Shown one piece after another: positions 1 through 64,000 of a stretch of DNA of 64,000 bases. Numbering within the stretch: position 1 is the first letter of the stretch; every line of letters starts with the position of its first letter. The notes under the pieces were generated by a model. That model saw only the letters and a program-made list of their open reading frames with translations. It did no database searches and was not told where the DNA came from. Source of the stretch: a virus. Location of the stretch: positions 1-64,000 of the IMG/VR virus record IMGVR_UViG_3300044949_001557. One strand, given 5' to 3'. The position numbers and the translations under genes were made by a program.

Positions 1-159
1 GATATCATGATTGATACCGGGGAAATTAGTCTAATGGATTTACGATATACTGATTATAAATTCAAAGACAGTTCATATGTTTGGACTGGCAAAGGTGAAA
101 GAAAAAACGGTGCCAAAAAAGGTTGGCAATTTGTTGAAGTCAGTAAAAAATATCAATGA
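1..159 (+). CDS. C-terminal end of an unrecognised protein (5' truncated by window)
   Basis: An open frame enters from the left edge and closes with TGA at 157-159, leaving 52 residues. They are rich in Lys and aromatic residues, with GKGERKNG near the middle. The stop overlaps the ATG of the next gene (ATGA), as throughout this glycan operon, so it is probably the upstream member of the same transcription unit. The fragment is too short to assign a function. Confidence 0.6.
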   Translation, partial: DIMIDTGEISLMDLRYTDYKFKDSSYVWTGKGERKNGAKKGWQFVEVSKKYQ

Positions 160-944
160 TTAAATATGCGTATGCACTGAACATGCCTGGTGAGCACACT
201 AAATGGACGCTGGAACCGTGGAAGAAAAAAGGACTCCGGGTATTTGATACTGTAAAACAAGTACCCGATGGCTATGTATTAATTGCCAGTCACTATGCCC
301 CTTGGTGGAGTCCACTTAAAGAATACATTGCCCAAGGCAGACCTTACATTGAAATTGAATATGGATACTGGGGACCGGACACACCTCGACGAGAAACACG
401 TAGAGTAACTTATAACGGGCACCATAACATGAATATGCAAGCTGTTCCCCATAGCAGATCACATTTATTTCCTATGCCTGGACACAATACTTGGCGAACC
501 ACTCCAGGGGAATATGTGCTAGGGATACAGCCCGTCGAATCTGTGTTACTAGAACGCACTGGAGAAAATTTAGATCAATTTAGACAACGTATTGCTGATA
601 CTATTGCTCCGTATTGGTCAGGACCTATCAAGTGGCGTAAGAAGATGGGTGCAAAGTTTGCTAGATTTGAAACATTTCGAGAGCAAGTGGTCAGTGCCCA
701 TGCCGTGGTAGGTGAGCGAACCATGGCCTGTGTTGAAGCATGGTTGTTGGGTGTGCCAGCATACACAGTAGATCCATCAATGACCACACTGCTCATGGGC
801 AGCATTGAGAATTTAGCAAAACCAGTGTACCCTGATCGTGCTGCCTGGTGGGAACATGTCTGCTGGAGCCAGTTTAACAGAACAGAATTTGAAACAACTA
901 CACCTGCTGATTTAGTAGAACAGTATCAAATTTTAGCTCAATAA
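156..944 (+). CDS. Capsule-transferase-like glycosyltransferase, paralogue 1
   Basis: 262 residues. It is the most diverged of six proteins in this window that share one plan: an N-terminal block with an aromatic-rich Y-x-G-Y-W/F-G segment (here YGYWG), and a C-terminal GT-B-like half with a conserved SxxxxVEAxxxGxPxxxxxP segment (here the ACVEAWLLGVPAY region), followed by W-(x)n-SQF near the end. The pattern resembles KpsS/KpsC-type capsule or CDP-glycerol transferases by general knowledge. Donor and acceptor are not predictable. The start overlaps the previous stop (ATGA). It probably acts in the host cytoplasm on surface glycan or virion glycan. Confidence 0.5.
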   Translation: MIKYAYALNMPGEHTKWTLEPWKKKGLRVFDTVKQVPDGYVLIASHYAPWWSPLKEYIAQGRPYIEIEYGYWGPDTPRRETRRVTYNGHHNMNMQAVPHSRSHLFPMPGHNTWRTTPGEYVLGIQPVESVLLERTGENLDQFRQRIADTIAPYWSGPIKWRKKMGAKFARFETFREQVVSAHAVVGERTMACVEAWLLGVPAYTVDPSMTTLLMGSIENLAKPVYPDRAAWWEHVCWSQFNRTEFETTTPADLVEQYQILAQ

Positions 945-947
945 ATA
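940..947 (+). promoter_or_regulatory. T4-type late promoter AATAAATA
   Basis: AATAAATA overlaps the 3' end of the preceding gene. If the start site lies six bases after the last A, as in T4 late promoters, +1 is the A of the ATG at 953. No Shine-Dalgarno is seen, so the transcript would be leaderless. Confidence 0.5.
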
Positions 948-952
948 CTGCC

Positions 953-1609
953 ATGATATATCAAGATTGGCAAATATTAGACGACGATAGCAGTTTTCAC
1001 AGCAGTGTCAAGCGATTACGCAAACAAGGCAAATCTGGAGATATTCTACTTTATCAAAAGGATAATTTAGATCGTGCATTAGAGTTGGTAAAGAATTGGA
1101 CAGTTGCAATTGACGGCGGCGCCAATTACGGTCTAATGAGTTATCATATGAATTCAAAGTTTCAACAAGTGCTGGCGTTTGAAATAGACCATCAACTAAG
1201 AACTTGTTTGGAAGCCAACATGAAAACATTTTCATGCTCAAATGTAAAGATTGAATCATGCGGTCTCGGCGACACAGAAAAGTCTGTGGATCTTGTGAGA
1301 ACCGGCAAGAGTTTTGGAAATTTTGTAGACCCCAATGCCGAAACTGGCAACTTCCCCATTAGATCCATCGACGGCTACAATTTAACCAATGTGGGATTTA
1401 TCAAACTAGACTGTGAAGGCTACGAGCCCTTGATTATACAAGGTGCCGAGCAAACAATCAAACGCTCGTTTCCTGTGATACTAATGGAACGAAAAGTTTT
1501 GGTCAAAAAATACAACTTCGGTAGTCATGCAACAGAAGAACTTCTACAGAGTTGGGGATACAACCGGCTCATCAATTTAGGTAAAGATGTTATTTTGGCC
1601 AAAACCTAA
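953..1609 (+). CDS. FkbM-family SAM methyltransferase
   Basis: 218 residues. SAM-binding motif I is seen as AIDGGANYGLMS at about residues 52-63, an acidic strand end in AFEID follows, and the FkbM signature FIKLDCEGYEP lies at about residues 150-160. The family commonly O-methylates sugars or other small molecules. Its place between glycosyltransferases suggests methylation of a glycan. It has its own late promoter and no visible ribosome site. It resembles the other FkbM protein at 6583-7227 in these motifs, but the rest is diverged. Confidence 0.8.
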   Translation: MIYQDWQILDDDSSFHSSVKRLRKQGKSGDILLYQKDNLDRALELVKNWTVAIDGGANYGLMSYHMNSKFQQVLAFEIDHQLRTCLEANMKTFSCSNVKIESCGLGDTEKSVDLVRTGKSFGNFVDPNAETGNFPIRSIDGYNLTNVGFIKLDCEGYEPLIIQGAEQTIKRSFPVILMERKVLVKKYNFGSHATEELLQSWGYNRLINLGKDVILAKT

Positions 1610-1627
1610 ATACCGTCAATACCCACT

Positions 1628-1635
1628 AATAAATA
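1628..1635 (+). promoter_or_regulatory. T4-type late promoter AATAAATA
   Basis: AATAAATA lies with its last A six bases before the ATG at 1641, so the predicted +1 is the start codon itself. No ribosome site precedes the ATG. Confidence 0.55.
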
Positions 1636-1640
1636 TCCAC

Positions 1641-2399
1641 ATGAAAATTGTTATTGTTACAGGCGGATTCGATCCGCTGCATTCGGGTCACATTGCCTAC
1701 TTCAAAGCAGCAAAAACTCTTGGGGATTGGTTGGTTGTTGGACTCAATTCTGATGACTGGTTGGTTCGTAAAAAAGGTAGACCTTTCATGCCCTTGCAAG
1801 AGCGAATGGTCATTGTAGGCAATCTTGCAGTGGTGGACGAAGTGGTGGTCTACAACGACGACGATGGCTCCAGCTGTGATGCAATTCGACTGGTCAAACA
1901 ACGCTACCCTGATGCTGAAATTGTGTTTGCCAACGGCGGCGATCGCACTCGGGAAAACATTCCAGAAATGGTGTTTGATGATGTGGAGTTTGTGTTTGGC
2001 GTGGGTGGAGAAGACAAGAAAAACAGTTCAAGCTGGATTCTTGAAGATTGGAAGAAACCCCGAACACAACGCGCCTGGGGATACTATCGAGTGTTGCACG
2101 AAGTCGGTAATCACGTCAAACTCAAAGAACTAACAGTAAATCCCAAGACATGCTTGAGCATGCAACGACACGAAAAACGTGCGGAGTTTTGGTTTGTGGC
2201 TGAAGGTGAAGCCACAGTATACACAGTAGACCCAGCCAGCACTGATTCAGAAGTATTGTCTACCCCCATTAGACATCAGCATACTTGGATTAGGGTAAAT
2301 CAATGGCATCAGTTATGCAATGAAACCGATCAGCCTCTCAAATTGATTGAAATTCAATACGGTGACAACTGTGTAGAAGAGGACATTGAACGACGATGA
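1641..2399 (+). CDS. Cytidylyl/adenylyltransferase fused to a sugar-isomerase-type cupin
   Basis: 252 residues in two modules. Residues 1 to about 130 form a nucleotidyltransferase of the RfaE/HldE-TagD type: the GGFDPLHSGH motif near the start (T/H-x-G-H), GLNSDDWL, and a later G-R-PFMPLQER segment. Residues about 145-252 form a cupin resembling the C-terminal domain of type II mannose-6-phosphate isomerases, with MQRHEKRAEFWFVAEGEA and WHQLCN. The likely role is supply of an NDP-activated sugar or glycerol to the adjacent transferases. The start at 1641 is preferred over an upstream in-frame codon because the motif begins at residue 4 and the late promoter points to it. Confidence 0.7.
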   Translation: MKIVIVTGGFDPLHSGHIAYFKAAKTLGDWLVVGLNSDDWLVRKKGRPFMPLQERMVIVGNLAVVDEVVVYNDDDGSSCDAIRLVKQRYPDAEIVFANGGDRTRENIPEMVFDDVEFVFGVGGEDKKNSSSWILEDWKKPRTQRAWGYYRVLHEVGNHVKLKELTVNPKTCLSMQRHEKRAEFWFVAEGEATVYTVDPASTDSEVLSTPIRHQHTWIRVNQWHQLCNETDQPLKLIEIQYGDNCVEEDIERR

Positions 2400-3076
2400 A
2401 ACCTATTCCTATATTTGTTGGATACGATCCCAGGGAAGCTGTGGCCTATCATGTGTGTGCCAATTCCATTATTAGAAATGCATCTGCGCCAGTGGCCATT
2501 ATACCATTGGCCTTGAATTTGTTTGATGACTACAAAGAAACTCACACCGACGGCAGTAATCATTTTATCTACAGTCGTTTTTTGGTTCCACATCTTATGG
2601 AATACACAGGCCATGCTATATTCATCGACGGTGACATGATTATTCGCGGAGACATTGTGGAACTTTGGAATCAGAGAGATGTTTACAAGGATGTGCAGGT
2701 AGTCAAACACGATTACAAAACCCGGATGCCTGTGAAATATCTAGGAGCAAAGAATGAGGATTACCCGAGAAAAAATTGGAGTAGTGTTATTTTATGGAAT
2801 TGTAACAGTTTTCCTAATCGCAAGCTTACTCCTGATTTTATCCAGCGATCTACCGGCGCTGAACTACACCGTTTCACCTGGTTAGACGATGATCGAATTG
2901 GAGAGTTACCACCTGAGTGGAACTGGTTACCCGATGAATACGGTGCCAATCTCAATGCCAAACTACTACACTACACCCTAGGATCACCGTGTTTTCATGA
3001 GTTTGCTACCACTCCGCAGGGCGATGAATGGCACCGCGAACACATGTTAACTGATTATTGTTTGCAAAGAGTATGA
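2396..3076 (+). CDS. GT-A/GT8-like glycosyltransferase
   Basis: 226 residues. The opening PIFVGYDPRE and the later AIFIDGDMIIRGDI (residues about 79-92) give the D-x-D metal and sugar-nucleotide motif of GT8-like retaining transferases. A conserved NWSSVILWNC segment and a C-terminal LHYTLGSPCF, typical of the phage branch of this family, follow. It overlaps the previous stop (ATGA) and is coupled to the following paralogue. Substrate unknown; it probably acts on a glycan made by this operon. Confidence 0.65.
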   Translation: MKPIPIFVGYDPREAVAYHVCANSIIRNASAPVAIIPLALNLFDDYKETHTDGSNHFIYSRFLVPHLMEYTGHAIFIDGDMIIRGDIVELWNQRDVYKDVQVVKHDYKTRMPVKYLGAKNEDYPRKNWSSVILWNCNSFPNRKLTPDFIQRSTGAELHRFTWLDDDRIGELPPEWNWLPDEYGANLNAKLLHYTLGSPCFHEFATTPQGDEWHREHMLTDYCLQRV

Positions 3077-3870
3077 AACAGGTATTGTGTATAAATCGCA
3101 AAGGTCCAGACATGGAAATACTGGACCGACAGGCAGCGTTTGTAAATCGCTTTGCCGAAGGATGCGATGGCAAATTATTATCGGCATCGGAAGCATTTGA
3201 ATATCCTGTTGAATATCCAATTTGTGTTCGCGGTATGAAGTTCACTCGCTGGGTCAAACTTGCTGCCGAACAAGGCAGACAATACTACTACATTGACAAT
3301 GGCTATTTTGGCAATCACGGTCGAAAAGTTTACTTCAGAATAATCAAAAACAATGTGCATGACACCCGAGACATTATCGAACGTCCCAGTGATCGTCTAG
3401 CACCGTGCGAAGTCAATTTAAAAAACTTTACACCCGGGCGTAAGATTTTGTTGGCACCGCCCAGTGTTAAAAGTTTTACAATGTGGGACATAGATCAAGA
3501 ACAGTGGATTGCAGAAACTGTTGCTGAGATCAAAAAGCACACTGATCGCCCCGTAGAAGTTAGACTGAAACGTCCACGCAATGATCGCATGGCCGTGGAC
3601 ACCATGGAAGAGGCTCTAGACAACGATGTTCACTGCTTGGTCACATACAACTCAGTGGCCGCTGTTGAAGCAGTTATGTTGGGCAAGCCTGCAATTGCGC
3701 TGGGACCAAATGCTGCCGGAGTGGTGTGCTCTAATACTCTTGCTGAAATAGAAAACCCATATATTCCATCTCTAGACGAGCGTGACGCCTGGTTGCGTCA
3801 TTTAAGTTACTGTCAATTTACATTTACAGAAATGAGCGACGGCACCGCCTGGAGAATACTCAATGAGTGA
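3073..3870 (+). CDS. Capsule-transferase-like glycosyltransferase, paralogue 2
   Basis: 265 residues counted from ATG 3073, chosen because it overlaps the upstream TGA as ATGA. It shows the family plan clearly: YYYIDNGYFGNHGRK in the N-terminal half, then WIAETVAEIKKHTDRPVEVR, SVAAVEAVMLGKPAIALGP and a C-terminal W-L-(x)3-SYCQFTFTEM-(x)5-AWRIL. Compared with the next two genes, the same anchors recur in the same order, so these three look like tandem duplicates. Probable GT-B fold; donor unknown. Confidence 0.5.
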   Translation: MKQVLCINRKGPDMEILDRQAAFVNRFAEGCDGKLLSASEAFEYPVEYPICVRGMKFTRWVKLAAEQGRQYYYIDNGYFGNHGRKVYFRIIKNNVHDTRDIIERPSDRLAPCEVNLKNFTPGRKILLAPPSVKSFTMWDIDQEQWIAETVAEIKKHTDRPVEVRLKRPRNDRMAVDTMEEALDNDVHCLVTYNSVAAVEAVMLGKPAIALGPNAAGVVCSNTLAEIENPYIPSLDERDAWLRHLSYCQFTFTEMSDGTAWRILNE

Positions 3871-4663
3871 TAGGCCTACAATGTTGGGTGCTGCCAAGAA
3901 AGACAAATGGATAGGCCCATTTGTTCGAGCCATCGGCGGTAGAATGACAACAGGGTTAGATGAAATTTATTCTAACACCACAATCCCAATGGCGTTTTCT
4001 GGCATAAGCAAAACAGCAGCAAGGACACAGGCTCAGAAGCATAACCTTGACTATTGGTATATAGATACAGGGTATATAGGAAATAGACGTTTTAAGACTT
4101 GGTTTAGAATTAGTAAAAACGATTTTCAGGTTACTATACCAATACAATCAAGACCCAATGACCGTTTGAAAAAATTAAGCATAAACAGATCTCAATTTGT
4201 TCGTGGTAACAAAATAATGATTATTCCCATTGATGCTAAAGTGGCCGAGGGATATGGTATAGTAGATCCTGATACTTGGTTAAAACAAACAGTCGATACA
4301 ATAAAAAAATACACTGATAGAGAGATCGTAGTAAGACATAGACCGGCCAGCAGAGAAACCAGAGTAACCACAGACACGTTCATTGAAGCACTACAAAAAG
4401 ATATTAGTGCCGTTGTTGTGTGGGCCAGCAATTGCGGAGTAGAAGCTGCACAGCATGGAATACCTGTGGTGAGTTTGGGCCCCAGTGCCTGCACACAAAT
4501 CAGCGGTAGTATACAACAAATTGACAACTTACCGAATATTGATTCAGAATTGCAAGAAATGTGGTTGCGTTGGCTTAGTTACAATCAATTTTCGTTGCCT
4601 GAAACTGAATCTGGATTGGCATGGCGCATACTACAAGAAAATTATGCAAGTAATAGTCAATAG
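3863..4663 (+). CDS. Capsule-transferase-like glycosyltransferase, paralogue 3
   Basis: 266 residues. It carries YWYIDTGYIGNRRFKTWFR, then DTWLKQTVDTIKKYTDREIVVR, a VEAAQHGIPVVSLGPSA segment and W-L-R-W-L-SYNQFSLPE-(x)5-AWRIL. It is the closest relative of the preceding gene by shared anchors. The start overlaps the upstream stop by 8 bases. No signal peptide is seen, so it is cytoplasmic. It is part of the tandem transferase array. Confidence 0.5.
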   Translation: MSDRPTMLGAAKKDKWIGPFVRAIGGRMTTGLDEIYSNTTIPMAFSGISKTAARTQAQKHNLDYWYIDTGYIGNRRFKTWFRISKNDFQVTIPIQSRPNDRLKKLSINRSQFVRGNKIMIIPIDAKVAEGYGIVDPDTWLKQTVDTIKKYTDREIVVRHRPASRETRVTTDTFIEALQKDISAVVVWASNCGVEAAQHGIPVVSLGPSACTQISGSIQQIDNLPNIDSELQEMWLRWLSYNQFSLPETESGLAWRILQENYASNSQ

Positions 4664-5714
4664 AGAAGAACTTGTAGAGCCTTTGGCTAAAAAAATACTG
4701 GTGCAAGCATACAAGAAAAGGCCCATGCAGTATGCTGAACTTGATGCCTATGTTGACAAGATTCACAAGCGTCTAGACAAAACTGGATTGTTGGATATAA
4801 ACTTTGCCGAAGTCAATGGTCTGATCCACAAACAGCTTGTTAATTATACTGATCAGCTTGTAGTTGATTACAAAACACAGTATCGTCCGTTGGTAAATTG
4901 GTTAGCTGATAACTTTTCTTTGTTGGGTATTGATCAACAGCAACTACTTGAATGGTATACAGATCCTGCGAACAAAGGGTTCTTAAAAAACATTACTAGA
5001 CACATGTCATCAGATGTTGAGTATGTTGTCAACAGTGATTATCACGAGCCTGCACTGATACGAAACATCGTCGACAATGAACAGGCTATTAGCATGAGAA
5101 TGCTTGCAGGTCAAGAGTTTTGGTTTACTGATGCAGGCTACACTAACTTTATTGCTGCCAAGGGCAAACCATGGCACAGATTGTGTCACAATCACATACA
5201 TCAAAATCTTTCGCATTTAAATTTTCCAGCGGATAGATTGAAATTGTTGGAAACTACGCCACAGCCCTGGAGAACTGCAGGCAACAAAATACTTGTGGTA
5301 GAAAGTAGTGACCGACACTATCAACTGTTTGGAAAAGACCGCGACACCTGGCGTGACAATATCACTGATGAGTTGGCAAAGCACACAGATCGACCTGTTG
5401 AATATCGTGCCAAACACATGGATCGCAAAACAAGAGATTCTGTCTATGATCTCTTGATGTCAAGCAATGACTACTACTGTGTGATTTCTGATTCAAGTGC
5501 TGCTGCAGTGGAAGCTGTATGGGCCGGCGTGCCGATCATTACACTGAACACTCACATTACCACTGCAATTGCAAGAACACAAGTTGCAGACATCAATAAT
5601 TTGTATCGCGGTCCCATTGGTGATTGGTTGTGTGCTTTGACATACAGTCAGTTCACCAAAAAAGAAATGCAAAATGGCCGAGCCTGGCAGATCATAGAGC
5701 AGTATCATGTATGA
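4644..5714 (+). CDS. Capsule-transferase-like glycosyltransferase with extra N-terminal domain, paralogue 4
   Basis: 356 residues from ATG 4644, which overlaps the previous gene by 20 bases. About 100 extra N-terminal residues, helical and charged (EELVEPLAKKILVQAYKKRP onward), precede the shared core: FWFTDAGYTNF, DTWRDNITDELAKHTDRPVEYR, AAAVEAVWAGVPIITL and LTYSQFTKKEM-(x)4-AWQII. The longer frame upstream of 4644 lies inside the previous gene and is not supported. The extra domain may bind the acceptor or a partner; that is inference only. Confidence 0.5.
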   Translation: MQVIVNREELVEPLAKKILVQAYKKRPMQYAELDAYVDKIHKRLDKTGLLDINFAEVNGLIHKQLVNYTDQLVVDYKTQYRPLVNWLADNFSLLGIDQQQLLEWYTDPANKGFLKNITRHMSSDVEYVVNSDYHEPALIRNIVDNEQAISMRMLAGQEFWFTDAGYTNFIAAKGKPWHRLCHNHIHQNLSHLNFPADRLKLLETTPQPWRTAGNKILVVESSDRHYQLFGKDRDTWRDNITDELAKHTDRPVEYRAKHMDRKTRDSVYDLLMSSNDYYCVISDSSAAAVEAVWAGVPIITLNTHITTAIARTQVADINNLYRGPIGDWLCALTYSQFTKKEMQNGRAWQIIEQYHV

Positions 5715-6594
5715 TGTAGTGGTTTATCTCAGTAGCTTGCCACGTATTGCTGACCGCAATCGCAAGGTCGAAGTGCTGCAGGCATTTGCTGCTGGGTGCA
5801 ATCACCTGGGATTGAAAACATTGCTACAAGACAAACAACAACTAGCACCCACCAAACTTGGTGTTATATTGGGATGGGTAGGTCAAAGCATCAAAGGCCC
5901 TCACATACAACTTCGTAAGGATGTTATAGCAAATCAACGAGTAATGAGCATCGACGGAAGTTGTTTTAAGTTTGCCGACCCCGACAGTATTTTTCTTCGT
6001 TACAGTTTGGACGGTGTTTACTACAACACAAACGAATATGCCAACAAAAACAGTGGTCCAGAAAAGTGGAATCAAATAAGCCAATGTTTGGGGCTTGAGT
6101 TAAAACCTTGGCGTGTGTCTGGAGATCATATCTTAGTTTGCGGACAACGCGATGGTGGCTGGTCAATGAAAGGCACTGACATGAATCAATGGGTCTTAGA
6201 CACAGTAAAACTGATCAGAACAAAAACTACTAGACCCATTGTTGTTAGGCCACATCCTAAGAATCCCATCAACCCAAACTTGTTTGCTGGAATACCCAAT
6301 CTAAAGTTCAGTTGTGCCACTATACTACAACAAGATTTGCACAATGCCTGGGCCGGTGTGTTCTTTAACAGTTCTAGTTGTGTTGCTAGTGTGTTAGCAG
6401 GTGTGCCTGTGTTTGCGTCCGATCCTGATTGCGTAGCATGGCAAGTGGCCAATCAAGATATAGCACAAATAGAAAAGCCACTGATGCCTGCTAGGGAACA
6501 ATGGCTTTGGGATTTATCAGCTGCTCACTGGACTGACAAAGAAAGCAGAGCTGGGTTGATCTATAACAAATTCAAACCGTTGTTACCAACCTAA
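5707..6594 (+). CDS. Capsule-transferase-like glycosyltransferase, paralogue 5
   Basis: 295 residues. The core contains TTRPIVVRPHPKNP at about residues 176-189; an R-P-H-P box is characteristic of capsule and polysialic acid transferases of the GT-B type and supports the assignment of the whole array. The SSCVASVLAGVPVFAS segment follows at about residues 220-236. It overlaps the previous gene (ATG inside the upstream end), and its 3' end converges with the minus-strand FkbM gene, overlapping by 12 bases. Confidence 0.55.
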   Translation: MYDVVVYLSSLPRIADRNRKVEVLQAFAAGCNHLGLKTLLQDKQQLAPTKLGVILGWVGQSIKGPHIQLRKDVIANQRVMSIDGSCFKFADPDSIFLRYSLDGVYYNTNEYANKNSGPEKWNQISQCLGLELKPWRVSGDHILVCGQRDGGWSMKGTDMNQWVLDTVKLIRTKTTRPIVVRPHPKNPINPNLFAGIPNLKFSCATILQQDLHNAWAGVFFNSSSCVASVLAGVPVFASDPDCVAWQVANQDIAQIEKPLMPAREQWLWDLSAAHWTDKESRAGLIYNKFKPLLPT

Positions 6595-7227
6595 CACATA
6601 GTCATTCTTGACTGACGTCAGGATCTTTGCGCCCCAGCTAACCAGTGTGTCTAGAGCTTGTGCGATATCTGTATGTCCCACATCCTTGTGCTTTTTGTGC
6701 TCCACAACCATGATAGGCCGGTATTTTAAGATTGTTTCCTGGGCACCACGCAGGATTGTGTTTTCATATCCCTCGCAGTCAATTTTGATGTAGTCAATCT
6801 TGGGCAAATTTAGACTGTCTAGTCTATACATAGGAATTGATCCTGTGCCAATGCTGGCAGTATCAACGTGACTGTGTCCGGTATTTTCAGCAGTGATGAT
6901 CATGTTGATTTGTGTGTCTTGCTCTCCCAAGGCACAACCGCGAACTTCAAAGTTGGCAGCAGTGACATTCTTCAACAGGCACTCTCTAAAATCTGCAACA
7001 GGTTCAAACGCAATCACACGATCAAAGTTTTCACACAAGTCTCTACTCCATAAGCCTACGTTGGCACCAATGTCTAGTGCCAGTCCTTTGTGAGTGCACA
7101 AGCTCATACTGGCTTTTCTCACAGGCTCTTGATAAACAGGCACGCCGCCCTTTTTGATATTCTTGTCTAGCATTCCTGCAAAATGTGTGTCTTGGTCCGG
7201 GAACCACCAGCCGTGTGTTTGATACAT
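6583..7227 (-). CDS. FkbM-family SAM methyltransferase
   Basis: 214 residues from ATG 7227, chosen over an upstream codon because AAGGAA sits a few bases before it. Motifs: LALDIGANVGLWS (SAM binding), VIAFEPV, and YIKIDCEGYENTILRGA, the FkbM signature. It is the last gene of a four-gene minus-strand operon (9262 to 6583) nested between plus-strand transferases. It probably methylates a sugar of the same glycan. Confidence 0.8.
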   Translation of the reverse strand: MYQTHGWWFPDQDTHFAGMLDKNIKKGGVPVYQEPVRKASMSLCTHKGLALDIGANVGLWSRDLCENFDRVIAFEPVADFRECLLKNVTAANFEVRGCALGEQDTQINMIITAENTGHSHVDTASIGTGSIPMYRLDSLNLPKIDYIKIDCEGYENTILRGAQETILKYRPIMVVEHKKHKDVGHTDIAQALDTLVSWGAKILTSVKNDYVLGW

Positions 7228-7228
7228 A

Positions 7229-7816
7229 TTAATTTCCTTGAGCTGGACGCTTGATATACATTTTTTTACGCTTCTTTCGAAACTCAATGAATTGAGTTTC
7301 AAACACTGCATGCGGGGGGAAATACTGTTCGATCATGCCTTCGTGTGCATCAGTTATAATGATGTAAGAAAACTTGTCGTAATTTTTGTTCAACCAATCT
7401 GTTATACGAGATAGTTGATCTCCCATTTCTTCTGTGCTTCTATGTCCACTCCAATGGCCCAACACATCTTTGCAAATCAGCATGTCGGCGTCGGGAAGAT
7501 TCAAGGTTTCATCGCAAATGTAAGTATTGTTGGGGTTGTTTTTTTGTGCAATAGAAATTGCAGTGGGGCTGATGTCTATGCCTGTGTATTTGGTGGATCC
7601 CCAATCAAATTCCCGATAAAGGCCGTTGTCGCCACAGCCGTAGTCCACAATAGATTTTATTTGATTGTCCTTGATAAACTTTTTCAAGAAGTTGAGATAT
7701 AATTCTGCACGCTCGGGAAAACTTTCTGGACCACTCAGTGACACTGGATTTTGATGTTTGGTCACCCAGGCACCGGTGCGGTAAATTTCTTCAAACATAT
7801 CTTTCATTGATTTCAT
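7229..7816 (-). CDS. Class I SAM-dependent methyltransferase
   Basis: 195 residues. SAM motif I reads SIVDYGCGDNGLYREF at about residues 55-70, followed by YTGIDISPTAI (acidic residue for ribose binding) and ADMLICKDVLGHWS. The tail is rich in Lys and Arg. A ribosome site AAGGA lies 5 bases or so before ATG 7816. It sits one base upstream of the FkbM gene, in the same operon. Substrate unknown; glycan modification is likely from context, but methylation of another substrate is possible. Confidence 0.7.
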   Translation of the reverse strand: MKSMKDMFEEIYRTGAWVTKHQNPVSLSGPESFPERAELYLNFLKKFIKDNQIKSIVDYGCGDNGLYREFDWGSTKYTGIDISPTAISIAQKNNPNNTYICDETLNLPDADMLICKDVLGHWSGHRSTEEMGDQLSRITDWLNKNYDKFSYIIITDAHEGMIEQYFPPHAVFETQFIEFRKKRKKMYIKRPAQGN

Positions 7817-7817
7817 T

Positions 7818-8438
7818 TTATTGTCCTTCGCCTAATAATCTAAGTTTCTTGCCGGCTTTCCATTGCCGTGTATATCTGGCACTCATTTTACAATAGTCAT
7901 TGTAGTTTCTTAGTTCGATTTTTACGCCACTGTGTTCGAGATGACCTATATTGGGTTGTCCAAAATCCAACCATAACTGCCGAAAGGCAACACTATCGCC
8001 GTGCCATGATTTTCTATCTAGGTCAAAATGTTGCAGAACCATTTCAAAAATGGGCAATGCACTAGGTCGAGCCAATCTCCAGGCAGGATTTATTGCAACT
8101 AAATCTTGTCGTCGAAGCAAGGCAAGATCTCCTGCCAGTGGCGGCCACATTTCTGCAATTCTACTGTCAGGTTCGGTGAACCAATATACATCATCAGGTG
8201 CAGTTTTTAAAAATTCAACAAAACAGATTTCTCTATTGTAAACAACGTTCACTGGGTCTAAGTTGGGAAAGTAATAATTTTCGTCTCCCCATCCAGGATG
8301 ACCGTCCAGTGTTAGATGTATTGTTGAGAGGCCAAACAAAGAGACATTTTGCTTGAATCCCTCAAACAGTTTACGATATGTATCTGGGGGAAAGTTTTTT
8401 GCCATGGGACCATCAGCATGATAGATCACTGCCTTCAT
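7818..8438 (-). CDS. Unrecognised protein of the glycan operon
   Basis: 206 residues, start overlapping the previous gene's TGA (ATGA at 8438-8435). It opens MKAVIYHADGPMAKNFP and contains FTEPDSRI and WHGDSVAFRQLW, the kind of acidic and W-H-G-D-S segments seen in GT-A-like or nucleotide-sugar-binding folds, but no complete D-x-D signature can be claimed. Being flanked by a GT-A-like gene and a methyltransferase suggests a role in the same pathway. Confidence 0.5.
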   Translation of the reverse strand: MKAVIYHADGPMAKNFPPDTYRKLFEGFKQNVSLFGLSTIHLTLDGHPGWGDENYYFPNLDPVNVVYNREICFVEFLKTAPDDVYWFTEPDSRIAEMWPPLAGDLALLRRQDLVAINPAWRLARPSALPIFEMVLQHFDLDRKSWHGDSVAFRQLWLDFGQPNIGHLEHSGVKIELRNYNDYCKMSARYTRQWKAGKKLRLLGEGQ

Positions 8439-9262
8439 TTTCGACCCCTGCTGTTTAATACTTTTTGCCAGTAGGGATGGTCTTGATGTAACACAACTTC
8501 TTTGGGTTTGGAATGTCCCTGTAGTTTGCGATCGCCTTTGACATGATCCATGTGCTTGCCCAGCTCACTATTGATAAAGGGATGCCCTGCAAGACCTTTG
8601 TCTTCCCAACTGGGATTGAGATTATGAAAATGACATCGCTGTTGAATTTGTTTTCTTAACACATCAAAGATATAACTGTCGTGCCATTCACGCTCTTTGA
8701 AAATTGCATCACTGTTATACATGTTTACAAAATCGCGAATAAACTGACGGCATTCAGATTTATCTAAATTGTAGGCCACCCAACCACATTCTGAATGATA
8801 TTTTTCGCCGCGTCCTAGATAACTGACCATCGACCCGCCGGGGCACACAGATTGTAAAAATGGCAAAGATACCGGTGTGTGCGTGACACTGTCTGCATCA
8901 ATCCAAATCATCCATCCTGAATTGATCATGTCTGCTGCCTGAGCCTTGGCAAATACCTTGTAGCAAAAGCGAACAGCATCCCAGCGAAATTGCTTTTTGG
9001 GATTGAACACATCGGGCGGCCCTGCCTTGCCGTGTGCCAGTGGATTGTTCTTGTGACGTTCAACAAACGCACGTAGATCTGAGCTGGCCGCCAATAAGTC
9101 AATGACCTTTGTGTTTGATCTTGAGGTCCGTGGTGTGCAGTTTTCTGCCAGCACAATAAGATCTACCTCCGCAGGCCAATGTTGTTCAAAAGTGTCGATC
9201 ATGCGCTGACCGTATTGTTCGAGGCCAGCCTGATGAAATGTGGTAATTACTGTGTATTTCAT
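8435..9262 (-). CDS. GT-A-like glycosyltransferase
   Basis: 275 residues. The N terminus MKYTVITTFHQAGLEQYG is a Rossmann-like strand; W-M-I-WIDADSVTH at about residues 119-130 gives the D-x-D motif, and the later EREWHDSYIFD and VVLHQDHPYW segments recur in phage and bacterial proteins of this type. First gene of the minus-strand operon. A late-type promoter on the minus strand (9276-9269) ends six bases before the ATG, so the mRNA would have almost no leader. Confidence 0.55.
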   Translation of the reverse strand: MKYTVITTFHQAGLEQYGQRMIDTFEQHWPAEVDLIVLAENCTPRTSRSNTKVIDLLAASSDLRAFVERHKNNPLAHGKAGPPDVFNPKKQFRWDAVRFCYKVFAKAQAADMINSGWMIWIDADSVTHTPVSLPFLQSVCPGGSMVSYLGRGEKYHSECGWVAYNLDKSECRQFIRDFVNMYNSDAIFKEREWHDSYIFDVLRKQIQQRCHFHNLNPSWEDKGLAGHPFINSELGKHMDHVKGDRKLQGHSKPKEVVLHQDHPYWQKVLNSRGRK

Positions 9263-9268
9263 GTGAGA

Positions 9269-9276
9269 TATTTAGT
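9269..9276 (-). promoter_or_regulatory. T4-type late promoter ACTAAATA (minus strand)
   Basis: Reading the minus strand, ACTAAATA is followed by six bases and ATG 9262. The predicted +1 is 9263, one base before the start codon. It lies in the divergent gap shared with the plus-strand gene that starts near 9275. Confidence 0.4.
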
Positions 9277-10075
9277 GACCAAAACAGTGACCTATTTTCC
9301 TTTGCAGTGTGCTCGAAATTCGGGGCCAGTTATGACCGCGGTGCTTGCTGCTCTACACAAGCACGGATTCCAAACAGTGCCCAACAATCGTGACGCTGAC
9401 ATAGCAGTGATATGGAGTGTGCTTTGGTCGGGTCGCATGCAGCCCAACAAAGAAATTTATGAGCTGTATCGTCGCACTGGACGCCCAGTTGTGTGCATTG
9501 ACATTGGTGCATTGCTGCGCGGAACAACATGGAAAATAGCATTAAACAACATCAATGCACTGGGCCATTACGGACATAAAACCAATCTAGATTTTGACCG
9601 TCCACAAAAATTGGGCATCAAATTATCAAAGAATTCTCTCAACCATGGACGCATATTGATAGCGGGTCAGCACACACAAAGCCTACAGCTGGATGGCATT
9701 GATCAGACCGCTTGGTATCTACAACGCATACAGGAAGTTGCTGACGGTCGACAAATAGTGGTAAGACCGCATCCACGATGTGCACTGGATCAAAGTCGAT
9801 TCCCTAAACATGTGATTTGGGAACAGCCTAAAAAACTGGTCAACACCTACGACAGCTTTGATCTGCACTGGGACTTTGATGCAGTGATAAATTATAATTC
9901 AGGCCCAGGAATACAGGCAGTGATTGCCGGAGTTCCTGTGATAGTTGATCAGTCAAGTCTGGCATTTGGCATCACAGATCGGCATCAATGGTTGGCTGAA
10001 ATTTGTCATACAGAATACACAGTGGAAGAAATTGAGCAAGGAACATGGGTAAAAAGGATAGGATTAGAGCACTAG
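9275..10075 (+). CDS. Capsule-transferase-like glycosyltransferase, paralogue 6
   Basis: 266 residues from GTG 9275. The frame is open further upstream but would run into the divergent gene, so GTG 9275 is preferred; GTG 9286 and ATG 9331 are alternatives. The core holds GRQIVVRPHPRC, the R-P-H-P box, and SGPGIQAVIAGVPVIVD, followed by W-L-A-E-I and a Y-T-V-E-E-I segment. It is thus a remote copy of the 3.0-6.6 kb array, separated from it by the minus-strand operon. Confidence 0.5.
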   Translation: MTKTVTYFPLQCARNSGPVMTAVLAALHKHGFQTVPNNRDADIAVIWSVLWSGRMQPNKEIYELYRRTGRPVVCIDIGALLRGTTWKIALNNINALGHYGHKTNLDFDRPQKLGIKLSKNSLNHGRILIAGQHTQSLQLDGIDQTAWYLQRIQEVADGRQIVVRPHPRCALDQSRFPKHVIWEQPKKLVNTYDSFDLHWDFDAVINYNSGPGIQAVIAGVPVIVDQSSLAFGITDRHQWLAEICHTEYTVEEIEQGTWVKRIGLEH

Positions 10076-10806
10076 CAGAATCAGCGGGACTCCCTCCCAG
10101 TGGCCCTGTTGATTGTGCTTGCCTCATACATGGAACTGTCTACGGCTGGGAATATGTTGATAGACTCTACAACATGTTGAGCCGACATTTGAGTCAGGGT
10201 ATAAGATTGCATGTGTATACCGAAGCAGATCGCAAAGTTCCCGAACACATGATCAAACATGAACTAAAAGATCTAAAAGTTTCGGGTCCTAAAAAAGCCT
10301 GGTGGTATAAACTGCAATTGTTCAACCACAAGCATCATCAAGGACCCATGCTGTATTTTGATCTTGACACTGTGATCACAGACAACATTGATTGGATCAC
10401 TCATCAAAGTTTGGAATATTTCTGGGCCCCCAGAGATTTCAAGCGATTATGGCGTCCTAGCCATACTGGAATCAACAGTTCGATAATGTGGTGGGATACT
10501 AGAAAATTTGAATATGTTTGGGAAACATTTAGGCAGCAAGAGTTTGTTTTGTTGCAACGTCGCTATCCCGGAGATCAGGATTTTTTAAGTGATGTAATTG
10601 TTCAAGATCGTAGACATTTTCTCAATGAGCAGTTGATACGCAGTTGGAAATGGGAGTGCTTGGACGGGGGATGGGACTTTCGATATCGAAAATACAGAGC
10701 ACCCGATTCTGGCACCAGACTCGACGGAGCCAGTGTGCTGGTATTTCATGGACAGCCAAACCCTGCAGATGTGCTAGATCCTGTGATCCAACAGCATTGG
10801 ATATAA
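10045..10806 (+). CDS. GT-A-like glycosyltransferase
   Basis: 253 residues. KAWWYKLQLFN and PMLYFDLDTVI (about residues 92-115) carry the D-x-D-type motif, followed by FWAPRDFKRLWRPSHTGINSS, which resembles phage and bacterial GT-A families using nucleotide sugars. It overlaps the preceding gene by 31 bases. Last gene of the glycan island on this strand; the next gene is virion-like and has its own late promoter. Confidence 0.55.
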   Translation: MGKKDRIRALAESAGLPPSGPVDCACLIHGTVYGWEYVDRLYNMLSRHLSQGIRLHVYTEADRKVPEHMIKHELKDLKVSGPKKAWWYKLQLFNHKHHQGPMLYFDLDTVITDNIDWITHQSLEYFWAPRDFKRLWRPSHTGINSSIMWWDTRKFEYVWETFRQQEFVLLQRRYPGDQDFLSDVIVQDRRHFLNEQLIRSWKWECLDGGWDFRYRKYRAPDSGTRLDGASVLVFHGQPNPADVLDPVIQQHWI

Positions 10807-10812
10807 ATTTTG

Positions 10813-10820
10813 TATAAATA
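10813..10820 (+). promoter_or_regulatory. T4-type late promoter TATAAATA
   Basis: A perfect TATAAATA, with GGAG 5-8 bases further on and ATG at 10837. It matches the canonical T4 late promoter and marks the following gene as late. Confidence 0.7.
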
Positions 10821-10836
10821 GCATTGGAGATATAAT

Positions 10837-11337
10837 ATGCCTATAAAACAAATTAAATTACGATTTCAAGTGTCCAGTGACAATGATATATCAACCAATG
10901 TAACTGTGACAAATAACGGTCTAGAAGTTTTTTCAGGACTATTAGCTCAAACTACCACAAATATTATACCAGTAAACGTTCGAGATAATACTGAACCATA
11001 TCAAGAAATAACATTTGATGTTGATGTTCCTCAGTTTTCAAATGTTACTCCTCTCAATGATCAATTTACAAATACTACCACGGTAATTTCATGTACAGAT
11101 GGAAATCTTTCTTTGCAAGCTGCATTATCTAACTGGAATCCTGGGGGACAATCTGCAGATTCCTATGCGCTATTAGATATTCCTGTAGCTCCATTGTTTG
11201 ATGGTAATATTGATAATACTTTATATAATATCAACGACAATTATCATGTTACCGGACCGGGCGCACTGCCAATTAATCAGTCTACAGTTGTTACAGTGGT
11301 GCATTCGGTTCCCCTGTATGATGCTCCCCAGCCTTAA
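10837..11337 (+). CDS. Putative virion structural protein
   Basis: 166 residues, rich in Asn, Thr and Val with alternating hydrophobic residues, which suggests a beta-sandwich. It has no Cys-rich or catalytic motif. The coding sequence is AT-rich compared with its neighbours. It has its own perfect late promoter and a strong terminator just after the stop, the arrangement expected of a highly expressed structural or decoration protein. No family recognised. Confidence 0.5.
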   Translation: MPIKQIKLRFQVSSDNDISTNVTVTNNGLEVFSGLLAQTTTNIIPVNVRDNTEPYQEITFDVDVPQFSNVTPLNDQFTNTTTVISCTDGNLSLQAALSNWNPGGQSADSYALLDIPVAPLFDGNIDNTLYNINDNYHVTGPGALPINQSTVVTVVHSVPLYDAPQP

Positions 11338-11370
11338 TAAATTTGTATTACTTTTACTGAAAACTCACAA

Positions 11371-11400
11371 ATAACCCTGCTCTGAGCAGGGTTATTTTTT
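11371..11400 (+). terminator. Rho-independent terminator
   Basis: An 11-bp perfect stem, ATAACCCTGCT/AGCAGGGTTAT, with a CTG loop and a run of T. It separates the late virion gene from the early-promoter cassette that follows. Confidence 0.9.
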
Positions 11401-11403
11401 GAC

Positions 11404-11432
11404 TTGACCAGAATTTTCCAATTTGCTATAAT
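11404..11432 (+). promoter_or_regulatory. Early sigma70-type promoter
   Basis: TTGACC (11404-11409), a 17-base spacer ending TTTGC, and TATAAT (11427-11432). The spacer resembles those of the other early promoters in this window. An ATG at 11439 lies at the predicted +1 and is in frame with the gene at 11463. Confidence 0.85.
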
Positions 11433-11462
11433 ACACACATGTTCAGCAAAAAGGAGTCCACA

Positions 11463-11687
11463 ATGGAACTTGCAATTGGCACCCAAATCCGTTACACCAG
11501 TGCCGCGGGCACTCGCGACGCTGTGATTGAAAACATCCGAGTTGGTCCCACTGCCCGGCCCGGCTTCATGAACACTTGGTTGACCCTGCTGATCCCCGTT
11601 CAGCGCAGCGTCAAATTTGAATCCCGTGTGCAGATTCCTGCAGACAACGGTTCGCTGGCTGGATTCCGTGTTGCAGTGATTGGTTGA
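11463..11687 (+). CDS. Small early protein, unrecognised
   Basis: 74 residues from ATG 11463, which has AAGGAG at 11451-11456. An in-frame ATG at 11439 sits at the predicted transcription start and would add 8 residues (MFSKKEST). Composition suggests a small beta-barrel: alternating V/I/T with G turns (GTQIRYTSAAGTRDAVIENI). No motif recognised. It is GC-richer than its late neighbours and lies between two early promoters, like the host-takeover genes of T4-type phages. Confidence 0.65.
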   Translation: MELAIGTQIRYTSAAGTRDAVIENIRVGPTARPGFMNTWLTLLIPVQRSVKFESRVQIPADNGSLAGFRVAVIG

Positions 11688-11712
11688 CCAATAATTCCCA
11701 AACTGCTATAAT
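11684..11712 (+). promoter_or_regulatory. Early sigma70-type promoter
   Basis: TTGACC (11684-11689) overlaps the stop of the preceding gene; a 17-base spacer ending CTGC; TATAAT 11707-11712. It drives the AAA+ gene. Confidence 0.85.
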
Positions 11713-11742
11713 AACATTTTAACACACAAAACAGGAGCTAAA

Positions 11743-12765
11743 ATGAGTGCAATTCGCATCCTCAATGGTAACTATCGCGGCATCCCTGTCATTGACACTG
11801 TTTTTGAACTGGTGTCGGGCTTCCAAACTGGTGCCCGTGGCAGCTATGTTACTGTCAAAAACAATGGCATCTTCCCTAAGTGCCCCGAAACGATTCGAGT
11901 GCGTGTTGAAGATATTTCTGATTTCGTGTATACTACTGGCATGCAAGAAAACGTAGTTCGCATCGACAAAGCAGCAGCAGTGCAAGAAACTGATGAGCAA
12001 GCCATGGATCGTATCCGTGAGCGTTTTGACATCCTACAGGAAATGAGCAAGGCCTGTGTGGCAGGCGACATTCGTGCCATGATTGTGAGTGGCCCTCCTG
12101 GCGTGGGCAAGAGCTTTGGTGTTGAGCAAGAAATTGACAAGGCTTGCATGTTTGACAAGATTGCTGGCAAGCGACTGCGTGCCGAAGTTGTGAAAGGCAG
12201 TGCCACCCCCATCGGCCTGTATCAAACTCTCTACAAGTATAGCGACCCCAACTGTGTGGTGGTGTTTGACGACTGCGACTCAATCCTGCTGGATGATGTG
12301 GCACTGAACCTGCTGAAGGGTGCTCTGGACTCTGGCAAAAAGCGCAAAATTTCGTGGCTGGCCGACAGCCGTATCCTGCGCAGTGAAGGCATTCCCGACA
12401 GCTTCGAATTCAAAGGCTCGGTGATCTTCATCACCAATTTGAAGTTCGACAAGATGAAGTCGCAGAAACTGCGGGATCACTTGGACGCATTGCAGAGCCG
12501 TTGCCACTACTTGGACTTGACCCTGGACACCATGCGTGACAAGATCCTCCGCATCCGGCAGATTGCCAAGGACGGTGTGCTGTTCCAGGACTATGATTTT
12601 GATCCCTGTGTGCAAGACGACATCATCACGTTCATGGCAGAAAAACAGAATCGTCTGCGTGAAATGAGCCTGCGTATGGCATTGAAGATTGCGGATCTGC
12701 GCAAACTGAGCCCGCTGAATTGGCGTCGCCTGGCAGAGACCACTTGCATGAAAGCAGCTGACTAA
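11743..12765 (+). CDS. AAA+ ATPase
   Basis: 340 residues. Walker A GPPGVGKS lies at about residues 117-124 and Walker B VVVFDDCDS at about 168-176. A sensor-like VIFITNLKFD and a polar C-terminal helical region follow. The first 110 residues form a separate domain that may bind the target. The start has AGGAG 9 bases upstream. T4-type cyanophages and relatives carry similar single AAA+ proteins of unknown role. Early promoter and GC-rich codons suggest early expression. Substrate remodelling or DNA-processing is possible; the function is not established. Confidence 0.75.
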   Translation: MSAIRILNGNYRGIPVIDTVFELVSGFQTGARGSYVTVKNNGIFPKCPETIRVRVEDISDFVYTTGMQENVVRIDKAAAVQETDEQAMDRIRERFDILQEMSKACVAGDIRAMIVSGPPGVGKSFGVEQEIDKACMFDKIAGKRLRAEVVKGSATPIGLYQTLYKYSDPNCVVVFDDCDSILLDDVALNLLKGALDSGKKRKISWLADSRILRSEGIPDSFEFKGSVIFITNLKFDKMKSQKLRDHLDALQSRCHYLDLTLDTMRDKILRIRQIAKDGVLFQDYDFDPCVQDDIITFMAEKQNRLREMSLRMALKIADLRKLSPLNWRRLAETTCMKAAD

Positions 12766-12775
12766 GGAGAACGTT

Positions 12776-12886
12776 ATGTACGAAATTTGGGACGGTGATT
12801 TGTTTTTGTTTTGTGTGGATCATCCTGACGAAGCCAACAGCTACGGTGAACAGGGATTTGATGTAGTTACAGCAGTTAGCTCCTGA
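12776..12886 (+). CDS. 36-residue small protein
   Basis: A short frame beginning MYEIWDGDLFLFCVDHPDEA and ending TAVSS, preceded by AAGGAG with good spacing and placed 10 bases after the AAA+ stop and 20 bases before a strong terminator. The hydrophobic-acidic composition is protein-like. The clean ribosome site and operon position support translation. Function unknown. Confidence 0.6.
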   Translation: MYEIWDGDLFLFCVDHPDEANSYGEQGFDVVTAVSS

Positions 12887-12907
12887 ATTGCATCAGCAGT
12901 TCTTTTA

Positions 12908-12936
12908 ACAGGCTCTTTGGAGCCTGTTTTTTTTTT
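12908..12936 (+). terminator. Rho-independent terminator
   Basis: An 8-bp perfect stem, ACAGGCTC/GAGCCTGT, with a TTTG loop and a long T tract. The last T residues overlap the -35 box of the next promoter. Confidence 0.9.
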
Positions 12937-12963
12937 GACTTTTTGTTGCAGTAAGTATATACT
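12935..12963 (+). promoter_or_regulatory. Sigma70-type promoter
   Basis: TTGACT (12935-12940), a 17-base spacer, TATACT (12958-12963). The ATG at 12970 lies seven bases after the -10 box, at the predicted +1, with no room for a ribosome site. Confidence 0.7.
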
Positions 12964-12969
12964 AGTATC

Positions 12970-13287
12970 ATGACAACACATATATTAGAAAAATCAGTTG
13001 ACGTAATTGCACCAACCAATCTTTATAAATGGGCATCCACATGGGGCAAAGTTCAAAAAAACTATTACCGAGATCAAGTATATCTTCGTAGAGAAAAGCA
13101 GATAGAAGATTTTGGTAATATGATTGCATCCTACACAAGCAATGTGTTATACTTAGAAGATATTGTTAACGGCAATGCTGTTGAGCGTCTAATAGATTTA
13201 GGATATCAAGTTTCTGGGGAATGCCAATATAAAAAATGGCTAACAAATAATGAAATCAGCGACAATTGTAATCAAGGACGAGGTTAA
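12970..13287 (+). CDS. Unrecognised small protein upstream of uvsW
   Basis: 105 residues, AT-rich, with a polar, helix-prone sequence (LYKWASTWGKVQKNYYRDQ). Its stop lies 38 bases inside the uvsW frame, so the two may be translationally coupled. The promoter places +1 on its ATG, so it is a leaderless candidate; alternatively the promoter simply serves uvsW and this frame is less important. No family recognised. Confidence 0.55.
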   Translation: MTTHILEKSVDVIAPTNLYKWASTWGKVQKNYYRDQVYLRREKQIEDFGNMIASYTSNVLYLEDIVNGNAVERLIDLGYQVSGECQYKKWLTNNEISDNCNQGRG

Positions 13288-14719
13288 CATCAAGATAGAA
13301 GGTCTTGACCTTGACGCTCGCAAGGCACTGGTTAATGCCTTTAAATATGATGTTCCATATGCAAGATATTTGCCGGCAGTGAGGCTGGGTCGTTGGGATG
13401 GCAAAGTAAGTTATTTTCAACTAGGCGGCAGCACTTACACAAACCTGCTGCCCGAAATTGTTCCTGCTCTGGAAAGACTGAACTACGATATCGAGCTAGA
13501 CGACCAACGCGATTATTCAACATCGTTTGATTTTACCATAGCCAGAGAAGATACATTTGCTGACAAAGTGTGGCCCAAGGGTCATCCCATGGCTGGTCAG
13601 CCCATTATGTTGCGAGACTATCAAGTTGAGATCATCAATAACTTTTTAGAGAATCCGCAGTGCATTCAGGAAATTGCCACAGGCGCAGGCAAAACAATTA
13701 TGACTGCTGCCTTGAGTTGGCAGGCCGGGCACTATGGTCGAACCATTGTGATTGTTCCAAACAAAAGTTTGGTAGAACAAACAGAAGCGGACTATGTTAA
13801 TTTGGATCTTGACGTTGGTGTTTATTATGGCGATAGAAAAGAGTATGGTCGACAGCACACTATATGCACTTGGCAAAGTTTGAATGTGCTGTTAAAGAAC
13901 ACCAAGAGCGGGGTGGGTGATTGCACAATACAGGAATTTCTCGAAGACGTGGTATGTGTCATGGTAGACGAAGTGCACATGGCCAAAGCCGATGCACTTA
14001 AAACACTACTCACAGGAGTAATGGCCAAGATTCCTTTGCGTTGGGGACTAACAGGGACCATTCCCAAGGAAAAGTTTGAAAGCCAAGCTCTGTTGGTCAG
14101 CCTTGGACCTGTGGTGGGCAAACTGTCAGCCAACGAACTACAGCAACAGGGTGTGTTGGCACAATGCCATGTCAACATTGTGCAACTGCAAGACCATGTG
14201 GAATACGCAAACTATCAAAGCGAGCTCAAATACCTGCTGGAAGAGTCAGGCAGGCTGGATACCATTGCTTCGTTGATTCGACAGGTCAATGAAACAGGCA
14301 ATACTCTGGTGCTGGTGGATAGGGTAGCAGCCGGGCAGGCCTTGGTGGAACGCTTGGGCGAACGTGCGGTATTTGTGTCAGGTGCAACCAAAGGAACCGA
14401 AAGAAAGGAACACTATGCAGAAGTTGCAGAATCATCAGACAAAATCATTGTCGCAACCTATGGTGTTGCCGCAGTGGGTATTAACATACCCCGTATATTT
14501 AACCTTGTGCTGGTTGAACCAGGCAAGTCGTTTGTTAGAGTCATACAATCAATTGGTCGAGGAATCCGCAAAGCCCAAGACAAAGACCATGTGCAGATCT
14601 GGGACGTCACCTCAACCTGCAAGTTTGCCAAGCGACACCTTACCAAACGCAAAGCCTACTACAAAGAAGCCAACTACCCGTTCACGCAAGAAAAACTTGA
14701 ATGGATGACCATCAAATGA
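13250..14719 (+). CDS. uvsW: UvsW-type recombination and repair helicase
   Basis: 489 residues, close to the 503 of T4 UvsW. A short N-terminal domain (about 1-110) precedes a superfamily 2 core: ATGAGKT (residues 143-149), DEVH (240-243), LTGT (267-270), and a C-terminal VIQSIGRGIRK motif VI. UvsW unwinds branched DNA, drives branch migration and helps switch T4 from origin- to recombination-dependent replication. The 3' end overlaps the minus-strand homing endonuclease by 8 bases. Confidence 0.93.
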   Translation: MKSATIVIKDEVNIKIEGLDLDARKALVNAFKYDVPYARYLPAVRLGRWDGKVSYFQLGGSTYTNLLPEIVPALERLNYDIELDDQRDYSTSFDFTIAREDTFADKVWPKGHPMAGQPIMLRDYQVEIINNFLENPQCIQEIATGAGKTIMTAALSWQAGHYGRTIVIVPNKSLVEQTEADYVNLDLDVGVYYGDRKEYGRQHTICTWQSLNVLLKNTKSGVGDCTIQEFLEDVVCVMVDEVHMAKADALKTLLTGVMAKIPLRWGLTGTIPKEKFESQALLVSLGPVVGKLSANELQQQGVLAQCHVNIVQLQDHVEYANYQSELKYLLEESGRLDTIASLIRQVNETGNTLVLVDRVAAGQALVERLGERAVFVSGATKGTERKEHYAEVAESSDKIIVATYGVAAVGINIPRIFNLVLVEPGKSFVRVIQSIGRGIRKAQDKDHVQIWDVTSTCKFAKRHLTKRKAYYKEANYPFTQEKLEWMTIK

Positions 14720-15530
14720 TCTTCTTACAATTATTACCGTGCCAGCGATTATAATTTGATTGACCACCAACCACGATTCCGCAATGAGAGCATGTAAATT
14801 TAGGTTTTGGCACACGCATTTTTTCTATTGTTTCATTAGTATGAGGTATTCCTTGATTATGTGCCGGCTTTCCTTTTAGCCAAACTGCACTTTTTCCTTT
14901 TTTAGATTCAGAAATTTTTTTCTTGGTCTCCTCAGAGACTATTACGGTTTTGCTCATTTGACTTTGGCTGATTTTACGCTTGGTCTCCTCAGAATGCCGA
15001 TAATGCTTGCGTGACTCTAGAATTTTTGCAACAGTCTCTGGGGCAATAGTTTTACCTTTATGTGCGGTTGATAATTTTTGTTTTGACTCAGCAGAATGTG
15101 TTTTACCTTTGAATGCAGAAGGTCTACCTTGGCAGGATTTAGATAGTTTTTCTCTGGTTTCGTTAGACACTGTTTTGCCTTTATGAAGTTGAGATGAATT
15201 TTTAGCTACCTCAATTTTAGCAAATTCAAACATACTACCTTTGGAAATTTTTCTATTTTGATCTTTGTTTCTTGTTCTTAACATCATCCACAAGGCATAC
15301 CACATACTTTTTGTATGTGCAGGGTTGATGGTCATGCGTGGCAATAATATGTGAACAAGCCGGTGTTCTTTTGCTGTAAGTTTGACCAAGTTAGTTGAGT
15401 TATTTGATCCTCCTAGACTTCGGGGAATAATGTGGTGGCGTTCGGTATAGATTTCTTTTGACAAATCTCTTGACATTGCCCGGACAATAATACTATAATA
15501 ACATTTAGTATACTTGTTTTGTAAATACAT
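14712..15530 (-). CDS. Free-standing HNH homing endonuclease with NUMOD3 repeats
   Basis: 272 residues. The HNH domain lies at about residues 26-62: TERHHIIPRSLGG with N47 and KEH near 54-56. At least five S-x-E-T-(x)n-K-G-K type NUMOD3 DNA-binding repeats follow (TVSNETREKLSKS, THSAESKQKLSTA, TIAPETVAKILES and others). A C-terminal zinc-finger-like C-x2-C-(x)n-H-x3-C segment ends the protein. It is antisense to its neighbours and lies between uvsW and a replication-type cluster, typical of free-standing homing genes. The 5' end overlaps a plus-strand promoter. Confidence 0.88.
   Translation of the reverse strand: MYLQNKYTKCYYSIIVRAMSRDLSKEIYTERHHIIPRSLGGSNNSTNLVKLTAKEHRLVHILLPRMTINPAHTKSMWYALWMMLRTRNKDQNRKISKGSMFEFAKIEVAKNSSQLHKGKTVSNETREKLSKSCQGRPSAFKGKTHSAESKQKLSTAHKGKTIAPETVAKILESRKHYRHSEETKRKISQSQMSKTVIVSEETKKKISESKKGKSAVWLKGKPAHNQGIPHTNETIEKMRVPKPKFTCSHCGIVVGGQSNYNRWHGNNCKKII
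15470..15499 (+). promoter_or_regulatory. Consensus sigma70 promoter inside the homing endonuclease 5' end
   Basis: TTGACA (15470-15475), an 18-base spacer, TATAAT (15494-15499) on the plus strand, embedded in the first codons of the minus-strand homing gene. It would drive the plus-strand genes from 15563. Confidence 0.65.
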
Positions 15531-15558
15531 GGCTGATAGTTCCTTGATAACTGTTAGA

Positions 15559-15588
15559 GCAGATGGTAGTTGACGCTACGCGATCTGC
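15559..15588 (+). promoter_or_regulatory. Leader hairpin before the 15563 gene
   Basis: GCAGAT and GTAG (15559-15569) pair with CTAC and ATCTGC (15576-15588) around a TTGACG loop, followed by a T-rich stretch. It could be an attenuator, or it could mask ATG 15563 and favour the in-frame TTG at 15602. Confidence 0.4.
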
Positions 15589-16114
15589 ACTTTTATTTAT
15601 CTTGGAGAAGAAAATTCGCATTTTAACCCTAGACAATCAAACATTTGAACTGGACCATCTACCTGAAGAAGTGGATGACATGCGGTTTGCCATCCTGGAT
15701 AATTCTACACCAGCAGACCCGGACTATCATTACATCCCGCTGATTTTTTTAGAAAGCTTTACAGCGCCTGCATTGGTTCTTCGTATTGGTCAACAAAGAA
15801 TTCGCATGCCCATGGACTGGCAAGTGCTGATTGGTGAACCCGATCTTGGCGACTTGGAAATGTTGCCATTGACGTCGATCAATGATCGTGGTTTTAAAAT
15901 ATTTGAATTCAATCCGCTGAGTAGTTTTAGACCCAGTTTTCCTGAAATTGAAATTGTGGATGTGTATCAAGAAGTCACTTGGTATGCACCCAAGCTTAAA
16001 AATGGGCAGATATTGTGTGTGCCAATCACCGAAGGACACAAACCGCAGTGTGTGTATTTTGTCAAAGACATCAGTCGCAACTGCGAAATTGTTAATTACG
16101 ACAAGGCATGGTAA
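15563..16114 (+). CDS. Conserved phage-type protein, function unknown
   Basis: 183 residues from ATG 15563; an in-frame TTG at 15602 is an alternative because the ATG lies inside a hairpin. Strand-rich sequence with KIRILTLDNQTFELDHLPEEVDD, a repeated LPL/PLSS-type motif (EMLPLTSINDRGFKIFEFNPLSS) and WYAPKLKNGQILCVPI. I recall similar proteins in T4-type marine phages but no function. First gene of a tightly packed operon that runs to about 18.77 kb. Confidence 0.6.
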   Translation: MVVDATRSALLFILEKKIRILTLDNQTFELDHLPEEVDDMRFAILDNSTPADPDYHYIPLIFLESFTAPALVLRIGQQRIRMPMDWQVLIGEPDLGDLEMLPLTSINDRGFKIFEFNPLSSFRPSFPEIEIVDVYQEVTWYAPKLKNGQILCVPITEGHKPQCVYFVKDISRNCEIVNYDKAW

Positions 16115-16115
16115 C

Positions 16116-16457
16116 ATGAACAAAGTCAACGAATATGACATAGGTGGCGATGTTGTCAAAAGCAATGACACCTACGTGCTCAAAGACAACAAGACTCTAA
16201 AAAATTTGGTGTTGAGTTCGACCAAGCTGTATCGCAACCAGCAAACTCGCGGACACAGGCATCCCGGGCAAGAAGAAGTGTATTTCTTTGTGCAGGGCTG
16301 GGGGCAAATGATTGTGGGCGAAGAAGATTCCGAACCGTTTGATGTCAAAGAAGGTGACATTGTGTTGATTCCTGACGGTGCATTTCATAGAGTGATCAAC
16401 ACCGGGGACATGAACATGGTATTCAACTGTGTGTTTGGCGGGCAGCGAAATCACTGA
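16116..16457 (+). CDS. Small cupin protein
   Basis: 113 residues forming a single cupin barrel. Metal ligands can be read in GHRHPGQEEVYFFVQG (G-x-H-x-H-(x)4-E) and the second motif GDIVLIPDGAFHRVIN. Small cupins of this sort include sugar isomerases and epimerases and also non-enzymatic binders. It follows the preceding stop by one base. A link to the glycan genes is possible but not shown. Confidence 0.75.
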   Translation: MNKVNEYDIGGDVVKSNDTYVLKDNKTLKNLVLSSTKLYRNQQTRGHRHPGQEEVYFFVQGWGQMIVGEEDSEPFDVKEGDIVLIPDGAFHRVINTGDMNMVFNCVFGGQRNH

Positions 16458-16711
16458 TGGGCACACTTACTCCTGGCGCAACTTATATCTACGAACGTAG
16501 CGAAGGCATCATCTATGCTCGTGAGTTTGGTAAGACCGAACGTCATGTGGTGGGTTATGAGTCCAGCAAAGACTATGACCCTGTTAGTGCAAACAAAAGA
16601 ATGTTGAGCGAACTCAACGAAGTGGTCAAAATGTGCGAAACAGATCCGGGCATGAAACAGTTGCTGGATCAACTGTTTGTAATGTATAATCTTAAAAAGA
16701 ATGAGCGATAA
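16457..16711 (+). CDS. Conserved small phage protein, function unknown
   Basis: 84 residues. It opens GTLTPGATYIYERSEGIIYARE, a start I recall in many T4-type cyanophage and pelagiphage proteins, and ends in a helical region (LLDQLFVMYNLKKNER). The ATG overlaps the cupin stop and its 3' end overlaps the next gene by 11 bases, so the three are translationally coupled. Not otherwise characterised. Confidence 0.65.
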   Translation: MGTLTPGATYIYERSEGIIYAREFGKTERHVVGYESSKDYDPVSANKRMLSELNEVVKMCETDPGMKQLLDQLFVMYNLKKNER

Positions 16712-17144
16712 ACTAAACATTGCCAACGAAATGCGGATGTTTGACCACAAGGTCAGGTCATTCTATGACGACTTGACTGATGAAGAAAAGAAGAAGTTTT
16801 CAAACTATTTGATGATCCGTTGGGGTTCAAGTGTGCAGGGCAGCAGAGAATTGCAAGAGTTCTATGTGATTTCCGCCAACCAGCGACTGAACAAACATTT
16901 CTTTGACATCAATAAACATCCCAAACTGCAATGGTTGTTGGCTACCACAGTGAGTCCAGACATGGGCGCTCAAAGACATCAATGGATTGCTCCTAAAAAG
17001 AAAGAAGCAGGCGCGGGCAGTTTGAAGAAGCAACTGGCAGAACTTTTTCCGCACTACAAGGAAGATGAAATTGATGTGTTGGCTGCTGTTACTACAAAAA
17101 AAGATCTTGACAACTACATCAAACTGCATGGTCGAGAAAAATGA
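16701..17144 (+). CDS. Possible sliding-clamp loader small subunit (gp62-like)
   Basis: 147 residues. The order of segments, F-S-NYLMIRWGSS, then YVISANQRLNKH, K-LQWLLATTV, HQWIAPKKK and a C-terminal EDEIDVLAAVTTKKDL, is reminiscent of phage gp62 proteins (N-x-L-x-x-R, A-N-x-x-N, L-x-(Y/W) and K-W anchors). gp62 works with gp44 to load the gp45 clamp. gp44 and gp45 are not in this window, so synteny does not confirm the call. The alternative is an unrelated replication-associated helical protein. Confidence 0.45.
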   Translation: MSDKLNIANEMRMFDHKVRSFYDDLTDEEKKKFSNYLMIRWGSSVQGSRELQEFYVISANQRLNKHFFDINKHPKLQWLLATTVSPDMGAQRHQWIAPKKKEAGAGSLKKQLAELFPHYKEDEIDVLAAVTTKKDLDNYIKLHGREK

Positions 17145-17815
17145 CATTTGTTTGTGAATACTGTAAAAAAACATTTGCCAAAGAAAGCAGCATTGAGGTT
17201 CACATGTGTGAGCCCAAACGCCGTAGACTAAACAAAGACGATCCGGGTGTGCGTCTGGGATTTCAAGCCTACATCAAATTCTATGAGCAGGCTCAAGGAT
17301 CAGCAAAGTTAAAGACCTATGAAGACTTTTGTGAAAGCAGTTATTATCTGGCCTTTGTAAAGTTTGGGCGTTACTGTGTTGGAGCCAAAACGATCAATCC
17401 TAGCCAGTTTATGAACTGGCTGTTGAAGCATCAAAAGAAAATTGACCGTTGGGCATCTGATCAACTCTACACAGAGTATCTGACTTGGTATTTGACCATA
17501 GAAGCAGTAGATGATGCTTTGACTAGAGCCATGGAATATGCCATTGACTGGGCCGAAAAGAATGGTAGTCCCAGTCAGGACTGTGTGCGCTACGGCAATG
17601 CCAATGCTGTGTGTTATGCTATTACCACAGGCAGACTGAGCGCTTGGGTGATTTATAATTCAGAGTCCGGGCAAAAGTTTTTGAGTGAGGCCAACCAGGA
17701 GCAGTTGGCTATGATTTGGCCATATATCAATGTAGATACATGGAACAAGAAATTTGCAGACTACTCAGCTGATCAAGAATATGCTCGAGAAATACTAACC
17801 AAGGCAGGATGGTAA
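17141..17815 (+). CDS. Protein with N-terminal C2H2 zinc finger
   Basis: 224 residues. The first 30 residues carry C-x2-C-(x)n-H-x-C (CEYCKKTFAKESSIEVHMCE), a single C2H2/C-type zinc finger. The remainder is helical, with many aromatic residues (FGRYCVGAKTINPSQFMNWLLKH). The ATG overlaps the preceding stop (ATGA). Position in a replication-type operon suggests DNA or RNA binding. I recall similar proteins in marine T4-type phages without known function. Confidence 0.6.
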   Translation: MTFVCEYCKKTFAKESSIEVHMCEPKRRRLNKDDPGVRLGFQAYIKFYEQAQGSAKLKTYEDFCESSYYLAFVKFGRYCVGAKTINPSQFMNWLLKHQKKIDRWASDQLYTEYLTWYLTIEAVDDALTRAMEYAIDWAEKNGSPSQDCVRYGNANAVCYAITTGRLSAWVIYNSESGQKFLSEANQEQLAMIWPYINVDTWNKKFADYSADQEYAREILTKAGW

Positions 17816-18168
17816 TGGAAACAGTGATTTTTATTTTGATATTGTTGCAAATAAAGCACTGGTATGTGGACTTTGTTAATCAAAGCGATGAAGAAGTCAA
17901 ACACAAAGGCACATACTTGGATCTGCGTGGAGTTGGTCACAGTTTTAAACATGGCCTGGCCACAGCGGCCATCTTGGGATTTTTCATTGTGCCAGTTTGG
18001 GCCATAATCATGGGTATCCTGGATTTTGTGTTACACTATCACATTGACTGGATCAAGATGAACTATGGTAACCCAGATATCACCACCAAGACTTTTTGGA
18101 ATCACTTGGGCGCGGATCAAATGGCGCATCAGTTGGTGTATATTTTTATCGCATGGACATTGATATAA
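17809..18168 (+). CDS. DUF3307-like membrane protein
   Basis: 119 residues with hydrophobic segments at about residues 4-16, 51-72 and 105-119. H-(x)n-D-(x)n-H residues (IKHWYVDFVNQ, HGLATAAI, LHYHIDWIK, ADQMAHQLVY) are placed as in DUF3307 proteins. ATG 17815 is an alternative start two codons later, overlapping the upstream TAA. Inner-membrane location is expected; role unknown. Confidence 0.6.
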   Translation: MVMETVIFILILLQIKHWYVDFVNQSDEEVKHKGTYLDLRGVGHSFKHGLATAAILGFFIVPVWAIIMGILDFVLHYHIDWIKMNYGNPDITTKTFWNHLGADQMAHQLVYIFIAWTLI

Positions 18169-18169
18169 T
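18161..18169 (+). promoter_or_regulatory. Extended -10 promoter candidate
   Basis: TGATATAAT: TG-N-TATAAT with no good -35 box, 18 bases before ATG 18187. Plausible but weak. Confidence 0.3.
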
Positions 18170-18186
18170 TAAAAGTATTACACACA

Positions 18187-18765
18187 ATGAGTGCAGACAT
18201 TGACTTAGACTTTGCTGACAGAGATGCTGCGTTGAAATTAATTCAGCATACACCTGCACGGCAGATTGTAGATGGCCGAGTCAGGCGTCACAATTCGGGC
18301 GTGTATGTAACAGACATTCCCTATGACCCAGTCAATGAGTGTGCAGCCATAGATTATCAAACTGCCGAAGATCGCGGATACTTCAAAATTGACTTCTTAA
18401 ACATGCACGTTTACAAGTTGATTCAAAGCCCTGAGCACTATGAGCAAATGTTGGCAGCTACTCCTCCGTGGCAACGGCTGTGGCAAGATCCCCAGTGGGC
18501 CCAGCAATTGGTTCACGTTGGTAATTACACAGAGTTACTCAAACAAATGAAGCCAGATTCAATTCCCAGAATGGCTGCATTTATTTCGATTATTAGGCCA
18601 GGCAAAGCACACCTACAGAATCAGCCCTGGGCAACTGTGTTTGAGTCAGTGTGGGATGGAGATGACAGCCGTGGCTATACATTTAAAAAGGCACATGCTC
18701 TCAGCTATGCAATGTTGGTGTCATTGCACATGAACGTGCTCAATCAAGCCGTCGAACCAGCGTAA
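18187..18765 (+). CDS. Miniature DnaE/PolIII-alpha-like protein
   Basis: 192 residues that read like pieces of bacterial DNA polymerase III alpha joined together: ADIDLDFADRDA at the start (PDIDxDF of the palm), RGYFKIDFLNMHVYKLI (GLxKxDFLGLxxL), MAAFISIIRPGKAHL (ALYRPGPM) and a C-terminal FKKAHALSYAMLVSLHMN (FNKSHAxAYAxxSxxTA). Far too short for a polymerase (DnaE is over 1,100 residues). I recall similar short proteins in T4-type cyanophages. It could be a decoy, a regulator or a clamp-loader or primase-contact module. The C-terminus overlaps the convergent gene by 26 bases. Confidence 0.65.
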   Translation: MSADIDLDFADRDAALKLIQHTPARQIVDGRVRRHNSGVYVTDIPYDPVNECAAIDYQTAEDRGYFKIDFLNMHVYKLIQSPEHYEQMLAATPPWQRLWQDPQWAQQLVHVGNYTELLKQMKPDSIPRMAAFISIIRPGKAHLQNQPWATVFESVWDGDDSRGYTFKKAHALSYAMLVSLHMNVLNQAVEPA

Positions 18766-19117
18766 TCGATTTACGCTTTGACTTTTTGCGGGCCATTTCA
18801 TTGAGGCTGCACACAGGCCCATGCAGTATTTCTAGATCTTTGTTGCTGAAGGTTTTTAGATAGGGACGAAAAACTTCCCAATCTTCCTTGAGGAAAATGT
18901 TGATGGGAATGCTACGATTGCTTTCCCACCACCATATGTTTGCCTGCTCTAAAAATTGGCGTTTTAGATCTATGTCTTGTATGCTGCCAAAATCGTAGAT
19001 GGTAGTTATAGCATCATCACGATTTTGCACAATGCCAACATATTCACTGTTTGCATAAACACAAAGAGTTATGAAGGGGTATTTTTCAGCCAATTTTTCG
19101 AAGATATCACTGCCCAT
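18740..19117 (-). CDS. Conserved small protein, function unknown
   Basis: 125 residues on the minus strand, MGSDIFEKLAEKYPFITLCVYANSEYVGI onward, ending in a basic tail (ARKKSKRKSITLVRRLD). The body has the pattern IQNRDDAITTIYDF and WWWESNRSIPINIF, which I recall in T4-type marine phages next to tail genes. It converges with the DnaE-like gene. No ribosome site is evident before the ATG at 19117. A single gene on this strand, probably real because of its conserved character and good coding composition. Confidence 0.6.
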   Translation of the reverse strand: MGSDIFEKLAEKYPFITLCVYANSEYVGIVQNRDDAITTIYDFGSIQDIDLKRQFLEQANIWWWESNRSIPINIFLKEDWEVFRPYLKTFSNKDLEILHGPVCSLNEMARKKSKRKSITLVRRLD

Positions 19118-19122
19118 AAATA
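19115..19122 (+). promoter_or_regulatory. T4-type late promoter CATAAATA
   Basis: CATAAATA followed by GGAGA and ATG 19138. It also overlaps the start codon of the minus-strand gene that begins at 19117. Confidence 0.6.
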
Positions 19123-19137
19123 TTGTTGGAGATTTCT

Positions 19138-20256
19138 ATGTATTCAACCACGGCGTATTTATATCAGCAGAAAACCAAAGTCTTATTGATTGACACCGGT
19201 GGTGACTACTTTACAATGAGGTATGATCCTGTGTATGCAAAAAAACTAACAATCAACAAAGGCGTGGACAACGTTATTTTGTTTGAATTTATTAACCAAG
19301 ATGAAAAACCTGTAAATGTCACCGGCAGCACCTTTGTGTTTAGACTTGTGGATCAAGAGGGACAAGCATTGGTAAACGAAACAGAAATGACCATACTAAA
19401 CGCACAGTTTGGTCGTGCCAAAGTTACCTTGCCCGCAGGTGTGTTAGATGCTGTGCGGGCACAACCTGCCAGTTACAGTATAACCCGACGTTCGGGTAAC
19501 TTGACCGAAGCTGTGTTTGTGGACGCCCAGGCCGGTGCAAGAGCCGACGTCGACATCACTGACAGTGTATTTCCGGAATTTTTCCCCAGTGCCGAGCTTA
19601 CTATTCCCACAGTGGACATGAGCGCCATGACTGGCTCCACTGCCAGCGGAACTCCTGCAACTTATCCAGACTGGGCAAGAACCCCGGGCGCAACCATAAA
19701 CACTTATAGCCCTATACTCAGCACAGAATACTACAGTAGTTTTATTGTGCCCACTGCGTCTGTGACTTCGATTCAAATGGATCTTGTGGGCTACACTGGA
19801 ACCATCAAAGTTCAAGCTGCTGAAAACTATCAAAGCGTATGGTATAATGTCACAGACAGTGTGCAATATCTCAACCGAACTGGCACTGTGCATATTCATG
19901 TGATTGGATATCACCCTATCCTAAGATTGGCATTCAACAACTCAGTTTACACCACTGGACTCAATGGCCAAATTGGCAATCCTGCCCAGGCCACAGCAGT
20001 CGTTTCCGATGAAGGAGTAATTGTTGGTGCCACCATTATCTACAAAGGCAACGGATATCTGGCGCCGCCCTTGATTGAATTTGTGGGCAACGGTGCAGGC
20101 GCCAGAGCCACAGCCGATGTCAATTTGGCCACAGGCGAACTCACTGCTATCAATATCATTGACGGTGGATCGGGTTATAGACCCATACCTCCCACAAACA
20201 CACAGGCACAAATAGTGATTTCTACAGGAAGAGCGGAAAATATACTATATAGATAA
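19138..20256 (+). CDS. BppU-like N-terminal tail/baseplate structural protein
   Basis: 372 residues from ATG 19138, with GGAGA at 19128-19132. An in-frame TTG at 19123 lies upstream of that ribosome site. The first 130 residues contain LTINKGVDNVILFEFINQDEKPVNVTGSTFVFRL, typical of BppU/tail-fibre N-terminal beta domains. The C-terminus has two G-x-GY-x-x-P repeats (YKGNGYLAPP and DGGSGYRPIPP), a common phage fibre repeat. A late structural protein, probably a tail fibre or its connector. Confidence 0.7.
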   Translation: MYSTTAYLYQQKTKVLLIDTGGDYFTMRYDPVYAKKLTINKGVDNVILFEFINQDEKPVNVTGSTFVFRLVDQEGQALVNETEMTILNAQFGRAKVTLPAGVLDAVRAQPASYSITRRSGNLTEAVFVDAQAGARADVDITDSVFPEFFPSAELTIPTVDMSAMTGSTASGTPATYPDWARTPGATINTYSPILSTEYYSSFIVPTASVTSIQMDLVGYTGTIKVQAAENYQSVWYNVTDSVQYLNRTGTVHIHVIGYHPILRLAFNNSVYTTGLNGQIGNPAQATAVVSDEGVIVGATIIYKGNGYLAPPLIEFVGNGAGARATADVNLATGELTAINIIDGGSGYRPIPPTNTQAQIVISTGRAENILYR

Positions 20257-20988
20257 ATGCAATTTCAGAAAATCGTTGGATTTGGCGACTCATGGATCTA
20301 CGGCGATGAGCTCATGGATCCCAACTATCTAGCAATCAATCCCGATGGTCACTATAGCGACGATCAAAACACTGACTACAGACTTAAAAATTGTTTTTTA
20401 GGGCAACTGGGAAAGCACTACAACGTCCCAACCGAAAATTTTGGTATTCCTGGCGGAAGTCTCGGCAGCACTATGTGGACATTTCAATGGTGGTTGGATC
20501 ATGAAACTGTGCCTTTGGACCAATGTTTGGTATTGATTGGGTTGACCAACAGCGACAGGATCAGTCATTACAACCCCAGGCATCAACACTACAGCAATGA
20601 TCCACCCTGGAACAAATTTGTTCACAGCACCTGGGTAAATTTTGGAAGTTCGGTTGTGCCCGATGATTATGCAACAATGATCAAATATCAAATGACCTTG
20701 ACCAATTGTCGTGCATTGAATCAATTGAACTATCAACAAGCTGTGTTGTTCTTTGATGGCATTGCAGCCAGAAACAATCTCAATCTATTGCAATTCAATA
20801 TCATGCCAGCTGAACGCCCTGTTGCCAACGCACCCACTTTGCCCTGGCCGGACTTTGCTTGGACACTTTGGTTTAGAGATCATCCGGGAAATCAACGAAG
20901 AGAATTGATCTGCGCCCACGGTCATCCCAACGAAATCGGACACAGTCTTATCCGAGACCGCTTGATCAATCACATTGATTTGTGTTAA
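20257..20988 (+). CDS. SGNH/GDSL-type hydrolase
   Basis: 243 residues. Block I GFGDSWIYG (catalytic Ser in GDS), block II ENFGIPGGS, block III-like IGLTNSDR and a C-terminal GHPNEIGH supplying Asp/His-like residues. SGNH enzymes deacylate or deacetylate carbohydrates and lipids. The gene starts directly after the tail-protein stop, so it may process the receptor polysaccharide or a virion glycan. Block V has N-E-I-G-H rather than the usual D-x-x-H, so the acid residue is uncertain. Confidence 0.7.
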   Translation: MQFQKIVGFGDSWIYGDELMDPNYLAINPDGHYSDDQNTDYRLKNCFLGQLGKHYNVPTENFGIPGGSLGSTMWTFQWWLDHETVPLDQCLVLIGLTNSDRISHYNPRHQHYSNDPPWNKFVHSTWVNFGSSVVPDDYATMIKYQMTLTNCRALNQLNYQQAVLFFDGIAARNNLNLLQFNIMPAERPVANAPTLPWPDFAWTLWFRDHPGNQRRELICAHGHPNEIGHSLIRDRLINHIDLC

Positions 20989-20997
20989 ACTAGCAAG

Positions 20998-21969
20998 ATG
21001 CTAGATATCTTTGGTTACTTGCCTGCGAAGCGTAAACAAACGCCTTCGGGCTGGATCAGCTTTAACTGCCCTTGTTGCAACGAAAAGCGCAGTCGTGGCG
21101 GAATCAAAACCAATGAGCAAGGTTGGAGTTATCACTGTTTCAACTGTGGATACACTGCCAGTTTTGTGTTGGGCAGAACACTGGGATATAAAGCAACAAC
21201 GTTGCTGGAACGATTTGGAGTTCCTGAACAAGAAATAAATGCACTGAATTTAGAAAGTCTGAGACATCGTAGCATACACGGCATCCTGGATGACCGTGCT
21301 CGAGTTGCCAACACTGTCGGTGACATCAAGTTTGAAGAGTCAGATGACTTTCCTCCGGCCAGCGAACTAATCACACCCGACCTGCCGCTGTATTGGAATT
21401 ATCTTAGAGATAGATGTGTGCCCACAGACTTTCCAGCAATGACCACTATTCGCACCGATGGCGTTAACTGGGTTCGTCCACATGTTACAATACCTTTTAC
21501 CTACGATGGAAAAGTTGTGGGATGGACAGCCAGATTCCTAGACAACAAAACACCCAAATATATCAATCATACACAACCGGGTTATGTGTTTGGCACAGAG
21601 CTACAGAACGACAGTTGGCAATGTGTAATTGTGGTCGAAGGCATATTTGATGCACTCAGCATTGACGGCCTGGCAGTAATGCATAACACAATAAGCGATG
21701 CACAGGCCAGATTGATACGCAATCTTGGACGTGAAGTTATTGTTGTTCCCGATCACGACAAAGCCGGACTTGAGTTGATTGATCGTGCCATAGAACTGGG
21801 ATGGTCGGTGAGCATACCTGATTGGCCCACAGACGTCAAAGATGTTAATGATGCTGTGGTAAAGTTTGGCAAATTAGCAACTTTACTAACTATAATGCAG
21901 TCCAGAGAAACCAATAAAATTAAAATTGAGATGCGAAAAAAACAGTTAGCAAAAAAATGGTCACAATAA
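20998..21969 (+). CDS. DNA primase, gp61-type
   Basis: 323 residues (T4 gp61 is 342). N-terminal zinc-binding domain C24-x-x-C27-(x)19-C47-x-x-C50, then a TOPRIM-type core with IVVEGIFDALSI and PDHDKAG. It lays RNA primers for lagging-strand synthesis together with the gp41 helicase, which is encoded two genes downstream. Replicative operon: primase, an AT-rich unknown, helicase. Confidence 0.92.
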   Translation: MLDIFGYLPAKRKQTPSGWISFNCPCCNEKRSRGGIKTNEQGWSYHCFNCGYTASFVLGRTLGYKATTLLERFGVPEQEINALNLESLRHRSIHGILDDRARVANTVGDIKFEESDDFPPASELITPDLPLYWNYLRDRCVPTDFPAMTTIRTDGVNWVRPHVTIPFTYDGKVVGWTARFLDNKTPKYINHTQPGYVFGTELQNDSWQCVIVVEGIFDALSIDGLAVMHNTISDAQARLIRNLGREVIVVPDHDKAGLELIDRAIELGWSVSIPDWPTDVKDVNDAVVKFGKLATLLTIMQSRETNKIKIEMRKKQLAKKWSQ

Positions 21970-22817
21970 GAAAAATTGATTTTTTTGGAGGTGTGCATGG
22001 AAACTATCTGGAGTTAGTAGTTAACCATTGGATAGATCAAAATGTATCATACGACATTACATTGCCGCAGTTTAACAGTAATGGTGCCTGTCATCTTAAA
22101 AATGACAACGCAGACTACTGCCCTATAACAACTGCACAACACTATAGTTATTATGGTATGCAATTTAATGATACTGATCTGGTGATTCGTATAGTTCCAA
22201 CGCAAGACGATTTATTGATTGCTATTACCAACAGTTTTTTACGTGCAGGAGATCAAACACTTGATCTTGAAAACTTAGAAAACAACACATATGAAAAAAT
22301 GTCATCATTGCCCAAGATGGCACAGTTTGTGAATACACTGGTCACAAATCACGGATTACACGACAGCTATTCAAGAAAAGTGTTAAGAAAGTATTTTTAT
22401 TCTATGTTTGATGATTACGAATATGGTTTGTCTATGTTTGTGGATTGGACTCCTGTGAAGAATTTTTATAATTTTGATTTTAGAAGATTCTTTAATTTTT
22501 CATCCTTCATACAAGGGCTCCAGGAAATTTCTAAATTTGTAAACTTAGAATTTTCACCAACCCCGCAGCTGATTGACCTGCATAAAAATTTTCTACAATT
22601 GAATCAAGGATACCACAGTGAGTTAAAGTGCAATAAAGTAGTTGAAGCAATACTGCATCAACAGTCGATGGACCTAAAATTAAATATTGTTGAAGAAGCC
22701 TGGGTTAACTACAAAATATCTAAGATGTTTAATTTATATGATGTCGTCGAGTTAGAACAAGATGTTTACCCTGCAACCACTGACATAATTTCAAAAATTT
22801 GCTTTACAAGGAAATAA
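21957..22817 (+). CDS. AT-rich unknown between primase and helicase
   Basis: 286 residues, starting 13 bases inside the primase end. The opening IDFFGGVHGNYLELVVNHW is a pattern I have seen at the start of several phage proteins; the rest is rich in Asn, Phe, Tyr and Lys. Codon use is much more AT-rich than the flanking replication genes, which suggests a later insertion. A sulfotransferase-like or nucleotide-binding role is only a guess. Confidence 0.6.
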   Translation: MVTIRKIDFFGGVHGNYLELVVNHWIDQNVSYDITLPQFNSNGACHLKNDNADYCPITTAQHYSYYGMQFNDTDLVIRIVPTQDDLLIAITNSFLRAGDQTLDLENLENNTYEKMSSLPKMAQFVNTLVTNHGLHDSYSRKVLRKYFYSMFDDYEYGLSMFVDWTPVKNFYNFDFRRFFNFSSFIQGLQEISKFVNLEFSPTPQLIDLHKNFLQLNQGYHSELKCNKVVEAILHQQSMDLKLNIVEEAWVNYKISKMFNLYDVVELEQDVYPATTDIISKICFTRK

Positions 22818-22818
22818 G

Positions 22819-24258
22819 TTGTTAAAAGAATACAATATCGAAGTCCAGAAACTGTTTCTGGAAATGATGTTAGAAGACGCACAGAGTTATGTGCGTGTTC
22901 AAAACATTTACAATCCGCAAAACTTTGACAAGAGCTTGAGGCCAGCTGCTGAGTTTGTCAAGGAACACAGCGACAAGTTCAGAACCATGCCTGACAGAAA
23001 TCAGATTGCAGCCGCAACTGGAGTCAAACTCGACTCAGTTCCTGAACTCAATGAAGGTCACTATGAGTGGTTCATGCAAGAGTTCGAAGGATTTACTAAA
23101 CGGCAAGAACTAGAACGTGCAATTCTCAAATCAGCTGACTTGCTGGAAAAGGGCGAATTTGAGCCAGTAGAAAAACTGATCAAAGATGCTGTGCAGATCA
23201 GCTTGACCAAAGATTTGGGCACAGACTTTTGGTTAGATCCTGAGGGCATGTTTGCCAAATACTTTGACACCGGCGGTCAAGTGTCGACGGGTTGGCCACA
23301 GTTGGACCGACTGTTGTATGGTGGATTCAGTCGCGGGGAACTCAACATCTTTGCAGGCGGCTCGGGTTCAGGTAAATCGCTTGTGATGATGAACATTGCC
23401 TTGAACTGGGTGCAACAGGGACTTCATGGGGTGTATATCACTTTGGAATTGAGTGAAGAGCTCACTGGTCTACGAACAGCAGCCATGTTGACCAATATGT
23501 CAACCAAGGATATTCGCAGAGACAAAGAAACAGCCACACTCAAAATCAAACTGGTGGGCAAGAAGTCCGGTAGTTATCGCGTGAAGGCAATGCCAGCACA
23601 ATCAAACATCAACGACATTCGTGCGTTCTTAAAAGAGTATCAAATTCAAACAGGACATCGTGTAGACTTTATGATGGTGGACTACTTGGACTTGTTGATG
23701 CCTGTGAGTGCCAAGGTCAGTCCCAATGACTTATTTGTTAAAGACAAGTATGTGAGTGAAGAACTGCGTAACTTGGCCAAGGAACTGGGCATCTTGCTGG
23801 TGACAGCAAGTCAGTTAAACAGATCAGCTGTGGAAGAGATTGAATTTGACCACAGTCATATTTCAGGCGGTATCTCTAAAATCAACACGGCAGACAACGT
23901 GTTCGGTATTTTTACAAGTAGGGCCATGAAAGAACGTGGCAAGTATCAGATTCAGTGTATGAAATCGCGTAGTAGCACAGGTGTTGGACAAAAGATTGAT
24001 CTTGAATACAACATGGAAACCATGCGTATCACTGACGCAGGCGGCGAAGAAGAAGGCTTCAGCAAAAAGCCCACCAGTTCGTTCATGGATCAAATCAAAG
24101 CCAAGTCAAATGTAAAAAGTGAAGGCGACGACAAGTTACCAGGTGGAACACATGCCTGGGACAAGCCCCTGGCCCAATCAGATGATTCAGCCAAAGTAAC
24201 TGCCGACGTTCAAAGTTCCAAACTCAAACAACTGTTGGGCAAAATAAAAACCACGTGA
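22819..24258 (+). CDS. Replicative helicase, gp41/DnaB-type
   Basis: 479 residues (T4 gp41 is 475). It begins at TTG 22819, with AAGGAA 5 bases upstream. The RecA-like core carries Walker A GGSGSGKS (about 180-187) and FMMVDYLDLL as Walker B, with the conserved Q in VTASQLNRSA. A C-terminal tail includes a low-complexity region (GEEEGFSKKPTSSF) and a K-rich end. It hexamerises on the lagging strand with primase. Confidence 0.93.
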   Translation: MLKEYNIEVQKLFLEMMLEDAQSYVRVQNIYNPQNFDKSLRPAAEFVKEHSDKFRTMPDRNQIAAATGVKLDSVPELNEGHYEWFMQEFEGFTKRQELERAILKSADLLEKGEFEPVEKLIKDAVQISLTKDLGTDFWLDPEGMFAKYFDTGGQVSTGWPQLDRLLYGGFSRGELNIFAGGSGSGKSLVMMNIALNWVQQGLHGVYITLELSEELTGLRTAAMLTNMSTKDIRRDKETATLKIKLVGKKSGSYRVKAMPAQSNINDIRAFLKEYQIQTGHRVDFMMVDYLDLLMPVSAKVSPNDLFVKDKYVSEELRNLAKELGILLVTASQLNRSAVEEIEFDHSHISGGISKINTADNVFGIFTSRAMKERGKYQIQCMKSRSSTGVGQKIDLEYNMETMRITDAGGEEEGFSKKPTSSFMDQIKAKSNVKSEGDDKLPGGTHAWDKPLAQSDDSAKVTADVQSSKLKQLLGKIKTT

Positions 24259-25265
24259 TTGAATATGAAGACATCAGAGATGTCCACTTGGAAATCTCAA
24301 GCTTTTGTAATGCCAGTTGTCCTTGGTGCCCTCGGAATTTCTGGGGTTATCCCTATAATGGTGGATATCCTGAAACTAATCTAAGTCTTGATTCTGCACA
24401 ACAGATATTTTCTCCTGAGTTTCTTAAACAACTGATTAGTATCAGGATCAATGGAAATTTTGGGGATATTGTGATGAACCCCGAAGCACCAGACATTGTC
24501 GATTATTTTTATTCAGTTAATCCAGATCTAAAAATCAGCATCAGCACCAATGGAGGTGCACGTGATAAAAAATTTTGGATACAGTTGGCACGCACTCCCG
24601 CAACGGTATTTTTTTGTCTTGATGGCCTAGAAGACACCCATCATCTTTACAGACAAAACACAGTTTGGAATACTGTGATTCGCAATGCCAAAATTTTTAT
24701 CGATGCTGGGGGACAAGCTGTATGGAAAATGATTCGCTTTCAGCACAATCTGCACCAAATAGATCAGTGCAAACGACTCAGCGAAGATCTACGATTCGCA
24801 GACTTTCAGCTGGCATATGATGGTCGCGATACAGCTCCGGTATTTGATCAAAATGGACGTTTGGTTCACGTAATGGGCGACTACACAGGAGAGCGTGATT
24901 TTAAAGTTTTATTTTACAAAAAAAAGACCGATGAAGTATTACTAGAAGATGTAATTGCAGGACGCACATCGGTCGGCAGTGTAAAATGCGAAACCAAGCT
25001 TTTAAAATCCATATACATTTCTGCCACCGGTGATGTAAGTCCTTGTTGTTATACTGGGTTCTATCCTAAAACTTATGGTCGAGGACAATATCATCAAGCC
25101 GCCAATGCTCAATTGATTCCATTGATTGCAAAAAATAATGCATTAGAATACCCTTTGCGACAATGCATAGAATGGTTTGCTGGAGTTGAAGAATCCTGGC
25201 AAATTGGAGACTATAAAAAGGGTCGTTTGCTTATTTGTGATGATAACTGTGGCTCAAACCCATAA
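24255..25265 (+). CDS. Radical SAM enzyme
   Basis: 336 residues from GTG 24255, overlapping the helicase stop (GTGA). The [4Fe-4S] motif C18-x3-C22-x2-C25 (FCNASCPWC) lies at the N-terminus, with later GNFGD and STNGG segments. Further Cys residues near the C-terminus (VKCETK, VSPCCYTG, CIEWF, CDDNCG) look like SPASM/auxiliary cluster ligands. Reaction unknown. The phage also encodes IscU and IscA, which would help load clusters. SPASM-type enzymes often modify peptides or sugars. Confidence 0.75.
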   Translation: MIEYEDIRDVHLEISSFCNASCPWCPRNFWGYPYNGGYPETNLSLDSAQQIFSPEFLKQLISIRINGNFGDIVMNPEAPDIVDYFYSVNPDLKISISTNGGARDKKFWIQLARTPATVFFCLDGLEDTHHLYRQNTVWNTVIRNAKIFIDAGGQAVWKMIRFQHNLHQIDQCKRLSEDLRFADFQLAYDGRDTAPVFDQNGRLVHVMGDYTGERDFKVLFYKKKTDEVLLEDVIAGRTSVGSVKCETKLLKSIYISATGDVSPCCYTGFYPKTYGRGQYHQAANAQLIPLIAKNNALEYPLRQCIEWFAGVEESWQIGDYKKGRLLICDDNCGSNP

Positions 25266-25268
25266 ATA
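25261..25268 (+). promoter_or_regulatory. T4-type late promoter CATAAATA
   Basis: CATAAATA overlapping the radical SAM stop, followed by AAAAAGG and ATG 25288. It starts the virion block. Confidence 0.6.
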
Positions 25269-25287
25269 ACAAAAAGGCCCTGAAGTC

Positions 25288-25536
25288 ATGCAAAAGAAAA
25301 CTCGCAGTTTGCTGGAAGAACTGGACTCAATGTATGTGGAACGCGACAAGCGACACATCATTGAAAATCGTGCATCCAATGTTATTGCCAGTGCAATTCG
25401 TTTGCTTGAAGAAATTGATGCCACCTACACACCAGAACAAGCAGAAAACCTACATCGCAAATTGTTGAATGCTATCAAGCTGCGTGATCCAGGAAAATTT
25501 ACTAGAACAGTGAGACGCACAGATGCAAATTCATGA
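25288..25536 (+). CDS. Conserved small phage protein, function unknown
   Basis: 82 residues, strongly helical and charged (RSLLEELDSMYVERDKRHII...). A K/R-rich tail ends the protein. A late promoter and AAAAAGG precede it. I recall a similar short protein at this place in T4-type marine phages, where it precedes virion genes. Possibly a scaffold or internal virion component. Confidence 0.6.
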   Translation: MQKKTRSLLEELDSMYVERDKRHIIENRASNVIASAIRLLEEIDATYTPEQAENLHRKLLNAIKLRDPGKFTRTVRRTDANS

Positions 25537-26407
25537 ACTAAATCAACCAAGAAAATCACAGGTCAATGAAATCAACTGGGGTAGCATGTTTAGTTCTGCA
25601 CAGTTAGGTGCAGCTCAACAAGCAGCCACGCAAGCCGCAGCAGCCAAAAACGCAGAAAAATTGGCCAATCCTAATTGGATTAGAAGAGCACTGGGCAATC
25701 CAGCTTACACTGTAGGTGGATCCGTGGCTGATCCGGTGACTCTGCCGCAGTCTTTGCAAACAGTGATGCAGAATCCGGCTGTGCAACAAATGGTCAATAA
25801 TTTAAAAGCACAATGGCAAGCACAGGCACCAACTGTGGTAAATGCTGCCAGGCGCAGAGCCACAGACACTGCACCAGCAGCACCTGCTGCTTCCAGCTCT
25901 GCACCAGCGGCATCTGCCGGCGCTGCAGACACGTCAGCAGTTGATACTCAACTGCAGGACGTAGAATCAGCATTTCAACGTTGGTCTGATTCTAAATTGG
26001 CCATCAGTCGCATTAACATGGACAGTATTCGTAGCAACCCTGCATACAAACAAGCTCTCAGCGACCAACTGACCAAAGTTGCTGTTCAAAGTCTTGCTGA
26101 TCCAAAATCTCCAGCGACCACACAAGCAATCAACACATATTTTAACACAGCAATTGCAGCCATACAAGCAGAAGTCAAAAACAAAGGAACTGCAACCGCA
26201 CAATCTGCTTCTGCTGCTGGTAGTGCCACACCCACTGATGCAGAAATACTGACTCTAGTTCAACAGCAGGGTGTTTCATTGACCAAAGCAGAATTAGAAA
26301 AACTAGGACAAATAATGACCTCGGCCACTGGCAGCAATGTTGTTGGAAACACAGGCAATCCTGTGTTAAATGCCTTGGCTAGACTGGCAGGAATGAGAGT
26401 AACATAA
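25523..26407 (+). CDS. Ala/Gln-rich putative virion protein
   Basis: 294 residues, starting 14 bases before the previous stop. Low-complexity, Ala, Gln, Ser and Pro rich (about residues 25-40, 110-145), with a helical C-terminal half. Such composition is common in phage internal, scaffold or linker proteins. It directly overlaps the next gene by one base. No enzyme motif. Confidence 0.55.
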   Translation: MQIHELNQPRKSQVNEINWGSMFSSAQLGAAQQAATQAAAAKNAEKLANPNWIRRALGNPAYTVGGSVADPVTLPQSLQTVMQNPAVQQMVNNLKAQWQAQAPTVVNAARRRATDTAPAAPAASSSAPAASAGAADTSAVDTQLQDVESAFQRWSDSKLAISRINMDSIRSNPAYKQALSDQLTKVAVQSLADPKSPATTQAINTYFNTAIAAIQAEVKNKGTATAQSASAAGSATPTDAEILTLVQQQGVSLTKAELEKLGQIMTSATGSNVVGNTGNPVLNALARLAGMRVT

Positions 26408-28362
26408 TGAAATTACTGGAAGGCGGAAATGTATTCAAGGATGCCAACGGTAATCCATTGACACAGCGTATCAACAAAGCTGATGTGCCTGCCACTGTTG
26501 CCTGGGTAGAAAAAGTCACAGGCCTGGATTTCACATCTGACGTGGATCCTGAAACCAAAACACCTCTCCGCTGGTTGGGATCAACTGGTAGAGCAGCAAC
26601 ATCTGGGGATTTGGATCTTGCAGTTGATGTCAATGAAGTAGACAAAGAACAACTGGCCGCCAAGCTCACACAGTTTATACAAAGTCAGGGCCAAGATCCA
26701 CAAGAGTGGGTCAAAAAGGGCGGAGAAGTGCATCTCAGAGTGCCCATTGCTGGCAAACCTTCCAATGGATTTGTGCAAACAGATTTTATGTTTTTTTCCA
26801 ACTTGGACTGGGGAGTATTTTACTACGCCGGTGGCGAAGACAGTGCCTACAAAGGCATGAATCGTAATGTGCTGATGAGCTCCATTGCCAAGCAACTGGG
26901 ACTCAAAGTTGGAGCCAATGGCATGTTCAGCAGAGCTACCAATCAACTAGTGCCCAATGGCATGGATCCTGACTATGTGGCACAAACACTGTTGGGACCC
27001 ACTGCCACAAGAAAGAATCTCAAAAACGTAGAAAGTATCTACGCCACATTGGCCACGGACCAGCAACGAGATGCCAAGCTGGCAGACTTCCGAGAATACT
27101 TAAAGCGCGAAGGACTTAACGAACCCATGCTGAGAGAAGACGATGTTGGGTTTCTGGGTCGACTGCGTGATAGAATTGTGAATCAAGGCATGTATGCGTT
27201 GATTGAGCATGAACAAAAACAACATCTAGCGGAAGCCAAAAATCCTCGCATACCTTATATCGAAGACCTGGTGTTTCAAAAAGGACTTGCAGGTGTTCGT
27301 GAAGCCTTGGACATTATCAAACAAACTGCTGAGAACACCAAGCAATATGCCACCATCAAGTGGGACGGTAGTCCAGCTGTGATCTTTGGGCGTAACGATG
27401 CCGGAGAATTTGTGCTCACAGACAAAGCCGGAGCCACTGCTGTGGGTTATGAAGGTCTGGCTCGTAGTCCTGAACAAATTGCCGCAATCATGGCTCAGCG
27501 TGATCAAACAGCAGCAGCCAAAGGTAACAAAGCTGATAGAGTTCAAAAGTTGTTGCCCATGTATCAAGAACTATGGCCTTACCTAGAAGCAGCCACACCC
27601 AAAAACTTTCGCGGATATTTCAAAGGAGACATGCTCTACAGTTCAACTGATCCTGTACAAGCAAACGCTGGCCTCTTGTTGTTCCAGCCCAACAAAATGG
27701 GCGGTATTCCATATAGAATTCCTGAAAACAGTCCGCTGGGACAAAAAATCAAAGACAGCAAAATTGGTCTAGCTATACACACCTACATGGATAATCCCAC
27801 AGGCGTTGAACAGCCAGTCACAGATCCTGAATCCAAGTTAAAAAAAGTGCCTGGGCTCATGGTCACAGGTGCCACAGTAGACACTTTACAAAATCTCAAA
27901 CTTGATAGAAAAATCATGAGCGAGTTGGCCAGTTATGCTCGTGGTGAAAATGCAAAGGCACTGCAAGGTCTTCTCAATCCTGCAGAACTGAGAGCATTAC
28001 AGATCACAGACTTGCCAAGCTTGATGGAAGATTTTATCAACAGTCTTAAAGGCACAGACTATTCCAACGCAACCCCGCAGGCATTTGGCGAGTGGCTGAA
28101 GACCAAGGTCACCCCTCGCAAATATAACAACATTGTGGAATATCTACAGAGTCCTCGTAGCAATATCTTGGGCATGAGTGTTGCTTTTGCCATATGGAAC
28201 AAGTTGCATGAATTAAAAATAGACCTACAGAAACAGCTGGATTTGCAACAGCCGGGACAGGAAGGCTGGGTGTTTAGCACCCCTGCAGGCCGTGCCAAGG
28301 TTGTGAGCAGAACCGCAGGCGGCTTTGCAGATCCTGCCCGTAAAGCCGCAGCTACGAAGTAA
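26407..28362 (+). CDS. Pol-beta-type nucleotidyltransferase fused to a ligase-like (DUF6267-like) domain
   Basis: 651 residues. Domain 1 (1 to about 240) has WLGSTG (57-61) and GDLDLAVD (67-74), the G-S and D-x-D of Pol-beta nucleotidyltransferases, and a third Asp in VQTDFMFF (D126). Domain 2 (about 280-560) has TIKWDGSPAVIF, with K318-x-D320-G321 matching ligase motif I, and FRGYFKGDMLY (about 401-411) resembling motif III/IV, as I recall for DUF6267 proteins of marine T4-type phages. No enzyme of this fusion type is characterised to my knowledge. The gene lies in the late virion block, so it may be packaged. Confidence 0.65.
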   Translation: MKLLEGGNVFKDANGNPLTQRINKADVPATVAWVEKVTGLDFTSDVDPETKTPLRWLGSTGRAATSGDLDLAVDVNEVDKEQLAAKLTQFIQSQGQDPQEWVKKGGEVHLRVPIAGKPSNGFVQTDFMFFSNLDWGVFYYAGGEDSAYKGMNRNVLMSSIAKQLGLKVGANGMFSRATNQLVPNGMDPDYVAQTLLGPTATRKNLKNVESIYATLATDQQRDAKLADFREYLKREGLNEPMLREDDVGFLGRLRDRIVNQGMYALIEHEQKQHLAEAKNPRIPYIEDLVFQKGLAGVREALDIIKQTAENTKQYATIKWDGSPAVIFGRNDAGEFVLTDKAGATAVGYEGLARSPEQIAAIMAQRDQTAAAKGNKADRVQKLLPMYQELWPYLEAATPKNFRGYFKGDMLYSSTDPVQANAGLLLFQPNKMGGIPYRIPENSPLGQKIKDSKIGLAIHTYMDNPTGVEQPVTDPESKLKKVPGLMVTGATVDTLQNLKLDRKIMSELASYARGENAKALQGLLNPAELRALQITDLPSLMEDFINSLKGTDYSNATPQAFGEWLKTKVTPRKYNNIVEYLQSPRSNILGMSVAFAIWNKLHELKIDLQKQLDLQQPGQEGWVFSTPAGRAKVVSRTAGGFADPARKAAATK

Positions 28363-28376
28363 TTTTTTGCCGTTTG

Positions 28377-28384
28377 GATAAATA
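28377..28384 (+). promoter_or_regulatory. T4-type late promoter GATAAATA
   Basis: GATAAATA, then a leader with a small hairpin (AAGT-A-GGCC / GGCC-ACTT, about 28386-28411), AGGAGA and ATG 28425. The leader structure may stabilise an abundant mRNA. Confidence 0.65.
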
Positions 28385-28424
28385 AAAGTAGGCCCAATGA
28401 GGCCACTTACTTAGGAGATTTATT

Positions 28425-28814
28425 ATGGCATTTTTCGCTCGCGCTAATGGTGATGCACAACCAGTATTTGCACTAGACACCCAGAACGGTCCTATTGCAC
28501 CTTCAACATCCACAGCTGGTTCACCAGTTCAACCTCAAGGTCCAAAACTTGAGTTCTTCCGTTTCGTTGCTGCCAATACCATGGCTGCTCAACAAGGTGT
28601 AAATGGTTTTGTTTCTAACGCTCTACAAGCTATTCAGCAAACAACCACAGTTGCTATGTATCAAGTTGACGGCACCGCTCTAAGCGTTGCTGTTTACCCA
28701 GTTGGCGCATTTGCCAACACCACAGTTGCTTTGGCTGCTGCCAACGTGGCTGGTGTTGTTGGAACCAACCAGTTCAGCTCTTGCACCAACGCTGGCTTCA
28801 AGCTATCGACCTAA
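28425..28814 (+). CDS. Small abundant virion protein candidate
   Basis: 129 residues, rich in Ala, Thr, Val and Asn, without charged clusters. It has a late promoter, a strong ribosome site and a strong terminator all of its own, the signature of a highly expressed monocistronic late gene. The sequence has a beta-rich head-decoration or capsid-associated character; no family recognised. Confidence 0.6.
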   Translation: MAFFARANGDAQPVFALDTQNGPIAPSTSTAGSPVQPQGPKLEFFRFVAANTMAAQQGVNGFVSNALQAIQQTTTVAMYQVDGTALSVAVYPVGAFANTTVALAAANVAGVVGTNQFSSCTNAGFKLST

Positions 28815-28835
28815 TCAAATCATATTTGATGCAAC

Positions 28836-28861
28836 AAACCCCGGAATTTCCGGGGTTTTTT
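28836..28861 (+). terminator. Rho-independent terminator
   Basis: A 10-bp perfect stem, AAACCCCGGA/TCCGGGGTTT, with an ATT loop and T tract. Confidence 0.92.
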
Positions 28862-28868
28862 GTTGGCG

Positions 28869-28876
28869 GTTAAATA
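28869..28876 (+). promoter_or_regulatory. T4-type late promoter GTTAAATA
   Basis: GTTAAATA, with predicted +1 at 28882 and ATG at 28886, so only a 4-base leader and no ribosome site. Confidence 0.45.
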
Positions 28877-28885
28877 TCGTGCATC

Positions 28886-29308
28886 ATGCAGATACAGTGC
28901 CGCACAATCTTTGACATCACAGAAACTGGAATCACAGGTCACTACAAGCCTCAGCGAGTTCCGTTTCTTGATCTTGCGGGTCACAATATTGTGGATCAAT
29001 CCAGCTGGGACAGAGCTAGAAACCAACAAAGAAATTTGGAAACCATTGTTCAACTGCTGCAACTACGAACACAGATATTCGACGTTTCCACACCAGTAAA
29101 CCACAACAATTATTGGAATTTTTCATTTGCAGTGGAGTTTGAAGGCATATATCAACAGGATCAAGATCCGTTTGGCATACTCAAACAAGACTGTGAAGGT
29201 GTTCCTATGTTGACAGGCCTGGATGAAAAATTTGTTACCAATTTATTTTTGACCTCAGACGGCAGTCAACAGAACATTTGGTTCGACGTTGTAACGGTAA
29301 ATAACTGA
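28886..29308 (+). CDS. Conserved phage structural-type protein, function unknown
   Basis: 140 residues. QIQCRTIFDITETGITGHY at the start and NNYWNFSFAVEFEGIY further on are segments I recall in proteins encoded near the head genes of T4-type marine phages. Beta-rich, no catalytic motif. Late promoter immediately upstream with a 4-base leader. Confidence 0.6.
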   Translation: MQIQCRTIFDITETGITGHYKPQRVPFLDLAGHNIVDQSSWDRARNQQRNLETIVQLLQLRTQIFDVSTPVNHNNYWNFSFAVEFEGIYQQDQDPFGILKQDCEGVPMLTGLDEKFVTNLFLTSDGSQQNIWFDVVTVNN

Positions 29309-29310
29309 TC

Positions 29311-29574
29311 ATGAGTGACACCACCGAAATTGAAAAAAAGAGCCTGGAAGCTCATGTTGAGTTATGTGCTCAACGCTACAAGTTTCTAGAAGAAAAACTA
29401 GAAACAATGGACGCAAAAATTGTCTCCGTGGCTGACACAGTGACCACAGTGAAAAACTGCATTGAAAAAATGTCCGACAAAAGCAATGATCGTCTCCTGG
29501 CCTGGGGCGTGGGCATCATTGGATTTTTGACAGCTGTCATCGGTTATCTACTAGTAACATATGTGTTCAAATGA
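29311..29574 (+). CDS. Coiled-coil protein with one C-terminal membrane anchor (XhlA-like)
   Basis: 87 residues. A heptad-like helix (HVELCAQRYKFLEEKLETMDAKI and on to about 60) precedes one transmembrane span (LLAWGVGIIGFLTAVIGYLLV) and a 3-residue end. The plan matches XhlA/holin-associated small membrane proteins, but membrane attachment of a scaffold is equally possible. Starts 2 bases after the previous stop. Confidence 0.5.
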   Translation: MSDTTEIEKKSLEAHVELCAQRYKFLEEKLETMDAKIVSVADTVTTVKNCIEKMSDKSNDRLLAWGVGIIGFLTAVIGYLLVTYVFK

Positions 29575-30077
29575 TTAGAGATCAAGATTTCGAGCGTTTG
29601 ATTCGCGTGGAGTTTCGGGATATTTTGCCCAGCTTAATTTGGCAAAATGATCAAGGCGATTACGAAGCATTTGGTCGATATAGAATTGTTCCCCAGAAAT
29701 TCGGATACAAAGTATTCATCAACGATCAAAGTCAGGGATTTTTTCACAGCACACGCACAGCCATAAGTTGGTGTGTGGCCGACAAATATCAACAATACAA
29801 TTTGGCTCGGGATCTGTTGAATCTGGACAACATGTTGGAAAACATCAAAAACGACATATTTGTTCGTGCAGGTGTGGCCAACAAAAGTCGTGACCCGGTG
29901 CTGAAAGAAAACATAGAAATCAAACTGGAACTGAAAATTCTGCACAAAAAAGATATCGAAACTCAATTGAACAAATGTTTAAATTGGGCTAAATACCTAC
30001 AGCAAAAAGGATTCGAAAATGAAACTGCAAGATCTGGCCACGCCACAACAATCAAAACAAACCGCTCGTGTGTTTGA
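29571..30077 (+). CDS. Conserved phage-type protein, function unknown
   Basis: 168 residues, overlapping the preceding stop by 4 bases (ATGA). Charged and aromatic, with FHSTRTAISWCVADKYQQYNLARDLLNLD and a helical C-terminal third. Its last 59 bases overlap the start of the next gene in another frame. No family motif recognised. Confidence 0.55.
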   Translation: MIRDQDFERLIRVEFRDILPSLIWQNDQGDYEAFGRYRIVPQKFGYKVFINDQSQGFFHSTRTAISWCVADKYQQYNLARDLLNLDNMLENIKNDIFVRAGVANKSRDPVLKENIEIKLELKILHKKDIETQLNKCLNWAKYLQQKGFENETARSGHATTIKTNRSCV

Positions 30078-30717
30078 AAGTTTTTTTGGTCAAAACATTA
30101 GATTTGATAATCTGAGTCGCAAGCAGACTCGCAACATGCTGAATCGCGTGCGCGGCCTAATACAAGAACAACGTCGCCAACCTGATTTTCATCGCAGCGA
30201 GAAAAATTCTGCTTACTTGAAGCTCATGGTCATGGAACAAGGACTGGCAGCCAGAATGCGTGAAACTGAAGTTTTGCGTGAAGCCAGCGAAGTTCAACAA
30301 GCTCAAGTTGTGCTGGCAGCACAAGACATGGTAGACAAGATGCAGAAGATGTTGGAAGAAATCACTGCCATGCAGTTCAAAGATCTTCCTGCACTGGTTG
30401 ACTCTATCAAGAACGAAGTTGGCCAACAACAGGCCAACCAATTCAATGCTGATGCCACTGCTGCACTCAGCGGTCTGGTGCAAAATCTACAAGCTGGCAA
30501 ACAGCAGATGGATGCTGCCCTGGGAGTTGTCACAGGCGAACCTGCTGCCATGGACACTGGCATGATGCCTGGAGCTGATGCTGGCGCTGTTGCAGATATG
30601 GATGCAGCAGGCGCAGATCTCGATGCCGCTGCCGCAGACCTTGACGCAGCCGCTGGTGCAGCAGGTGCCGAAGAACCTGCTGGCGCCGCTGCTGACCTGG
30701 GTCGTGAGCGCAGATAA
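30019..30717 (+). CDS. Putative prohead-core or internal virion protein
   Basis: 232 residues. A basic, helical N-terminal half (SRKQTRNMLNRVRGLIQEQRRQ, SAYLKLMVMEQGLAARM) precedes a long helix (about 95-160) and an Ala/Asp/Gly-rich acidic tail with repeats of D-A-A-x-A-D-L-D-A-A (about 185-215). This plan is common in phage scaffold or core proteins and I recall relatives in T4-type marine phages. The tail was probably duplicated in place. Confidence 0.5.
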   Translation: MKLQDLATPQQSKQTARVFESFFGQNIRFDNLSRKQTRNMLNRVRGLIQEQRRQPDFHRSEKNSAYLKLMVMEQGLAARMRETEVLREASEVQQAQVVLAAQDMVDKMQKMLEEITAMQFKDLPALVDSIKNEVGQQQANQFNADATAALSGLVQNLQAGKQQMDAALGVVTGEPAAMDTGMMPGADAGAVADMDAAGADLDAAAADLDAAAGAAGAEEPAGAAADLGRERR

Positions 30718-31064
30718 TGCTGATTCGTGAATTTGAAGACGGCACGGCCAACACTAGAAAATTAGCCGCCCTGGTTGATTTTCTTGCTGGTCGCGCCGAA
30801 GATCAAAACGCACGAAAAGAAATCAGCAAACAAGCATTTATCAATGCAGCTAAAAACATTGGCGTCAATATCAATGACCAGATGCTGGACGAGTTGGTGC
30901 TCAAAGAGCCGCTCAAAAACATACTGGAACCAGTTCAACCAAATTCGGATGTCATACGCTATCGCGGCAATCAAGAAGTCAACACTGCAATGTCAGTGGA
31001 CACTGCACAAGACATCGTAAACAAAAACGCCAAAGCCGCAATGAAACGCGGAATGAACAAATAA
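30717..31064 (+). CDS. Conserved small phage protein, function unknown
   Basis: 115 residues, starting on the last base of the preceding stop. Helical, with ANTRKLAALVDFLAGRAEDQNARKEISKQAF and a basic end AKAAMKRGMNK. Likely in the same late virion block. No known motif. Confidence 0.6.
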   Translation: MLIREFEDGTANTRKLAALVDFLAGRAEDQNARKEISKQAFINAAKNIGVNINDQMLDELVLKEPLKNILEPVQPNSDVIRYRGNQEVNTAMSVDTAQDIVNKNAKAAMKRGMNK

Positions 31065-31085
31065 TCAGACTGAGTAAACCAAAGG

Positions 31086-31114
31086 TTGACCTCAGGCGTT
31101 AAATATAGTATAAT
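31086..31114 (+). promoter_or_regulatory. Dual promoter: sigma70 with embedded late box
   Basis: TTGACC (31086-31091), a 17-base spacer, TATAAT (31109-31114). The spacer contains GTTAAATA (31098-31105). The gene could therefore be transcribed early by host polymerase and later through the phage late system. Confidence 0.7.
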
Positions 31115-31132
31115 CCAAACAAGGAGAATACC

Positions 31133-31546
31133 ATGAAACGATTTGCAATCGTGTTTGCATTGTTTGCGTCTGCTGGTGCCATGGCCCAATACAACAATTA
31201 TGGCACTGTGGAAATTGTGAGAATTGAACCACGCATGATTACCACATATCAACAGCAGTGTCGAGAAGTGTCTGTTCAAACTCCTGCCACTTCGGGCAAT
31301 GCAGCAGGTGGAGTTCTGGGAGCCATTGCAGGAGCTGCAATTGGCAATCAAATCGGCAGTGGTTCAGGACGTGACATTGCCACTGTGGTGGGTGGTGTGG
31401 TGGGTTATCAAGCCGGTCGTGGCGAGTCGCAGCCCGGCGGAATCAGTTATCGCACAGTGTGTGATTCGGTGCCGGTCACAGTGCAGCGTGGTGAAACAGT
31501 GACTTTTAGATATCGAGGCCGAATGTTTAGTCAAACTTTCGATTAA
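31133..31546 (+). CDS. Exported glycine-zipper (2TM, 17-kDa-antigen-like) envelope protein
   Basis: 137 residues. A signal peptide MKRFAIVFALFASAGAMA with a probable cleavage before QYN. The mature part holds a glycine-zipper double helix at about residues 57-100 (GNAAGGVLGAIAGAAIGNQIG and IATVVGGVVGYQAG). Proteins of this family sit in the outer membrane or periplasm of proteobacteria. It carries its own dual promoter and AAGGAG, as expected of a host-derived moron that alters the infected cell's envelope, for example against superinfection. Role inferred. Confidence 0.75.
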   Translation: MKRFAIVFALFASAGAMAQYNNYGTVEIVRIEPRMITTYQQQCREVSVQTPATSGNAAGGVLGAIAGAAIGNQIGSGSGRDIATVVGGVVGYQAGRGESQPGGISYRTVCDSVPVTVQRGETVTFRYRGRMFSQTFD

Positions 31547-31558
31547 CAAAGGAACAAT

Positions 31559-31942
31559 ATGGCATATTCGGAAAAAGTTGTGGAACATTATGAAAACCCA
31601 CGCAACGTGGGTAGTTTTGCCAAGGATGACCCCGATGTGGGCACTGGCATGGTCGGCGCACCGGCATGCGGTGACGTAATGAAATTACAAATTCGGGTAG
31701 AAGATGGCATCATCACAGACGCAAGATTCAAAACCTACGGTTGCGGTAGTGCAATCGCGAGTTCCTCTCTTGTTACCGAGTGGGTTAAAGGCAAGACGCT
31801 GGACGAGGCCGCAGCTCTTAAAAATAGCCAAATTGCTGAAGAACTTGCCCTGCCCCCAGTCAAAATCCATTGTTCAATCCTTGCTTCTGACGCCATCGCC
31901 GCTGCAATCAAAGACTATAAAGAAAAACACGAGCAAACATAG
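31559..31942 (+). CDS. iscU: Fe-S cluster scaffold protein IscU
   Basis: 127 residues, against 128 for E. coli IscU as I recall it, and aligned with it end to end without apparent gaps of note. The three cluster-binding Cys are present (C37 in GAPACGD, C62 in TYGCGSA, C105 in KIHCSIL), as is D39. LPPVK (98-102), the HscA chaperone recognition motif, is intact. So the protein should work with host IscS and HscBA. AAAGGA lies before the ATG. No phage IscS is seen here. Unusually bacterial-like for a phage gene, suggesting recent acquisition. Confidence 0.95.
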   Translation: MAYSEKVVEHYENPRNVGSFAKDDPDVGTGMVGAPACGDVMKLQIRVEDGIITDARFKTYGCGSAIASSSLVTEWVKGKTLDEAAALKNSQIAEELALPPVKIHCSILASDAIAAAIKDYKEKHEQT

Positions 31943-31955
31943 AGCAAATAACTTT

Positions 31956-31963
31956 GATAAATA
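31956..31963 (+). promoter_or_regulatory. T4-type late promoter GATAAATA
   Basis: GATAAATA, with the predicted +1 exactly on ATG 31969. It separates the homing gene's expression from iscU. Confidence 0.55.
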
Positions 31964-31968
31964 AAGTT

Positions 31969-32733
31969 ATGAAAAATCTATGTAACTGTGGTTGTGGTAT
32001 TTCTCTAAGAAAAGATAACAAAACCGGATATCAAAAAGGACACAAGCCTTGTCCTGTATGCGGGACACTTGTTAAAGAGTCTGGAATAGAATGCTGTTCA
32101 AAATCTTGTTCAGCAAAGTTGCATTGGCAGCGAAATCCAGATATGAAAGAGTCACGAATATGGAATGCTGATCGGTATGCGACTCGAGAAAAAAATAGGG
32201 ACACCTGGACTAAAAAGTTGTCCGATTCATGCAAAGGCAGAATACCTTGGAATAAAAATACACAAGGATTACAAACGGCCTGGAACAAAAACTTACCAGC
32301 CAATCAACAACCGTTTTACGGTAAAACTCATGATGCAGAATATTATCAAAAACGAGATAAAACTGTTTTTGAAAAATACGGCGTTATCTGTGCCCTTGAA
32401 TTAGCAAAAACATCTCCAAGAAGTAAAAAAGAAAAACTTTTAGAAAATGTGTTAGTTGGATATCAAACAGACAAGCGAATAGGTAGATACAAACCTGATT
32501 ACATAAATGAAACCACAAAACACATAGTTGAAGTTTATGGCGATTATTGGCATTGTAATCCAACTGTATTCAAAGAAGATTTTTATCATCCCCAGTTAAA
32601 GAAAACTGCTAGAGAAAAATGGCAATTGGATTCTGACAGACAAACATACCTGGAATCACTGGGATACAATGTTACTGTTGTTTGGGAAAGTAAATTGGAA
32701 GAATTTATAAAACAATATGATAACGTTCACTGA
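31969..32733 (+). CDS. Free-standing homing endonuclease, VSR/EDxHD-like fold
   Basis: 254 residues. N-terminal zinc-finger-like clusters (LCNCGCG, PCPVCG, CCSKSCSAK at about 4-50) and G-K-T-H-type linker motifs precede a C-terminal nuclease domain: GRYKPDYI, HIVEVYGDYWHCNP and RQTYLESLGYNVTVVWE, the pattern of VSR-fold homing enzymes. It sits between iscU and iscA and overlaps iscA by 17 bases. An in-frame ATG at 31954 lies within the late box and is less likely. Confidence 0.8.
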   Translation: MKNLCNCGCGISLRKDNKTGYQKGHKPCPVCGTLVKESGIECCSKSCSAKLHWQRNPDMKESRIWNADRYATREKNRDTWTKKLSDSCKGRIPWNKNTQGLQTAWNKNLPANQQPFYGKTHDAEYYQKRDKTVFEKYGVICALELAKTSPRSKKEKLLENVLVGYQTDKRIGRYKPDYINETTKHIVEVYGDYWHCNPTVFKEDFYHPQLKKTAREKWQLDSDRQTYLESLGYNVTVVWESKLEEFIKQYDNVH

Positions 32734-33040
32734 CACCGCCCGAAACAAAATTGTCAAACTAATTGCAGCCAAGGGCTATGCAGGTATTCGGCTGGGCGTT
32801 CGAACCACAGGTTGCAGTGGACTCGCATATGTGTTAGAATATGTGAACAAATATACACCTGAGCCAGGCTGCATCAACTATAGTCAGCCCGGATTTGTTG
32901 TGTTGGTAGATCAACGTCACGATGTGTATTTGCAAGGCATGATTGTGGATTATGTGAGACAAGGCCTCAACGAAGGTTTTGAATTTCGCAATCCCAACGA
33001 ACGTGATCGCTGTGGCTGCGGAGAAAGTTTTAGAGTTTAA
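32717..33040 (+). CDS. iscA: Fe-S cluster carrier protein IscA (A-type)
   Basis: 107 residues, as in E. coli IscA. The conserved Cys are all present: C33 in TTGCSGLAY, C99 and C101 in DRCGCGESF. The GLNEGFEFRNPN segment before the C-terminal Cys pair is nearly identical to the bacterial protein. It transfers or repairs [2Fe-2S] and [4Fe-4S] clusters. Its start lies inside the end of the homing gene; before that insertion it presumably followed iscU directly, as in bacterial isc operons. Confidence 0.93.
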   Translation: MITFTDTARNKIVKLIAAKGYAGIRLGVRTTGCSGLAYVLEYVNKYTPEPGCINYSQPGFVVLVDQRHDVYLQGMIVDYVRQGLNEGFEFRNPNERDRCGCGESFRV

Positions 33041-33996
33041 TGAACAATGAAATCATTATCAAAAGTCTGATTTACTTGTGGACCAGAAGACAATTTAACG
33101 AAATTTTTGTTTTTTGGCCGCACACTGCCTGGCAGGATATTGCCCAAGCTATTAAAAACTGTCCTCAGGGAATTTTCATTATCATCGGATATGATTACCC
33201 GCCGAAGGAACAATATCATTATCTTGATCATTGGTTAACTAGTAATAACATCACTGGTACCTTTTTTTTGTTAAACGAAGATTTTTTACAACCAATCGAG
33301 ATAACAAAAAATCTAAGATCTATTGTGCCAGTTGGCTTATGCGTTAATACGATTTCAAACATTGCTTATCTCATTGATTTAAAATACAAAATAAAAGAAG
33401 AATTTGTAATCAACAACGATTCAACACCCGGGCAATGGTTATGTCTTACTAGGACTATTAGAAACCACCGTCAGATAGTAAAAGAAAATTGGATTGATAG
33501 ATATCCTGATGACTTTGTGTTCAGTTTTGGTTCAGATAAATTTTTTGGAGAAATAGACTTTTACAACACTATTCCCAATTGTAGCCCAGAGATAGCCAAT
33601 GGATTAAACTTTTTTTCATTGAAGGATGTTTATAATTCAGCTTGCGGAAGCATTGTATTAGAAACATGTGCAATTACACCAATAACCGAAAAAACTATAC
33701 ATGCAATCTTGGCCCTACATCCTTTTATGTTGATTGCAAATCCGGGCACAATAGAATACCTTAGATCTCAAGGATTTGATGTGTTCGACGATATAATAAA
33801 TCATCGTTACGACAATATCGATAACATTCATAGTCGAATTGACTGCATGTTCACTGACAATTTACATCTGATTAAAAATAAAATTGATAGAAGTCAGATT
33901 CTGACAAGATTATTAAAAAATCAAAAGAGAGTTTGGCACTATTACGACAATCAATTACAACACTTTGAAAAAACTCTACTACATTATCTTAAATAA
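33040..33996 (+). CDS. AT-rich conserved phage protein, possible glycosyltransferase
   Basis: 318 residues, starting on the last base of iscA. The C-terminal part has SIVLETCAITPITEKTIHAILALHPFMLIANPGTIEYLRSQGFDVFDD, which I recall in phage proteins linked to surface-glycan loci (S/T-E-K-T-x-x-P-I-L and F-L-x-x-P-G). Codon use is much more AT-rich than iscU and iscA. Function not established. It could act with the glycan island. Confidence 0.6.
   Translation: MNNEIIIKSLIYLWTRRQFNEIFVFWPHTAWQDIAQAIKNCPQGIFIIIGYDYPPKEQYHYLDHWLTSNNITGTFFLLNEDFLQPIEITKNLRSIVPVGLCVNTISNIAYLIDLKYKIKEEFVINNDSTPGQWLCLTRTIRNHRQIVKENWIDRYPDDFVFSFGSDKFFGEIDFYNTIPNCSPEIANGLNFFSLKDVYNSACGSIVLETCAITPITEKTIHAILALHPFMLIANPGTIEYLRSQGFDVFDDIINHRYDNIDNIHSRIDCMFTDNLHLIKNKIDRSQILTRLLKNQKRVWHYYDNQLQHFEKTLLHYLK
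33988..33995 (+). promoter_or_regulatory. Late promoter candidate CTTAAATA
   Basis: CTTAAATA at the end of the AT-rich gene, with predicted +1 at 34001, eight bases before ATG 34009. The context is AT-rich, so chance is possible. Confidence 0.3.
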
Positions 33997-34008
33997 TTTT
34001 ATTAAACA

Positions 34009-34437
34009 ATGAAACAAAAATACATTGACCTATACATGGACTGGGCTCGGCGCACTGCTGAACTCAGTCATGCTCGTCGCCTGCAGGTAGGTGCGGTGAT
34101 TGTCAAAGACGACACTGTGATCAGCTACGGCTACAATGGCATGCCCGCAGGTTGGGACAACAACTGCGAAGATGAAGTTTACCAACAAGACGGAACTGCA
34201 GGGCTGAAAACCAAACTCGAGGTCCTTCATGCTGAATCAAATTCTATTGCAAAACTGGCGAAATCTACTAACAGTGGCCTGGATGCTGATATCTTTATTA
34301 CTCATGCTCCCTGTTTGGATTGTGCAAAACTGATCTATCAAGCAGGAATTCGTCGAGTGTATTTTGGTCAAGCATACAGAGACAACGCAGGCATTGAATT
34401 CTTGGAAAAATCTGGCATCACAGTAAACAAATTATGA
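34009..34437 (+). CDS. dCMP deaminase
   Basis: 142 residues. Zinc ligands and the catalytic Glu are visible: H74-A-E76 and P101-C102-x-x-C105. It converts dCMP to dUMP for thymidylate synthesis. The following nuclease gene overlaps by 4 bases. Similar to the short dCMP deaminases of bacteria and many marine phages, not the longer T4 enzyme (193 residues). Confidence 0.92.
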   Translation: MKQKYIDLYMDWARRTAELSHARRLQVGAVIVKDDTVISYGYNGMPAGWDNNCEDEVYQQDGTAGLKTKLEVLHAESNSIAKLAKSTNSGLDADIFITHAPCLDCAKLIYQAGIRRVYFGQAYRDNAGIEFLEKSGITVNKL

Positions 34438-35144
34438 TCACTCAACGTTACAATTACGCACCACTTGACCGCACCACCATTGATGGCAAACGCCATTATT
34501 GTTTGCCCGATGGATCTAAGGTGCCCAGTGTCACAACCATTCTTGACAAAACCAAACCCAGGGAAAAGGTGGAAGCTTTGGCCAACTGGAAAAAGCGTGT
34601 GGGCGAAGTCAAGGCTCAAGAAATCACCACAGAAGCTGCTAACCGTGGAACACGAATGCATGCTTACTTGGAAGAATATGTATTAAAAGGGGACATGAAG
34701 CCATTGCCTAACAATCCCTTTGCACACCCAAGCTGGTTCATGGCTGCTGAAGTAATCCTCAAAGGTCTCCAGCATGTAGACGAATTTTGGGGTGTAGAAG
34801 TCCCATTGTATTACAGTGGGTTATATGCAGGGACAACAGACTTGATTGGTATGTGGAAGGGTCGGCCTGCTATCATGGACTTTAAACAAACCAACCGTCC
34901 CAAAAAGCGTGAGTGGATCGAAGACTATTTTTTGCAGTTAGCAGCGTATGCAGCAGCTCACAATGAAATACATGGAACCACTATTGATCAAGGTGTTATT
35001 TTAATGGCGTGCCAACCCAAACAGCTAGAAGACGGCAGCTATACCACCCCAGAATACATGGAGTTCGAAGTCAATCCTGATGAGTTTGCGCATTGGGCCA
35101 ATGAGTGGATGAAACGAGTAGAGCTATACTACTTGACACGCTAA
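34434..35144 (+). CDS. PD-(D/E)XK (RecB/Cas4-like) exonuclease
   Basis: 236 residues. G-T-R-M-H-x-x-L-E, G-T-T-D-L-I-G and I-M-D-F-K-Q-T-N (D and the D-x-K of the nuclease core), with WIEDYFLQLAAYAAAHNE as the RecB-type Q-(x)2-A-Y motif. I recall the family in T4-type marine phages as a 3'-5' or 5'-3' exonuclease in DNA repair or host DNA degradation. It overlaps the deaminase gene by 4 bases. Confidence 0.85.
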   Translation: MITQRYNYAPLDRTTIDGKRHYCLPDGSKVPSVTTILDKTKPREKVEALANWKKRVGEVKAQEITTEAANRGTRMHAYLEEYVLKGDMKPLPNNPFAHPSWFMAAEVILKGLQHVDEFWGVEVPLYYSGLYAGTTDLIGMWKGRPAIMDFKQTNRPKKREWIEDYFLQLAAYAAAHNEIHGTTIDQGVILMACQPKQLEDGSYTTPEYMEFEVNPDEFAHWANEWMKRVELYYLTR

Positions 35145-35147
35145 ATA
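35140..35147 (+). promoter_or_regulatory. T4-type late promoter GCTAAATA
   Basis: GCTAAATA at the end of the nuclease gene, with predicted +1 at 35153, inside the 5' arm of the adjacent hairpin. Confidence 0.45.
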
Positions 35148-35148
35148 T

Positions 35149-35170
35149 GTGATAGATCAAGGACTATCAC
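35149..35170 (+). promoter_or_regulatory. Hairpin displaying the ribosome site of the tailspike gene
   Basis: A perfect 7-bp stem, GTGATAG/CTATCAC, with loop ATCAAGGA, so AAGGA is in the loop, directly before GTG 35172. Late transcripts starting at 35153 would lack the first half of the 5' arm, so the hairpin is complete only in read-through transcripts. Confidence 0.5.
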
Positions 35171-35171
35171 A

Positions 35172-36761
35172 GTGGCTATTGTTCAAATTTCAAGAATTAC
35201 AAACCGCAAAGGTTTACAACAAGATTTACCTCAGCTTGCCGGTGCAGAATTGGGCTGGAGCATCGATGAACGTCGCTTGTTCATAGGCAACGGCACACTG
35301 GAAGAAGGTGCCCCAGTTGTTGGCAACACAGAAATTCTCACAGAATTCTCCGACATATTGGCATTTCAAACCACCTATACCTACAAAGGTGAAGCAGCTG
35401 GTTACGTAGTTCAAACTGGTCCCACGCCCGGAACCCCAGTCAGCCAAAGTCTACAATCTTGGCTAGACCAGTATGCCAGTGTCAAAGACTTTGGCGCAGT
35501 AGGCGACGGAGTCACTGATGACACCGATGCCATTAATCGCGCACTGTATCAACTATTTTGCAGAGAAGTCAACCCGCAGATACGAAGAAGCTTGTTTTTC
35601 CCTGCTGGTGTTTACAAAGTCAATGCAACCATTGTGATTCCTCCATTTGCTACCTTGTATGGCGAAGGCAAAGATAACTCTGTGATTTCCATGACCCCGG
35701 GTGATGACAGCGCACTGCGAGCTTATGTGGCCAGAACCGGCGACAGCCTGCAGCAGACTGGTGCTAACATTGGCAACAATGGAGCCATTGTTCCACAGTA
35801 TGTGACTGTTAGAGACATGGGATTTGAAACACTGGATAATGCAGTGGATGTATTTTTAGTAGACAGTGCAGTCAACTGCTCATTTGTTGATGTTAACTTC
35901 ATGGGACCATTGACTACGGCAGATCTTGACACTGATGCAGACAATATTGCTGGTGTGAGATTCAACAGTTCTGCTTCGTTGATATGCCAGTCGATAACAT
36001 TTGATCAGTGCACATTCACTGGCACAACCTACGGCATCAACACCGATGAACAAATACAGGGTATCACAGTCAGCAACAGCAAATTTGATACTTTGTTCAA
36101 GGGTGTTGTGCTAGGAGATGTGGCACCTGTCTCGGGCGGTGCCACTGGATTTAGAGTATTGCACAATTTTTTCAACAACATTTATGCCCAAGGTGTGATA
36201 TTCGGTGCTATTGAGCTCAATGCCACTGGACACAATATTTTCTATGATGTTGGAAACCACTTCGATGGTGTGACAAATCCTGCTACCTCTATAATCTCTG
36301 TTGAAAATTCAAACAATGTCTGTATTGCTGACATGTTTGAAAGAACCGCTGTATATTCTGATACCTACCCAAGAATAGATCTTTTTAATCAGGCCAGTAT
36401 TGGCATGGTCAGTGGAAGCATCATTGACATTGGGCCCAACGCCATTGAAGCACAGGCCGAGCAGACATTGGTCAACAATACCGTCAATCAAACTTTTTAT
36501 ACATTTAGTATCTTGATTTTTAGATCAGTGACAATTAACTACAGCATTGTTAGAGATACTGGTATAAGACAAGGATCTTTAAAAATTGTTCCCACCGGTG
36601 GCGGAACACTGACCTATGATGATGACTATTCGGAAAATTTATCAACAGGTGTAACATTTTCAGTATCTCAATCCACCAACCAGGTTGATGTTAAATATAC
36701 TACCAGCAACACAGGCATCGATGGAACAATTGTGTTTTCAGTATCTGCTTTCCGAATTTAA
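35172..36761 (+). CDS. Tailspike with MTD-like N-terminus and pectate-lyase-fold body
   Basis: 529 residues from GTG 35172. Residues 1-60 (QISRITNRKGLQQDLPQLAG and ELGWSIDERRLFIGNG) match the small virion-attachment module of tail fibres. At about 100-125, VKDFGAVGDGVTDDTDAINRAL opens a right-handed beta helix (pectate lyase 3 superfamily). A small C-terminal domain ends the chain. Such spikes bind and often cleave host polysaccharide. The catalytic residues cannot be identified from sequence alone. Confidence 0.82.
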   Translation: MAIVQISRITNRKGLQQDLPQLAGAELGWSIDERRLFIGNGTLEEGAPVVGNTEILTEFSDILAFQTTYTYKGEAAGYVVQTGPTPGTPVSQSLQSWLDQYASVKDFGAVGDGVTDDTDAINRALYQLFCREVNPQIRRSLFFPAGVYKVNATIVIPPFATLYGEGKDNSVISMTPGDDSALRAYVARTGDSLQQTGANIGNNGAIVPQYVTVRDMGFETLDNAVDVFLVDSAVNCSFVDVNFMGPLTTADLDTDADNIAGVRFNSSASLICQSITFDQCTFTGTTYGINTDEQIQGITVSNSKFDTLFKGVVLGDVAPVSGGATGFRVLHNFFNNIYAQGVIFGAIELNATGHNIFYDVGNHFDGVTNPATSIISVENSNNVCIADMFERTAVYSDTYPRIDLFNQASIGMVSGSIIDIGPNAIEAQAEQTLVNNTVNQTFYTFSILIFRSVTINYSIVRDTGIRQGSLKIVPTGGGTLTYDDDYSENLSTGVTFSVSQSTNQVDVKYTTSNTGIDGTIVFSVSAFRI

Positions 36762-37186
36762 TGTGGCCACACACCTTTCAGCTTAGGCTTGACGCCTGGG
36801 CCGACCTACGTCATCAACTACAAAATCAGCCGGCACACACTGCACTGACCCAAATCAATTCCTGGTGGTTTCGCTGCCCCTGGCGACCTTACCATTTACA
36901 CTGGGATGATCAAGACACTTGGCCCGATCCCTGGGAACTTTTGAGCGACAATATCTATTGTGATGTTGCAAGAGGGCTAGGAATACTGTATACTATAAGT
37001 TTGCTGGACCATGCAGATTTGACAGATGCAGAGCTGATTTTGACACAGCAAGGGCACAATTTAGTCCTAGTAGGCCAAAGAAAATATATACTGAATTGGG
37101 ACAGAGACACCATCGTAAATACCAACCACGAGTTAGAAATTAAACAGCATTTGACTCAAAAACAAGTGCAACAAAAATACAATTAA
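36761..37186 (+). CDS. Trp-rich conserved phage protein, function unknown
   Basis: 141 residues, with start overlapping the tailspike stop by one base. Eight or more Trp residues, mainly in the first 60 residues (WADLRHQLQNQ, NSWWFRCPWRPYHLHWDD). I recall relatives of this type next to fibre genes in marine phages. It may help assembly of the spike or be an unrelated enzyme subunit. Confidence 0.6.
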   Translation: MWPHTFQLRLDAWADLRHQLQNQPAHTALTQINSWWFRCPWRPYHLHWDDQDTWPDPWELLSDNIYCDVARGLGILYTISLLDHADLTDAELILTQQGHNLVLVGQRKYILNWDRDTIVNTNHELEIKQHLTQKQVQQKYN

Positions 37187-37195
37187 GAGTAAACA

Positions 37196-39514
37196 ATGAC
37201 GCAGATTACAGTGGTAAAGAGAAACGGCCAGCGAGAGCCGTTGCATATTGAAAAATGGCAGAATCAGGTAGCCAAGGTCTGTAAAGGAATAGCTGATGTA
37301 AGTCAGTCAATGATAGAAATCAAAGCCCAACTACATTTTTACGACGGTATTACCACAAAAGAAATCGACGGTATCTCACTGAGAGCTATTGTGGACTTAA
37401 TCGATGTGGAATCCAATCCCGATGTTGGTCATACCAACTATCAATATGTAGCAGGCAAGCAACGTCTCAGCATGTTGCGCAAAGATGTGTATGGTAGCTA
37501 CGAGCCCCCGAGTCTGTATGAAATTGTCAAACGCAACGTTGCAGTAGGACTTTATACTGCTGAACTTCTAGAATGGTATTCAGAAGAAGACTGGAACCGC
37601 ATGAATGACATGATCGATCATTCCAAGGATGAACAATACAGTTATGCTGCTATCGAGCAGCTGATTGAAAAATATTTGGTGCGCAACAGAGCCACCAAGG
37701 AAATCTTTGAAACACCTCAGGTGCGATACATGATTGCTGCGGCCACTGTGTTCCATCGAGAGGAACCCAATAGTGCGAGACTGCGCTATATCAAGGAGTA
37801 TTACAATGCAGCTTCTGACGGTCTATTTACTCTCGCAACTCCTGTTCTTGCTGGGCTTGGCACTCCCACTAAGCAATTCAGTAGTTGTGTGCTCATTCGT
37901 AGTGATGATGATCTTGACTCCATTTTTGCTAGTGGCGAAATGATGGCCAAGTATGCCAGCAAACGTGCTGGTATTGGTTTAGAGATTGGTCGACTACGTC
38001 CATTGGGTAGTCCTATTCGTGGTGGCGAAATCATGCACACTGGCATGATTCCCTTCTTAAAGAAATGGTTTGGCGATCTACGCTCATGTTCACAAGGTGG
38101 TATTCGCAATGCTTCGGCTACAGTTTTTTATCCAATCTGGCATCATCAATTCGATGATCTTATTGTGCTCAAGAACAATCAAGGAACCGAAGAAACACGA
38201 GTCCGACACATGGATTACGGTGTGGTCCTATCTGCTTTCTTTTGGCGTAGATTTAAAAACAAAGAGCATATCACTTTCTTTGACCCCAATGAAGTTCCTG
38301 ACCTATATGAAGCCTTCTACCGAGACACTGCTCTTTTTGAGGATCTCTATGTCCGCTATGAAGCTAGATCTGACCTCCGGAAGAAAACTATGTCTGCAGA
38401 AGAAGTTTTCAAATCTGGCATCCTTAAGGAGAGAACAGACACTGGTCGTATCTATCTAGTGTTCATTGACAACGTGATGAACCAGGGTCCGTTTGACCCC
38501 GAGTATCATACCATTTACCAGAGTAATCTTTGCTGTGAAATTCTCTTACCTACAAAGCCTTTCAAGCGACTTGACGATGCTGAGGGCAGGATCGCCTTAT
38601 GCACCCTTGGTAGTATCAACTGGGGTGCGTTCCGCCATCCTGAGGACATGCGTCGTGCTTGCCGTATTCTTCAAAGAAGCTTGTGCAACATCCTTGACTA
38701 CCAAGACTTCTTATCAATCCAGAGTCGACTATCCAACGAAGAAATACAACCACTGGGCATCGGCGTTACTAACCTTGCTTACTGGCATGCACGTCGAAAT
38801 CTCAGCTACGGTGATGCGGATGCTCTATCGGAGGTCAAGTCGTGGATGGAGCACCAAGCATACTACCTCACCGAAGCAACTGTGGAGTTGGCTAAAGAAC
38901 GTGGTCGTTGCAAAGATTCGGACCGAACCTGGTATGGTCAGGGTATCTTTCCTTGGGAACGACGTGCCGCTGGAGTCAACGAACTCACGGACTTTTCACC
39001 TGAGTTGAACTGGGAAGCACTTCGTGGGGAAATAAAAACTCACGGGGTTCGTAATGCCACGCTGATGGCCATTGCTCCAGTTGAGTCCAGTTCAGTGGTA
39101 ATTAATTCTACCAATGGCATCGAAATGCCCATGAGCCTGATCACTGTCAAAGAATCTAAGGCTGGAAGTTTCACACAGGTAGTTCCTGAATATCACAAGT
39201 TAAAAAACAAATATCAGTTGATGTGGGATCAAGCCAACTGCGAAGGCTATATCAAAACAGCAGCAGTGCTGCAAGTCTACGTGGATCAGTCAATCTCTAC
39301 CAACACATTCTACAACCCTGCGCATTTCGCAGATCGCAAGGTTCCTACCACATTGATTGCTCGCAACCTCATGCTGGCGCATCACTGGGGTATTAAAACA
39401 TTCTATTACAGTTTGATCAACAAACAAGGTTCTAAACAAAAAGATGAAGTGGCAATGCCAGTCTTGGAAGAAGTCGACCTTGACGATGCCGACTGTGAAG
39501 CTTGCAAACTCTAA
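37196..39514 (+). CDS. nrdA: Class Ia ribonucleotide reductase large subunit
   Basis: 772 residues. An N-terminal ATP-cone-like part (about 1-95) is followed by the active-site segment [15 protein letters not shown] (C231), NLCCEI, the GVTNLAYW region and [18 protein letters not shown]. The C-terminus EACKL keeps a C-x-x-C-like pair (DADCEACKL) for reduction by glutaredoxin. It reduces NDPs to dNDPs with NrdB. The next gene is isocitrate lyase, not NrdB. Confidence 0.95.
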
Positions 39515-39522
39515 GAATCAAA

Positions 39523-40728
39523 ATGAAAAAGCGTAATTATACACCGGAAACAGTTCGTCGCCTGCAAGGCAGTGTTCAAGTTGAGCATACATTAGCACGT
39601 CGTGGTGCACACAAACTACGCGAACTGTTGGCCAATGAACCGTATATCAACACTCTCGGAGCCTACAATGGCCAACAGGCTGTGCAACACGCCAAGGCCG
39701 GACTCAAGGCCATTTATCTATCAGGATGGCAAGTGGCTGCTGCCAACAACACACAAAACACAACCTACCCTGATCAGAGTTTGTATCCTGTGGACTCGGT
39801 GCCACGTGTGGTCAAAGGTATCAACAATGCTTTCCGGCGCGCTGATCAGATCGAACACAGTGAAGGCGAAGTTACTACAGATTACTTCCTGCCTATTGTG
39901 GCCGATGCCGAAGCTGGTTTCGGAGGTGCACTGAATGCCTACGAACTAATGAGTCACATGATTGAAGCAGGTGCAGCAGGAGTTCACTTTGAAGATCAAT
40001 TGGCGTCGGAAAAGAAATGCGGACATCTGGGTGGCAAAGTTCTTGTGCCCACCAGCCAAATGATTCGCACACTGAACGCCGCACGTTTAGCCGCAGACGT
40101 AGCAGGGGTTGACACAGTTATCATGGCCCGCACCGATGCAGAAGCTGCCACACTAATCACATCAGACCATGATCCACTAGACAAGGACTTTATCATCAAT
40201 GAACGCACAGAAGAAGGATTTTATAAATTCCGCAATGGAATTGACGCTTGTATCGCTCGTGGCCTTGCTTATGCCCCTTACGCTGATCTACTTTGGTTTG
40301 AAACTTCAACCCCCGATATCCAACAAGCCAAACAATTTGCAGACGCAATTCACGCCCAATACCCAGACCAGCTGCTGGCCTATAACTGCTCACCCAGTTT
40401 CAACTGGCGCAAATTTTTGTCTGAAGAAGAATGTGAAACATTCCAGCGAGAACTTGGCGAATTAGGCTACCGGTTCCAGTTCATTACATTGGCAGGTTTT
40501 CACAGCGTTAACTTGGCCACATTTGAACTTGCTGAAGCCTATCGCGAACGTGGCATGGCTGGCTACGCAGAAATGCAGGAGCGCGAGTTTGCAGCTCAAG
40601 AGCGTGGGTTCACCACAGTCAAACATCAACGTGAAGTTGGCGTGGGATATTTTGACTTGATCAGTGAAGCTGTTGGTGCTACAAGCACAGTGGCCAACAA
40701 GCACAGCACCGAAGCACATCAATTTTAA
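39523..40728 (+). CDS. aceA: Isocitrate lyase (glyoxylate shunt)
   Basis: 401 residues, against 434 in E. coli AceA; only the N-terminal extension is shorter. KKCGH (164-168, catalytic C166), [22 protein letters not shown] and MARTDAEAA are all present, as is the C-terminal THSTEAHQF-type end. ATG 39523 is chosen since the homology begins about there. It splits isocitrate to glyoxylate and succinate. Cytoplasmic. Its setting between nrdA and nrdB, with no malate synthase in the window, is unusual. Confidence 0.93.
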
Positions 40729-41324
40729 TGACTGACCACGAAGCATACAGTTTATATCCTAGAGACAATATCTGGTATAATAAACTGTATCTTGCAGAAA
40801 GATTGGGTTATAACGCAGGTTACGGGTTGATCCCTCATGATGGTGAGTTTGTTATCAAACCAACAATTAATTTACATGGTTGTGGTATAGGAGCCAAGAT
40901 TGGTTATTATAAAAGAAATGACCCAGTGCCACATGAATATTTTTGGAGTGAAGTTTTTACTGGTAGACACATCACTATAGACTACAGTAAAATCAACGGT
41001 CATTGGCACCAAGGACATACTTTTGAAGGACTCAAAGACGATCAAGATGATTTGTTAAAATTTAGTTTGTGGCGTAGAGTAGAATATCCTTATGTTCTTC
41101 CTGAAATTTTTAATGACATACACAGTGAAAATTTAAATATAGAAATAATAGGTGATAAGATCATTGAGGTTCACTTGCGACACAATACAGATCCAGTTGA
41201 ACATGATTGTTTTATTCCTATATGGAGCAACGAACAAAAATGTCCAACGGGCTATGTGAGAATCGATGATCTTGAACAGCATCCTGGCCGGCTAGGATTT
41301 TTTATAAGGGAAGAACATGAGTAA
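40728..41324 (+). CDS. AT-rich unknown in the nrd cluster
   Basis: 198 residues, overlapping the isocitrate lyase stop by one base. Motifs GEFVIKPTINLHGCGIGA and YSKINGHWHQGHTFEG suggest an ATP-grasp-like or carbohydrate-handling fold, as seen in some phage proteins, but no complete catalytic set is visible. AT-rich codon use differs from the flanking enzymes, which suggests separate acquisition. Confidence 0.55.
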   Translation: MTDHEAYSLYPRDNIWYNKLYLAERLGYNAGYGLIPHDGEFVIKPTINLHGCGIGAKIGYYKRNDPVPHEYFWSEVFTGRHITIDYSKINGHWHQGHTFEGLKDDQDDLLKFSLWRRVEYPYVLPEIFNDIHSENLNIEIIGDKIIEVHLRHNTDPVEHDCFIPIWSNEQKCPTGYVRIDDLEQHPGRLGFFIREEHE

Positions 41325-42417
41325 AGAACAATACAATTTAAAATCAAAAACAGACTATTTGAATCGCAAAATGTTTTTAGATCCAGCTGGTCCTGTGACC
41401 ATTCAGCGATTCGAAGAAGTCAAATACAACAAGCTGGCCAAGTTTGAGCAAGAGGCACGTGGCTTTTTCTGGGTGCCTGAAGAAATCAGTCTCACCAAAG
41501 ACGCACAGGATTTCAAGGAAGCATCAGACACAGTAAAGCATATCTTTACCAGCAATCTGTTACGCCAAACAGCGTTAGACAGTTTACAAGGTCGTGGCCC
41601 AAGCCAAATCTTTACTCCAGTTGTAAGTCTTCCAGAACTAGAAGCCTTGGTCTACAACTGGACATTCTTTGAAACCAACATCCACAGTCGCAGTTACAGT
41701 CACATTATTCGAAACATTTATAATGTGCCTAAAGAAGTATTCAATACCATCCACGATACCAAAGAGATTGTGGACATGGCTTCTAGCGTGGGCAATTATT
41801 ACGACAAACTACATCTGATCAACTGTGTGATTGAAACAGGCGAAAAAATTGATGAGGAAAAACATATCCGGGCCATTTGGATGGCACTGAATGCCAGTTA
41901 TGCATTAGAAGCGTTCCGTTTCATGGTCAGCTTTGCTACCAGTCTAGCCATGGTGGAAAACAAGATCTTTATCGGCAACGGCAACATCATCAGTCTTATT
42001 TTACAGGACGAAATCTTGCACAAGGATTGGACTGCCTGGATGATCAATCAAGTGATCAAGGAAGATCCACGTTTTGCACGAGTCAAGCAAGAGTGCGAAG
42101 CCGAAGTATATCAAATGTATCTGGATGTGATCCGTGAAGAAAAGGCCTGGGCCGACTATCTGTTCAAGCATGGTCCAGTGATTGGTCTCAATGCACAGAT
42201 TCTCAAAGATTTTGTTGATTATACAGCCGCTGCTGCCCTCAAAGAGATTGGTATCAAATATCAAAGTCCTGCCCCAAAGTCTACTCCAATCCCTTGGTTC
42301 AACAAGCATGTCAACACCAGCAACAAACAAACTGCACTGCAGGAGAGCGAATCAACTAATTATGTTATTGGTGTGATGAGTGACAATCTCGACTACGACG
42401 CACTACCACAACTATAA
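41317..42417 (+). CDS. nrdB: Class Ia ribonucleotide reductase small subunit
   Basis: 366 residues. The diiron ligands and radical Tyr can be placed in ETNIHSRSYSHI, with VENKIFIG and EILHKDWTAW further on. It generates the tyrosyl radical for NrdA. The C-terminus (VMSDNLDYDALPQL) fits the NrdA-binding tail. The start overlaps the previous gene by 8 bases. Confidence 0.94.
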   Translation: MSKEQYNLKSKTDYLNRKMFLDPAGPVTIQRFEEVKYNKLAKFEQEARGFFWVPEEISLTKDAQDFKEASDTVKHIFTSNLLRQTALDSLQGRGPSQIFTPVVSLPELEALVYNWTFFETNIHSRSYSHIIRNIYNVPKEVFNTIHDTKEIVDMASSVGNYYDKLHLINCVIETGEKIDEEKHIRAIWMALNASYALEAFRFMVSFATSLAMVENKIFIGNGNIISLILQDEILHKDWTAWMINQVIKEDPRFARVKQECEAEVYQMYLDVIREEKAWADYLFKHGPVIGLNAQILKDFVDYTAAAALKEIGIKYQSPAPKSTPIPWFNKHVNTSNKQTALQESESTNYVIGVMSDNLDYDALPQL

Positions 42418-42427
42418 GGAGAACAAA

Positions 42428-42658
42428 ATGAAAGCTATTGTATGGTCAAAATATCACTGCCCTTTTTGTGATCAAGCCAAGGCCTTGCTCAAGCAAAAAG
42501 GCATTGAGTTTGAAGAAAGAAAGATCGGCGATGGATTTACCAAAGAGGATCTACTGGAAGCAGTGCCTACAGCACGAACAGTGCCACAAATCTTTCTCGA
42601 TGATAAACTCATAGGCGGGTTCACCGAACTCAAACAACATTTAACAGAAAGCGCATAA
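42428..42658 (+). CDS. nrdC: Glutaredoxin
   Basis: 76 residues, with active site C11-P-F-C14 and the TVPQIF cis-Pro segment and GGF-x-(E)-L glutathione site (IGGFTELKQ). ATG 42428 is chosen since AAGGAG lies 8 bases upstream. It probably reduces NrdA, which is encoded in the same cluster. Named by analogy with T4 nrdC, which is a longer thioredoxin-like protein. Confidence 0.9.
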   Translation: MKAIVWSKYHCPFCDQAKALLKQKGIEFEERKIGDGFTKEDLLEAVPTARTVPQIFLDDKLIGGFTELKQHLTESA

Positions 42659-42964
42659 ATGCAACTCACAGCAGAACCAGGACAAGTTTATACCTTTAAA
42701 TTAAACAGCGGAGAAGAACTCATTGCCAAAGTCAAACAGGCTGGCGGCGATTGGATTGAAATTGAGAATCCAGTCAGCGTGGCACCTGGCCCCCAAGGTA
42801 TGGGACTAGTGCCGTCGATGTTTACCGCAGGTATTGACGCAGAAATCAAGCTAAATACTGCAAGTGTATCCATATACGCATTGACAGAAGATGCTGTAAA
42901 AATGAAATACATCGAAGCTACAACTGGAATTCGAGTTCCAGACAAAAAAATCATAATGGGGTAA
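42659..42964 (+). CDS. Sm/LSM-like small phage protein
   Basis: 101 residues. TFKLNSGEELIAKV, DWIEIENPVSVAPGPQG and the C-terminal YIEATTGIRVPDKK are conserved anchors of an Sm-like family that I recall in T4-type marine phages. A small beta-barrel that may bind RNA. It begins directly after the glutaredoxin stop. Confidence 0.6.
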   Translation: MQLTAEPGQVYTFKLNSGEELIAKVKQAGGDWIEIENPVSVAPGPQGMGLVPSMFTAGIDAEIKLNTASVSIYALTEDAVKMKYIEATTGIRVPDKKIIMG

Positions 42965-42974
42965 GGAGTATATC

Positions 42975-43388
42975 ATGGCAGCACCAATGCAACGTGTAGG
43001 CGACTTCAACAGCGGCGGCGGCATAATTGTCAGCGGTGGTCACCGCAATGTGTTGGTCAACGGAAGACCTGCTGCTACTCCTTTTGCTGTAGTAACTCCG
43101 CATATAGGTTGCGGCAAGAAAAATCTGAAAAGTCTGCTGCACTGTCTTGCTCTAACTTTGCCAGGTTCATCTACTGTAAAAATCAATGGCGAACCGGTGA
43201 TAGTAACCGGGGTTCCGGATACTTGTGGGCATAGTAGAGCAGGCGGAAGCCCCAATGTTGTATCTGCTGGCGGCGCAGGATTGATTGGTCAAGCCCTTAG
43301 CCTTTATAACACTGTATCAAGCCTTCAAAATCTTGCTAGCCGCTTGTCAGCAGGACCTCTGGATATTCAACCCGGTGAAGGCCTATAA
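42975..43388 (+). CDS. PAAR-type baseplate spike tip
   Basis: 137 residues. G-G-H-R-NVLVNGRPAA, with potential zinc ligands H23, H43, C46, C84 and H86, and an APMQRVGD start, match PAAR proteins. It would cap the tail spike (T4 gp5.4 analogue). The C-terminal 40 residues are an extra helical part (LGAGLIGQALSLYN-like). ATG 42975 follows GGAG. Confidence 0.82.
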   Translation: MAAPMQRVGDFNSGGGIIVSGGHRNVLVNGRPAATPFAVVTPHIGCGKKNLKSLLHCLALTLPGSSTVKINGEPVIVTGVPDTCGHSRAGGSPNVVSAGGAGLIGQALSLYNTVSSLQNLASRLSAGPLDIQPGEGL

Positions 43389-45337
43389 TGACATTTGGAA
43401 CTCTAAGTTCAGTTAATTTAATTGCAGGTGCTGGCATTCTTGGCAATGTGGGCGGCGTGCCAATTTCTGCCAACTCTGCGGTAATAAACAGCATAGACAC
43501 TTATTTTGCTATCCCGGCAGTAACACAATTTGCCAATGTCAAATTCACTGGAGCAAGTGTGTTAACTGCCAACACTGCTGCGGCAGAACTCTATAATCTA
43601 GCAGCCAATGTTTTTCCTGCCCTCACCGACGCAGTTCCTGTTTCATACATCAGCAACATTGGTAACACCCCGGTGGGCGGTTTTACCGAAGTAACACTCA
43701 ATGAAATAAACAACATTTTGGGCAATGGCGATATTGGTATATTTGAACAGGTTTTTGCCTCAGCAGATGCTTTTCGCTTCAGCTCAAATCAACTCATTGA
43801 CAGTGCAGTCAACGCCAACAACGCATCAGCTGACGCAACTTTTATCAGTCAAGATGCGACTATGACCGGAGGAATGAGTCAAATAAGCCAGGCTTTTCTG
43901 GCATTTGGACTAGATCTGCTTGCGTTGGGTCAGTCCATTGATCTCAATAATTTACCTAATATAGGTAGTCCAGAAGCACTGTTAAGACAAATCTATACCA
44001 GTTCCAATGGTGTGCCTGAACTCACAACTGCTTTGACTCAGGCCGGTATTGATCAATTTTTGCTCAGCAATCTCGGTAGCATTAACATGACCGACGAGCA
44101 ACAAAAAATTGCGTTTGAAGTCATGACCAAAATCACCAGACAGCCCTTGGTGCAAATTTTAAGACTGTTGAGAGTAACCACCACTGGAATTGTTAATTTG
44201 GCCGATTTGTTGAATCCTGTAAAAGCCTTTCCTCGAAGCTTTAACACTTTGACAGCACCTACTGCCAATGGACTGCGTGCTGTTTATATCAATAGCTCGG
44301 GTGCTGTGAACACCAACTTAGAAACTGAATTACCCACAAATGTTTTGGTGCCACTACAGGGTTACAGCATCACCAGAAATACCTACAGTCAGCTCAAAAA
44401 AATCATTCCCCCAGACTGGGCTCTGGCCAACAAAGCATTGCAGGCTGGCCTGCAACAAGTAAAGTCGATCTTTAATGCTGACTTAACTGCATTGAGCGCA
44501 GCCACAGGAAATTTAGAAACCAACAAAGGACTGGATCTTATCAATGCACTGACCAGTCCACTGCCTCCTGAAGTGGTTGCGTTTTATGAAAATACCTTTG
44601 TTTCGGGCTCCGGAAAAAACGGCACAGTGTTGTTGGCAGATGTCATTGGCAGTGCCGCAGGTTGGGTAGTGACCGCAAACATTTCCACAACAAGTTCCAT
44701 AATATCCAGTCTTGACAGTGCGGGTGCACTCAACAGTCTGACCAATGGCACCAATGGTGTCTACACTGTGATGCAAAACACTCTGGATGGATTATATGGC
44801 ACAGGCAACAGTGTGGTTATTCCTGGTGGTCTCCCAGCAGCTGGAACGTATGGCAGTCTTGATGACGCATTTACAGGCCCGGGCGCACCAGGAACTGGTC
44901 TTATTCCAGCAGCCTATTCGGCCATTGCTGTAATTGTCAGTAACAATGCCAACTCAGTGGCCAATGCTGACTCGGCCTGGAGCAATGCTGCTGCACAAAT
45001 ATCAGGCGAATTTATTTTTCAGAGTCAGGCCGGGCTAGAATTTGCCAACTTGATTCCCAATCAGCAGCCCACTGGATTAGTCAACAATTTGTCATCCTAC
45101 GGACTTGACACCGAAGTTGGCGGCCCTGCATTCATACTGGAATCAGTGGCCAACACAGCAACATTGGGTGGCCAAGCCATTGTATCTACCATGCGTGAAG
45201 CTCGCAATCAAATTCGTTTGCAAAGTGCCGGAGTGCAAACAGAAATTGTTGTGAGTGATATAGTGCCGCAGCCTCAAGCAACATTGAGCTCTGGGCAATA
45301 CACTGTGGCAGAAGCAGTGAATCAAAAAATCATTTGA
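43388..45337 (+). CDS. Large putative baseplate structural protein
   Basis: 649 residues, starting on the last base of the PAAR stop. Long Ala/Asn/Thr/Ser-rich sequence with no Cys and many repeated short motifs (ANTAAAEL, NANNASAD, NANSVANADSAW). I recall a protein of this size and composition following PAAR in T4-type marine phages. Late virion protein, probably baseplate-associated. Confidence 0.6.
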   Translation: MTFGTLSSVNLIAGAGILGNVGGVPISANSAVINSIDTYFAIPAVTQFANVKFTGASVLTANTAAAELYNLAANVFPALTDAVPVSYISNIGNTPVGGFTEVTLNEINNILGNGDIGIFEQVFASADAFRFSSNQLIDSAVNANNASADATFISQDATMTGGMSQISQAFLAFGLDLLALGQSIDLNNLPNIGSPEALLRQIYTSSNGVPELTTALTQAGIDQFLLSNLGSINMTDEQQKIAFEVMTKITRQPLVQILRLLRVTTTGIVNLADLLNPVKAFPRSFNTLTAPTANGLRAVYINSSGAVNTNLETELPTNVLVPLQGYSITRNTYSQLKKIIPPDWALANKALQAGLQQVKSIFNADLTALSAATGNLETNKGLDLINALTSPLPPEVVAFYENTFVSGSGKNGTVLLADVIGSAAGWVVTANISTTSSIISSLDSAGALNSLTNGTNGVYTVMQNTLDGLYGTGNSVVIPGGLPAAGTYGSLDDAFTGPGAPGTGLIPAAYSAIAVIVSNNANSVANADSAWSNAAAQISGEFIFQSQAGLEFANLIPNQQPTGLVNNLSSYGLDTEVGGPAFILESVANTATLGGQAIVSTMREARNQIRLQSAGVQTEIVVSDIVPQPQATLSSGQYTVAEAVNQKII

Positions 45338-45359
45338 CAAAATAACCCGTTTTCTTGCA

Positions 45360-45402
45360 GTAATACTTGGGTATTACAAAAAAAGTAATACCCAAGTATT
45401 AC
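45360..45402 (+). repeat. Two inverted 18-bp palindromes before an early promoter
   Basis: GTAATACTTGGGTATTAC (45360-45377) and GTAATACCCAAGTATTAC (45385-45402) are each near-palindromes and are exact reverse complements of each other across a run of seven A. The second lies 10 bases before the -35 box. Related elements are at 47795 and 48690. Confidence 0.85.
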
Positions 45403-45412
45403 AATATTCGAG

Positions 45413-45441
45413 TTGACCAAAAAATCAATTTCGGCTATAAT
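45413..45441 (+). promoter_or_regulatory. Early sigma70-type promoter
   Basis: TTGACC (45413-45418), a 17-base spacer ending CGGC, TATAAT (45436-45441). ATG 45448 is at the predicted +1. Confidence 0.85.
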
Positions 45442-45447
45442 ACATGT

Positions 45448-45774
45448 ATGGAAATTAAAAAAGCAGCCCGCAAGCGCCGTCGGGACACCAAACATGCAAT
45501 CTACGTGATCACTAATCTGATCACTCAAGAACAATACGTCGGCATCACTGTTTGTGGTCAGCAGGTTCAACGAGCGCTGCGAGTTCGAATCCAAAAGCAC
45601 ATCCGCCGAGCTGTGACCGAAAACAAGGATTGGGGTCTGTGCTCTAGCATCCGTGAACACGGTGTTTCGGCATTCACTTATGGGGTGATCGAGTTTGTGC
45701 GTGGCCGCCGCCCTGCCCATGCTCGTGAGCGTGAATTGATCCGCGAATTCAATCCTGCTCTGAACACTCGTTGA
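45448..45774 (+). CDS. Small GIY-YIG nuclease
   Basis: 108 residues. A-IYVITN (18-23) and QYVGIT (29-34) stand for the GIY and YIG strands, then R-A-(x)n-R-I-Q-K-H and a catalytic Glu in R-E-R-E-L-I-(x)4-NP. A basic N-terminus (KKAARKRRRD) suits DNA binding. It may be a homing nuclease lacking its DNA-binding tail or a host-DNA nuclease. Start codon at +1 of an early promoter, with no ribosome site. Confidence 0.78.
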   Translation: MEIKKAARKRRRDTKHAIYVITNLITQEQYVGITVCGQQVQRALRVRIQKHIRRAVTENKDWGLCSSIREHGVSAFTYGVIEFVRGRRPAHARERELIREFNPALNTR

Positions 45775-45779
45775 CCCGC

Positions 45780-45808
45780 TTGACCAAAAATTCAGCATCT
45801 GCTATAAT
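45780..45808 (+). promoter_or_regulatory. Early sigma70-type promoter
   Basis: TTGACC (45780-45785), a 17-base spacer ending TCTGC, TATAAT (45803-45808), then AAGGAG and ATG 45836. Confidence 0.85.
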
Positions 45809-45835
45809 ACCACACATAGACAACAAGGAGTTGAA

Positions 45836-46072
45836 ATGACAAACACTGTTGAATTTGAAGGCACTGTTTACGATCGGCGTCACGGTGGTGCGTTTGATCG
45901 TGGTTCCGCTGACAGCTACTACGATCGTCCGTTTAGTCCTCATCTTTATGTGGGCAATACTGGCACCAGCCAGCTGCTGCGAGCTGAAGAAATGACCGAC
46001 GAAGAAATTGCAGCCTACACTGCAGGCTTTGAATACAACGAACAGTTTGGCGACAAGAAGAACTGGGGTTGA
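45836..46072 (+). CDS. Small early protein, unrecognised
   Basis: 78 residues after AAGGAG. Rich in Gly, Asp and Arg in the first half (YDRRHGGAFDRGSADSYYDR) and acidic helical at the end (ADEMTDEEIAAY-like). Similar proteins occur in early regions of T4-type marine phages. Candidate host-takeover factor. Confidence 0.65.
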   Translation: MTNTVEFEGTVYDRRHGGAFDRGSADSYYDRPFSPHLYVGNTGTSQLLRAEEMTDEEIAAYTAGFEYNEQFGDKKNWG

Positions 46073-46073
46073 C

Positions 46074-46343
46074 ATGCAAAAAGAAATTGAACTCCGACCC
46101 GGCGAAGGCAACTTTTATCTTGCCATGGCATTCCATTGGGTGTTTGTTGCAATTTTCATTGTGCCAGTGGCCTTGTTACTTCTGATTGCAGTCATCAATC
46201 CATTTTGGTTCCGCGACGCAATGTTTCGTTGGGTCGAAAGTGGTGTCAATCAACTGAGTCGTTGGCGTAATTACAAGAAGTATCGCATCTATCTTGGCTG
46301 CGATCCCAAAGTTTGGCACACCCTCAAAGGAGATTTGAAATGA
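46074..46343 (+). CDS. Small membrane protein
   Basis: 89 residues from ATG 46074, one base after the preceding stop. One long hydrophobic region, AFHWVFVAIFIVPVALLLLIAVI (about 19-41), then a basic, aromatic C-terminal half (WFRDAMFRWVE, RWRNYKKYR). Single-pass membrane protein with a cytoplasmic basic tail; function unknown. The stop overlaps the next ATG. Confidence 0.6.
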   Translation: MQKEIELRPGEGNFYLAMAFHWVFVAIFIVPVALLLLIAVINPFWFRDAMFRWVESGVNQLSRWRNYKKYRIYLGCDPKVWHTLKGDLK

Positions 46344-46750
46344 CCATGCCTGCTGGCCGCTATTACATTGGTGACTTGTGCTATGTCATGCACGATGAAT
46401 GGCACGAAGTCTGTGACTTGTTCTTCCCGCTGGACCAGGTAGTCCGCAACGTCAACGGTGAGTTTGTGCTGAAAGATGGCCGCCGCTTTGCCAGTTTCGG
46501 CACAGCCTACGGTGATGGCACTTATCAAAGCAATATCAGCACCAGTCACTCAGTGGATTCTGGTTCAATTGGTTGCATCCGCGTGGAAGACATTCGCGAC
46601 AACACCTATGCGGACATCGAACAACTGGGTGCCATTGTGGAGTTTGATGCACCGTTTGAAGTGAGCGAAGATCACGGCTTGATCCAGTTTGGTCATGTGC
46701 AGATCGAAACTGCCGGCAGCTACGAAACTGAGGAATACGGGTATGAATAA
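46340..46750 (+). CDS. Conserved phage protein, function unknown
   Basis: 136 residues from ATG 46340 (ATGA overlap), with AAAGGAG upstream. PAGRYYIGDLCYVMHDEWHEV is an anchor I recall in phage and bacterial proteins of unknown function; GDGTYQS and a calcium-like acidic part follow. Beta-rich. Confidence 0.65.
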   Translation: MTMPAGRYYIGDLCYVMHDEWHEVCDLFFPLDQVVRNVNGEFVLKDGRRFASFGTAYGDGTYQSNISTSHSVDSGSIGCIRVEDIRDNTYADIEQLGAIVEFDAPFEVSEDHGLIQFGHVQIETAGSYETEEYGYE

Positions 46751-46979
46751 GCAAATTCGACAACTTGCCGAACAAGCTGGTTTTGCACTGTGGGGAGAAG
46801 AACAGTGGAATCCTGGTGATGTCGTTGACTGGTCGGCTCGCTATGACAGGGAACTGGAAAAGTTTGCCAAGCTGATTGCTGGAGAATGTGCCAAACTGTT
46901 GCCGCCCGAAATGACACACGGCCCGGATGGCAGACCGTTGGAGCAAGTATTCAAACAGCATTTTGGAGTTGAAGAATGA
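46743..46979 (+). CDS. Small phage protein, paralogue of next gene
   Basis: 78 residues from ATG 46743. Short helical protein with an ECAKLLP segment and a C-terminal P-LEQVFKQHFGVEE. The pattern of a central E-C-A/C-x-I/L and an end of K-H-F-G is shared with the gene that follows and with small proteins of many phages. Function unknown. Confidence 0.65.
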   Translation: MNKQIRQLAEQAGFALWGEEQWNPGDVVDWSARYDRELEKFAKLIAGECAKLLPPEMTHGPDGRPLEQVFKQHFGVEE

Positions 46980-47191
46980 ACGAACGTTTTGCAGAGATCA
47001 GTCTTGCCGCAGGGGGTAGTCACTACCCCAACGTGAACGCAGCCCTTCAACAACGATTTGGCGAGATGGTTGTGCAACAATGTTGCAAGATTCTCACCGA
47101 CAATGTAGAAGTAGCGTTAGACGCCAGCGGCAATCCTGTGTATCCCGAAGCACTGATTCGAAAACACTTTGGGCTCAGTGATCAAATGTGA
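46976..47191 (+). CDS. Small phage protein, paralogue of preceding gene
   Basis: 71 residues, ATGA overlap. R-F-A-E-I-S-L-A-A-G at the start, VVQQCCKIL centrally and ALIRKHFGLSDQM at the end match the previous gene's anchors. Probably a tandem duplication followed by divergence. Confidence 0.65.
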   Translation: MNERFAEISLAAGGSHYPNVNAALQQRFGEMVVQQCCKILTDNVEVALDASGNPVYPEALIRKHFGLSDQM

Positions 47192-47282
47192 TTATTGAAG
47201 TTGCGACCCTGGATCCTGCGATATGCAGCCATGGTCTCACTCCAAGCTATCAAATATTCCCAAAAGGCTGTAAAAACTTTTT

Positions 47283-47459
47283 TCATAATCCCCGCTCCCA
47301 GTTATAGCTACGGCTGTCAAATTGACGTTGCCAGTATTCCACATCTCCCACGCTCTGCGGATATTTGCTGGAAATGAATTGGTCCAAACGAGTTTGGTAA
47401 TCTTGACCAGGAAACATCTCTGCCAGGCGTTCTAACAATTTTGTCATTAGTTGCGACAT
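47283..47459 (-). CDS. 58-residue late protein
   Basis: MSQLMTKLLERLAEMFPGQDY onward, with a D-V-E-Y-W-x-R-Q-F-D segment. Start at ATG 47459 fits AAGGAG about 6 bases upstream on the minus strand and a CATAAATA late box just before that. I recall similar ~55-residue proteins in T4-type marine phages. It is the only minus-strand gene in the early small-gene region, so it is late while its neighbours are early. Confidence 0.7.
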   Translation of the reverse strand: MSQLMTKLLERLAEMFPGQDYQTRLDQFISSKYPQSVGDVEYWQRQFDSRSYNWERGL

Positions 47460-47476
47460 GATTTTCTCCTTCGAGG

Positions 47477-47484
47477 TATTTATG
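47477..47484 (-). promoter_or_regulatory. T4-type late promoter CATAAATA (minus strand)
   Basis: Reads CATAAATA on the minus strand, followed by AAGGAG and ATG 47459. Confidence 0.6.
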
Positions 47485-47522
47485 TTGCAATACAACATTT
47501 TCTCATGGTTTCTACTGAGAAA

Positions 47523-47540
47523 CTGTGATTCAAATCACAG
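47523..47540 (+). promoter_or_regulatory. CRP-consensus-like palindrome abutting an early promoter
   Basis: CTGTGATTCAAATCACAG contains TGTGA-N6-TCACA, the CRP half-site pair, exact. One base separates it from the -35 box at 47542; its centre is about 45 bases before the predicted +1. Unlike the other palindromes of this region in sequence, but of the same 18-base length. Confidence 0.55.
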
Positions 47541-47541
47541 G

Positions 47542-47570
47542 TTGACCGAATTTTCCCGTTTTGCTATAAT
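47542..47570 (+). promoter_or_regulatory. Early sigma70-type promoter
   Basis: TTGACC (47542-47547), a 17-base spacer, TATAAT (47565-47570). The whole 29-base sequence is identical to the promoter at 47822. Confidence 0.88.
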
Positions 47571-47597
47571 TACAACATAGCAACAAAGGAGCGCCAC

Positions 47598-47798
47598 ATG
47601 GCATACACCCTTCTTCCCAACGCCAGTGCAAATTGGGGCCCGCGCAAGGGCCTGGAAGGCCCGTTTAATTTCTCTGGGCGGGTGTTGTATTATGACAACA
47701 AAGAGGGAAAATACTACGATCCGCTGACCGACTTCTACGTGGAGCAGGCAGAAATGGACCAGATCAATCAGCAGTTCTTTGAACGCTTTAAAAAGTAA
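47598..47798 (+). CDS. Small early protein, unrecognised
   Basis: 66 residues after AAAGGAG. LYYDNKEGKYYDPLTDFYV is a segment I recall in small proteins of T4-type marine phages. Aromatic, acidic C-terminal helix. The stop codon TAA lies inside the palindrome at 47795. Confidence 0.65.
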   Translation: MAYTLLPNASANWGPRKGLEGPFNFSGRVLYYDNKEGKYYDPLTDFYVEQAEMDQINQQFFERFKK

Positions 47799-47812
47799 TA
47801 CTCAAGTATTAC
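47795..47812 (+). promoter_or_regulatory. Operator-like palindrome
   Basis: GTAATACTCAAGTATTAC, an 8-2-8 palindrome. It holds the stop of the preceding gene and lies 9 bases before the -35 box at 47822. Not followed by a T tract, so it is not a typical terminator. Confidence 0.65.
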
Positions 47813-47821
47813 AAGTTCTGG

Positions 47822-47850
47822 TTGACCGAATTTTCCCGTTTTGCTATAAT
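47822..47850 (+). promoter_or_regulatory. Early sigma70-type promoter
   Basis: TTGACC (47822-47827), a 17-base spacer ending TTTGC, TATAAT (47845-47850). Confidence 0.88.
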
Positions 47851-47879
47851 AGAAGCATAGTAAGAAACAAGGAGCTGAA

Positions 47880-48200
47880 ATGAAACTGCTGATCACCACC
47901 CAAGTTTACGAAAACTATGCCTGGCGCGAAGACGGTAGCCTGGCCACCGGCGACGACGCCTACTGGAAGGCCAAGGGCGGCGACGAGTATGTGATCCGTG
48001 GGGTCGATCCCTTGACTGTGGCCCCGGGCTTGTTGGTGGAGCAGGTTCGCAGTCGAATCGAGCACGACAGCGATGCTTATCGCGAGCACATCCTGGACTG
48101 GCAACTGGTGGCCGACGACTACCTTACCCAGTATGAGCAAGATCAGCTGGAGTATGATGGGCACATCGCGTATCCTGCGCAGGAACTGAGTGTGGCCTAA
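47880..48200 (+). CDS. Conserved small phage protein, function unknown
   Basis: 106 residues after AAGGAG. KLLITTQVYENYAW at the start, then YWKAKGGDEYVIRGVDP. I recall this start in proteins of several phage groups. Acidic and GC-rich in codon use, unlike the AT-rich genes elsewhere. Early, by promoter. Confidence 0.65.
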   Translation: MKLLITTQVYENYAWREDGSLATGDDAYWKAKGGDEYVIRGVDPLTVAPGLLVEQVRSRIEHDSDAYREHILDWQLVADDYLTQYEQDQLEYDGHIAYPAQELSVA

Positions 48201-48202
48201 GG

Positions 48203-48231
48203 TTGACCAAAAATTCCCAATTTGCTATAAT
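48203..48231 (+). promoter_or_regulatory. Early sigma70-type promoter
   Basis: TTGACC (48203-48208), a 17-base spacer ending TTTGC, TATAAT (48226-48231), then AGGAG and ATG 48264. Confidence 0.88.
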
Positions 48232-48263
48232 ATTGACATAGCGTAACAAAACAGGAGCCCCAA

Positions 48264-48506
48264 ATGGATATCAAACGTTTCAAGCAGACCCAAAAGTTTC
48301 GCATCATTGTTGGCCAGGCGTGTTTTTACGCCACGGTCAAGCAGATTCGCAACGGTGTAGGCGACTTCACTCAGTGCAATGCCGCTGCTCAGAAGGCGCT
48401 GGATACCCTTGAGTTCATGCGTTCAGGTGAAGGTTCTGCAGAAGGAGCCGCATGTGGCATTACCGGCACCTGGGAAGGCATGAACGTTCAACTTAACCTG
48501 GCTTAA
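48264..48506 (+). CDS. Small early protein, unrecognised
   Basis: 80 residues. DIKRFKQTQKFRIIVGQA at the start, then a Gly/Ala-rich second half (GSAEGAACGITGTW). Preceded by an early promoter and AGGAG. No family recognised. Confidence 0.62.
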   Translation: MDIKRFKQTQKFRIIVGQACFYATVKQIRNGVGDFTQCNAAAQKALDTLEFMRSGEGSAEGAACGITGTWEGMNVQLNLA

Positions 48507-48516
48507 GGAGTCAAAA

Positions 48517-48693
48517 ATGAAAGATAAAATTTTAATCTGGATCGGTCTCAATCGCAAACCCATTGGCTATACCATTGGTGGTTTCAATCTGTTGGTGGCG
48601 CTGAGTCATCTAATTCAGGGCGAAATTGGTCTTGCCATACTGTGGCTGGTGATTGGTGGCATGATTGTGATTGACACTGGCGCACACAAGTAA
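48517..48693 (+). CDS. 58-residue membrane protein
   Basis: ATG 48517, AAGGAG upstream. Hydrophobic over most of its length: IGYTIGGFNLLVALSHLIQ and IGLAILWLVIGGMIVID suggest two membrane-associated helices. Small early membrane protein, of unknown role; exclusion or envelope modification is possible. The stop TAA is inside the palindrome at 48690. Confidence 0.62.
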   Translation: MKDKILIWIGLNRKPIGYTIGGFNLLVALSHLIQGEIGLAILWLVIGGMIVIDTGAHK

Positions 48694-48707
48694 TACTTGA
48701 GTATTAC
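48690..48707 (+). promoter_or_regulatory. Operator-like palindrome
   Basis: GTAATACTTGAGTATTAC, again holding the preceding stop codon, 9 bases before the -35 at 48717. The sequence between (ACAAGTTCTGG-type) matches that at 47795, so the palindrome-promoter unit is duplicated. Confidence 0.65.
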
Positions 48708-48716
48708 AAGTTCTGG

Positions 48717-48745
48717 TTGACCAGAATTTCCCAATTTGCTATAAT
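48717..48745 (+). promoter_or_regulatory. Early sigma70-type promoter
   Basis: TTGACC (48717-48722), a 17-base spacer ending TTTGC, TATAAT (48740-48745), then AAGGAG and ATG 48776. Confidence 0.88.
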
Positions 48746-48775
48746 ATACGCATAGACACACAAAAGGAGCCTGAC

Positions 48776-49054
48776 ATGAGTTATGTTGTTGTTGCAAAAG
48801 GTACCGGACTTATTGTCACTGACGGTCCCAACAAGAGCCGTGCATACAAGACCTATGGTGCCGCTCGTGCCACCCGCACTCGGCTGTGTAACAAGGCAGG
48901 TTGGATGTTGAGTGAGCTCAGCATCGTTGCTCGCAACACTTACCAGGCTCCCAAGGTCACTGTAAAGAATTTGATGAGCGGCAAGCCTGTGGAAATCGAC
49001 GCAGATACCCCCTGGTGTTGCAACCCTGCCAGCGAAACTTATTGGAGCATGTAA
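48776..49054 (+). CDS. Small early protein, unrecognised
   Basis: 92 residues. SYVVVAKGTGLIVTDGPNKS then YGAARATRTRLCNKAGWM, basic with a nucleic-acid-binding look, and a Cys pair near the C-terminus (TPWCCNPAS). First gene after an early promoter, followed at 2 bases by the next gene. Confidence 0.62.
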   Translation: MSYVVVAKGTGLIVTDGPNKSRAYKTYGAARATRTRLCNKAGWMLSELSIVARNTYQAPKVTVKNLMSGKPVEIDADTPWCCNPASETYWSM

Positions 49055-49055
49055 A

Positions 49056-49268
49056 ATGAGCGTTGTTCGCACCCCTGTCACTGGTTATAGCAGCCTGATC
49101 CGCGAGCATTGGACTGCTGAAACTGAACAAGAACTGCGCTCGCTCTATGAGCAGATTGAGCGCAACTATCCCAAGCAAGGTTACGGCACCATGCTGGTGC
49201 AGGTTCGCCCAGATGCTACCGGTCTTCTGTGGCATGCCGAATTCAGTCGCTTTACCAGCTGCGATTAA
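49056..49268 (+). CDS. Small early protein, unrecognised
   Basis: 70 residues: TPVTGYSSLIREHWTAETEQELR, then a helical, charged stretch and MLVQVRPDATGLLWHAEFSRF. Operon with the preceding gene. No motif. Confidence 0.6.
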   Translation: MSVVRTPVTGYSSLIREHWTAETEQELRSLYEQIERNYPKQGYGTMLVQVRPDATGLLWHAEFSRFTSCD

Positions 49269-49288
49269 ACTGTTTGGAGTCTAACATC

Positions 49289-49594
49289 ATGATGGATCCA
49301 GTCGTTGCCAACAACCCTGCCCTGTTTCGCAAATACATGAGCATTCCGCGAGTGGATCTCAAACTGTGCGAGTTTGATCGCAATCGTCGAGTGCTCAAAC
49401 TGACAAGCGAATATATGGGCATGCCTCGAGAGTTCTTTGTTCGCAGTCATCACACCGGCAAGGAAGTGCGTTTTGTTGCAGTGGGTCCCGAAGATGCACT
49501 CTACGATCAAGATCAGTGGGACGGCGAGCAACAGGTTTACCGCCCCATGGGTCATGTGCCCCGTGTGGATCACATGGTGATCTACAATCAGTGA
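49289..49594 (+). CDS. Small early protein, unrecognised
   Basis: 101 residues from ATG 49289, with GGAG upstream (a second ATG follows at 49292). Beta-rich, FVRSHHTGKEVRFVAVGPED segment, and aromatic end. Same operon as the two previous genes. Confidence 0.6.
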   Translation: MMDPVVANNPALFRKYMSIPRVDLKLCEFDRNRRVLKLTSEYMGMPREFFVRSHHTGKEVRFVAVGPEDALYDQDQWDGEQQVYRPMGHVPRVDHMVIYNQ

Positions 49595-49607
49595 CAGCAT
49601 CAACGTC

Positions 49608-49727
49608 ATGAGCTATCAAAAACTGTATCAAATTTCTTGGACACAAGTCTACGAAGCTTGGCCCAAAGAAGAAATTCAAGATCTTTCTGAGGCTCGTGCT
49701 GTGTTGGCAAGGATAATGTCTCTATGA
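49608..49727 (+). CDS. 39-residue small protein
   Basis: MSYQKLYQISWTQVYEAWPK onward, ending LARIMSL. The stop overlaps the next ATG (ATGA). No clear ribosome site, but tight coupling and protein-like composition support it. Function unknown. Confidence 0.5.
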   Translation: MSYQKLYQISWTQVYEAWPKEEIQDLSEARAVLARIMSL

Positions 49728-49909
49728 ATTTTCGTCAATGGGTTCAAGAAAAATGGTATGAGCACTTGGCTGAATTAGAGTCCTACGGACTCCGACCTCA
49801 ATTTACATCTCAGCAATATTTCAACACCTACAAGCATTGGCTTCGCAGAGAATATCGATACCAAACATGCTCGAGCAGAAATATTCCCGAGACTAAAAGT
49901 GTTCTATAA
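49724..49909 (+). CDS. 61-residue small protein
   Basis: Starts on the ATGA of the preceding small gene. Aromatic, basic: RQWVQEKWYEHLAELESYG then TYKHWLRREYRYQ. No motif. Last of the early small genes before the ligase. Confidence 0.55.
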   Translation: MNFRQWVQEKWYEHLAELESYGLRPQFTSQQYFNTYKHWLRREYRYQTCSSRNIPETKSVL

Positions 49910-49932
49910 CAGTTTGTGATGAGCAATTAAAT

Positions 49933-51300
49933 ATGATTGACTATACAGAAGAAAGGTTTGTCGGAGCAGTGAGTGCCTCATGGATTCGAGACTTGGAAAG
50001 TAGCGATAGCCGGATCCACAAGGAAAAAGTTATTGAAAAAGCACTCATGGCCGCCAAACTCGGCAGTGCTGATGCGCAGGCTTTCTTGTTCAACTGCTAC
50101 CAGGCCTACAATCCTTTTTATACTTTCAATGTCAAGCAAGTTCCCGAAACTCGAGATCTAACAGACCGTCCCAATCCCTGGCCGCGTTTTTGGGCCTTGC
50201 TGGAAGATCTGCGCACTCGAGGCATTTCAGGACACCGCGCACGTAATGCCATTCAAGAATGTGCTGAACAGTTTGACAGCGATAATTGGAACACACTGTG
50301 TCGCAGAGTGATTATCAAAGACCTACGTTGCGGCATCTCAGAAAAGACCTTGAACAAGGTGCTGGGCAAGACCGAATGGCGAATTCCTGTGTTTGGTTGT
50401 CAGTTGGCGCAAGACTCTACAAATCATCCTAAAAAGTTGCGCGGTATCAAGCGCCTGGAATGCAAGCTGGATGGTGTGCGTGTGTTGGCTGTGGTCAGCG
50501 GCGCTTCGTGTGTGCTATACAGTCGCAACGGCAAAGAGTTTGAAAACTTCCCGCAGATTGCCGAAGCTATTTTAGACAATCGCAAAGCATTTCAATGGGG
50601 TCGTGGCACCGGTGGACATTTTGTGCTGGACGGTGAGATTGTGGGCGAAAGTTTTCAAAAGCTCATGCGTCAAGCACATCGTAAAAGCAATGCAGAAACT
50701 ACAGACATGGTGTATCACATCTTTGATATCTTGCCCTTGGAAGCCTTCAAAGAAGGACACTGGAATGCACAGCAATACAAACGACTGGAATGGTTGGAAT
50801 CGGCTCGTAACCAACTGATGGAAACTGATTGTTTGCGCATCATGAATGGTCTGGAAGTGGATTTGGACACAGCCGAAGGGCACGACATCATGCAACGCTA
50901 TGCCGAAGACGCTGTGGCTGAAGGGTTCGAAGGCATCATGATCAAGGCCATGGATGCACCCTATGAGTGCAAACGCAGTGACTTTTGGATGAAATGGAAA
51001 CCTGTTATTTCGGTAGATCTCGAAATTGTGGGTTTTGAAGAAGGAACTGGTCGCAATGCAGGCCGACTGGGTGCTATAATTTGCGAAGGAGAAGATCATG
51101 GACGTCGTATTCGTGTCAATGTTGGTAGTGGCTTGTCTGACAATGATCGTGATGGGTATTGGGCTGGACGTGATAACCTACTTGGACACTTGGTGGAGAT
51201 CCAGGCAGACGCAGTCACACAAAACCAAGACGGAACATACTCCTTGAGATTCCCGCGCTTCTTGCGCTTCCGTGACTTCGAAGCAGGAGAAAAAGTTTGA
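49933..51300 (+). CDS. ATP-dependent DNA ligase, gp30-type
   Basis: 455 residues (T4 gp30 is 487). An N-terminal helical part (about 1-150) precedes the adenylation core: motif I K178-L-D-G (ECKLDGVR), FVLDGEIVG, FEGIMIK and WMKWKP. An OB-fold C-terminal part ends the protein. It seals nicks in DNA. Start codon follows an AT-rich TTAAATA, without room for a leader. The next gene starts at TTGA overlapping its stop. Confidence 0.93.
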   Translation: MIDYTEERFVGAVSASWIRDLESSDSRIHKEKVIEKALMAAKLGSADAQAFLFNCYQAYNPFYTFNVKQVPETRDLTDRPNPWPRFWALLEDLRTRGISGHRARNAIQECAEQFDSDNWNTLCRRVIIKDLRCGISEKTLNKVLGKTEWRIPVFGCQLAQDSTNHPKKLRGIKRLECKLDGVRVLAVVSGASCVLYSRNGKEFENFPQIAEAILDNRKAFQWGRGTGGHFVLDGEIVGESFQKLMRQAHRKSNAETTDMVYHIFDILPLEAFKEGHWNAQQYKRLEWLESARNQLMETDCLRIMNGLEVDLDTAEGHDIMQRYAEDAVAEGFEGIMIKAMDAPYECKRSDFWMKWKPVISVDLEIVGFEEGTGRNAGRLGAIICEGEDHGRRIRVNVGSGLSDNDRDGYWAGRDNLLGHLVEIQADAVTQNQDGTYSLRFPRFLRFRDFEAGEKV

Positions 51301-51728
51301 AAATTGGACTAAGCTATAGCCGTTGTGTTCGTGACATTGTTGACGGTAAGGTAGACATCAACGATGTGTTGGTGCTGATCACTCGCACTGACTTTGATCC
51401 GCACAATGATGCACAGTGGACAGGTATTTGGCGAGGCTACGGTGGCGGACAAACTTTTGATAATCCGTTTAGTAATCCGGAATGGATGGACTATCCTGCT
51501 GAGGACGAAGCAAAGTTCCGTAGCATTACTATTGAACTATACAATACTGGTAGAATGCATCAACCACGTAAGTTTGGCGCACATCCTCATCGACTGCCTT
51601 ACTACTGGCTGGAAACTATTGTTTCAGACAGCGACCTAGAAAACTCGCCCACAGTAAAAGATGCCTGGAACAAGTTCCAAATGATTTCGGGATTGACCAA
51701 CACACCTTTGAAAGCACACCATGAGTAA
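51297..51728 (+). CDS. Conserved phage protein, function unknown
   Basis: 143 residues from TTG 51297 (GGAG upstream, overlapping the ligase stop). KIGLSYSRCVRDIVDGKVDINDVLVLITRTDF is an anchor I recall in many T4-type and marine phage proteins. The C-terminus (VKDAWNKFQMISGLT) is shared with the protein at 51945-52400. Confidence 0.68.
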   Translation: MKIGLSYSRCVRDIVDGKVDINDVLVLITRTDFDPHNDAQWTGIWRGYGGGQTFDNPFSNPEWMDYPAEDEAKFRSITIELYNTGRMHQPRKFGAHPHRLPYYWLETIVSDSDLENSPTVKDAWNKFQMISGLTNTPLKAHHE

Positions 51729-51948
51729 ACGTGTTGGTCCTATTACACTAGACGGGGAAGCTGCTGATCGTATTACGTTGCTCAATCTCAAAGAGTATCG
51801 CAGTTATCTCAAGAAAGAACTTGCTGACTGGAAAAAGAATCCCAGGTCCGACGACAATCCCACTGGCTATTGGTTGCATCCCGATGACGTTGGCAACAAC
51901 ATGCGTGTGATTGATGCCCTCAACACAGTTATCAAGCAATACGAATGA
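51721..51948 (+). CDS. Conserved small phage protein, function unknown
   Basis: 75 residues, 8-base overlap. NLKEYRSYLKKELADWKKNP, then YWLHPDDVGNNMRVIDALNTVI. Helical, charged; the pattern is familiar from T4-type marine phages. Probably in the same operon as ligase. Confidence 0.65.
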   Translation: MSKRVGPITLDGEAADRITLLNLKEYRSYLKKELADWKKNPRSDDNPTGYWLHPDDVGNNMRVIDALNTVIKQYE

Positions 51949-52400
51949 AACGGATCTTTTACGAAAAAGTAGGTCGGCGATACAAGCCTGTGTATGAGTA
52001 TGATCAAATTCTCATGGACAGTTTTCCCAAAGGTGCTCACATTGTGATGTGTTATCCGGGTGGGCAGAGTCGACGATACAATATCGATCCCAACTATGCG
52101 GCCATGATTGCTGCTGGTCGTGTTGCTGAAGATGCTATGTGCCGGGTCATATATCAACAAAGTGAGGCCAAGCCCAAGGAACTTCCTGTTACACCCCGGC
52201 AACGTGCCGCCTGGGATGAAGCGAAAGCAGCATTCGGGGATGAATTTTTTAGCATCAAGTTTGGCAGCACTCGAGACATTGCAGAAGCAGGTGTGCAAGC
52301 TATGCAGAAAGAAGCACAACAGCTCATGCAGCACCCTGCTGTTCGCGATGCATGGGAACAGTTTCAGTTGGTATGCAAACTCACAAAGGAATCTCAATGA
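51945..52400 (+). CDS. Conserved phage protein, function unknown
   Basis: 151 residues, ATGA overlap. EKVGRRYKPVYEYDQIL at the start and a long helical end. Its last segment, VRDAWEQFQLVCKLT, matches that of the protein encoded at 51297-51728, pointing to a common small C-terminal module. No catalytic motif. Confidence 0.62.
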   Translation: MKRIFYEKVGRRYKPVYEYDQILMDSFPKGAHIVMCYPGGQSRRYNIDPNYAAMIAAGRVAEDAMCRVIYQQSEAKPKELPVTPRQRAAWDEAKAAFGDEFFSIKFGSTRDIAEAGVQAMQKEAQQLMQHPAVRDAWEQFQLVCKLTKESQ

Positions 52401-52468
52401 CATATTTTCAAGAAAGAATTTATTGTGTTGATCAGTTGGTTAAAAAGTCGTTGGCGTCATATGCGTAA
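52397..52468 (+). CDS. Possible 23-residue leader peptide
   Basis: MTYFQERIYCVDQLVKKSLA onward, ATGA overlap with the preceding gene and AAAGGA 6 bases upstream. Its TAA (52466-52468) follows ATG 52461 of the next gene by 2 bases. It may couple translation to that gene; the frame could also join it through a frameshift. Low confidence. Confidence 0.3.
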   Translation: MTYFQERIYCVDQLVKKSLASYA

Positions 52469-52709
52469 GACTGCTATTAGAGATCAACTGTATGGCGGCA
52501 TTGTCGAAATGATGAAGAACCGCGAGTTCTTCTATCGTAGCGAAGTTGGAAAAGCACACGAGTATAGTAGTTGGACTGATCAAGGCAAAGAAGAACTTGT
52601 GGAGTTCATTATGGCGCACAGTAAAAAAATGCTGGTTGCTGAGGAGGCAGAGATTGACGCTCTTGCCAAGGAAATGACGTTTAACGCACTGAAGAAAAAG
52701 GAACAGTAA
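52461..52709 (+). CDS. Small helical protein, unrecognised
   Basis: 82 residues from ATG 52461; the frame is open to GTG 52425, which would add MLISWLKSRWRH. Neither start has a good ribosome site. ATG 52461 is coupled to the small frame above. Helical, charged: MRKTAIRDQLYGGIVEMM then SSWTDQGKEELVEFIMAHSKK. I recall a phage family of this kind without function. Confidence 0.6.
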   Translation: MRKTAIRDQLYGGIVEMMKNREFFYRSEVGKAHEYSSWTDQGKEELVEFIMAHSKKMLVAEEAEIDALAKEMTFNALKKKEQ

Positions 52710-52710
52710 T

Positions 52711-53622
52711 ATGACCACGCCCGAAGAACACCAGCACCTAATGGAAGTGCTGAAATTTACCCCACGCACCTACAAGATTCAATTGTGGGGCTATGGTGGT
52801 GAGCATGTGATGGGCACTGTGGATCGCAAGGTCTACGACTATTTCAAGCAGCGTCGCCTAAGTGTGCCAGACTATGCCTGGGGCGGGTATGATGGGGAAG
52901 TACCCGAAGACATGCAACCATTTTACCCTGGATCATGGCATGATTGTGATGACATGGGGCATGCCTGGGGTGTGGATGTCAATGCTGGACATCTGCAGAT
53001 TCTAGACGAAAATGAAAACATTGTTTATGAGCGTGAACTGTCCAGTCTTGACGGCTGCGATGTGCAACTCAGCACCATAGAAGAAGTTTGGATTGACGAA
53101 AAAGATCCCGGCACTGTGGTGTTCTACGGATACACTTCTGACAAAGGCACATTCTTTGAAGCAGACATTGAACTTCGACAACCATTTGATCCTGAAAAAC
53201 TGCTGATACAAATTTCAGATTTTGACAGCAACGAAATTGTTGTGGGTGTAGAATACGACGGTGAGGAGCTAGACAACTATGGTGGAGACACCAACGGCAA
53301 AGGTTCTGAGTATGCATTCTACGTTGCAGGATCAAACACCGGCTCGGGCTATGAACGCTATCGCGACATGGATGACATCCGTTATGAACTGACTGACTGG
53401 TTCCCGTCCAAAACTGTGCCTGTGCGCCAAGGCAAGTATGAAGTCAAGACCAAAGACGGTCACGAATATCATGCCATGTTCAACGGCCGGAACTGGCACA
53501 ACGAGTGGAGTCCCGACGAAGAACTCAAAATTGTCAAGTGGCGGGGTGTAGCCTATGACCCCGACGAGCACTTTTTGAGAGAAGTGTTGGAAAAAATTGT
53601 TTTGGAAAATACCAGGGAGTAA
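52711..53622 (+). CDS. Conserved acidic phage protein, function unknown
   Basis: 303 residues, one base after the preceding stop. Beta-rich and acidic; KIQLWGYGGEHVMGTVD and VDVNAGHLQILDENEN are recognisable phage-type segments. Many Asp, Tyr and Trp. No enzyme motif. A near-relative of composition is encoded next (53625). Confidence 0.62.
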   Translation: MTTPEEHQHLMEVLKFTPRTYKIQLWGYGGEHVMGTVDRKVYDYFKQRRLSVPDYAWGGYDGEVPEDMQPFYPGSWHDCDDMGHAWGVDVNAGHLQILDENENIVYERELSSLDGCDVQLSTIEEVWIDEKDPGTVVFYGYTSDKGTFFEADIELRQPFDPEKLLIQISDFDSNEIVVGVEYDGEELDNYGGDTNGKGSEYAFYVAGSNTGSGYERYRDMDDIRYELTDWFPSKTVPVRQGKYEVKTKDGHEYHAMFNGRNWHNEWSPDEELKIVKWRGVAYDPDEHFLREVLEKIVLENTRE

Positions 53623-53624
53623 TC

Positions 53625-54113
53625 ATGGCAAATTGGACTGTAAGCACCTACTACAAAAAATCCATCGAAGAACACGAGCACTTTGTCAAAGATGGACAAA
53701 AACTTGTGTATCAAACGGGCTGGCGCGGGGGATCCTGGACAGTTACTACTTCAGACGACAATCCTCCGGAATTTGAATTTGTAGAAGTTCCGGGCGGAGA
53801 TGGACGTCGCGACAGTATTGACATGTATAACTGTTGTGAAAACAACATTGAAGAAGTTGAACTGATTGAAACCTATGACGGATGGTGGGCAGAGATTGAG
53901 TGGCCTGATGACATGGACGAAGAAGAACAGCAACGCCTACAAGAGCTCATCGACGAAGAAGGTGTCTACAGTCTGGAAGATCAAGAAGATTGGATGCACG
54001 ACGAAACAGAAATGTATATCTGGGGGCCCATCCAAATTGAGGGAGAAAACGGTTTCAGCAAAATCATCATTGCCGACGAAAACAGCAAAGTTGTGGATTT
54101 TAAAGAAGACTAA
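53625..54113 (+). CDS. Conserved acidic phage protein, function unknown
   Basis: 162 residues, very acidic (runs of D/E at about 95-130). ANWTVSTYYKKSIEEHEHFVK then GWRGGSWTVTTSDDNPPEFEF. Probably works with the preceding acidic protein. DNA-mimic function is conceivable but unsupported. Confidence 0.62.
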   Translation: MANWTVSTYYKKSIEEHEHFVKDGQKLVYQTGWRGGSWTVTTSDDNPPEFEFVEVPGGDGRRDSIDMYNCCENNIEEVELIETYDGWWAEIEWPDDMDEEEQQRLQELIDEEGVYSLEDQEDWMHDETEMYIWGPIQIEGENGFSKIIIADENSKVVDFKED

Positions 54114-54126
54114 AATGTAGTATAAT

Positions 54127-54300
54127 AAGTTTTGCATACTGATGGTATATTTGGTTCTGTGGACAGCGAAATCTGTCCGTGGCTAACAGAGTAAATCCAG
54201 TAGGTGCGACACTGCCCTTGACCAAAGTCAAAACCGCCTGGAATGCGGGAGTAAGCCAAGTAAGGATTATATGCAGTGAAAGAACCCAGTGTTTATTAAA
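54127..54300 (+). ncRNA. Candidate structured non-coding RNA
   Basis: A ~200-base gene-free gap. TATAAT (54121-54126) could be a -10 box, though no good -35 is seen. Downstream are nested helices: TCTGT/ACAGA enclosing GGACAG/CTGTCC (54153-54190), CAGT/ACTG around AGGTGCGAC (54199-54215), TTGAC/GTCAA (54218-54231) and CCGC/GCGG (54235-54249). The arrangement resembles a multi-branched aptamer; segments GGTGCGA and GCGG-GAG-(x)3-GCC recall cobalamin riboswitch cores, but this is not established. Could be a riboswitch or leader of the gene at 54317, or a small RNA. Confidence 0.4.
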
Positions 54301-54316
54301 ATAGTGACCTCTTGAA

Positions 54317-54604
54317 ATGTCATTGTCCCTTGATTCGCTTAGAGAAACGGCCATCGGTATGCATCCTTTACATCGTGTTTGGGTAGAAGTTACATCTATC
54401 GAGACATGGTATGCCATTATTCGTGAAGCCAACACACTGTATGGCTCAAAGAATTGGCGTGGCCAACCCAAAATAAGAAGAAGGTTGGAACGCAACTGGC
54501 ATCACAAACCTATGCGTGTGTGGTTCGATGTGCCCAATCCCACTTTTGCGACTTGGATTTCTGTTAAGCACAGTGTAATTGTGAAGTGCGAGGTCGCTAA
54601 ATAA
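54317..54604 (+). CDS. Conserved small phage protein, function unknown
   Basis: 95 residues, with Trp and basic residues (VWVEVTSIETWYAII, RGQPKIRRRLERNW) and a beta-rich end. No clear ribosome site; the upstream leader is the structured gap. Function unknown. The stop overlaps the late box of the next gene. Confidence 0.55.
   Translation: MSLSLDSLRETAIGMHPLHRVWVEVTSIETWYAIIREANTLYGSKNWRGQPKIRRRLERNWHHKPMRVWFDVPNPTFATWISVKHSVIVKCEVAK
54596..54603 (+). promoter_or_regulatory. T4-type late promoter GCTAAATA
   Basis: GCTAAATA at the end of the preceding gene; the predicted +1 falls on ATG 54609. Confidence 0.5.
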
Positions 54605-54608
54605 TCTT

Positions 54609-56078
54609 ATGTTTCTCAGTTATATCACATTGTTGGTGGCGTTGAGCCTGTCGGTCATTGCTGCCTATTACTCTATTGCCGGCCTCACTGCAATTTTCGC
54701 CGCTGCTGTGATTCCCATTGTGGTCATGGGCGGCATCCTTGAAGTGGCCAAGGTAGTGGTCACTCTATGGTTGCATGAATATTGGCGTCAATGTAGGCTG
54801 TTGATGAAAGCATACTTGGTGCCTGCTGTGGGCGCCTTGATGCTGATCACCAGCATGGGAATCTTTGGATTCTTGTCAAAAGCTCACACAGATCAAAGCA
54901 TGGTAAGTGGAGATGTGCAGGCCAAAATTTCTATATTTGACGAAAAGATAAAAACTGAACGTGACAATATAGATGCAAATCGTAAGGCACTCAAACAACT
55001 TGACGACGCAGTGGATCAAGTCATGGGCCGTTCAACAGACGAACGTGGTGCAGAACGGTCGGTTCAGATACGTCGCAGTCAACAGGCCGAGCGTGGTCGC
55101 TTGCTTCGAGAAATTGAACAAAGTCAAAAAAAGATTGCCACACTCAACGAAGAACGAGCACCTATTGCGGCTGAAGTTCGAAAAGTTGAAGCTGAAGTGG
55201 GTCCAATCAAGTATATTGCTGCCTTGGTATACGGCGACAATCCTGATGCAAACTTACTAGAAGCCGCTGTTCGCTGGGTAATCATATTGTTGGTTGTGGT
55301 GTTTGATCCCTTGGCCATCATGATGTTGCTGGCGGCCACTGAAAGCTTGAAGTGGGAACGAGAACGTCGTCGAGAAAGACAATTACAAGATGCTGCCCAA
55401 GAGGTGGAAGAACCCTTGGCTGAAAAAGACGACAATGTGGAAAACAGTGAAACACCACAGTATGAGCCCGACGACGGTGAATTGACCACAGATCAACTTC
55501 AGCAGATAACACAGAGTGTGGATCAAACTCAGCAGACCAAGCAAAGTTCAAATCCACATCCTCCGGGATGGATGTATAAATCAACTGCTGAAGCAAAAAC
55601 AGCACCAGTCACCGACACAGTAGATGTTGATGACGAAGAGGTTCAACTTGAGAACAGTGAAAAAGCAGCCATGCGAGCATGGAAAACTGCCAATCCTGAT
55701 GATACCATCAAGCGCCAGCGTCAAATGTATGATGATGGTAAAATAGATCAATTGCCCTGGGAAATTGGGTTGACAGCAGACAATGCACCCAACCAGGCAC
55801 AGATGCGAGGGTTTGGCATAGATTGGCCACAAAGCCCCATCAAAGGCGATACGTTTTTGAGAGTGGATCGACTGCCCAGTGCACTCTACAAATACAACGG
55901 TCGCAACTGGATTGAAATTGACAAAAAACTCAGCGATCAATACAGCTACGACACTGCCTATATTGATCATTTGATTGCCAAAATTGATTCAGGCGAGTAT
56001 GACCCCGACTTGCTGACTGATGCAGAAATAGAACAAATTCAGCAGCGTTTCCTTGATCGTGAGTCTCCCCATAAATAA
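54609..56078 (+). CDS. Membrane protein with periplasmic coiled coil
   Basis: 489 residues. Membrane spans at about 3-25, 28-50, 69-90 and 218-243; a coiled coil at about 100-200 ([25 protein letters not shown] and on, and [21 protein letters not shown]). A charged, Asp/Glu/Gln-rich C-terminal part follows. I recall this plan in T4-type marine phages, annotated as structural or membrane protein. Late promoter with +1 on the ATG. Confidence 0.65.
56070..56077 (+). promoter_or_regulatory. T4-type late promoter CATAAATA
   Basis: CATAAATA overlaps the preceding stop, followed by TTTTAGGAG and ATG 56102. Its product is bS21. Confidence 0.65.
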
Positions 56079-56101
56079 ACTACATAGTTTTTAGGAGACC
56101 T

Positions 56102-56323
56102 ATGAAATTACGCGGAAAAGCAGTGTTAGTTAGGGACGACAATGTAGAGCGTGCCCTGCGAAAATTCAAGAAAAAAATTGCAGAATCGGGCTTGCTCAAT
56201 GAGTTGCGTGATCGAGAATTTTACGAAAAACCAACCACTGCACGTAAACGTCGCAAATCTGCTGCCAAGAATCGCTGGAACAAAAAAATGACTAGCGAGG
56301 CCCTGCCTAAAAAACTCTACTGA
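56102..56323 (+). CDS. rpsU: 30S ribosomal protein bS21
   Basis: 73 residues, against 71 in E. coli. The [17 protein letters not shown] and [15 protein letters not shown] segments match bS21; the latter is diagnostic. bS21 helps the 30S subunit pair with the anti-Shine-Dalgarno region at initiation. Late expression. Phage bS21 may replace the host protein to favour phage mRNAs, inferred. Confidence 0.92.
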
Positions 56324-56601
56324 TGTATATCGAATTCAGTTTGCCCCTGGGGGCCGCTGGACAGTCTGCCCAACTGGCTGACTACGTTATTTCTCAAGAA
56401 CTTGAGGCCTGGAGTGAAAAGTATGGGATTCCTTATCGCTCCAAACATGTCAAATACTTTAAACGAGTAACTTTCAACGATGAATCTCACTATGCCTTTT
56501 TTGCCATGACATGGAATCCCAGTCAAAGACATCATGCTTTGAAAACCTGGCGCATTGTTTCTGACCCAAATAATAAAACAAAATTTGATTCTCGTGTATA
56601 A
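56323..56601 (+). CDS. Conserved small phage protein, function unknown
   Basis: 92 residues, starting on the last base of the bS21 stop. IEFSLPLGAAGQSAQLADYVI, then W-x-x-K-YGIPYRSKHVKYFKRVTF. I recall relatives in T4-type marine phages. Co-transcribed with rpsU. Confidence 0.6.
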   Translation: MYIEFSLPLGAAGQSAQLADYVISQELEAWSEKYGIPYRSKHVKYFKRVTFNDESHYAFFAMTWNPSQRHHALKTWRIVSDPNNKTKFDSRV

Positions 56602-56607
56602 TAAATA
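56600..56607 (+). promoter_or_regulatory. T4-type late promoter AATAAATA
   Basis: AATAAATA overlapping the stop region of the preceding gene. Predicted +1 is 56613, the base where the 5' UTR hairpin begins. Confidence 0.55.
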
Positions 56608-56611
56608 CTGT

Positions 56612-56635
56612 TGTAGTGCCCATGGTGGGGCTACA
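56612..56635 (+). promoter_or_regulatory. 5' UTR hairpin of the hsp20 gene
   Basis: TGTAG/CTACA stem with an inner CCC/GGG, at the 5' end of the predicted late transcript; 36 bases later comes AAAGGAG and ATG 56672. It could protect the mRNA end or serve as a sensor. The ribosome site is not inside it. Confidence 0.45.
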
Positions 56636-56671
56636 CACAAATGTCATCTTGCTTAATAAAGGAGAAAACAA

Positions 56672-57109
56672 ATGACTAAAACTCTTACCCTTCGTAGTTT
56701 CGATATTCCACCACTGCACAAGTTTGGAATTGGATTTGACAGCATGCTCATGCGTGTTACTTCGCCGCAGACAAACTCAAACTATCCCCCGCACAACGTG
56801 ATCAAAACTGGTGAAAACACAGTCACAATCGAAGTTGCTGTGGCTGGATTTGTAGAAGGCGAAATTGACATCAACTTGGAAAGACGTGTGTTGACCATTG
56901 CTGGTTCTCGAAAGACTGAAGAAGATTCAGCTCACGAATACCTGCATCGTGGTATCAGCAGCCGTGACTTCCGTCATTCATTTACACTGGGCGAGCACGT
57001 GGAAGTCAATAGTGCCACTATCCGTAATGGTATTCTTAGTGTGTGTCTTGAGTGCAAGGTTCCCGAAGAAGCCAAGCCTAAAGCTATTGCTATCACATAT
57101 CAAAACTGA
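56672..57109 (+). CDS. Small heat-shock protein Hsp20
   Basis: 145 residues. An alpha-crystallin domain at about 38-130: NTVTIEVAVAGFVEGEIDIN, RRVLTIAGSR, YLHRGISSRDFRHSFTL and GILSVCLE. It prevents aggregation of unfolded proteins. Similar to sHsps in T4-type cyanophages. Start has AAAGGAG. Coding end merges with a promoter for the next region. Confidence 0.92.
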   Translation: MTKTLTLRSFDIPPLHKFGIGFDSMLMRVTSPQTNSNYPPHNVIKTGENTVTIEVAVAGFVEGEIDINLERRVLTIAGSRKTEEDSAHEYLHRGISSRDFRHSFTLGEHVEVNSATIRNGILSVCLECKVPEEAKPKAIAITYQN

Positions 57110-57115
57110 TATAAT
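57087..57115 (+). promoter_or_regulatory. Sigma70-type promoter with extended -10
   Basis: TTGCTA (57087-57092), a 17-base spacer, TGA-TATAAT (57107-57115), formed by the hsp20 stop codon. The predicted +1 (about 57122) lies just before a terminator-like hairpin, so a very short RNA or an attenuated clpS transcript would result. Confidence 0.5.
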
Positions 57116-57125
57116 AGTGTAAATA

Positions 57126-57160
57126 CAGTGGGAGACCACTCCCACTGTTTTGTTTTTTTT
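57126..57160 (+). terminator. Rho-independent terminator
   Basis: 9-bp perfect stem, CAGTGGGAG/CTCCCACTG, loop ACCA, T-rich tail. It separates hsp20 from clpS. Confidence 0.88.
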
Positions 57161-57177
57161 AATTTCAAGGATTGGAT

Positions 57178-57486
57178 ATGTCGCAAGCTGATACAGCAAC
57201 AAAAATTAAAATCAATGAATCAATCCGAGAACCTTCGCTGTTCAGAGTAATCTATCTCAATGACAACAAAACTACCATGCAGTTTGTGGTTGATAGTCTG
57301 ATTGAATTTTTCGAATACAACACAGAAACTGCTGTGAAAATCACTGGTGATATTCACGAACATGGGCAAGCTGTTGTGGCGGTGTTGCCGTTTGAAATTG
57401 CAGAACAAAAAGGCGGCGAAGTTTTGCAAAGCGCCAGAATTCAAAACTTCCCATTGCAAATCAAGATCGAACCCGACGCAGTTTAA
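57178..57486 (+). CDS. clpS: ClpS-like adaptor of the ClpAP protease
   Basis: 102 residues from ATG 57178, with AAGGA 6 bases upstream. VIYLNDNKTTMQFVVDSLIEFF matches the N-D-(x)2-T-x-x-(F)-V motif that binds N-degrons, and DIHEHGQAVVAVLP the conserved H-x-x-G segment; AEQKGGEVLQSARIQNFPL also fits. ClpS delivers N-end-rule substrates to ClpA. A phage copy could redirect host proteolysis; inferred. It converges with the phosphoesterase, overlapping by 4 bases. Confidence 0.85.
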   Translation: MSQADTATKIKINESIREPSLFRVIYLNDNKTTMQFVVDSLIEFFEYNTETAVKITGDIHEHGQAVVAVLPFEIAEQKGGEVLQSARIQNFPLQIKIEPDAV

Positions 57487-58271
57487 AATTCAATGGTGAT
57501 ACGTTTGGGGTAGTAAACACTCTGACTCCACGGCGTATTTCCACGGCCACGGCAGTTGTTGACGTAACGCACATTTTTAAACTGTCGATCTATGCCGCGA
57601 TGATAATGTCCAAAGCACCAGACTTTGATTTTGTTTTCGCTGTCTTCGTCTAGCGCAATTTGCAGATGTTCGTTGCCGGTGGTATTGAATCTGTAGTGAT
57701 CTTCTAGTTCTAAATCATGCTCGACCAGCCAGGGCGCAGGCACAGTGTGTGTTACTATGACTATGGCTTTGACATCTTGGTGCATTTGTAATTTACGTAT
57801 GCTGTTTCGAAGATAAGCTGCATCAGTCAATGCCATGCTAGCAATAGTTCCTGCAACCGAAGCAGACACTCCGTATCGCGTATTGAACCAAGACACTGTT
57901 TGATTGAAATCAATCTTGGGATTCAATGAAAAACTATACCATCCGTTACAGGCCACAAATGCCACTCCGTTGACTATGACAACATTATCCTGCATGAATA
58001 CAACATTTTTAAATTTGTCCACATATTTGCTGAGTTCGTAATAACTCTGACCAAGATGTTCTAAATAGTTGCGGTGCTCGTCGTTGCCGTCGATAAAAAA
58101 CACTCCCTGATAGCAGTTGCCCAGGTGCTTGAGAGTTTCTACCAAACGACGACGATCCTGAGAGACGTCCCCTGCTATCACACAGTAAGGACTAGTGGCC
58201 TGACCGGTCCAATCAAAATTGTCCCATGTTTCTACATGCAGGTCAGAAATTAAATCAAAGCTAAATTCCAT
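57483..58271 (-). CDS. Calcineurin-like metallophosphoesterase
   Basis: 262 residues. The metal site can be read completely: SDLHVE (D-x-H), VIAGDVSQD (G-D), IDGNDEH (G-N-D/H), VTHTVPAP and FGHYHRG (G-H-x-H). Substrate unknown (nucleotide, phosphodiester or protein phosphate). Late promoter on the minus strand, with the ATG at +2 of the predicted transcript. Confidence 0.9.
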   Translation of the reverse strand: MEFSFDLISDLHVETWDNFDWTGQATSPYCVIAGDVSQDRRRLVETLKHLGNCYQGVFFIDGNDEHRNYLEHLGQSYYELSKYVDKFKNVVFMQDNVVIVNGVAFVACNGWYSFSLNPKIDFNQTVSWFNTRYGVSASVAGTIASMALTDAAYLRNSIRKLQMHQDVKAIVIVTHTVPAPWLVEHDLELEDHYRFNTTGNEHLQIALDEDSENKIKVWCFGHYHRGIDRQFKNVRYVNNCRGRGNTPWSQSVYYPKRITIEF

Positions 58272-58277
58272 GATACA

Positions 58278-58285
58278 TATTTAAA
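58278..58285 (-). promoter_or_regulatory. T4-type late promoter TTTAAATA (minus strand)
   Basis: TTTAAATA with six bases to ATG 58271; the predicted +1 is one base before the start codon. The region is AT-rich. Confidence 0.4.
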
Positions 58286-58295
58286 AGGATTTACA

Positions 58296-58661
58296 ATGAA
58301 CATAATTTTTGGAAGAGACAATGCCTCTGCCTTGGGTGAAAACTACACTGTTCTGGAATTAGACACTATTCAAGTCACAGAAGGCGGCACTGAATTAACT
58401 GCTTTTTGTGTGGTGGAAACTGTGCCCATACTCAACATGCCTAAATTAGAGAGCATGAAAAACTTACACGCAAATCTATTGATTGAATATCGAAAGAAAA
58501 ACTGGAATTATTGCAATCAGGCCCTGGAACATCTTCGGGGTTTTTGGAACAATGAAATGGATTCTTACTACGAGAATCTACAGTCAAGGATCACAGAATA
58601 TATTGAACAAGATCCGGGACCAGACTGGTCTGGTGTTGTTAAAAAATCAATCCAGAACTAA
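58296..58661 (+). CDS. Conserved phage protein, function unknown
   Basis: 121 residues after AAAAGGA. NYTVLELDTIQVTEGGTELTAFCVVE is a start I recall in T4-type marine phages. A long helical second half. Divergent from the phosphoesterase. The 111 bases after it hold no gene or clear element, only AT-rich sequence and an AAAGGAA ribosome site. Confidence 0.62.
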   Translation: MNIIFGRDNASALGENYTVLELDTIQVTEGGTELTAFCVVETVPILNMPKLESMKNLHANLLIEYRKKNWNYCNQALEHLRGFWNNEMDSYYENLQSRITEYIEQDPGPDWSGVVKKSIQN

Positions 58662-58772
58662 CTGCCTGCAAAAGTTTTTTAAACGGTGCAAAATCTAGCG
58701 ATAAATTAAAGTATCCATTGCTACAAAATCTCCAAGTAGCAATACAATCATATCTAAAGGAATAATCACAAA

Positions 58773-60014
58773 ATGTCAAAAATTGGTTTCATTGGGATCG
58801 GTAAACTTGGCCTGGACTGCGCCGAAGTAATGGCCGAGAAACACGAAGTTCGCGGATACGACATCTACCCGCGCACCAGCGACACAGTCAAAGTTTGTGC
58901 CATTGATGAATTGGTCAATGAAAGCGAATGGATTTTTATTGCAGTGCCAACACCGCATGCTGAGGGCTATGATGGTAGTGTGCCCAGTAGTCACATGGAG
59001 CCCAGAGACTTTGGACACGATGCTGTGATTGATGCTATCAAAAATGTCAATCAGTATGCAAAGAGTCCCAAAAAGGTTGTGCTGATCAGCACAGTGTTGC
59101 CAGGCACAACCCGCAAGCATTTTGTGCCACTGCTGGACAGAAAACATCAGTTCTTGTATAACCCTTATCTCATCGCCATGGGCTCTGTGAAGTGGGATAT
59201 GGTCAACCCTGAAATGATCATGATCGGAACCGAAGACGGCAACCCCAATGCCTTGGCCGGAGAACTGCGTGAACTGTATGACACAGTGATGCAAAACAAT
59301 CCACGCTATGAGATTGGCACCTGGGACGAGTGCGAAGCTATCAAAATTTTCTACAACACATTTATTTCGGCCAAAGTAGGCTTGGTAAACATGATTCAAG
59401 ACTTTGCCATGCGTATTGGCAACATCAATGTGGATGTTGTTACCAATGCTCTAGCACGAAGCACCATGCGTATCATGGGCCCCAAGTATATGACCGCAGG
59501 CATGGGCGATGCAGGTGCTTGCCACCCACGCGACAATATTGCTCTGCGTTGGTTGGCCAAAGAATACAACATTGGCTATGACTTGTTTGACACTGTAATG
59601 CATGCTAGAGAAATTCAAGCCAAGAATCTTGCGCTGTTTTTGGTAGACTTGAGTGTGATGAACGACAACATGCCTATTGCGATCCACGGCAAGGCATACA
59701 AGCCTGATGTTGAATACTGTATCGGTAGCTATTCTACCCTGGTTGGACACTATGTTGAACAGGAAGGCAAGAGTGTGGTTTATATTGATCCGCTGGCCGA
59801 CGACAAAGACAAAGTAGTCGACAGTATCAGCAAGCCCAGTGTTATTTTGTGGGCACACGATCGTCAGATCACTTATGAATACACAGGTGAACAGGACAAG
59901 ACACAGCCCTACTGTGCTATTCCCGATGGTTCGATGATTGTTGATCCATGGCGCAAGCTCAAATCTACTGATCGAGTTGAGGTTGTCCACTATGGCAACA
60001 CAAGAAATTCTTAA
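58773..60014 (+). CDS. UDP-glucose/GDP-mannose-type nucleotide-sugar dehydrogenase
   Basis: 413 residues. NAD-binding GIGKLG (8-13), VLISTVLPGTT, a central helical dimer domain, and the catalytic Cys C250 in GMGDAGACHPRDN (where bacterial enzymes have G-S/A-C-F-P-K-D). C-terminal domain with HGKAYKPD. It oxidises an NDP-hexose to the uronate. Supplies glycan building blocks, probably linked to the 1-11 kb island. AAAGGAA before the ATG. Confidence 0.88.
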   Translation: MSKIGFIGIGKLGLDCAEVMAEKHEVRGYDIYPRTSDTVKVCAIDELVNESEWIFIAVPTPHAEGYDGSVPSSHMEPRDFGHDAVIDAIKNVNQYAKSPKKVVLISTVLPGTTRKHFVPLLDRKHQFLYNPYLIAMGSVKWDMVNPEMIMIGTEDGNPNALAGELRELYDTVMQNNPRYEIGTWDECEAIKIFYNTFISAKVGLVNMIQDFAMRIGNINVDVVTNALARSTMRIMGPKYMTAGMGDAGACHPRDNIALRWLAKEYNIGYDLFDTVMHAREIQAKNLALFLVDLSVMNDNMPIAIHGKAYKPDVEYCIGSYSTLVGHYVEQEGKSVVYIDPLADDKDKVVDSISKPSVILWAHDRQITYEYTGEQDKTQPYCAIPDGSMIVDPWRKLKSTDRVEVVHYGNTRNS

Positions 60015-60510
60015 ATATCATATTCCAAAGTTCTGGAACGATGAGTTTAAGAAACTTGACTACATCAACGAACAGTTCAATGATGCAAACAGCCTGGAGC
60101 GTTGGACTGCTCTAGGCTATGCCAACAAGTTCACTGGGGACATGTGTGACATGCGCAGCGCACAACCCTCGTGGAACTATCGTTTTGTTGACATATACAG
60201 TGCCCTAGGATGGAAAGATATTGGCACCAGTTACTATCGCATGAACACCGGCACTGTGTTGCCCACACATGGTGATCTTTATCTACGCTACATCGAACTT
60301 TTTAATCTTCAAGGACAAGAGCATCGTATACGTAGAGCCATTGTGTTCCTGGAAGATTGGAAACCTGGACATTATTTTGAAGGGTGTGATAAGCCTTGGG
60401 TAAAGTGGCACGCCGGCGATGTTGCTGAATGGTGTTATGATGCGCCGCACCTGGCGGCCAATCTTGGACTAGAACCAAGATATACCTTACAAATTACAGG
60501 ATGGATATGA
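59992..60510 (+). CDS. 2-oxoglutarate/Fe(II) oxygenase-like protein
   Basis: 172 residues from ATG 59992, overlapping the dehydrogenase by 23 bases. TH-G-D (H-x-D) near residue 88, a double-stranded-helix core with W-K-PGHYFEG, and APHLAANLG with R-Y-TLQITG supplying the second His and the 2OG-binding Arg. I recall similar proteins in T4-type marine phages. Substrate unknown. Confidence 0.65.
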   Translation: MATQEILKYHIPKFWNDEFKKLDYINEQFNDANSLERWTALGYANKFTGDMCDMRSAQPSWNYRFVDIYSALGWKDIGTSYYRMNTGTVLPTHGDLYLRYIELFNLQGQEHRIRRAIVFLEDWKPGHYFEGCDKPWVKWHAGDVAEWCYDAPHLAANLGLEPRYTLQITGWI

Positions 60511-61427
60511 TATCTAGCTACGACGAATGGTCACCGCTTAAACAAGTCGTTGTGGGTGATGCATCTGATGCAAACTGGCCCGTGAATGACCCAGTATTCA
60601 AACAAGAAAGTTCTAAGACCACCTGGAAAGAAACACCAGTCCCTCGTGGTCCAGTGCCACAGCGTATCATCGAGGAAACCAATCAAGACTTGGATACCTT
60701 GGCAAGCACACTACGCAGTCTGGGAGTGGAAGTGCTGCGCCCAGATCCACTCAATTTTCAAGCACACGATGGAATGTATAACTACTGCCCACGAGATCGT
60801 TTGTTGGTGCACGGAAACACCATTGTGAATCCGGCCATGATGTATCCTTGTCGAGACATGGAGCTACAGTGCTATCACGACATTGTGGATGCAGCAGAAC
60901 ACTATTATTTTATGCCCAGAAACGAAGGCATGATCTTAGACGCTGCCAATGTGTGCAGACTAGGCAAAGATAAAATGTTGTTTTTGGAATCGCCCAGCGG
61001 AAACAAAAAGGCATATGATTGGTTTTGCGATATATTTCCGGAGGTCACAGTAGAATTGTGCAACTTCTATGCTGGCGTTCATATCGATTCAACAGTTGTT
61101 CCACTGAGAGAAGGCTTGGTATTATTAAATGGGTCAAGAGTCAATGAAGAAAACTGCCCCAAGATGTTTGCTGATTGGCAAAAGATTTTTGTAGATGATG
61201 TTGAACCCCAGGATTTTTACCAGTATCCGTATGCAAGCAAGTGGATTGCCCTCAACATGCTGGTTGTTGATCCTCGCACTGTGATCTGCGATAAGTATCA
61301 AACTGATCTTATAAAAATATTGGAGCAGTGGAATTTTACTGTGATTCCGTTAGAACTCAGACATTCAAGAACTCTGGGCGGTGGCTTTCACTGTGTGACA
61401 CTGGATACATGGAGACAACATGCTTGA
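60501..61427 (+). CDS. Amidinotransferase-family enzyme
   Basis: 308 residues. YCPRDRLLVHG, the HIDSTVVPLREGL region (catalytic H-x-D), and the C-terminal GGGFHCVTLDT with catalytic C298. These fit the glycine/inosamine amidinotransferase branch. It would transfer an amidino group from arginine to an amine. Its setting between a sugar dehydrogenase and an oxygenase suggests modification of an aminosugar or a small metabolite; inferred. ATG 60507 is an alternative start. Confidence 0.85.
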   Translation: MDMISSYDEWSPLKQVVVGDASDANWPVNDPVFKQESSKTTWKETPVPRGPVPQRIIEETNQDLDTLASTLRSLGVEVLRPDPLNFQAHDGMYNYCPRDRLLVHGNTIVNPAMMYPCRDMELQCYHDIVDAAEHYYFMPRNEGMILDAANVCRLGKDKMLFLESPSGNKKAYDWFCDIFPEVTVELCNFYAGVHIDSTVVPLREGLVLLNGSRVNEENCPKMFADWQKIFVDDVEPQDFYQYPYASKWIALNMLVVDPRTVICDKYQTDLIKILEQWNFTVIPLELRHSRTLGGGFHCVTLDTWRQHA

Positions 61428-62682
61428 TCCCAAGGCATTACAACAACTAGTCGAGACGCAGGCCAAACAAGATGTGGCTGAACAGGTGCGTAAAGTTATG
61501 ACCGAATCCTGGTTCAAACAGGTTGAGTCAGACGCAATAAAATTTATTCAAGACCGTATTGTGGCCAAATTTGCCAACAGCGAGGCCATGCCTGAACTGA
61601 TCGACGCAGTGAAAACGTCTGTTGCGGATCTTTTTCAAAATGGACACATTCCGGGACTGGCCCAATATGTTGATTATGATTACATCAAACAAGCAGTAAA
61701 TGACAGCACACAACTGGTTATTCAAGCAGCCATCAACGAGTTGTCAGTGGATCCTGTTTGGCTGGAAAAAATTGAACAACTGATCAATCAACAAACAACG
61801 CAACGAGTTCTAGCCAGTTTGTCCACAGTGGACATTCGTCCAATTATCAAGTCCAGTGTGGACAAAGCCATTGAATCAACCAAGGCCAAGTTTTTTCAAG
61901 GCATACAAAATCAAGCTGAATCAGTAGAGCTCACTGTGATGGATAAAAACGTAGTGGTTGAGAATACCCTCACAGCAAAAGATATATCAGCAGTAGAGTC
62001 ATTGACTGTGAAAAATCTTGTGGTCAACGGAACCATCAACACAGACAGTGCATCCTGGACCGAGTTGTCTGATGCCATTGGTCAACAGACCATGAACAAG
62101 ATCACCGATGCATGGCGTGAATCGCTGATACAGTCTGTGAAACAAAGTATCACTGAATCAGGCATTGATTTTGACACAGTCACTGTGGGCGGACAACGGT
62201 TGGTCGCTGGAAATACTTTGTCGTCGGCAGTTACTCAAAGCAGGTTGACATCTGTGGGAACTCTAGAAAAACTGATTGTGGGCGGCAATACCAAACTCAA
62301 TGACACTGTGACTGTGAACAAAAAGCGTGTGGGCATCAACACAGAAGAACCCGACATGGCACTGAGTTTGTGGGACGAAGAAGTTGCTGTTTCTGTGGGC
62401 AAGTTCAAAGCTCAAACAGCCTACATTGGAACAGTAAGAAAGCAAGGCATCAGCATAGGAGTCAATAAAACACCTGCCATAGAAATTGACGACGATGGAT
62501 TGACCTCAGTGAAAAAAATTCAGGTGGGATTGCACAAGATCAGTCATGCCACCGAAGTTCCTAACTATGCAGGCACCCGGGGAGACATTGTGTTCAATGC
62601 CAGCCCCAGTTTGAACGATTCAGTGTTTGCCTGGCAATGTTTGGGAGGGTTCAAATGGAAAGTGATTAGAGCAGTGCAATGA
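61420..62682 (+). CDS. Tail fibre-type structural protein
   Basis: 420 residues. A helical N-terminal third (about 1-180), then beta-repeat segments (TVKNLVVNGTINTD, GNTLSSAVTQSRLTSVGTLEKLIVGGNTKLNDTVTVN) and a G-I-N-T-E-E-P-D motif, and a C-terminal end, WQCLGGFKWKVIRAVQ. The pattern is that of phage fibres and peptidase-trimmed chaperone tails. Overlaps the preceding stop by 8 bases. Confidence 0.72.
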   Translation: MLDPKALQQLVETQAKQDVAEQVRKVMTESWFKQVESDAIKFIQDRIVAKFANSEAMPELIDAVKTSVADLFQNGHIPGLAQYVDYDYIKQAVNDSTQLVIQAAINELSVDPVWLEKIEQLINQQTTQRVLASLSTVDIRPIIKSSVDKAIESTKAKFFQGIQNQAESVELTVMDKNVVVENTLTAKDISAVESLTVKNLVVNGTINTDSASWTELSDAIGQQTMNKITDAWRESLIQSVKQSITESGIDFDTVTVGGQRLVAGNTLSSAVTQSRLTSVGTLEKLIVGGNTKLNDTVTVNKKRVGINTEEPDMALSLWDEEVAVSVGKFKAQTAYIGTVRKQGISIGVNKTPAIEIDDDGLTSVKKIQVGLHKISHATEVPNYAGTRGDIVFNASPSLNDSVFAWQCLGGFKWKVIRAVQ

Positions 62683-63236
62683 AGATATCCTGGGTAATAT
62701 CAGACACTGCTGTGGTTGATCCAACTGTGGATTTGGACTCACTGAAAAATATCGGACCTTTTTGGGCCGGTTGGAGAACTTGGAGAAGCTTTCAAACTGA
62801 CAACGTGATTTGTCATAATGAATCTGATGTTAGAACGTTGATATCCAAAAACTTTCATCGACGATGCAATCTCTACATACCAAACTCGGTGTATCAATCA
62901 GTGGATCGACCCGAAGGTGTCAAACTTTACCAAGGTGAATTTCACGAAATGGTCGAACATCCCGACGAAATTGTCAGCATGCATTTGGCTTCTTCTGCCA
63001 GCGACATTGTGTTGTTGTTGGGCTTTGACTTTGGCGCAAAAAATTTGGAACACGATCGGTTGGCCAAACACAAATGGCACAACTACAAACAGTATGCCCT
63101 GCATATATTTGCAGCAAACAGTTCGGTTCAATGGGTGTTGTTGGATCATCCGGGCAAAATAGACAAAGAGTTAGAAAAGGTTTCGAACATCCAATTTGAT
63201 ACCTTGGACAATGTGCTGTCTCAGTTTGCCAATTGA
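62679..63236 (+). CDS. Conserved phage protein, function unknown
   Basis: 185 residues, ATGA overlap with the fibre. ISWVISDTAVVDPTVDLDSLKNIGPFWAGWRTWRSF at the start, LLLGFDFG and WVLLDHPGK. Rossmann-like strands are possible. I recall relatives downstream of fibre genes in T4-type marine phages. Possibly fibre-processing or glycan-related. Confidence 0.6.
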   Translation: MKISWVISDTAVVDPTVDLDSLKNIGPFWAGWRTWRSFQTDNVICHNESDVRTLISKNFHRRCNLYIPNSVYQSVDRPEGVKLYQGEFHEMVEHPDEIVSMHLASSASDIVLLLGFDFGAKNLEHDRLAKHKWHNYKQYALHIFAANSSVQWVLLDHPGKIDKELEKVSNIQFDTLDNVLSQFAN

Positions 63237-63254
63237 GTGTGGGTTAACAACGGA

Positions 63255-63283
63255 TTGACAATATTAAATTAATATTGTATAAT
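63255..63283 (+). promoter_or_regulatory. Consensus sigma70 promoter
   Basis: TTGACA (63255-63260), a 17-base AT-rich spacer, TATAAT (63278-63283). ATG 63290 lies at the predicted +1; no ribosome site is possible between them. Confidence 0.82.
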
Positions 63284-63289
63284 TCATGT

Positions 63290-64000
63290 ATGACTACACC
63301 TCGTTTTGGCTTTTGTTGCAAATGGCTCAATGATCCCAGTGAAACTGGCGGCATGAAGGTCAATGCCAAGGACCGTGATATCAACGGCCGATCAACCACC
63401 ATGCGCTGGCTGCGTGAGCACAAAGACGAAGCTGAACAACGGCAGTGGGATATCATGAACCATAATGCTCGTGCTGCACTGTTGATGGTAGAGCGTGTGG
63501 GCGCCATGGCTCCTGAAAGGCGTATGGTTCGACTGGGTAGTGAAATGCTGCAAGGCTATACCGAACCATCGTGGATTGACTGGTGGCAACGGCGCGAAAT
63601 CCAAGATCACTGTGCAAAGATCTTTGCCCCTGTGGGCGAAGCTGCTCGACGACTGGGTGTGCGACTCAGCTTTCACCCTGGACAATTCTGTGTGTTGGCC
63701 AGCGAAAATGATGGTATTGTGGAGCGCAGTATCCTAGAGTTTGAATATCATGCAGACATGGCTCGTTGGATGGGCTATGGTAGCACATGGCATGATCATG
63801 GTTTCATGATCAACATTCACTTGTCGGGTCGCGGCGGACCGGAAAAGTTTCTGCGCACACTCAAGAGATTGAGTCCCGAGGCTCGCAACCTCATAACTAT
63901 TGAAAACGATGAGATATCAAATGGTCTGGATACTACTTTGGCTGTGGCTGAGCATTGCGCTCTTGTGCTGGATATTCATCACCACTGGATCAACACTGGC
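63290..64000 (+). CDS. UV-damage endonuclease UvdE/UvsE (3' end cut by window)
   Basis: 237 residues visible, frame open to the window edge. RFGFCCKWLND at the start, RLSFHPGQFCVLAS, HDHGFMINIHLSG, LITIENDE and LVLDIHHHW are UvdE TIM-barrel anchors carrying the metal ligands. It nicks DNA 5' of UV photoproducts. Early, by promoter, and leaderless by the predicted +1. Confidence 0.9.
   Translation, partial: MTTPRFGFCCKWLNDPSETGGMKVNAKDRDINGRSTTMRWLREHKDEAEQRQWDIMNHNARAALLMVERVGAMAPERRMVRLGSEMLQGYTEPSWIDWWQRREIQDHCAKIFAPVGEAARRLGVRLSFHPGQFCVLASENDGIVERSILEFEYHADMARWMGYGSTWHDHGFMINIHLSGRGGPEKFLRTLKRLSPEARNLITIENDEISNGLDTTLAVAEHCALVLDIHHHWINTG

Follow-up and report, generated by a model that had tools for sequence, protein, structure and literature searches.

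What does a phage gain from a protein that joins a nucleotidyltransferase to a ligase-like domain, encoded within its block of virion genes? The question is raised by a 651-aa gene in the window, the whole 64,000-nucleotide stretch of DNA analyzed here, whose source record is a 64,106-base virus fragment. The original prediction, made from the sequence alone, read the protein as a fusion of a Pol-beta-type nucleotidyltransferase and a ligase-like domain, and fold, motifs and conservation now agree with that reading.

Gene and protein family

26407..28362 (+): Pol X-like nucleotidyltransferase and DUF6267 ligase-like fusion, 651 aa (ORF; DUF6267 E 1e-19; at least 597 related stretches in an IMG/VR scan with the whole fusion)

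The open reading frame is intact from its ATG at 26407 to its stop at 28362, and the ATG overlaps the stop of the gene before it. The two-domain fusion is genuine and belongs to a large phage family. Searches of PDB sequences with the single fusion protein and with profiles of both halves returned nothing meaningful, and a promoter scan performed no better on the DNA than on shuffles.

The N-terminal half is Pol X-like

26422..27189 (+): Pol X-like catalytic domain, residues 6-261 (AlphaFold model pLDDT 92.7, pTM 0.83)
26602..26616 (+): SGDLD, residues 66-70, with catalytic Asp D68 and D70
26782..26784 (+): D126, third catalytic Asp, in VQTDFMF

The G-S, D-x-D and third Asp described originally are all present, as G58-S59, S66-G-D68-L-D70 and V-Q-T-D126, and together they form the triad of Pol X (GS..GDxD plus a third Asp); the D-x-D itself is D68/D70 and not D69/D71, an error of one position. 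D68 and D70 are invariant in 161 aligned homologues and D126 in 163 of 163, which, along with the equally invariant C-terminal motifs described below, shows that these nucleotidyl-transfer signatures did not arise by chance.

Structure prediction, proposed as a check, gave a Pol X-like fold for this half. All 50 of the listed PDB matches to the model are family X DNA polymerases (prob 1.00; E 1.9e-5 to 2.2e-4; 173-227 aligned columns; TM 0.39-0.49 by query length), including T. thermophilus PolX, pol lambda, pol mu and TdT. When the N-domain was compared with a Pol X profile of six sequences, five from prokaryotic plasmid records and one human Pol beta, the result was E 6e-4 with a prob of 28%, and the alignment spans the third Asp and the nucleotide-binding region (VQTDFMF...GLKVGANGMF versus IQVDLR...GWKLNEYGIF). 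Fold matches and profile thus both include the nucleotide-binding subdomain that follows the palm in Pol X. In a joint alignment, the triphosphate- and metal-binding Pol beta residues R149, S180, S188, G189, D190, D192 and D256 correspond to R21, S59, S66, G67, D68, D70 and D126 of the phage protein. R21 is kept in 159 of 160 homologues, position 59 holds either Ser or Thr, and no variation is seen at G67 or at the three Asp.

The N-domain lacks the 8-kDa lyase and HhH regions, with only about 20 residues preceding the Pol X-aligned region, which begins near residue 20. In this it resembles the Pol X of African swine fever virus (ASFV), a reduced enzyme that likewise has no 8-kDa domain (PMC5330486). 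No Pfam match was obtained for residues 1-261, the DNA_pol_B palm profile was absent from the record at E<=10, and the Pfam Pol-beta/Pol X profiles matched 0 of 30 N-domain members. We assign the N-terminal half to the Pol-beta superfamily fold and describe it more precisely as Pol X-like, which is short of proven membership in the family. A reading as a CCA-adding or minimal MNT-type enzyme was dropped, the listed fold matches being all to Pol X.

The C-terminal half is ligase-like

27226..28359 (+): DUF6267 ligase/capping-like domain, residues 274-651 (model pLDDT 91.6, pTM 0.87; fold matches)
27358..27369 (+): motif I, K318-W-D-G321, with the candidate nucleotidylated lysine (K, D and G invariant in 318 homologues)
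27628..27630 (+): motif III, D408, in GYFKGD, residues 403-408 (316 of 316 homologues)
27778..27780 (+): motif IIIa, H458, in LAIHT (315 of 315 homologues)
28261..28266 (+): motif IV, E619-G620, in QEGWV (invariant)
28297..28311 (+): motif V, K631-V-V-S-R635 (K631 and R635 in 311 of 311 homologues)

The C-terminal half matches DUF6267 (PF19782) with 71.6 bits versus a curated cut-off of 27, and also phrog_455; both families are without an assigned function, and a literature search returned no papers on DUF6267 or on the cyanophage 'cytitidyltransferase'. K318-x-D-G and GYFKGD lie exactly where the original prediction had placed them. Motifs I, III, IIIa, IV and V of the ligase/capping superfamily occur in order, those beyond I and IV being assigned by that order and by predicted strands, and in the model they are found on or beside strands; a helical insertion separates IIIa from IV. 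Among 49 diverse members, and then among more than 300, K318-x-D-G, D408, H458, K604, E619-G and K631-x-V-x-R are invariant or nearly so, and K318, D320, G321, D408, H458, K604, E619, G620, K631 and R635 are invariant in the 311-318 homologues aligned at these positions.

The second proposed structure prediction gave a confident model. Its 15 top-ranked PDB matches are without exception DNA or RNA ligases, and ligases or capping enzymes make up most of the first 50, but the matches are individually weak (best E 0.077, TM about 0.2; none reach E 1e-3). Beyond the domain's own family, a fold search of BFVD found a 446-aa protein of Pseudomonas phage PA5oct (E 2.7e-6) and an RNA ligase of Agrobacterium phage Atu_ph07 (E 2.2e-3). 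The C-domain lacks an OB-fold because the protein ends 16 residues past R635 of motif V, and motif VI is absent as well. No Pfam ligase match was found for the C-domain of the window or among the 25 families shown for the 49 members. When the C-domain was compared by hhalign, as a single sequence, with ligases of T4 and of the window, no significant match emerged; the short local alignments obtained with two of the ligases fall on motif I, but unrelated proteins score equally. The ligase-like character of this half is well supported, and the ligase activity is putative.

Coupling of the two halves across phages

The best 80 IMG/VR relatives are members of the fused family, most being full-length fusions and a few being cut by contig ends. 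In isolated phages, the halves occur as separate genes, and relatives of the N-terminal half were found in PA5oct and its kin, Atu_ph07 and Sinorhizobium phage Phosso. Relatives of the C-terminal half were found in 471 records, mainly of cyanophages. A single scan of bacterial and archaeal genomes yielded no cellular relatives of the N-terminal half. Among 80 N-domain loci from IMG/VR, scanned with an alignment as the query, the domain is fused to DUF6267 in 15; in 55, DUF6267 is encoded by its own gene elsewhere in the locus, usually directly downstream; and the remaining 10 lack DUF6267 within the sequence available.

Other arrangements of the pair were also found. Locus L214 holds a reversed fusion with DUF6267 first, and triple fusions carry a HIGH-type nucleotidylyltransferase at the N-terminus (L207, L231) or at the C-terminus (L198). 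In Atu_ph07 and Phosso, the N-domain gene is immediately preceded by a gene for a separate KxDG ligase-like protein, weakly matched by Pfam RNA_ligase (E 0.002 and E 0.085, respectively), and PA5oct has, three genes upstream of its N-domain gene, a KIDG/EGYV protein that the DUF6267 profile also finds (i-Evalue 5e-6 in a ten-protein search). The occurrence of split, reversed and triple-fusion arrangements therefore indicates that the coupling of the halves is functional, and this coupling is strongly supported. Computationally, then, the analysis establishes a Pol X-type fold with invariant catalytic residues, a full set of ligase motifs and the evolutionary coupling of the two.

DUF6267 also has another companion. 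Cyanophages and the Pelagibacter phage HTVC008M carry it without a Pol X-like partner and beside a HIGH-type gene, to which it is fused in S-PM2. The HIGH signature was detected in 61 of 80 and 58 of 80 DUF6267-only loci (the two sets being L085-L164 and L251-L330); for N-domain loci the count was 4 of 80, and for fused loci 0 of 80. Pol X-like and HIGH-type nucleotidyltransferases thus appear to be largely alternative partners of DUF6267.

Some details of these loci deserve mention in their own right. In S-PM2 (AJ630128; L165 7992-9771), DUF6267 extends over two annotated CDS, the second fused to a cytidyltransferase-like domain; BFVD holds an unsplit 591-aa version, and the split may be a sequencing error. 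Genes adjacent or close to the ligase-like gene in L084 (6935-7993), L167 (5070-5987) and L082 (4641-5660) show possible nuclease-like motifs by eye, that of the HTVC008M gene being KTDFTIGNNKISLKSG. A zeta-toxin/AAA_33-type P-loop kinase (E 3e-13) is encoded two genes after DUF6267 in HTVC008M (L084 9730-10392).

Genomic neighborhood and probable presence in the virion

25288..25536 (+): 82-aa gene, a marker of synteny with homologues close to the pair in Phosso, PA5oct and Atu_ph07 (iterated profile E 3e-30, 6e-29 and 6e-24)
28886..29308 (+): 140-aa gene, with a PA5oct homologue (L082 7536-8000, E 7e-12) annotated as an MS-identified virion protein
30019..30717 (+): 232-aa gene, phrog_14154 virion structural protein (phrog E 1e-11), with a PA5oct homologue (L082 9117-10304, E 1e-45) annotated as MS-identified

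The position of the gene in a virion block, as first proposed, is upheld by synteny with PA5oct genes annotated as ESI-MS/MS virion proteins, despite the primase and DnaB-like helicase genes just upstream of the fusion. The N-domain protein of PA5oct, EST35_0231, is itself annotated 'structural protein, ESI-MS/MS'. In Atu_ph07 the ligase and N-domain genes are, by our own count of the record, CDS 66 and 65, and both fall within the published virion cluster, CDS 31-76 (PMC6102473). The window also has an ordinary DNA ligase gene at 49933-51300, so the ligase-like domain of the fusion is not needed for routine sealing. The fusion protein is probably packaged in the virion; the support for this part of the original prediction is indirect, coming from the PA5oct annotation, the Atu_ph07 cluster and, as described below, LxE sites and a gp21-type protease in relatives.

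Elsewhere in the window, a protein with weak radical SAM/SPASM similarity (24255-25265) lies between the DnaB-like helicase and the fusion, and genes for a NifU-like Fe-S cluster assembly protein (31559-31942; phrog_8429, E 2e-41) and a UDP-glucose dehydrogenase (58773-60014; phrog_9148, E 2e-90) were recognized.

Candidate prohead protease sites

26407..26421 (+): MKLLE, candidate N-terminal propeptide with an LxE/GG site (E5, G6 and G7 nearly invariant in alignments)
27190..27246 (+): inter-domain linker of variable sequence, in which candidate sites for the prohead protease follow E267 (LIE/H) and E276 (LAE/A), marked by [LIV]xE enrichment

The T4 prohead protease prefers L/I-x-E. The fusion begins with MKLLE/GG, a candidate propeptide that ends in LxE and precedes a Gly, and several leaderless homologues start exactly at GG (Met-GG). 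The start of the Pol X-like part reads LTE/GG in the reverse-order fusion and LINE/GG in a triple fusion, and separate DUF6267 proteins often have a similar LxE/A at their own N-terminus. In the linker, [LIV]xE was found in 51 of 51 distinct sequences versus a mean of 25 in shuffled ones and 10 elsewhere in the same proteins, and [LIV]xE followed by A, G or S in 36 linkers versus 7.6 and 2.3 expected, an excess that is suggestive of protease sites and carries no calibrated probability, the linkers sharing descent and the counts not being phylogenetically independent.

T4-type head proteins bear short N-terminal capsid-targeting sequences that are removed by gp21, and a related protease cuts after Glu, at A-x-E (PMC5694885, PMC10052503). 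The candidate propeptide has five residues here, and those of T4 are longer, at 10-20. Capsid-targeting-like (CTS-like) N-termini are enriched in related loci (65 versus 3 and 47 versus 0 in controls) and scarce in other genes of the window's own clade (21 versus 16 in the control). A gp21-type protease, PF03420, scored above the cut-off in two of seven relative records, all of them possibly incomplete. The PA5oct synteny, the [LIV]xE sites and the gp21-type protease in two relatives together suggest a packaged precursor of two enzymes that is cut in the capsid.

Similar N-termini were noticed in other proteins. Atu_ph07 has a tandem array of five paralogues starting MRWHQLxEA or similar, capsid-targeting-like and possibly, by eye, ADP-ribosyltransferases (L169 7558-11735). 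In three loci without DUF6267 in the sequence available (L222 5702-6658, L235 3010-3966 and L250 3389-4345), a second nucleotidyltransferase-like protein, again with a capsid-targeting-like N-terminus by eye (VRAKEFILEGG), follows right after the N-domain gene.

Proposed function and alternative explanations

We infer packaging, cleavage, substrate and every activity as follows. The gene product would be a precursor of two virion-borne enzymes that is drawn into the prohead during head assembly, where a T4 gp21-like protease would cut after LxE at the N-terminus and in the linker. The products of cleavage, a compact Pol X-like nucleotidyltransferase and a ligase-like enzyme, would both be delivered along with the phage DNA. 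With an NTP and two metals on D68, D70 and D126, the Pol X-like part may then extend broken ends or fill gaps, and the ligase-like part may become charged with NMP on the lysine K318 and close the end. The pair would most likely act on the incoming phage DNA, at nicks, gaps or ends that result from damage, packaging or host nucleases. We give an even chance to a pair of enzymes that is carried in the virion, matured by a protease and used to fill and seal the ends of nucleic acids, with DNA likelier than RNA. Several results count against this explanation: the missing Pfam Pol X matches, the weak C-domain fold matches, the lack of an OB-fold, motif VI and an 8-kDa lyase domain, the ordinary DNA ligase of the phage, a protease in two of seven relative records, the shared descent of the linkers and the short propeptide. 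In addition, the unrelated HIGH-type partner of many DUF6267 genes is not explained by gap filling. We are more doubtful that the fusion is a capsid polyprotein, cut by the prohead protease in the assembling head, whose end-processing kit would be injected with the genome and mend its ends or breaks, for instance after cutting by host defences, before phage genes are expressed.

The original prediction named RNA repair, possibly of tRNA, or DNA end processing. In RNA repair, the Pol-beta half would rebuild 3' ends and the ligase half would rejoin tRNA or other RNA that host defence nucleases had cleaved. The RNA_ligase matches of the Atu_ph07 and Phosso partner ligases agree with this, as do the tRNA and archaeal RNA ligases among several of the C-domain PDB matches, the missing OB-fold, which resembles the condition of RNA ligases, and the zeta-toxin/AAA_33-type kinase downstream of DUF6267 in HTVC008M. 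However, the 50 listed N-domain matches are to family X DNA polymerases, with no CCA-adding enzyme or poly(A) polymerase among them, and the window revealed neither a phosphatase nor a kinase as a partner. Specific support for RNA or tRNA repair was thus not obtained, the Pol X match points more to the filling of DNA gaps or ends, and we consider this alternative unlikely; of the two substrates first named, DNA is favored by the Pol X match, against which stands the resemblance of the Atu_ph07 partner ligase to RNA ligases.

The packaged halves could instead act as host-takeover effectors that, once injected, modify host proteins or small molecules by nucleotide transfer, comparable to the T4 ADP-ribosyltransferase Alt. 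Pol-beta-superfamily nucleotidyltransferases do occur in phage-injected polyvalent proteins as proposed protein modifiers (PMC5512222), and neighbor genes in relatives have capsid-targeting-like N-termini. Such a role is quite unlikely, given that the Pol X-specific region past the palm and the triphosphate-binding residues are kept and that the regular companion is a covalent ligase-fold partner. Least probable among these alternatives is an ordinary replication or repair enzyme that stays unpackaged in the infected cell, its LxE sites being incidental. The primase and DnaB-like helicase genes upstream of the fusion fit an enzyme of this kind, as does DUF6267 adjoining primase-helicase genes in cyanophages and HTVC008M, but the annotated MS identification of the PA5oct N-domain protein in virions, the location of the Atu_ph07 pair inside the virion cluster and the LxE enrichment in linkers speak against it.

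Comparison with known systems

The filling and sealing pair that we favor has its closest parallels in viruses of eukaryotes. PgVPolX of Phaeocystis globosa virus is a Pol X-ligase fusion for which gap filling and nick sealing have been demonstrated (PMC5537341), and, as in the phage fusion, a viral Pol X core is N-terminal and a ligase domain C-terminal. PgVPolX has an NAD+-dependent LigA-like ligase and lyase activity, whereas the phage protein has DUF6267, with no OB-fold and no 8-kDa domain; an NAD+-dependent DNA ligase domain of the PgVPolX type was not found, with no Pfam ligase match in the C-domain. Unlike PgVPolX, the phage fusion also has a bacterial host and LxE sites in its linker. 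In ASFV, a reduced Pol X and a ligase, a set like that of the phage fusion, are listed as virion nucleoid proteins and thought to repair DNA before replication (PMC12172490), although they are encoded by separate genes of a eukaryotic virus and the ligase is a canonical DNA ligase. The internal head proteins and Alt of T4 share the short N-terminal LxE sequence, gp21-type trimming and the delivery of enzymes with DNA (PMC3012670, PMC5694885); the phage fusion differs in its five-residue candidate propeptide and in the putative second cut inside it. Within DUF6267/phrog_455, to which the C-terminal half belongs, the cyanophage members differ in their partner, which is a HIGH-type nucleotidylyltransferase and not a Pol X-like domain.

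These results give DUF6267, a family without a function that spans hundreds of phage records, many from marine cyanophages, a testable biochemical role. They also suggest that some tailed phages may resemble large eukaryotic DNA viruses in carrying fill-and-seal repair in the virion. By packaging the protein, the phage may bring its own nucleic-acid repair kit into the host cell. Should cutting take place at the internal LxE sites, the fusion would represent a polyprotein of phage enzymes whose maturation depends on the prohead protease.
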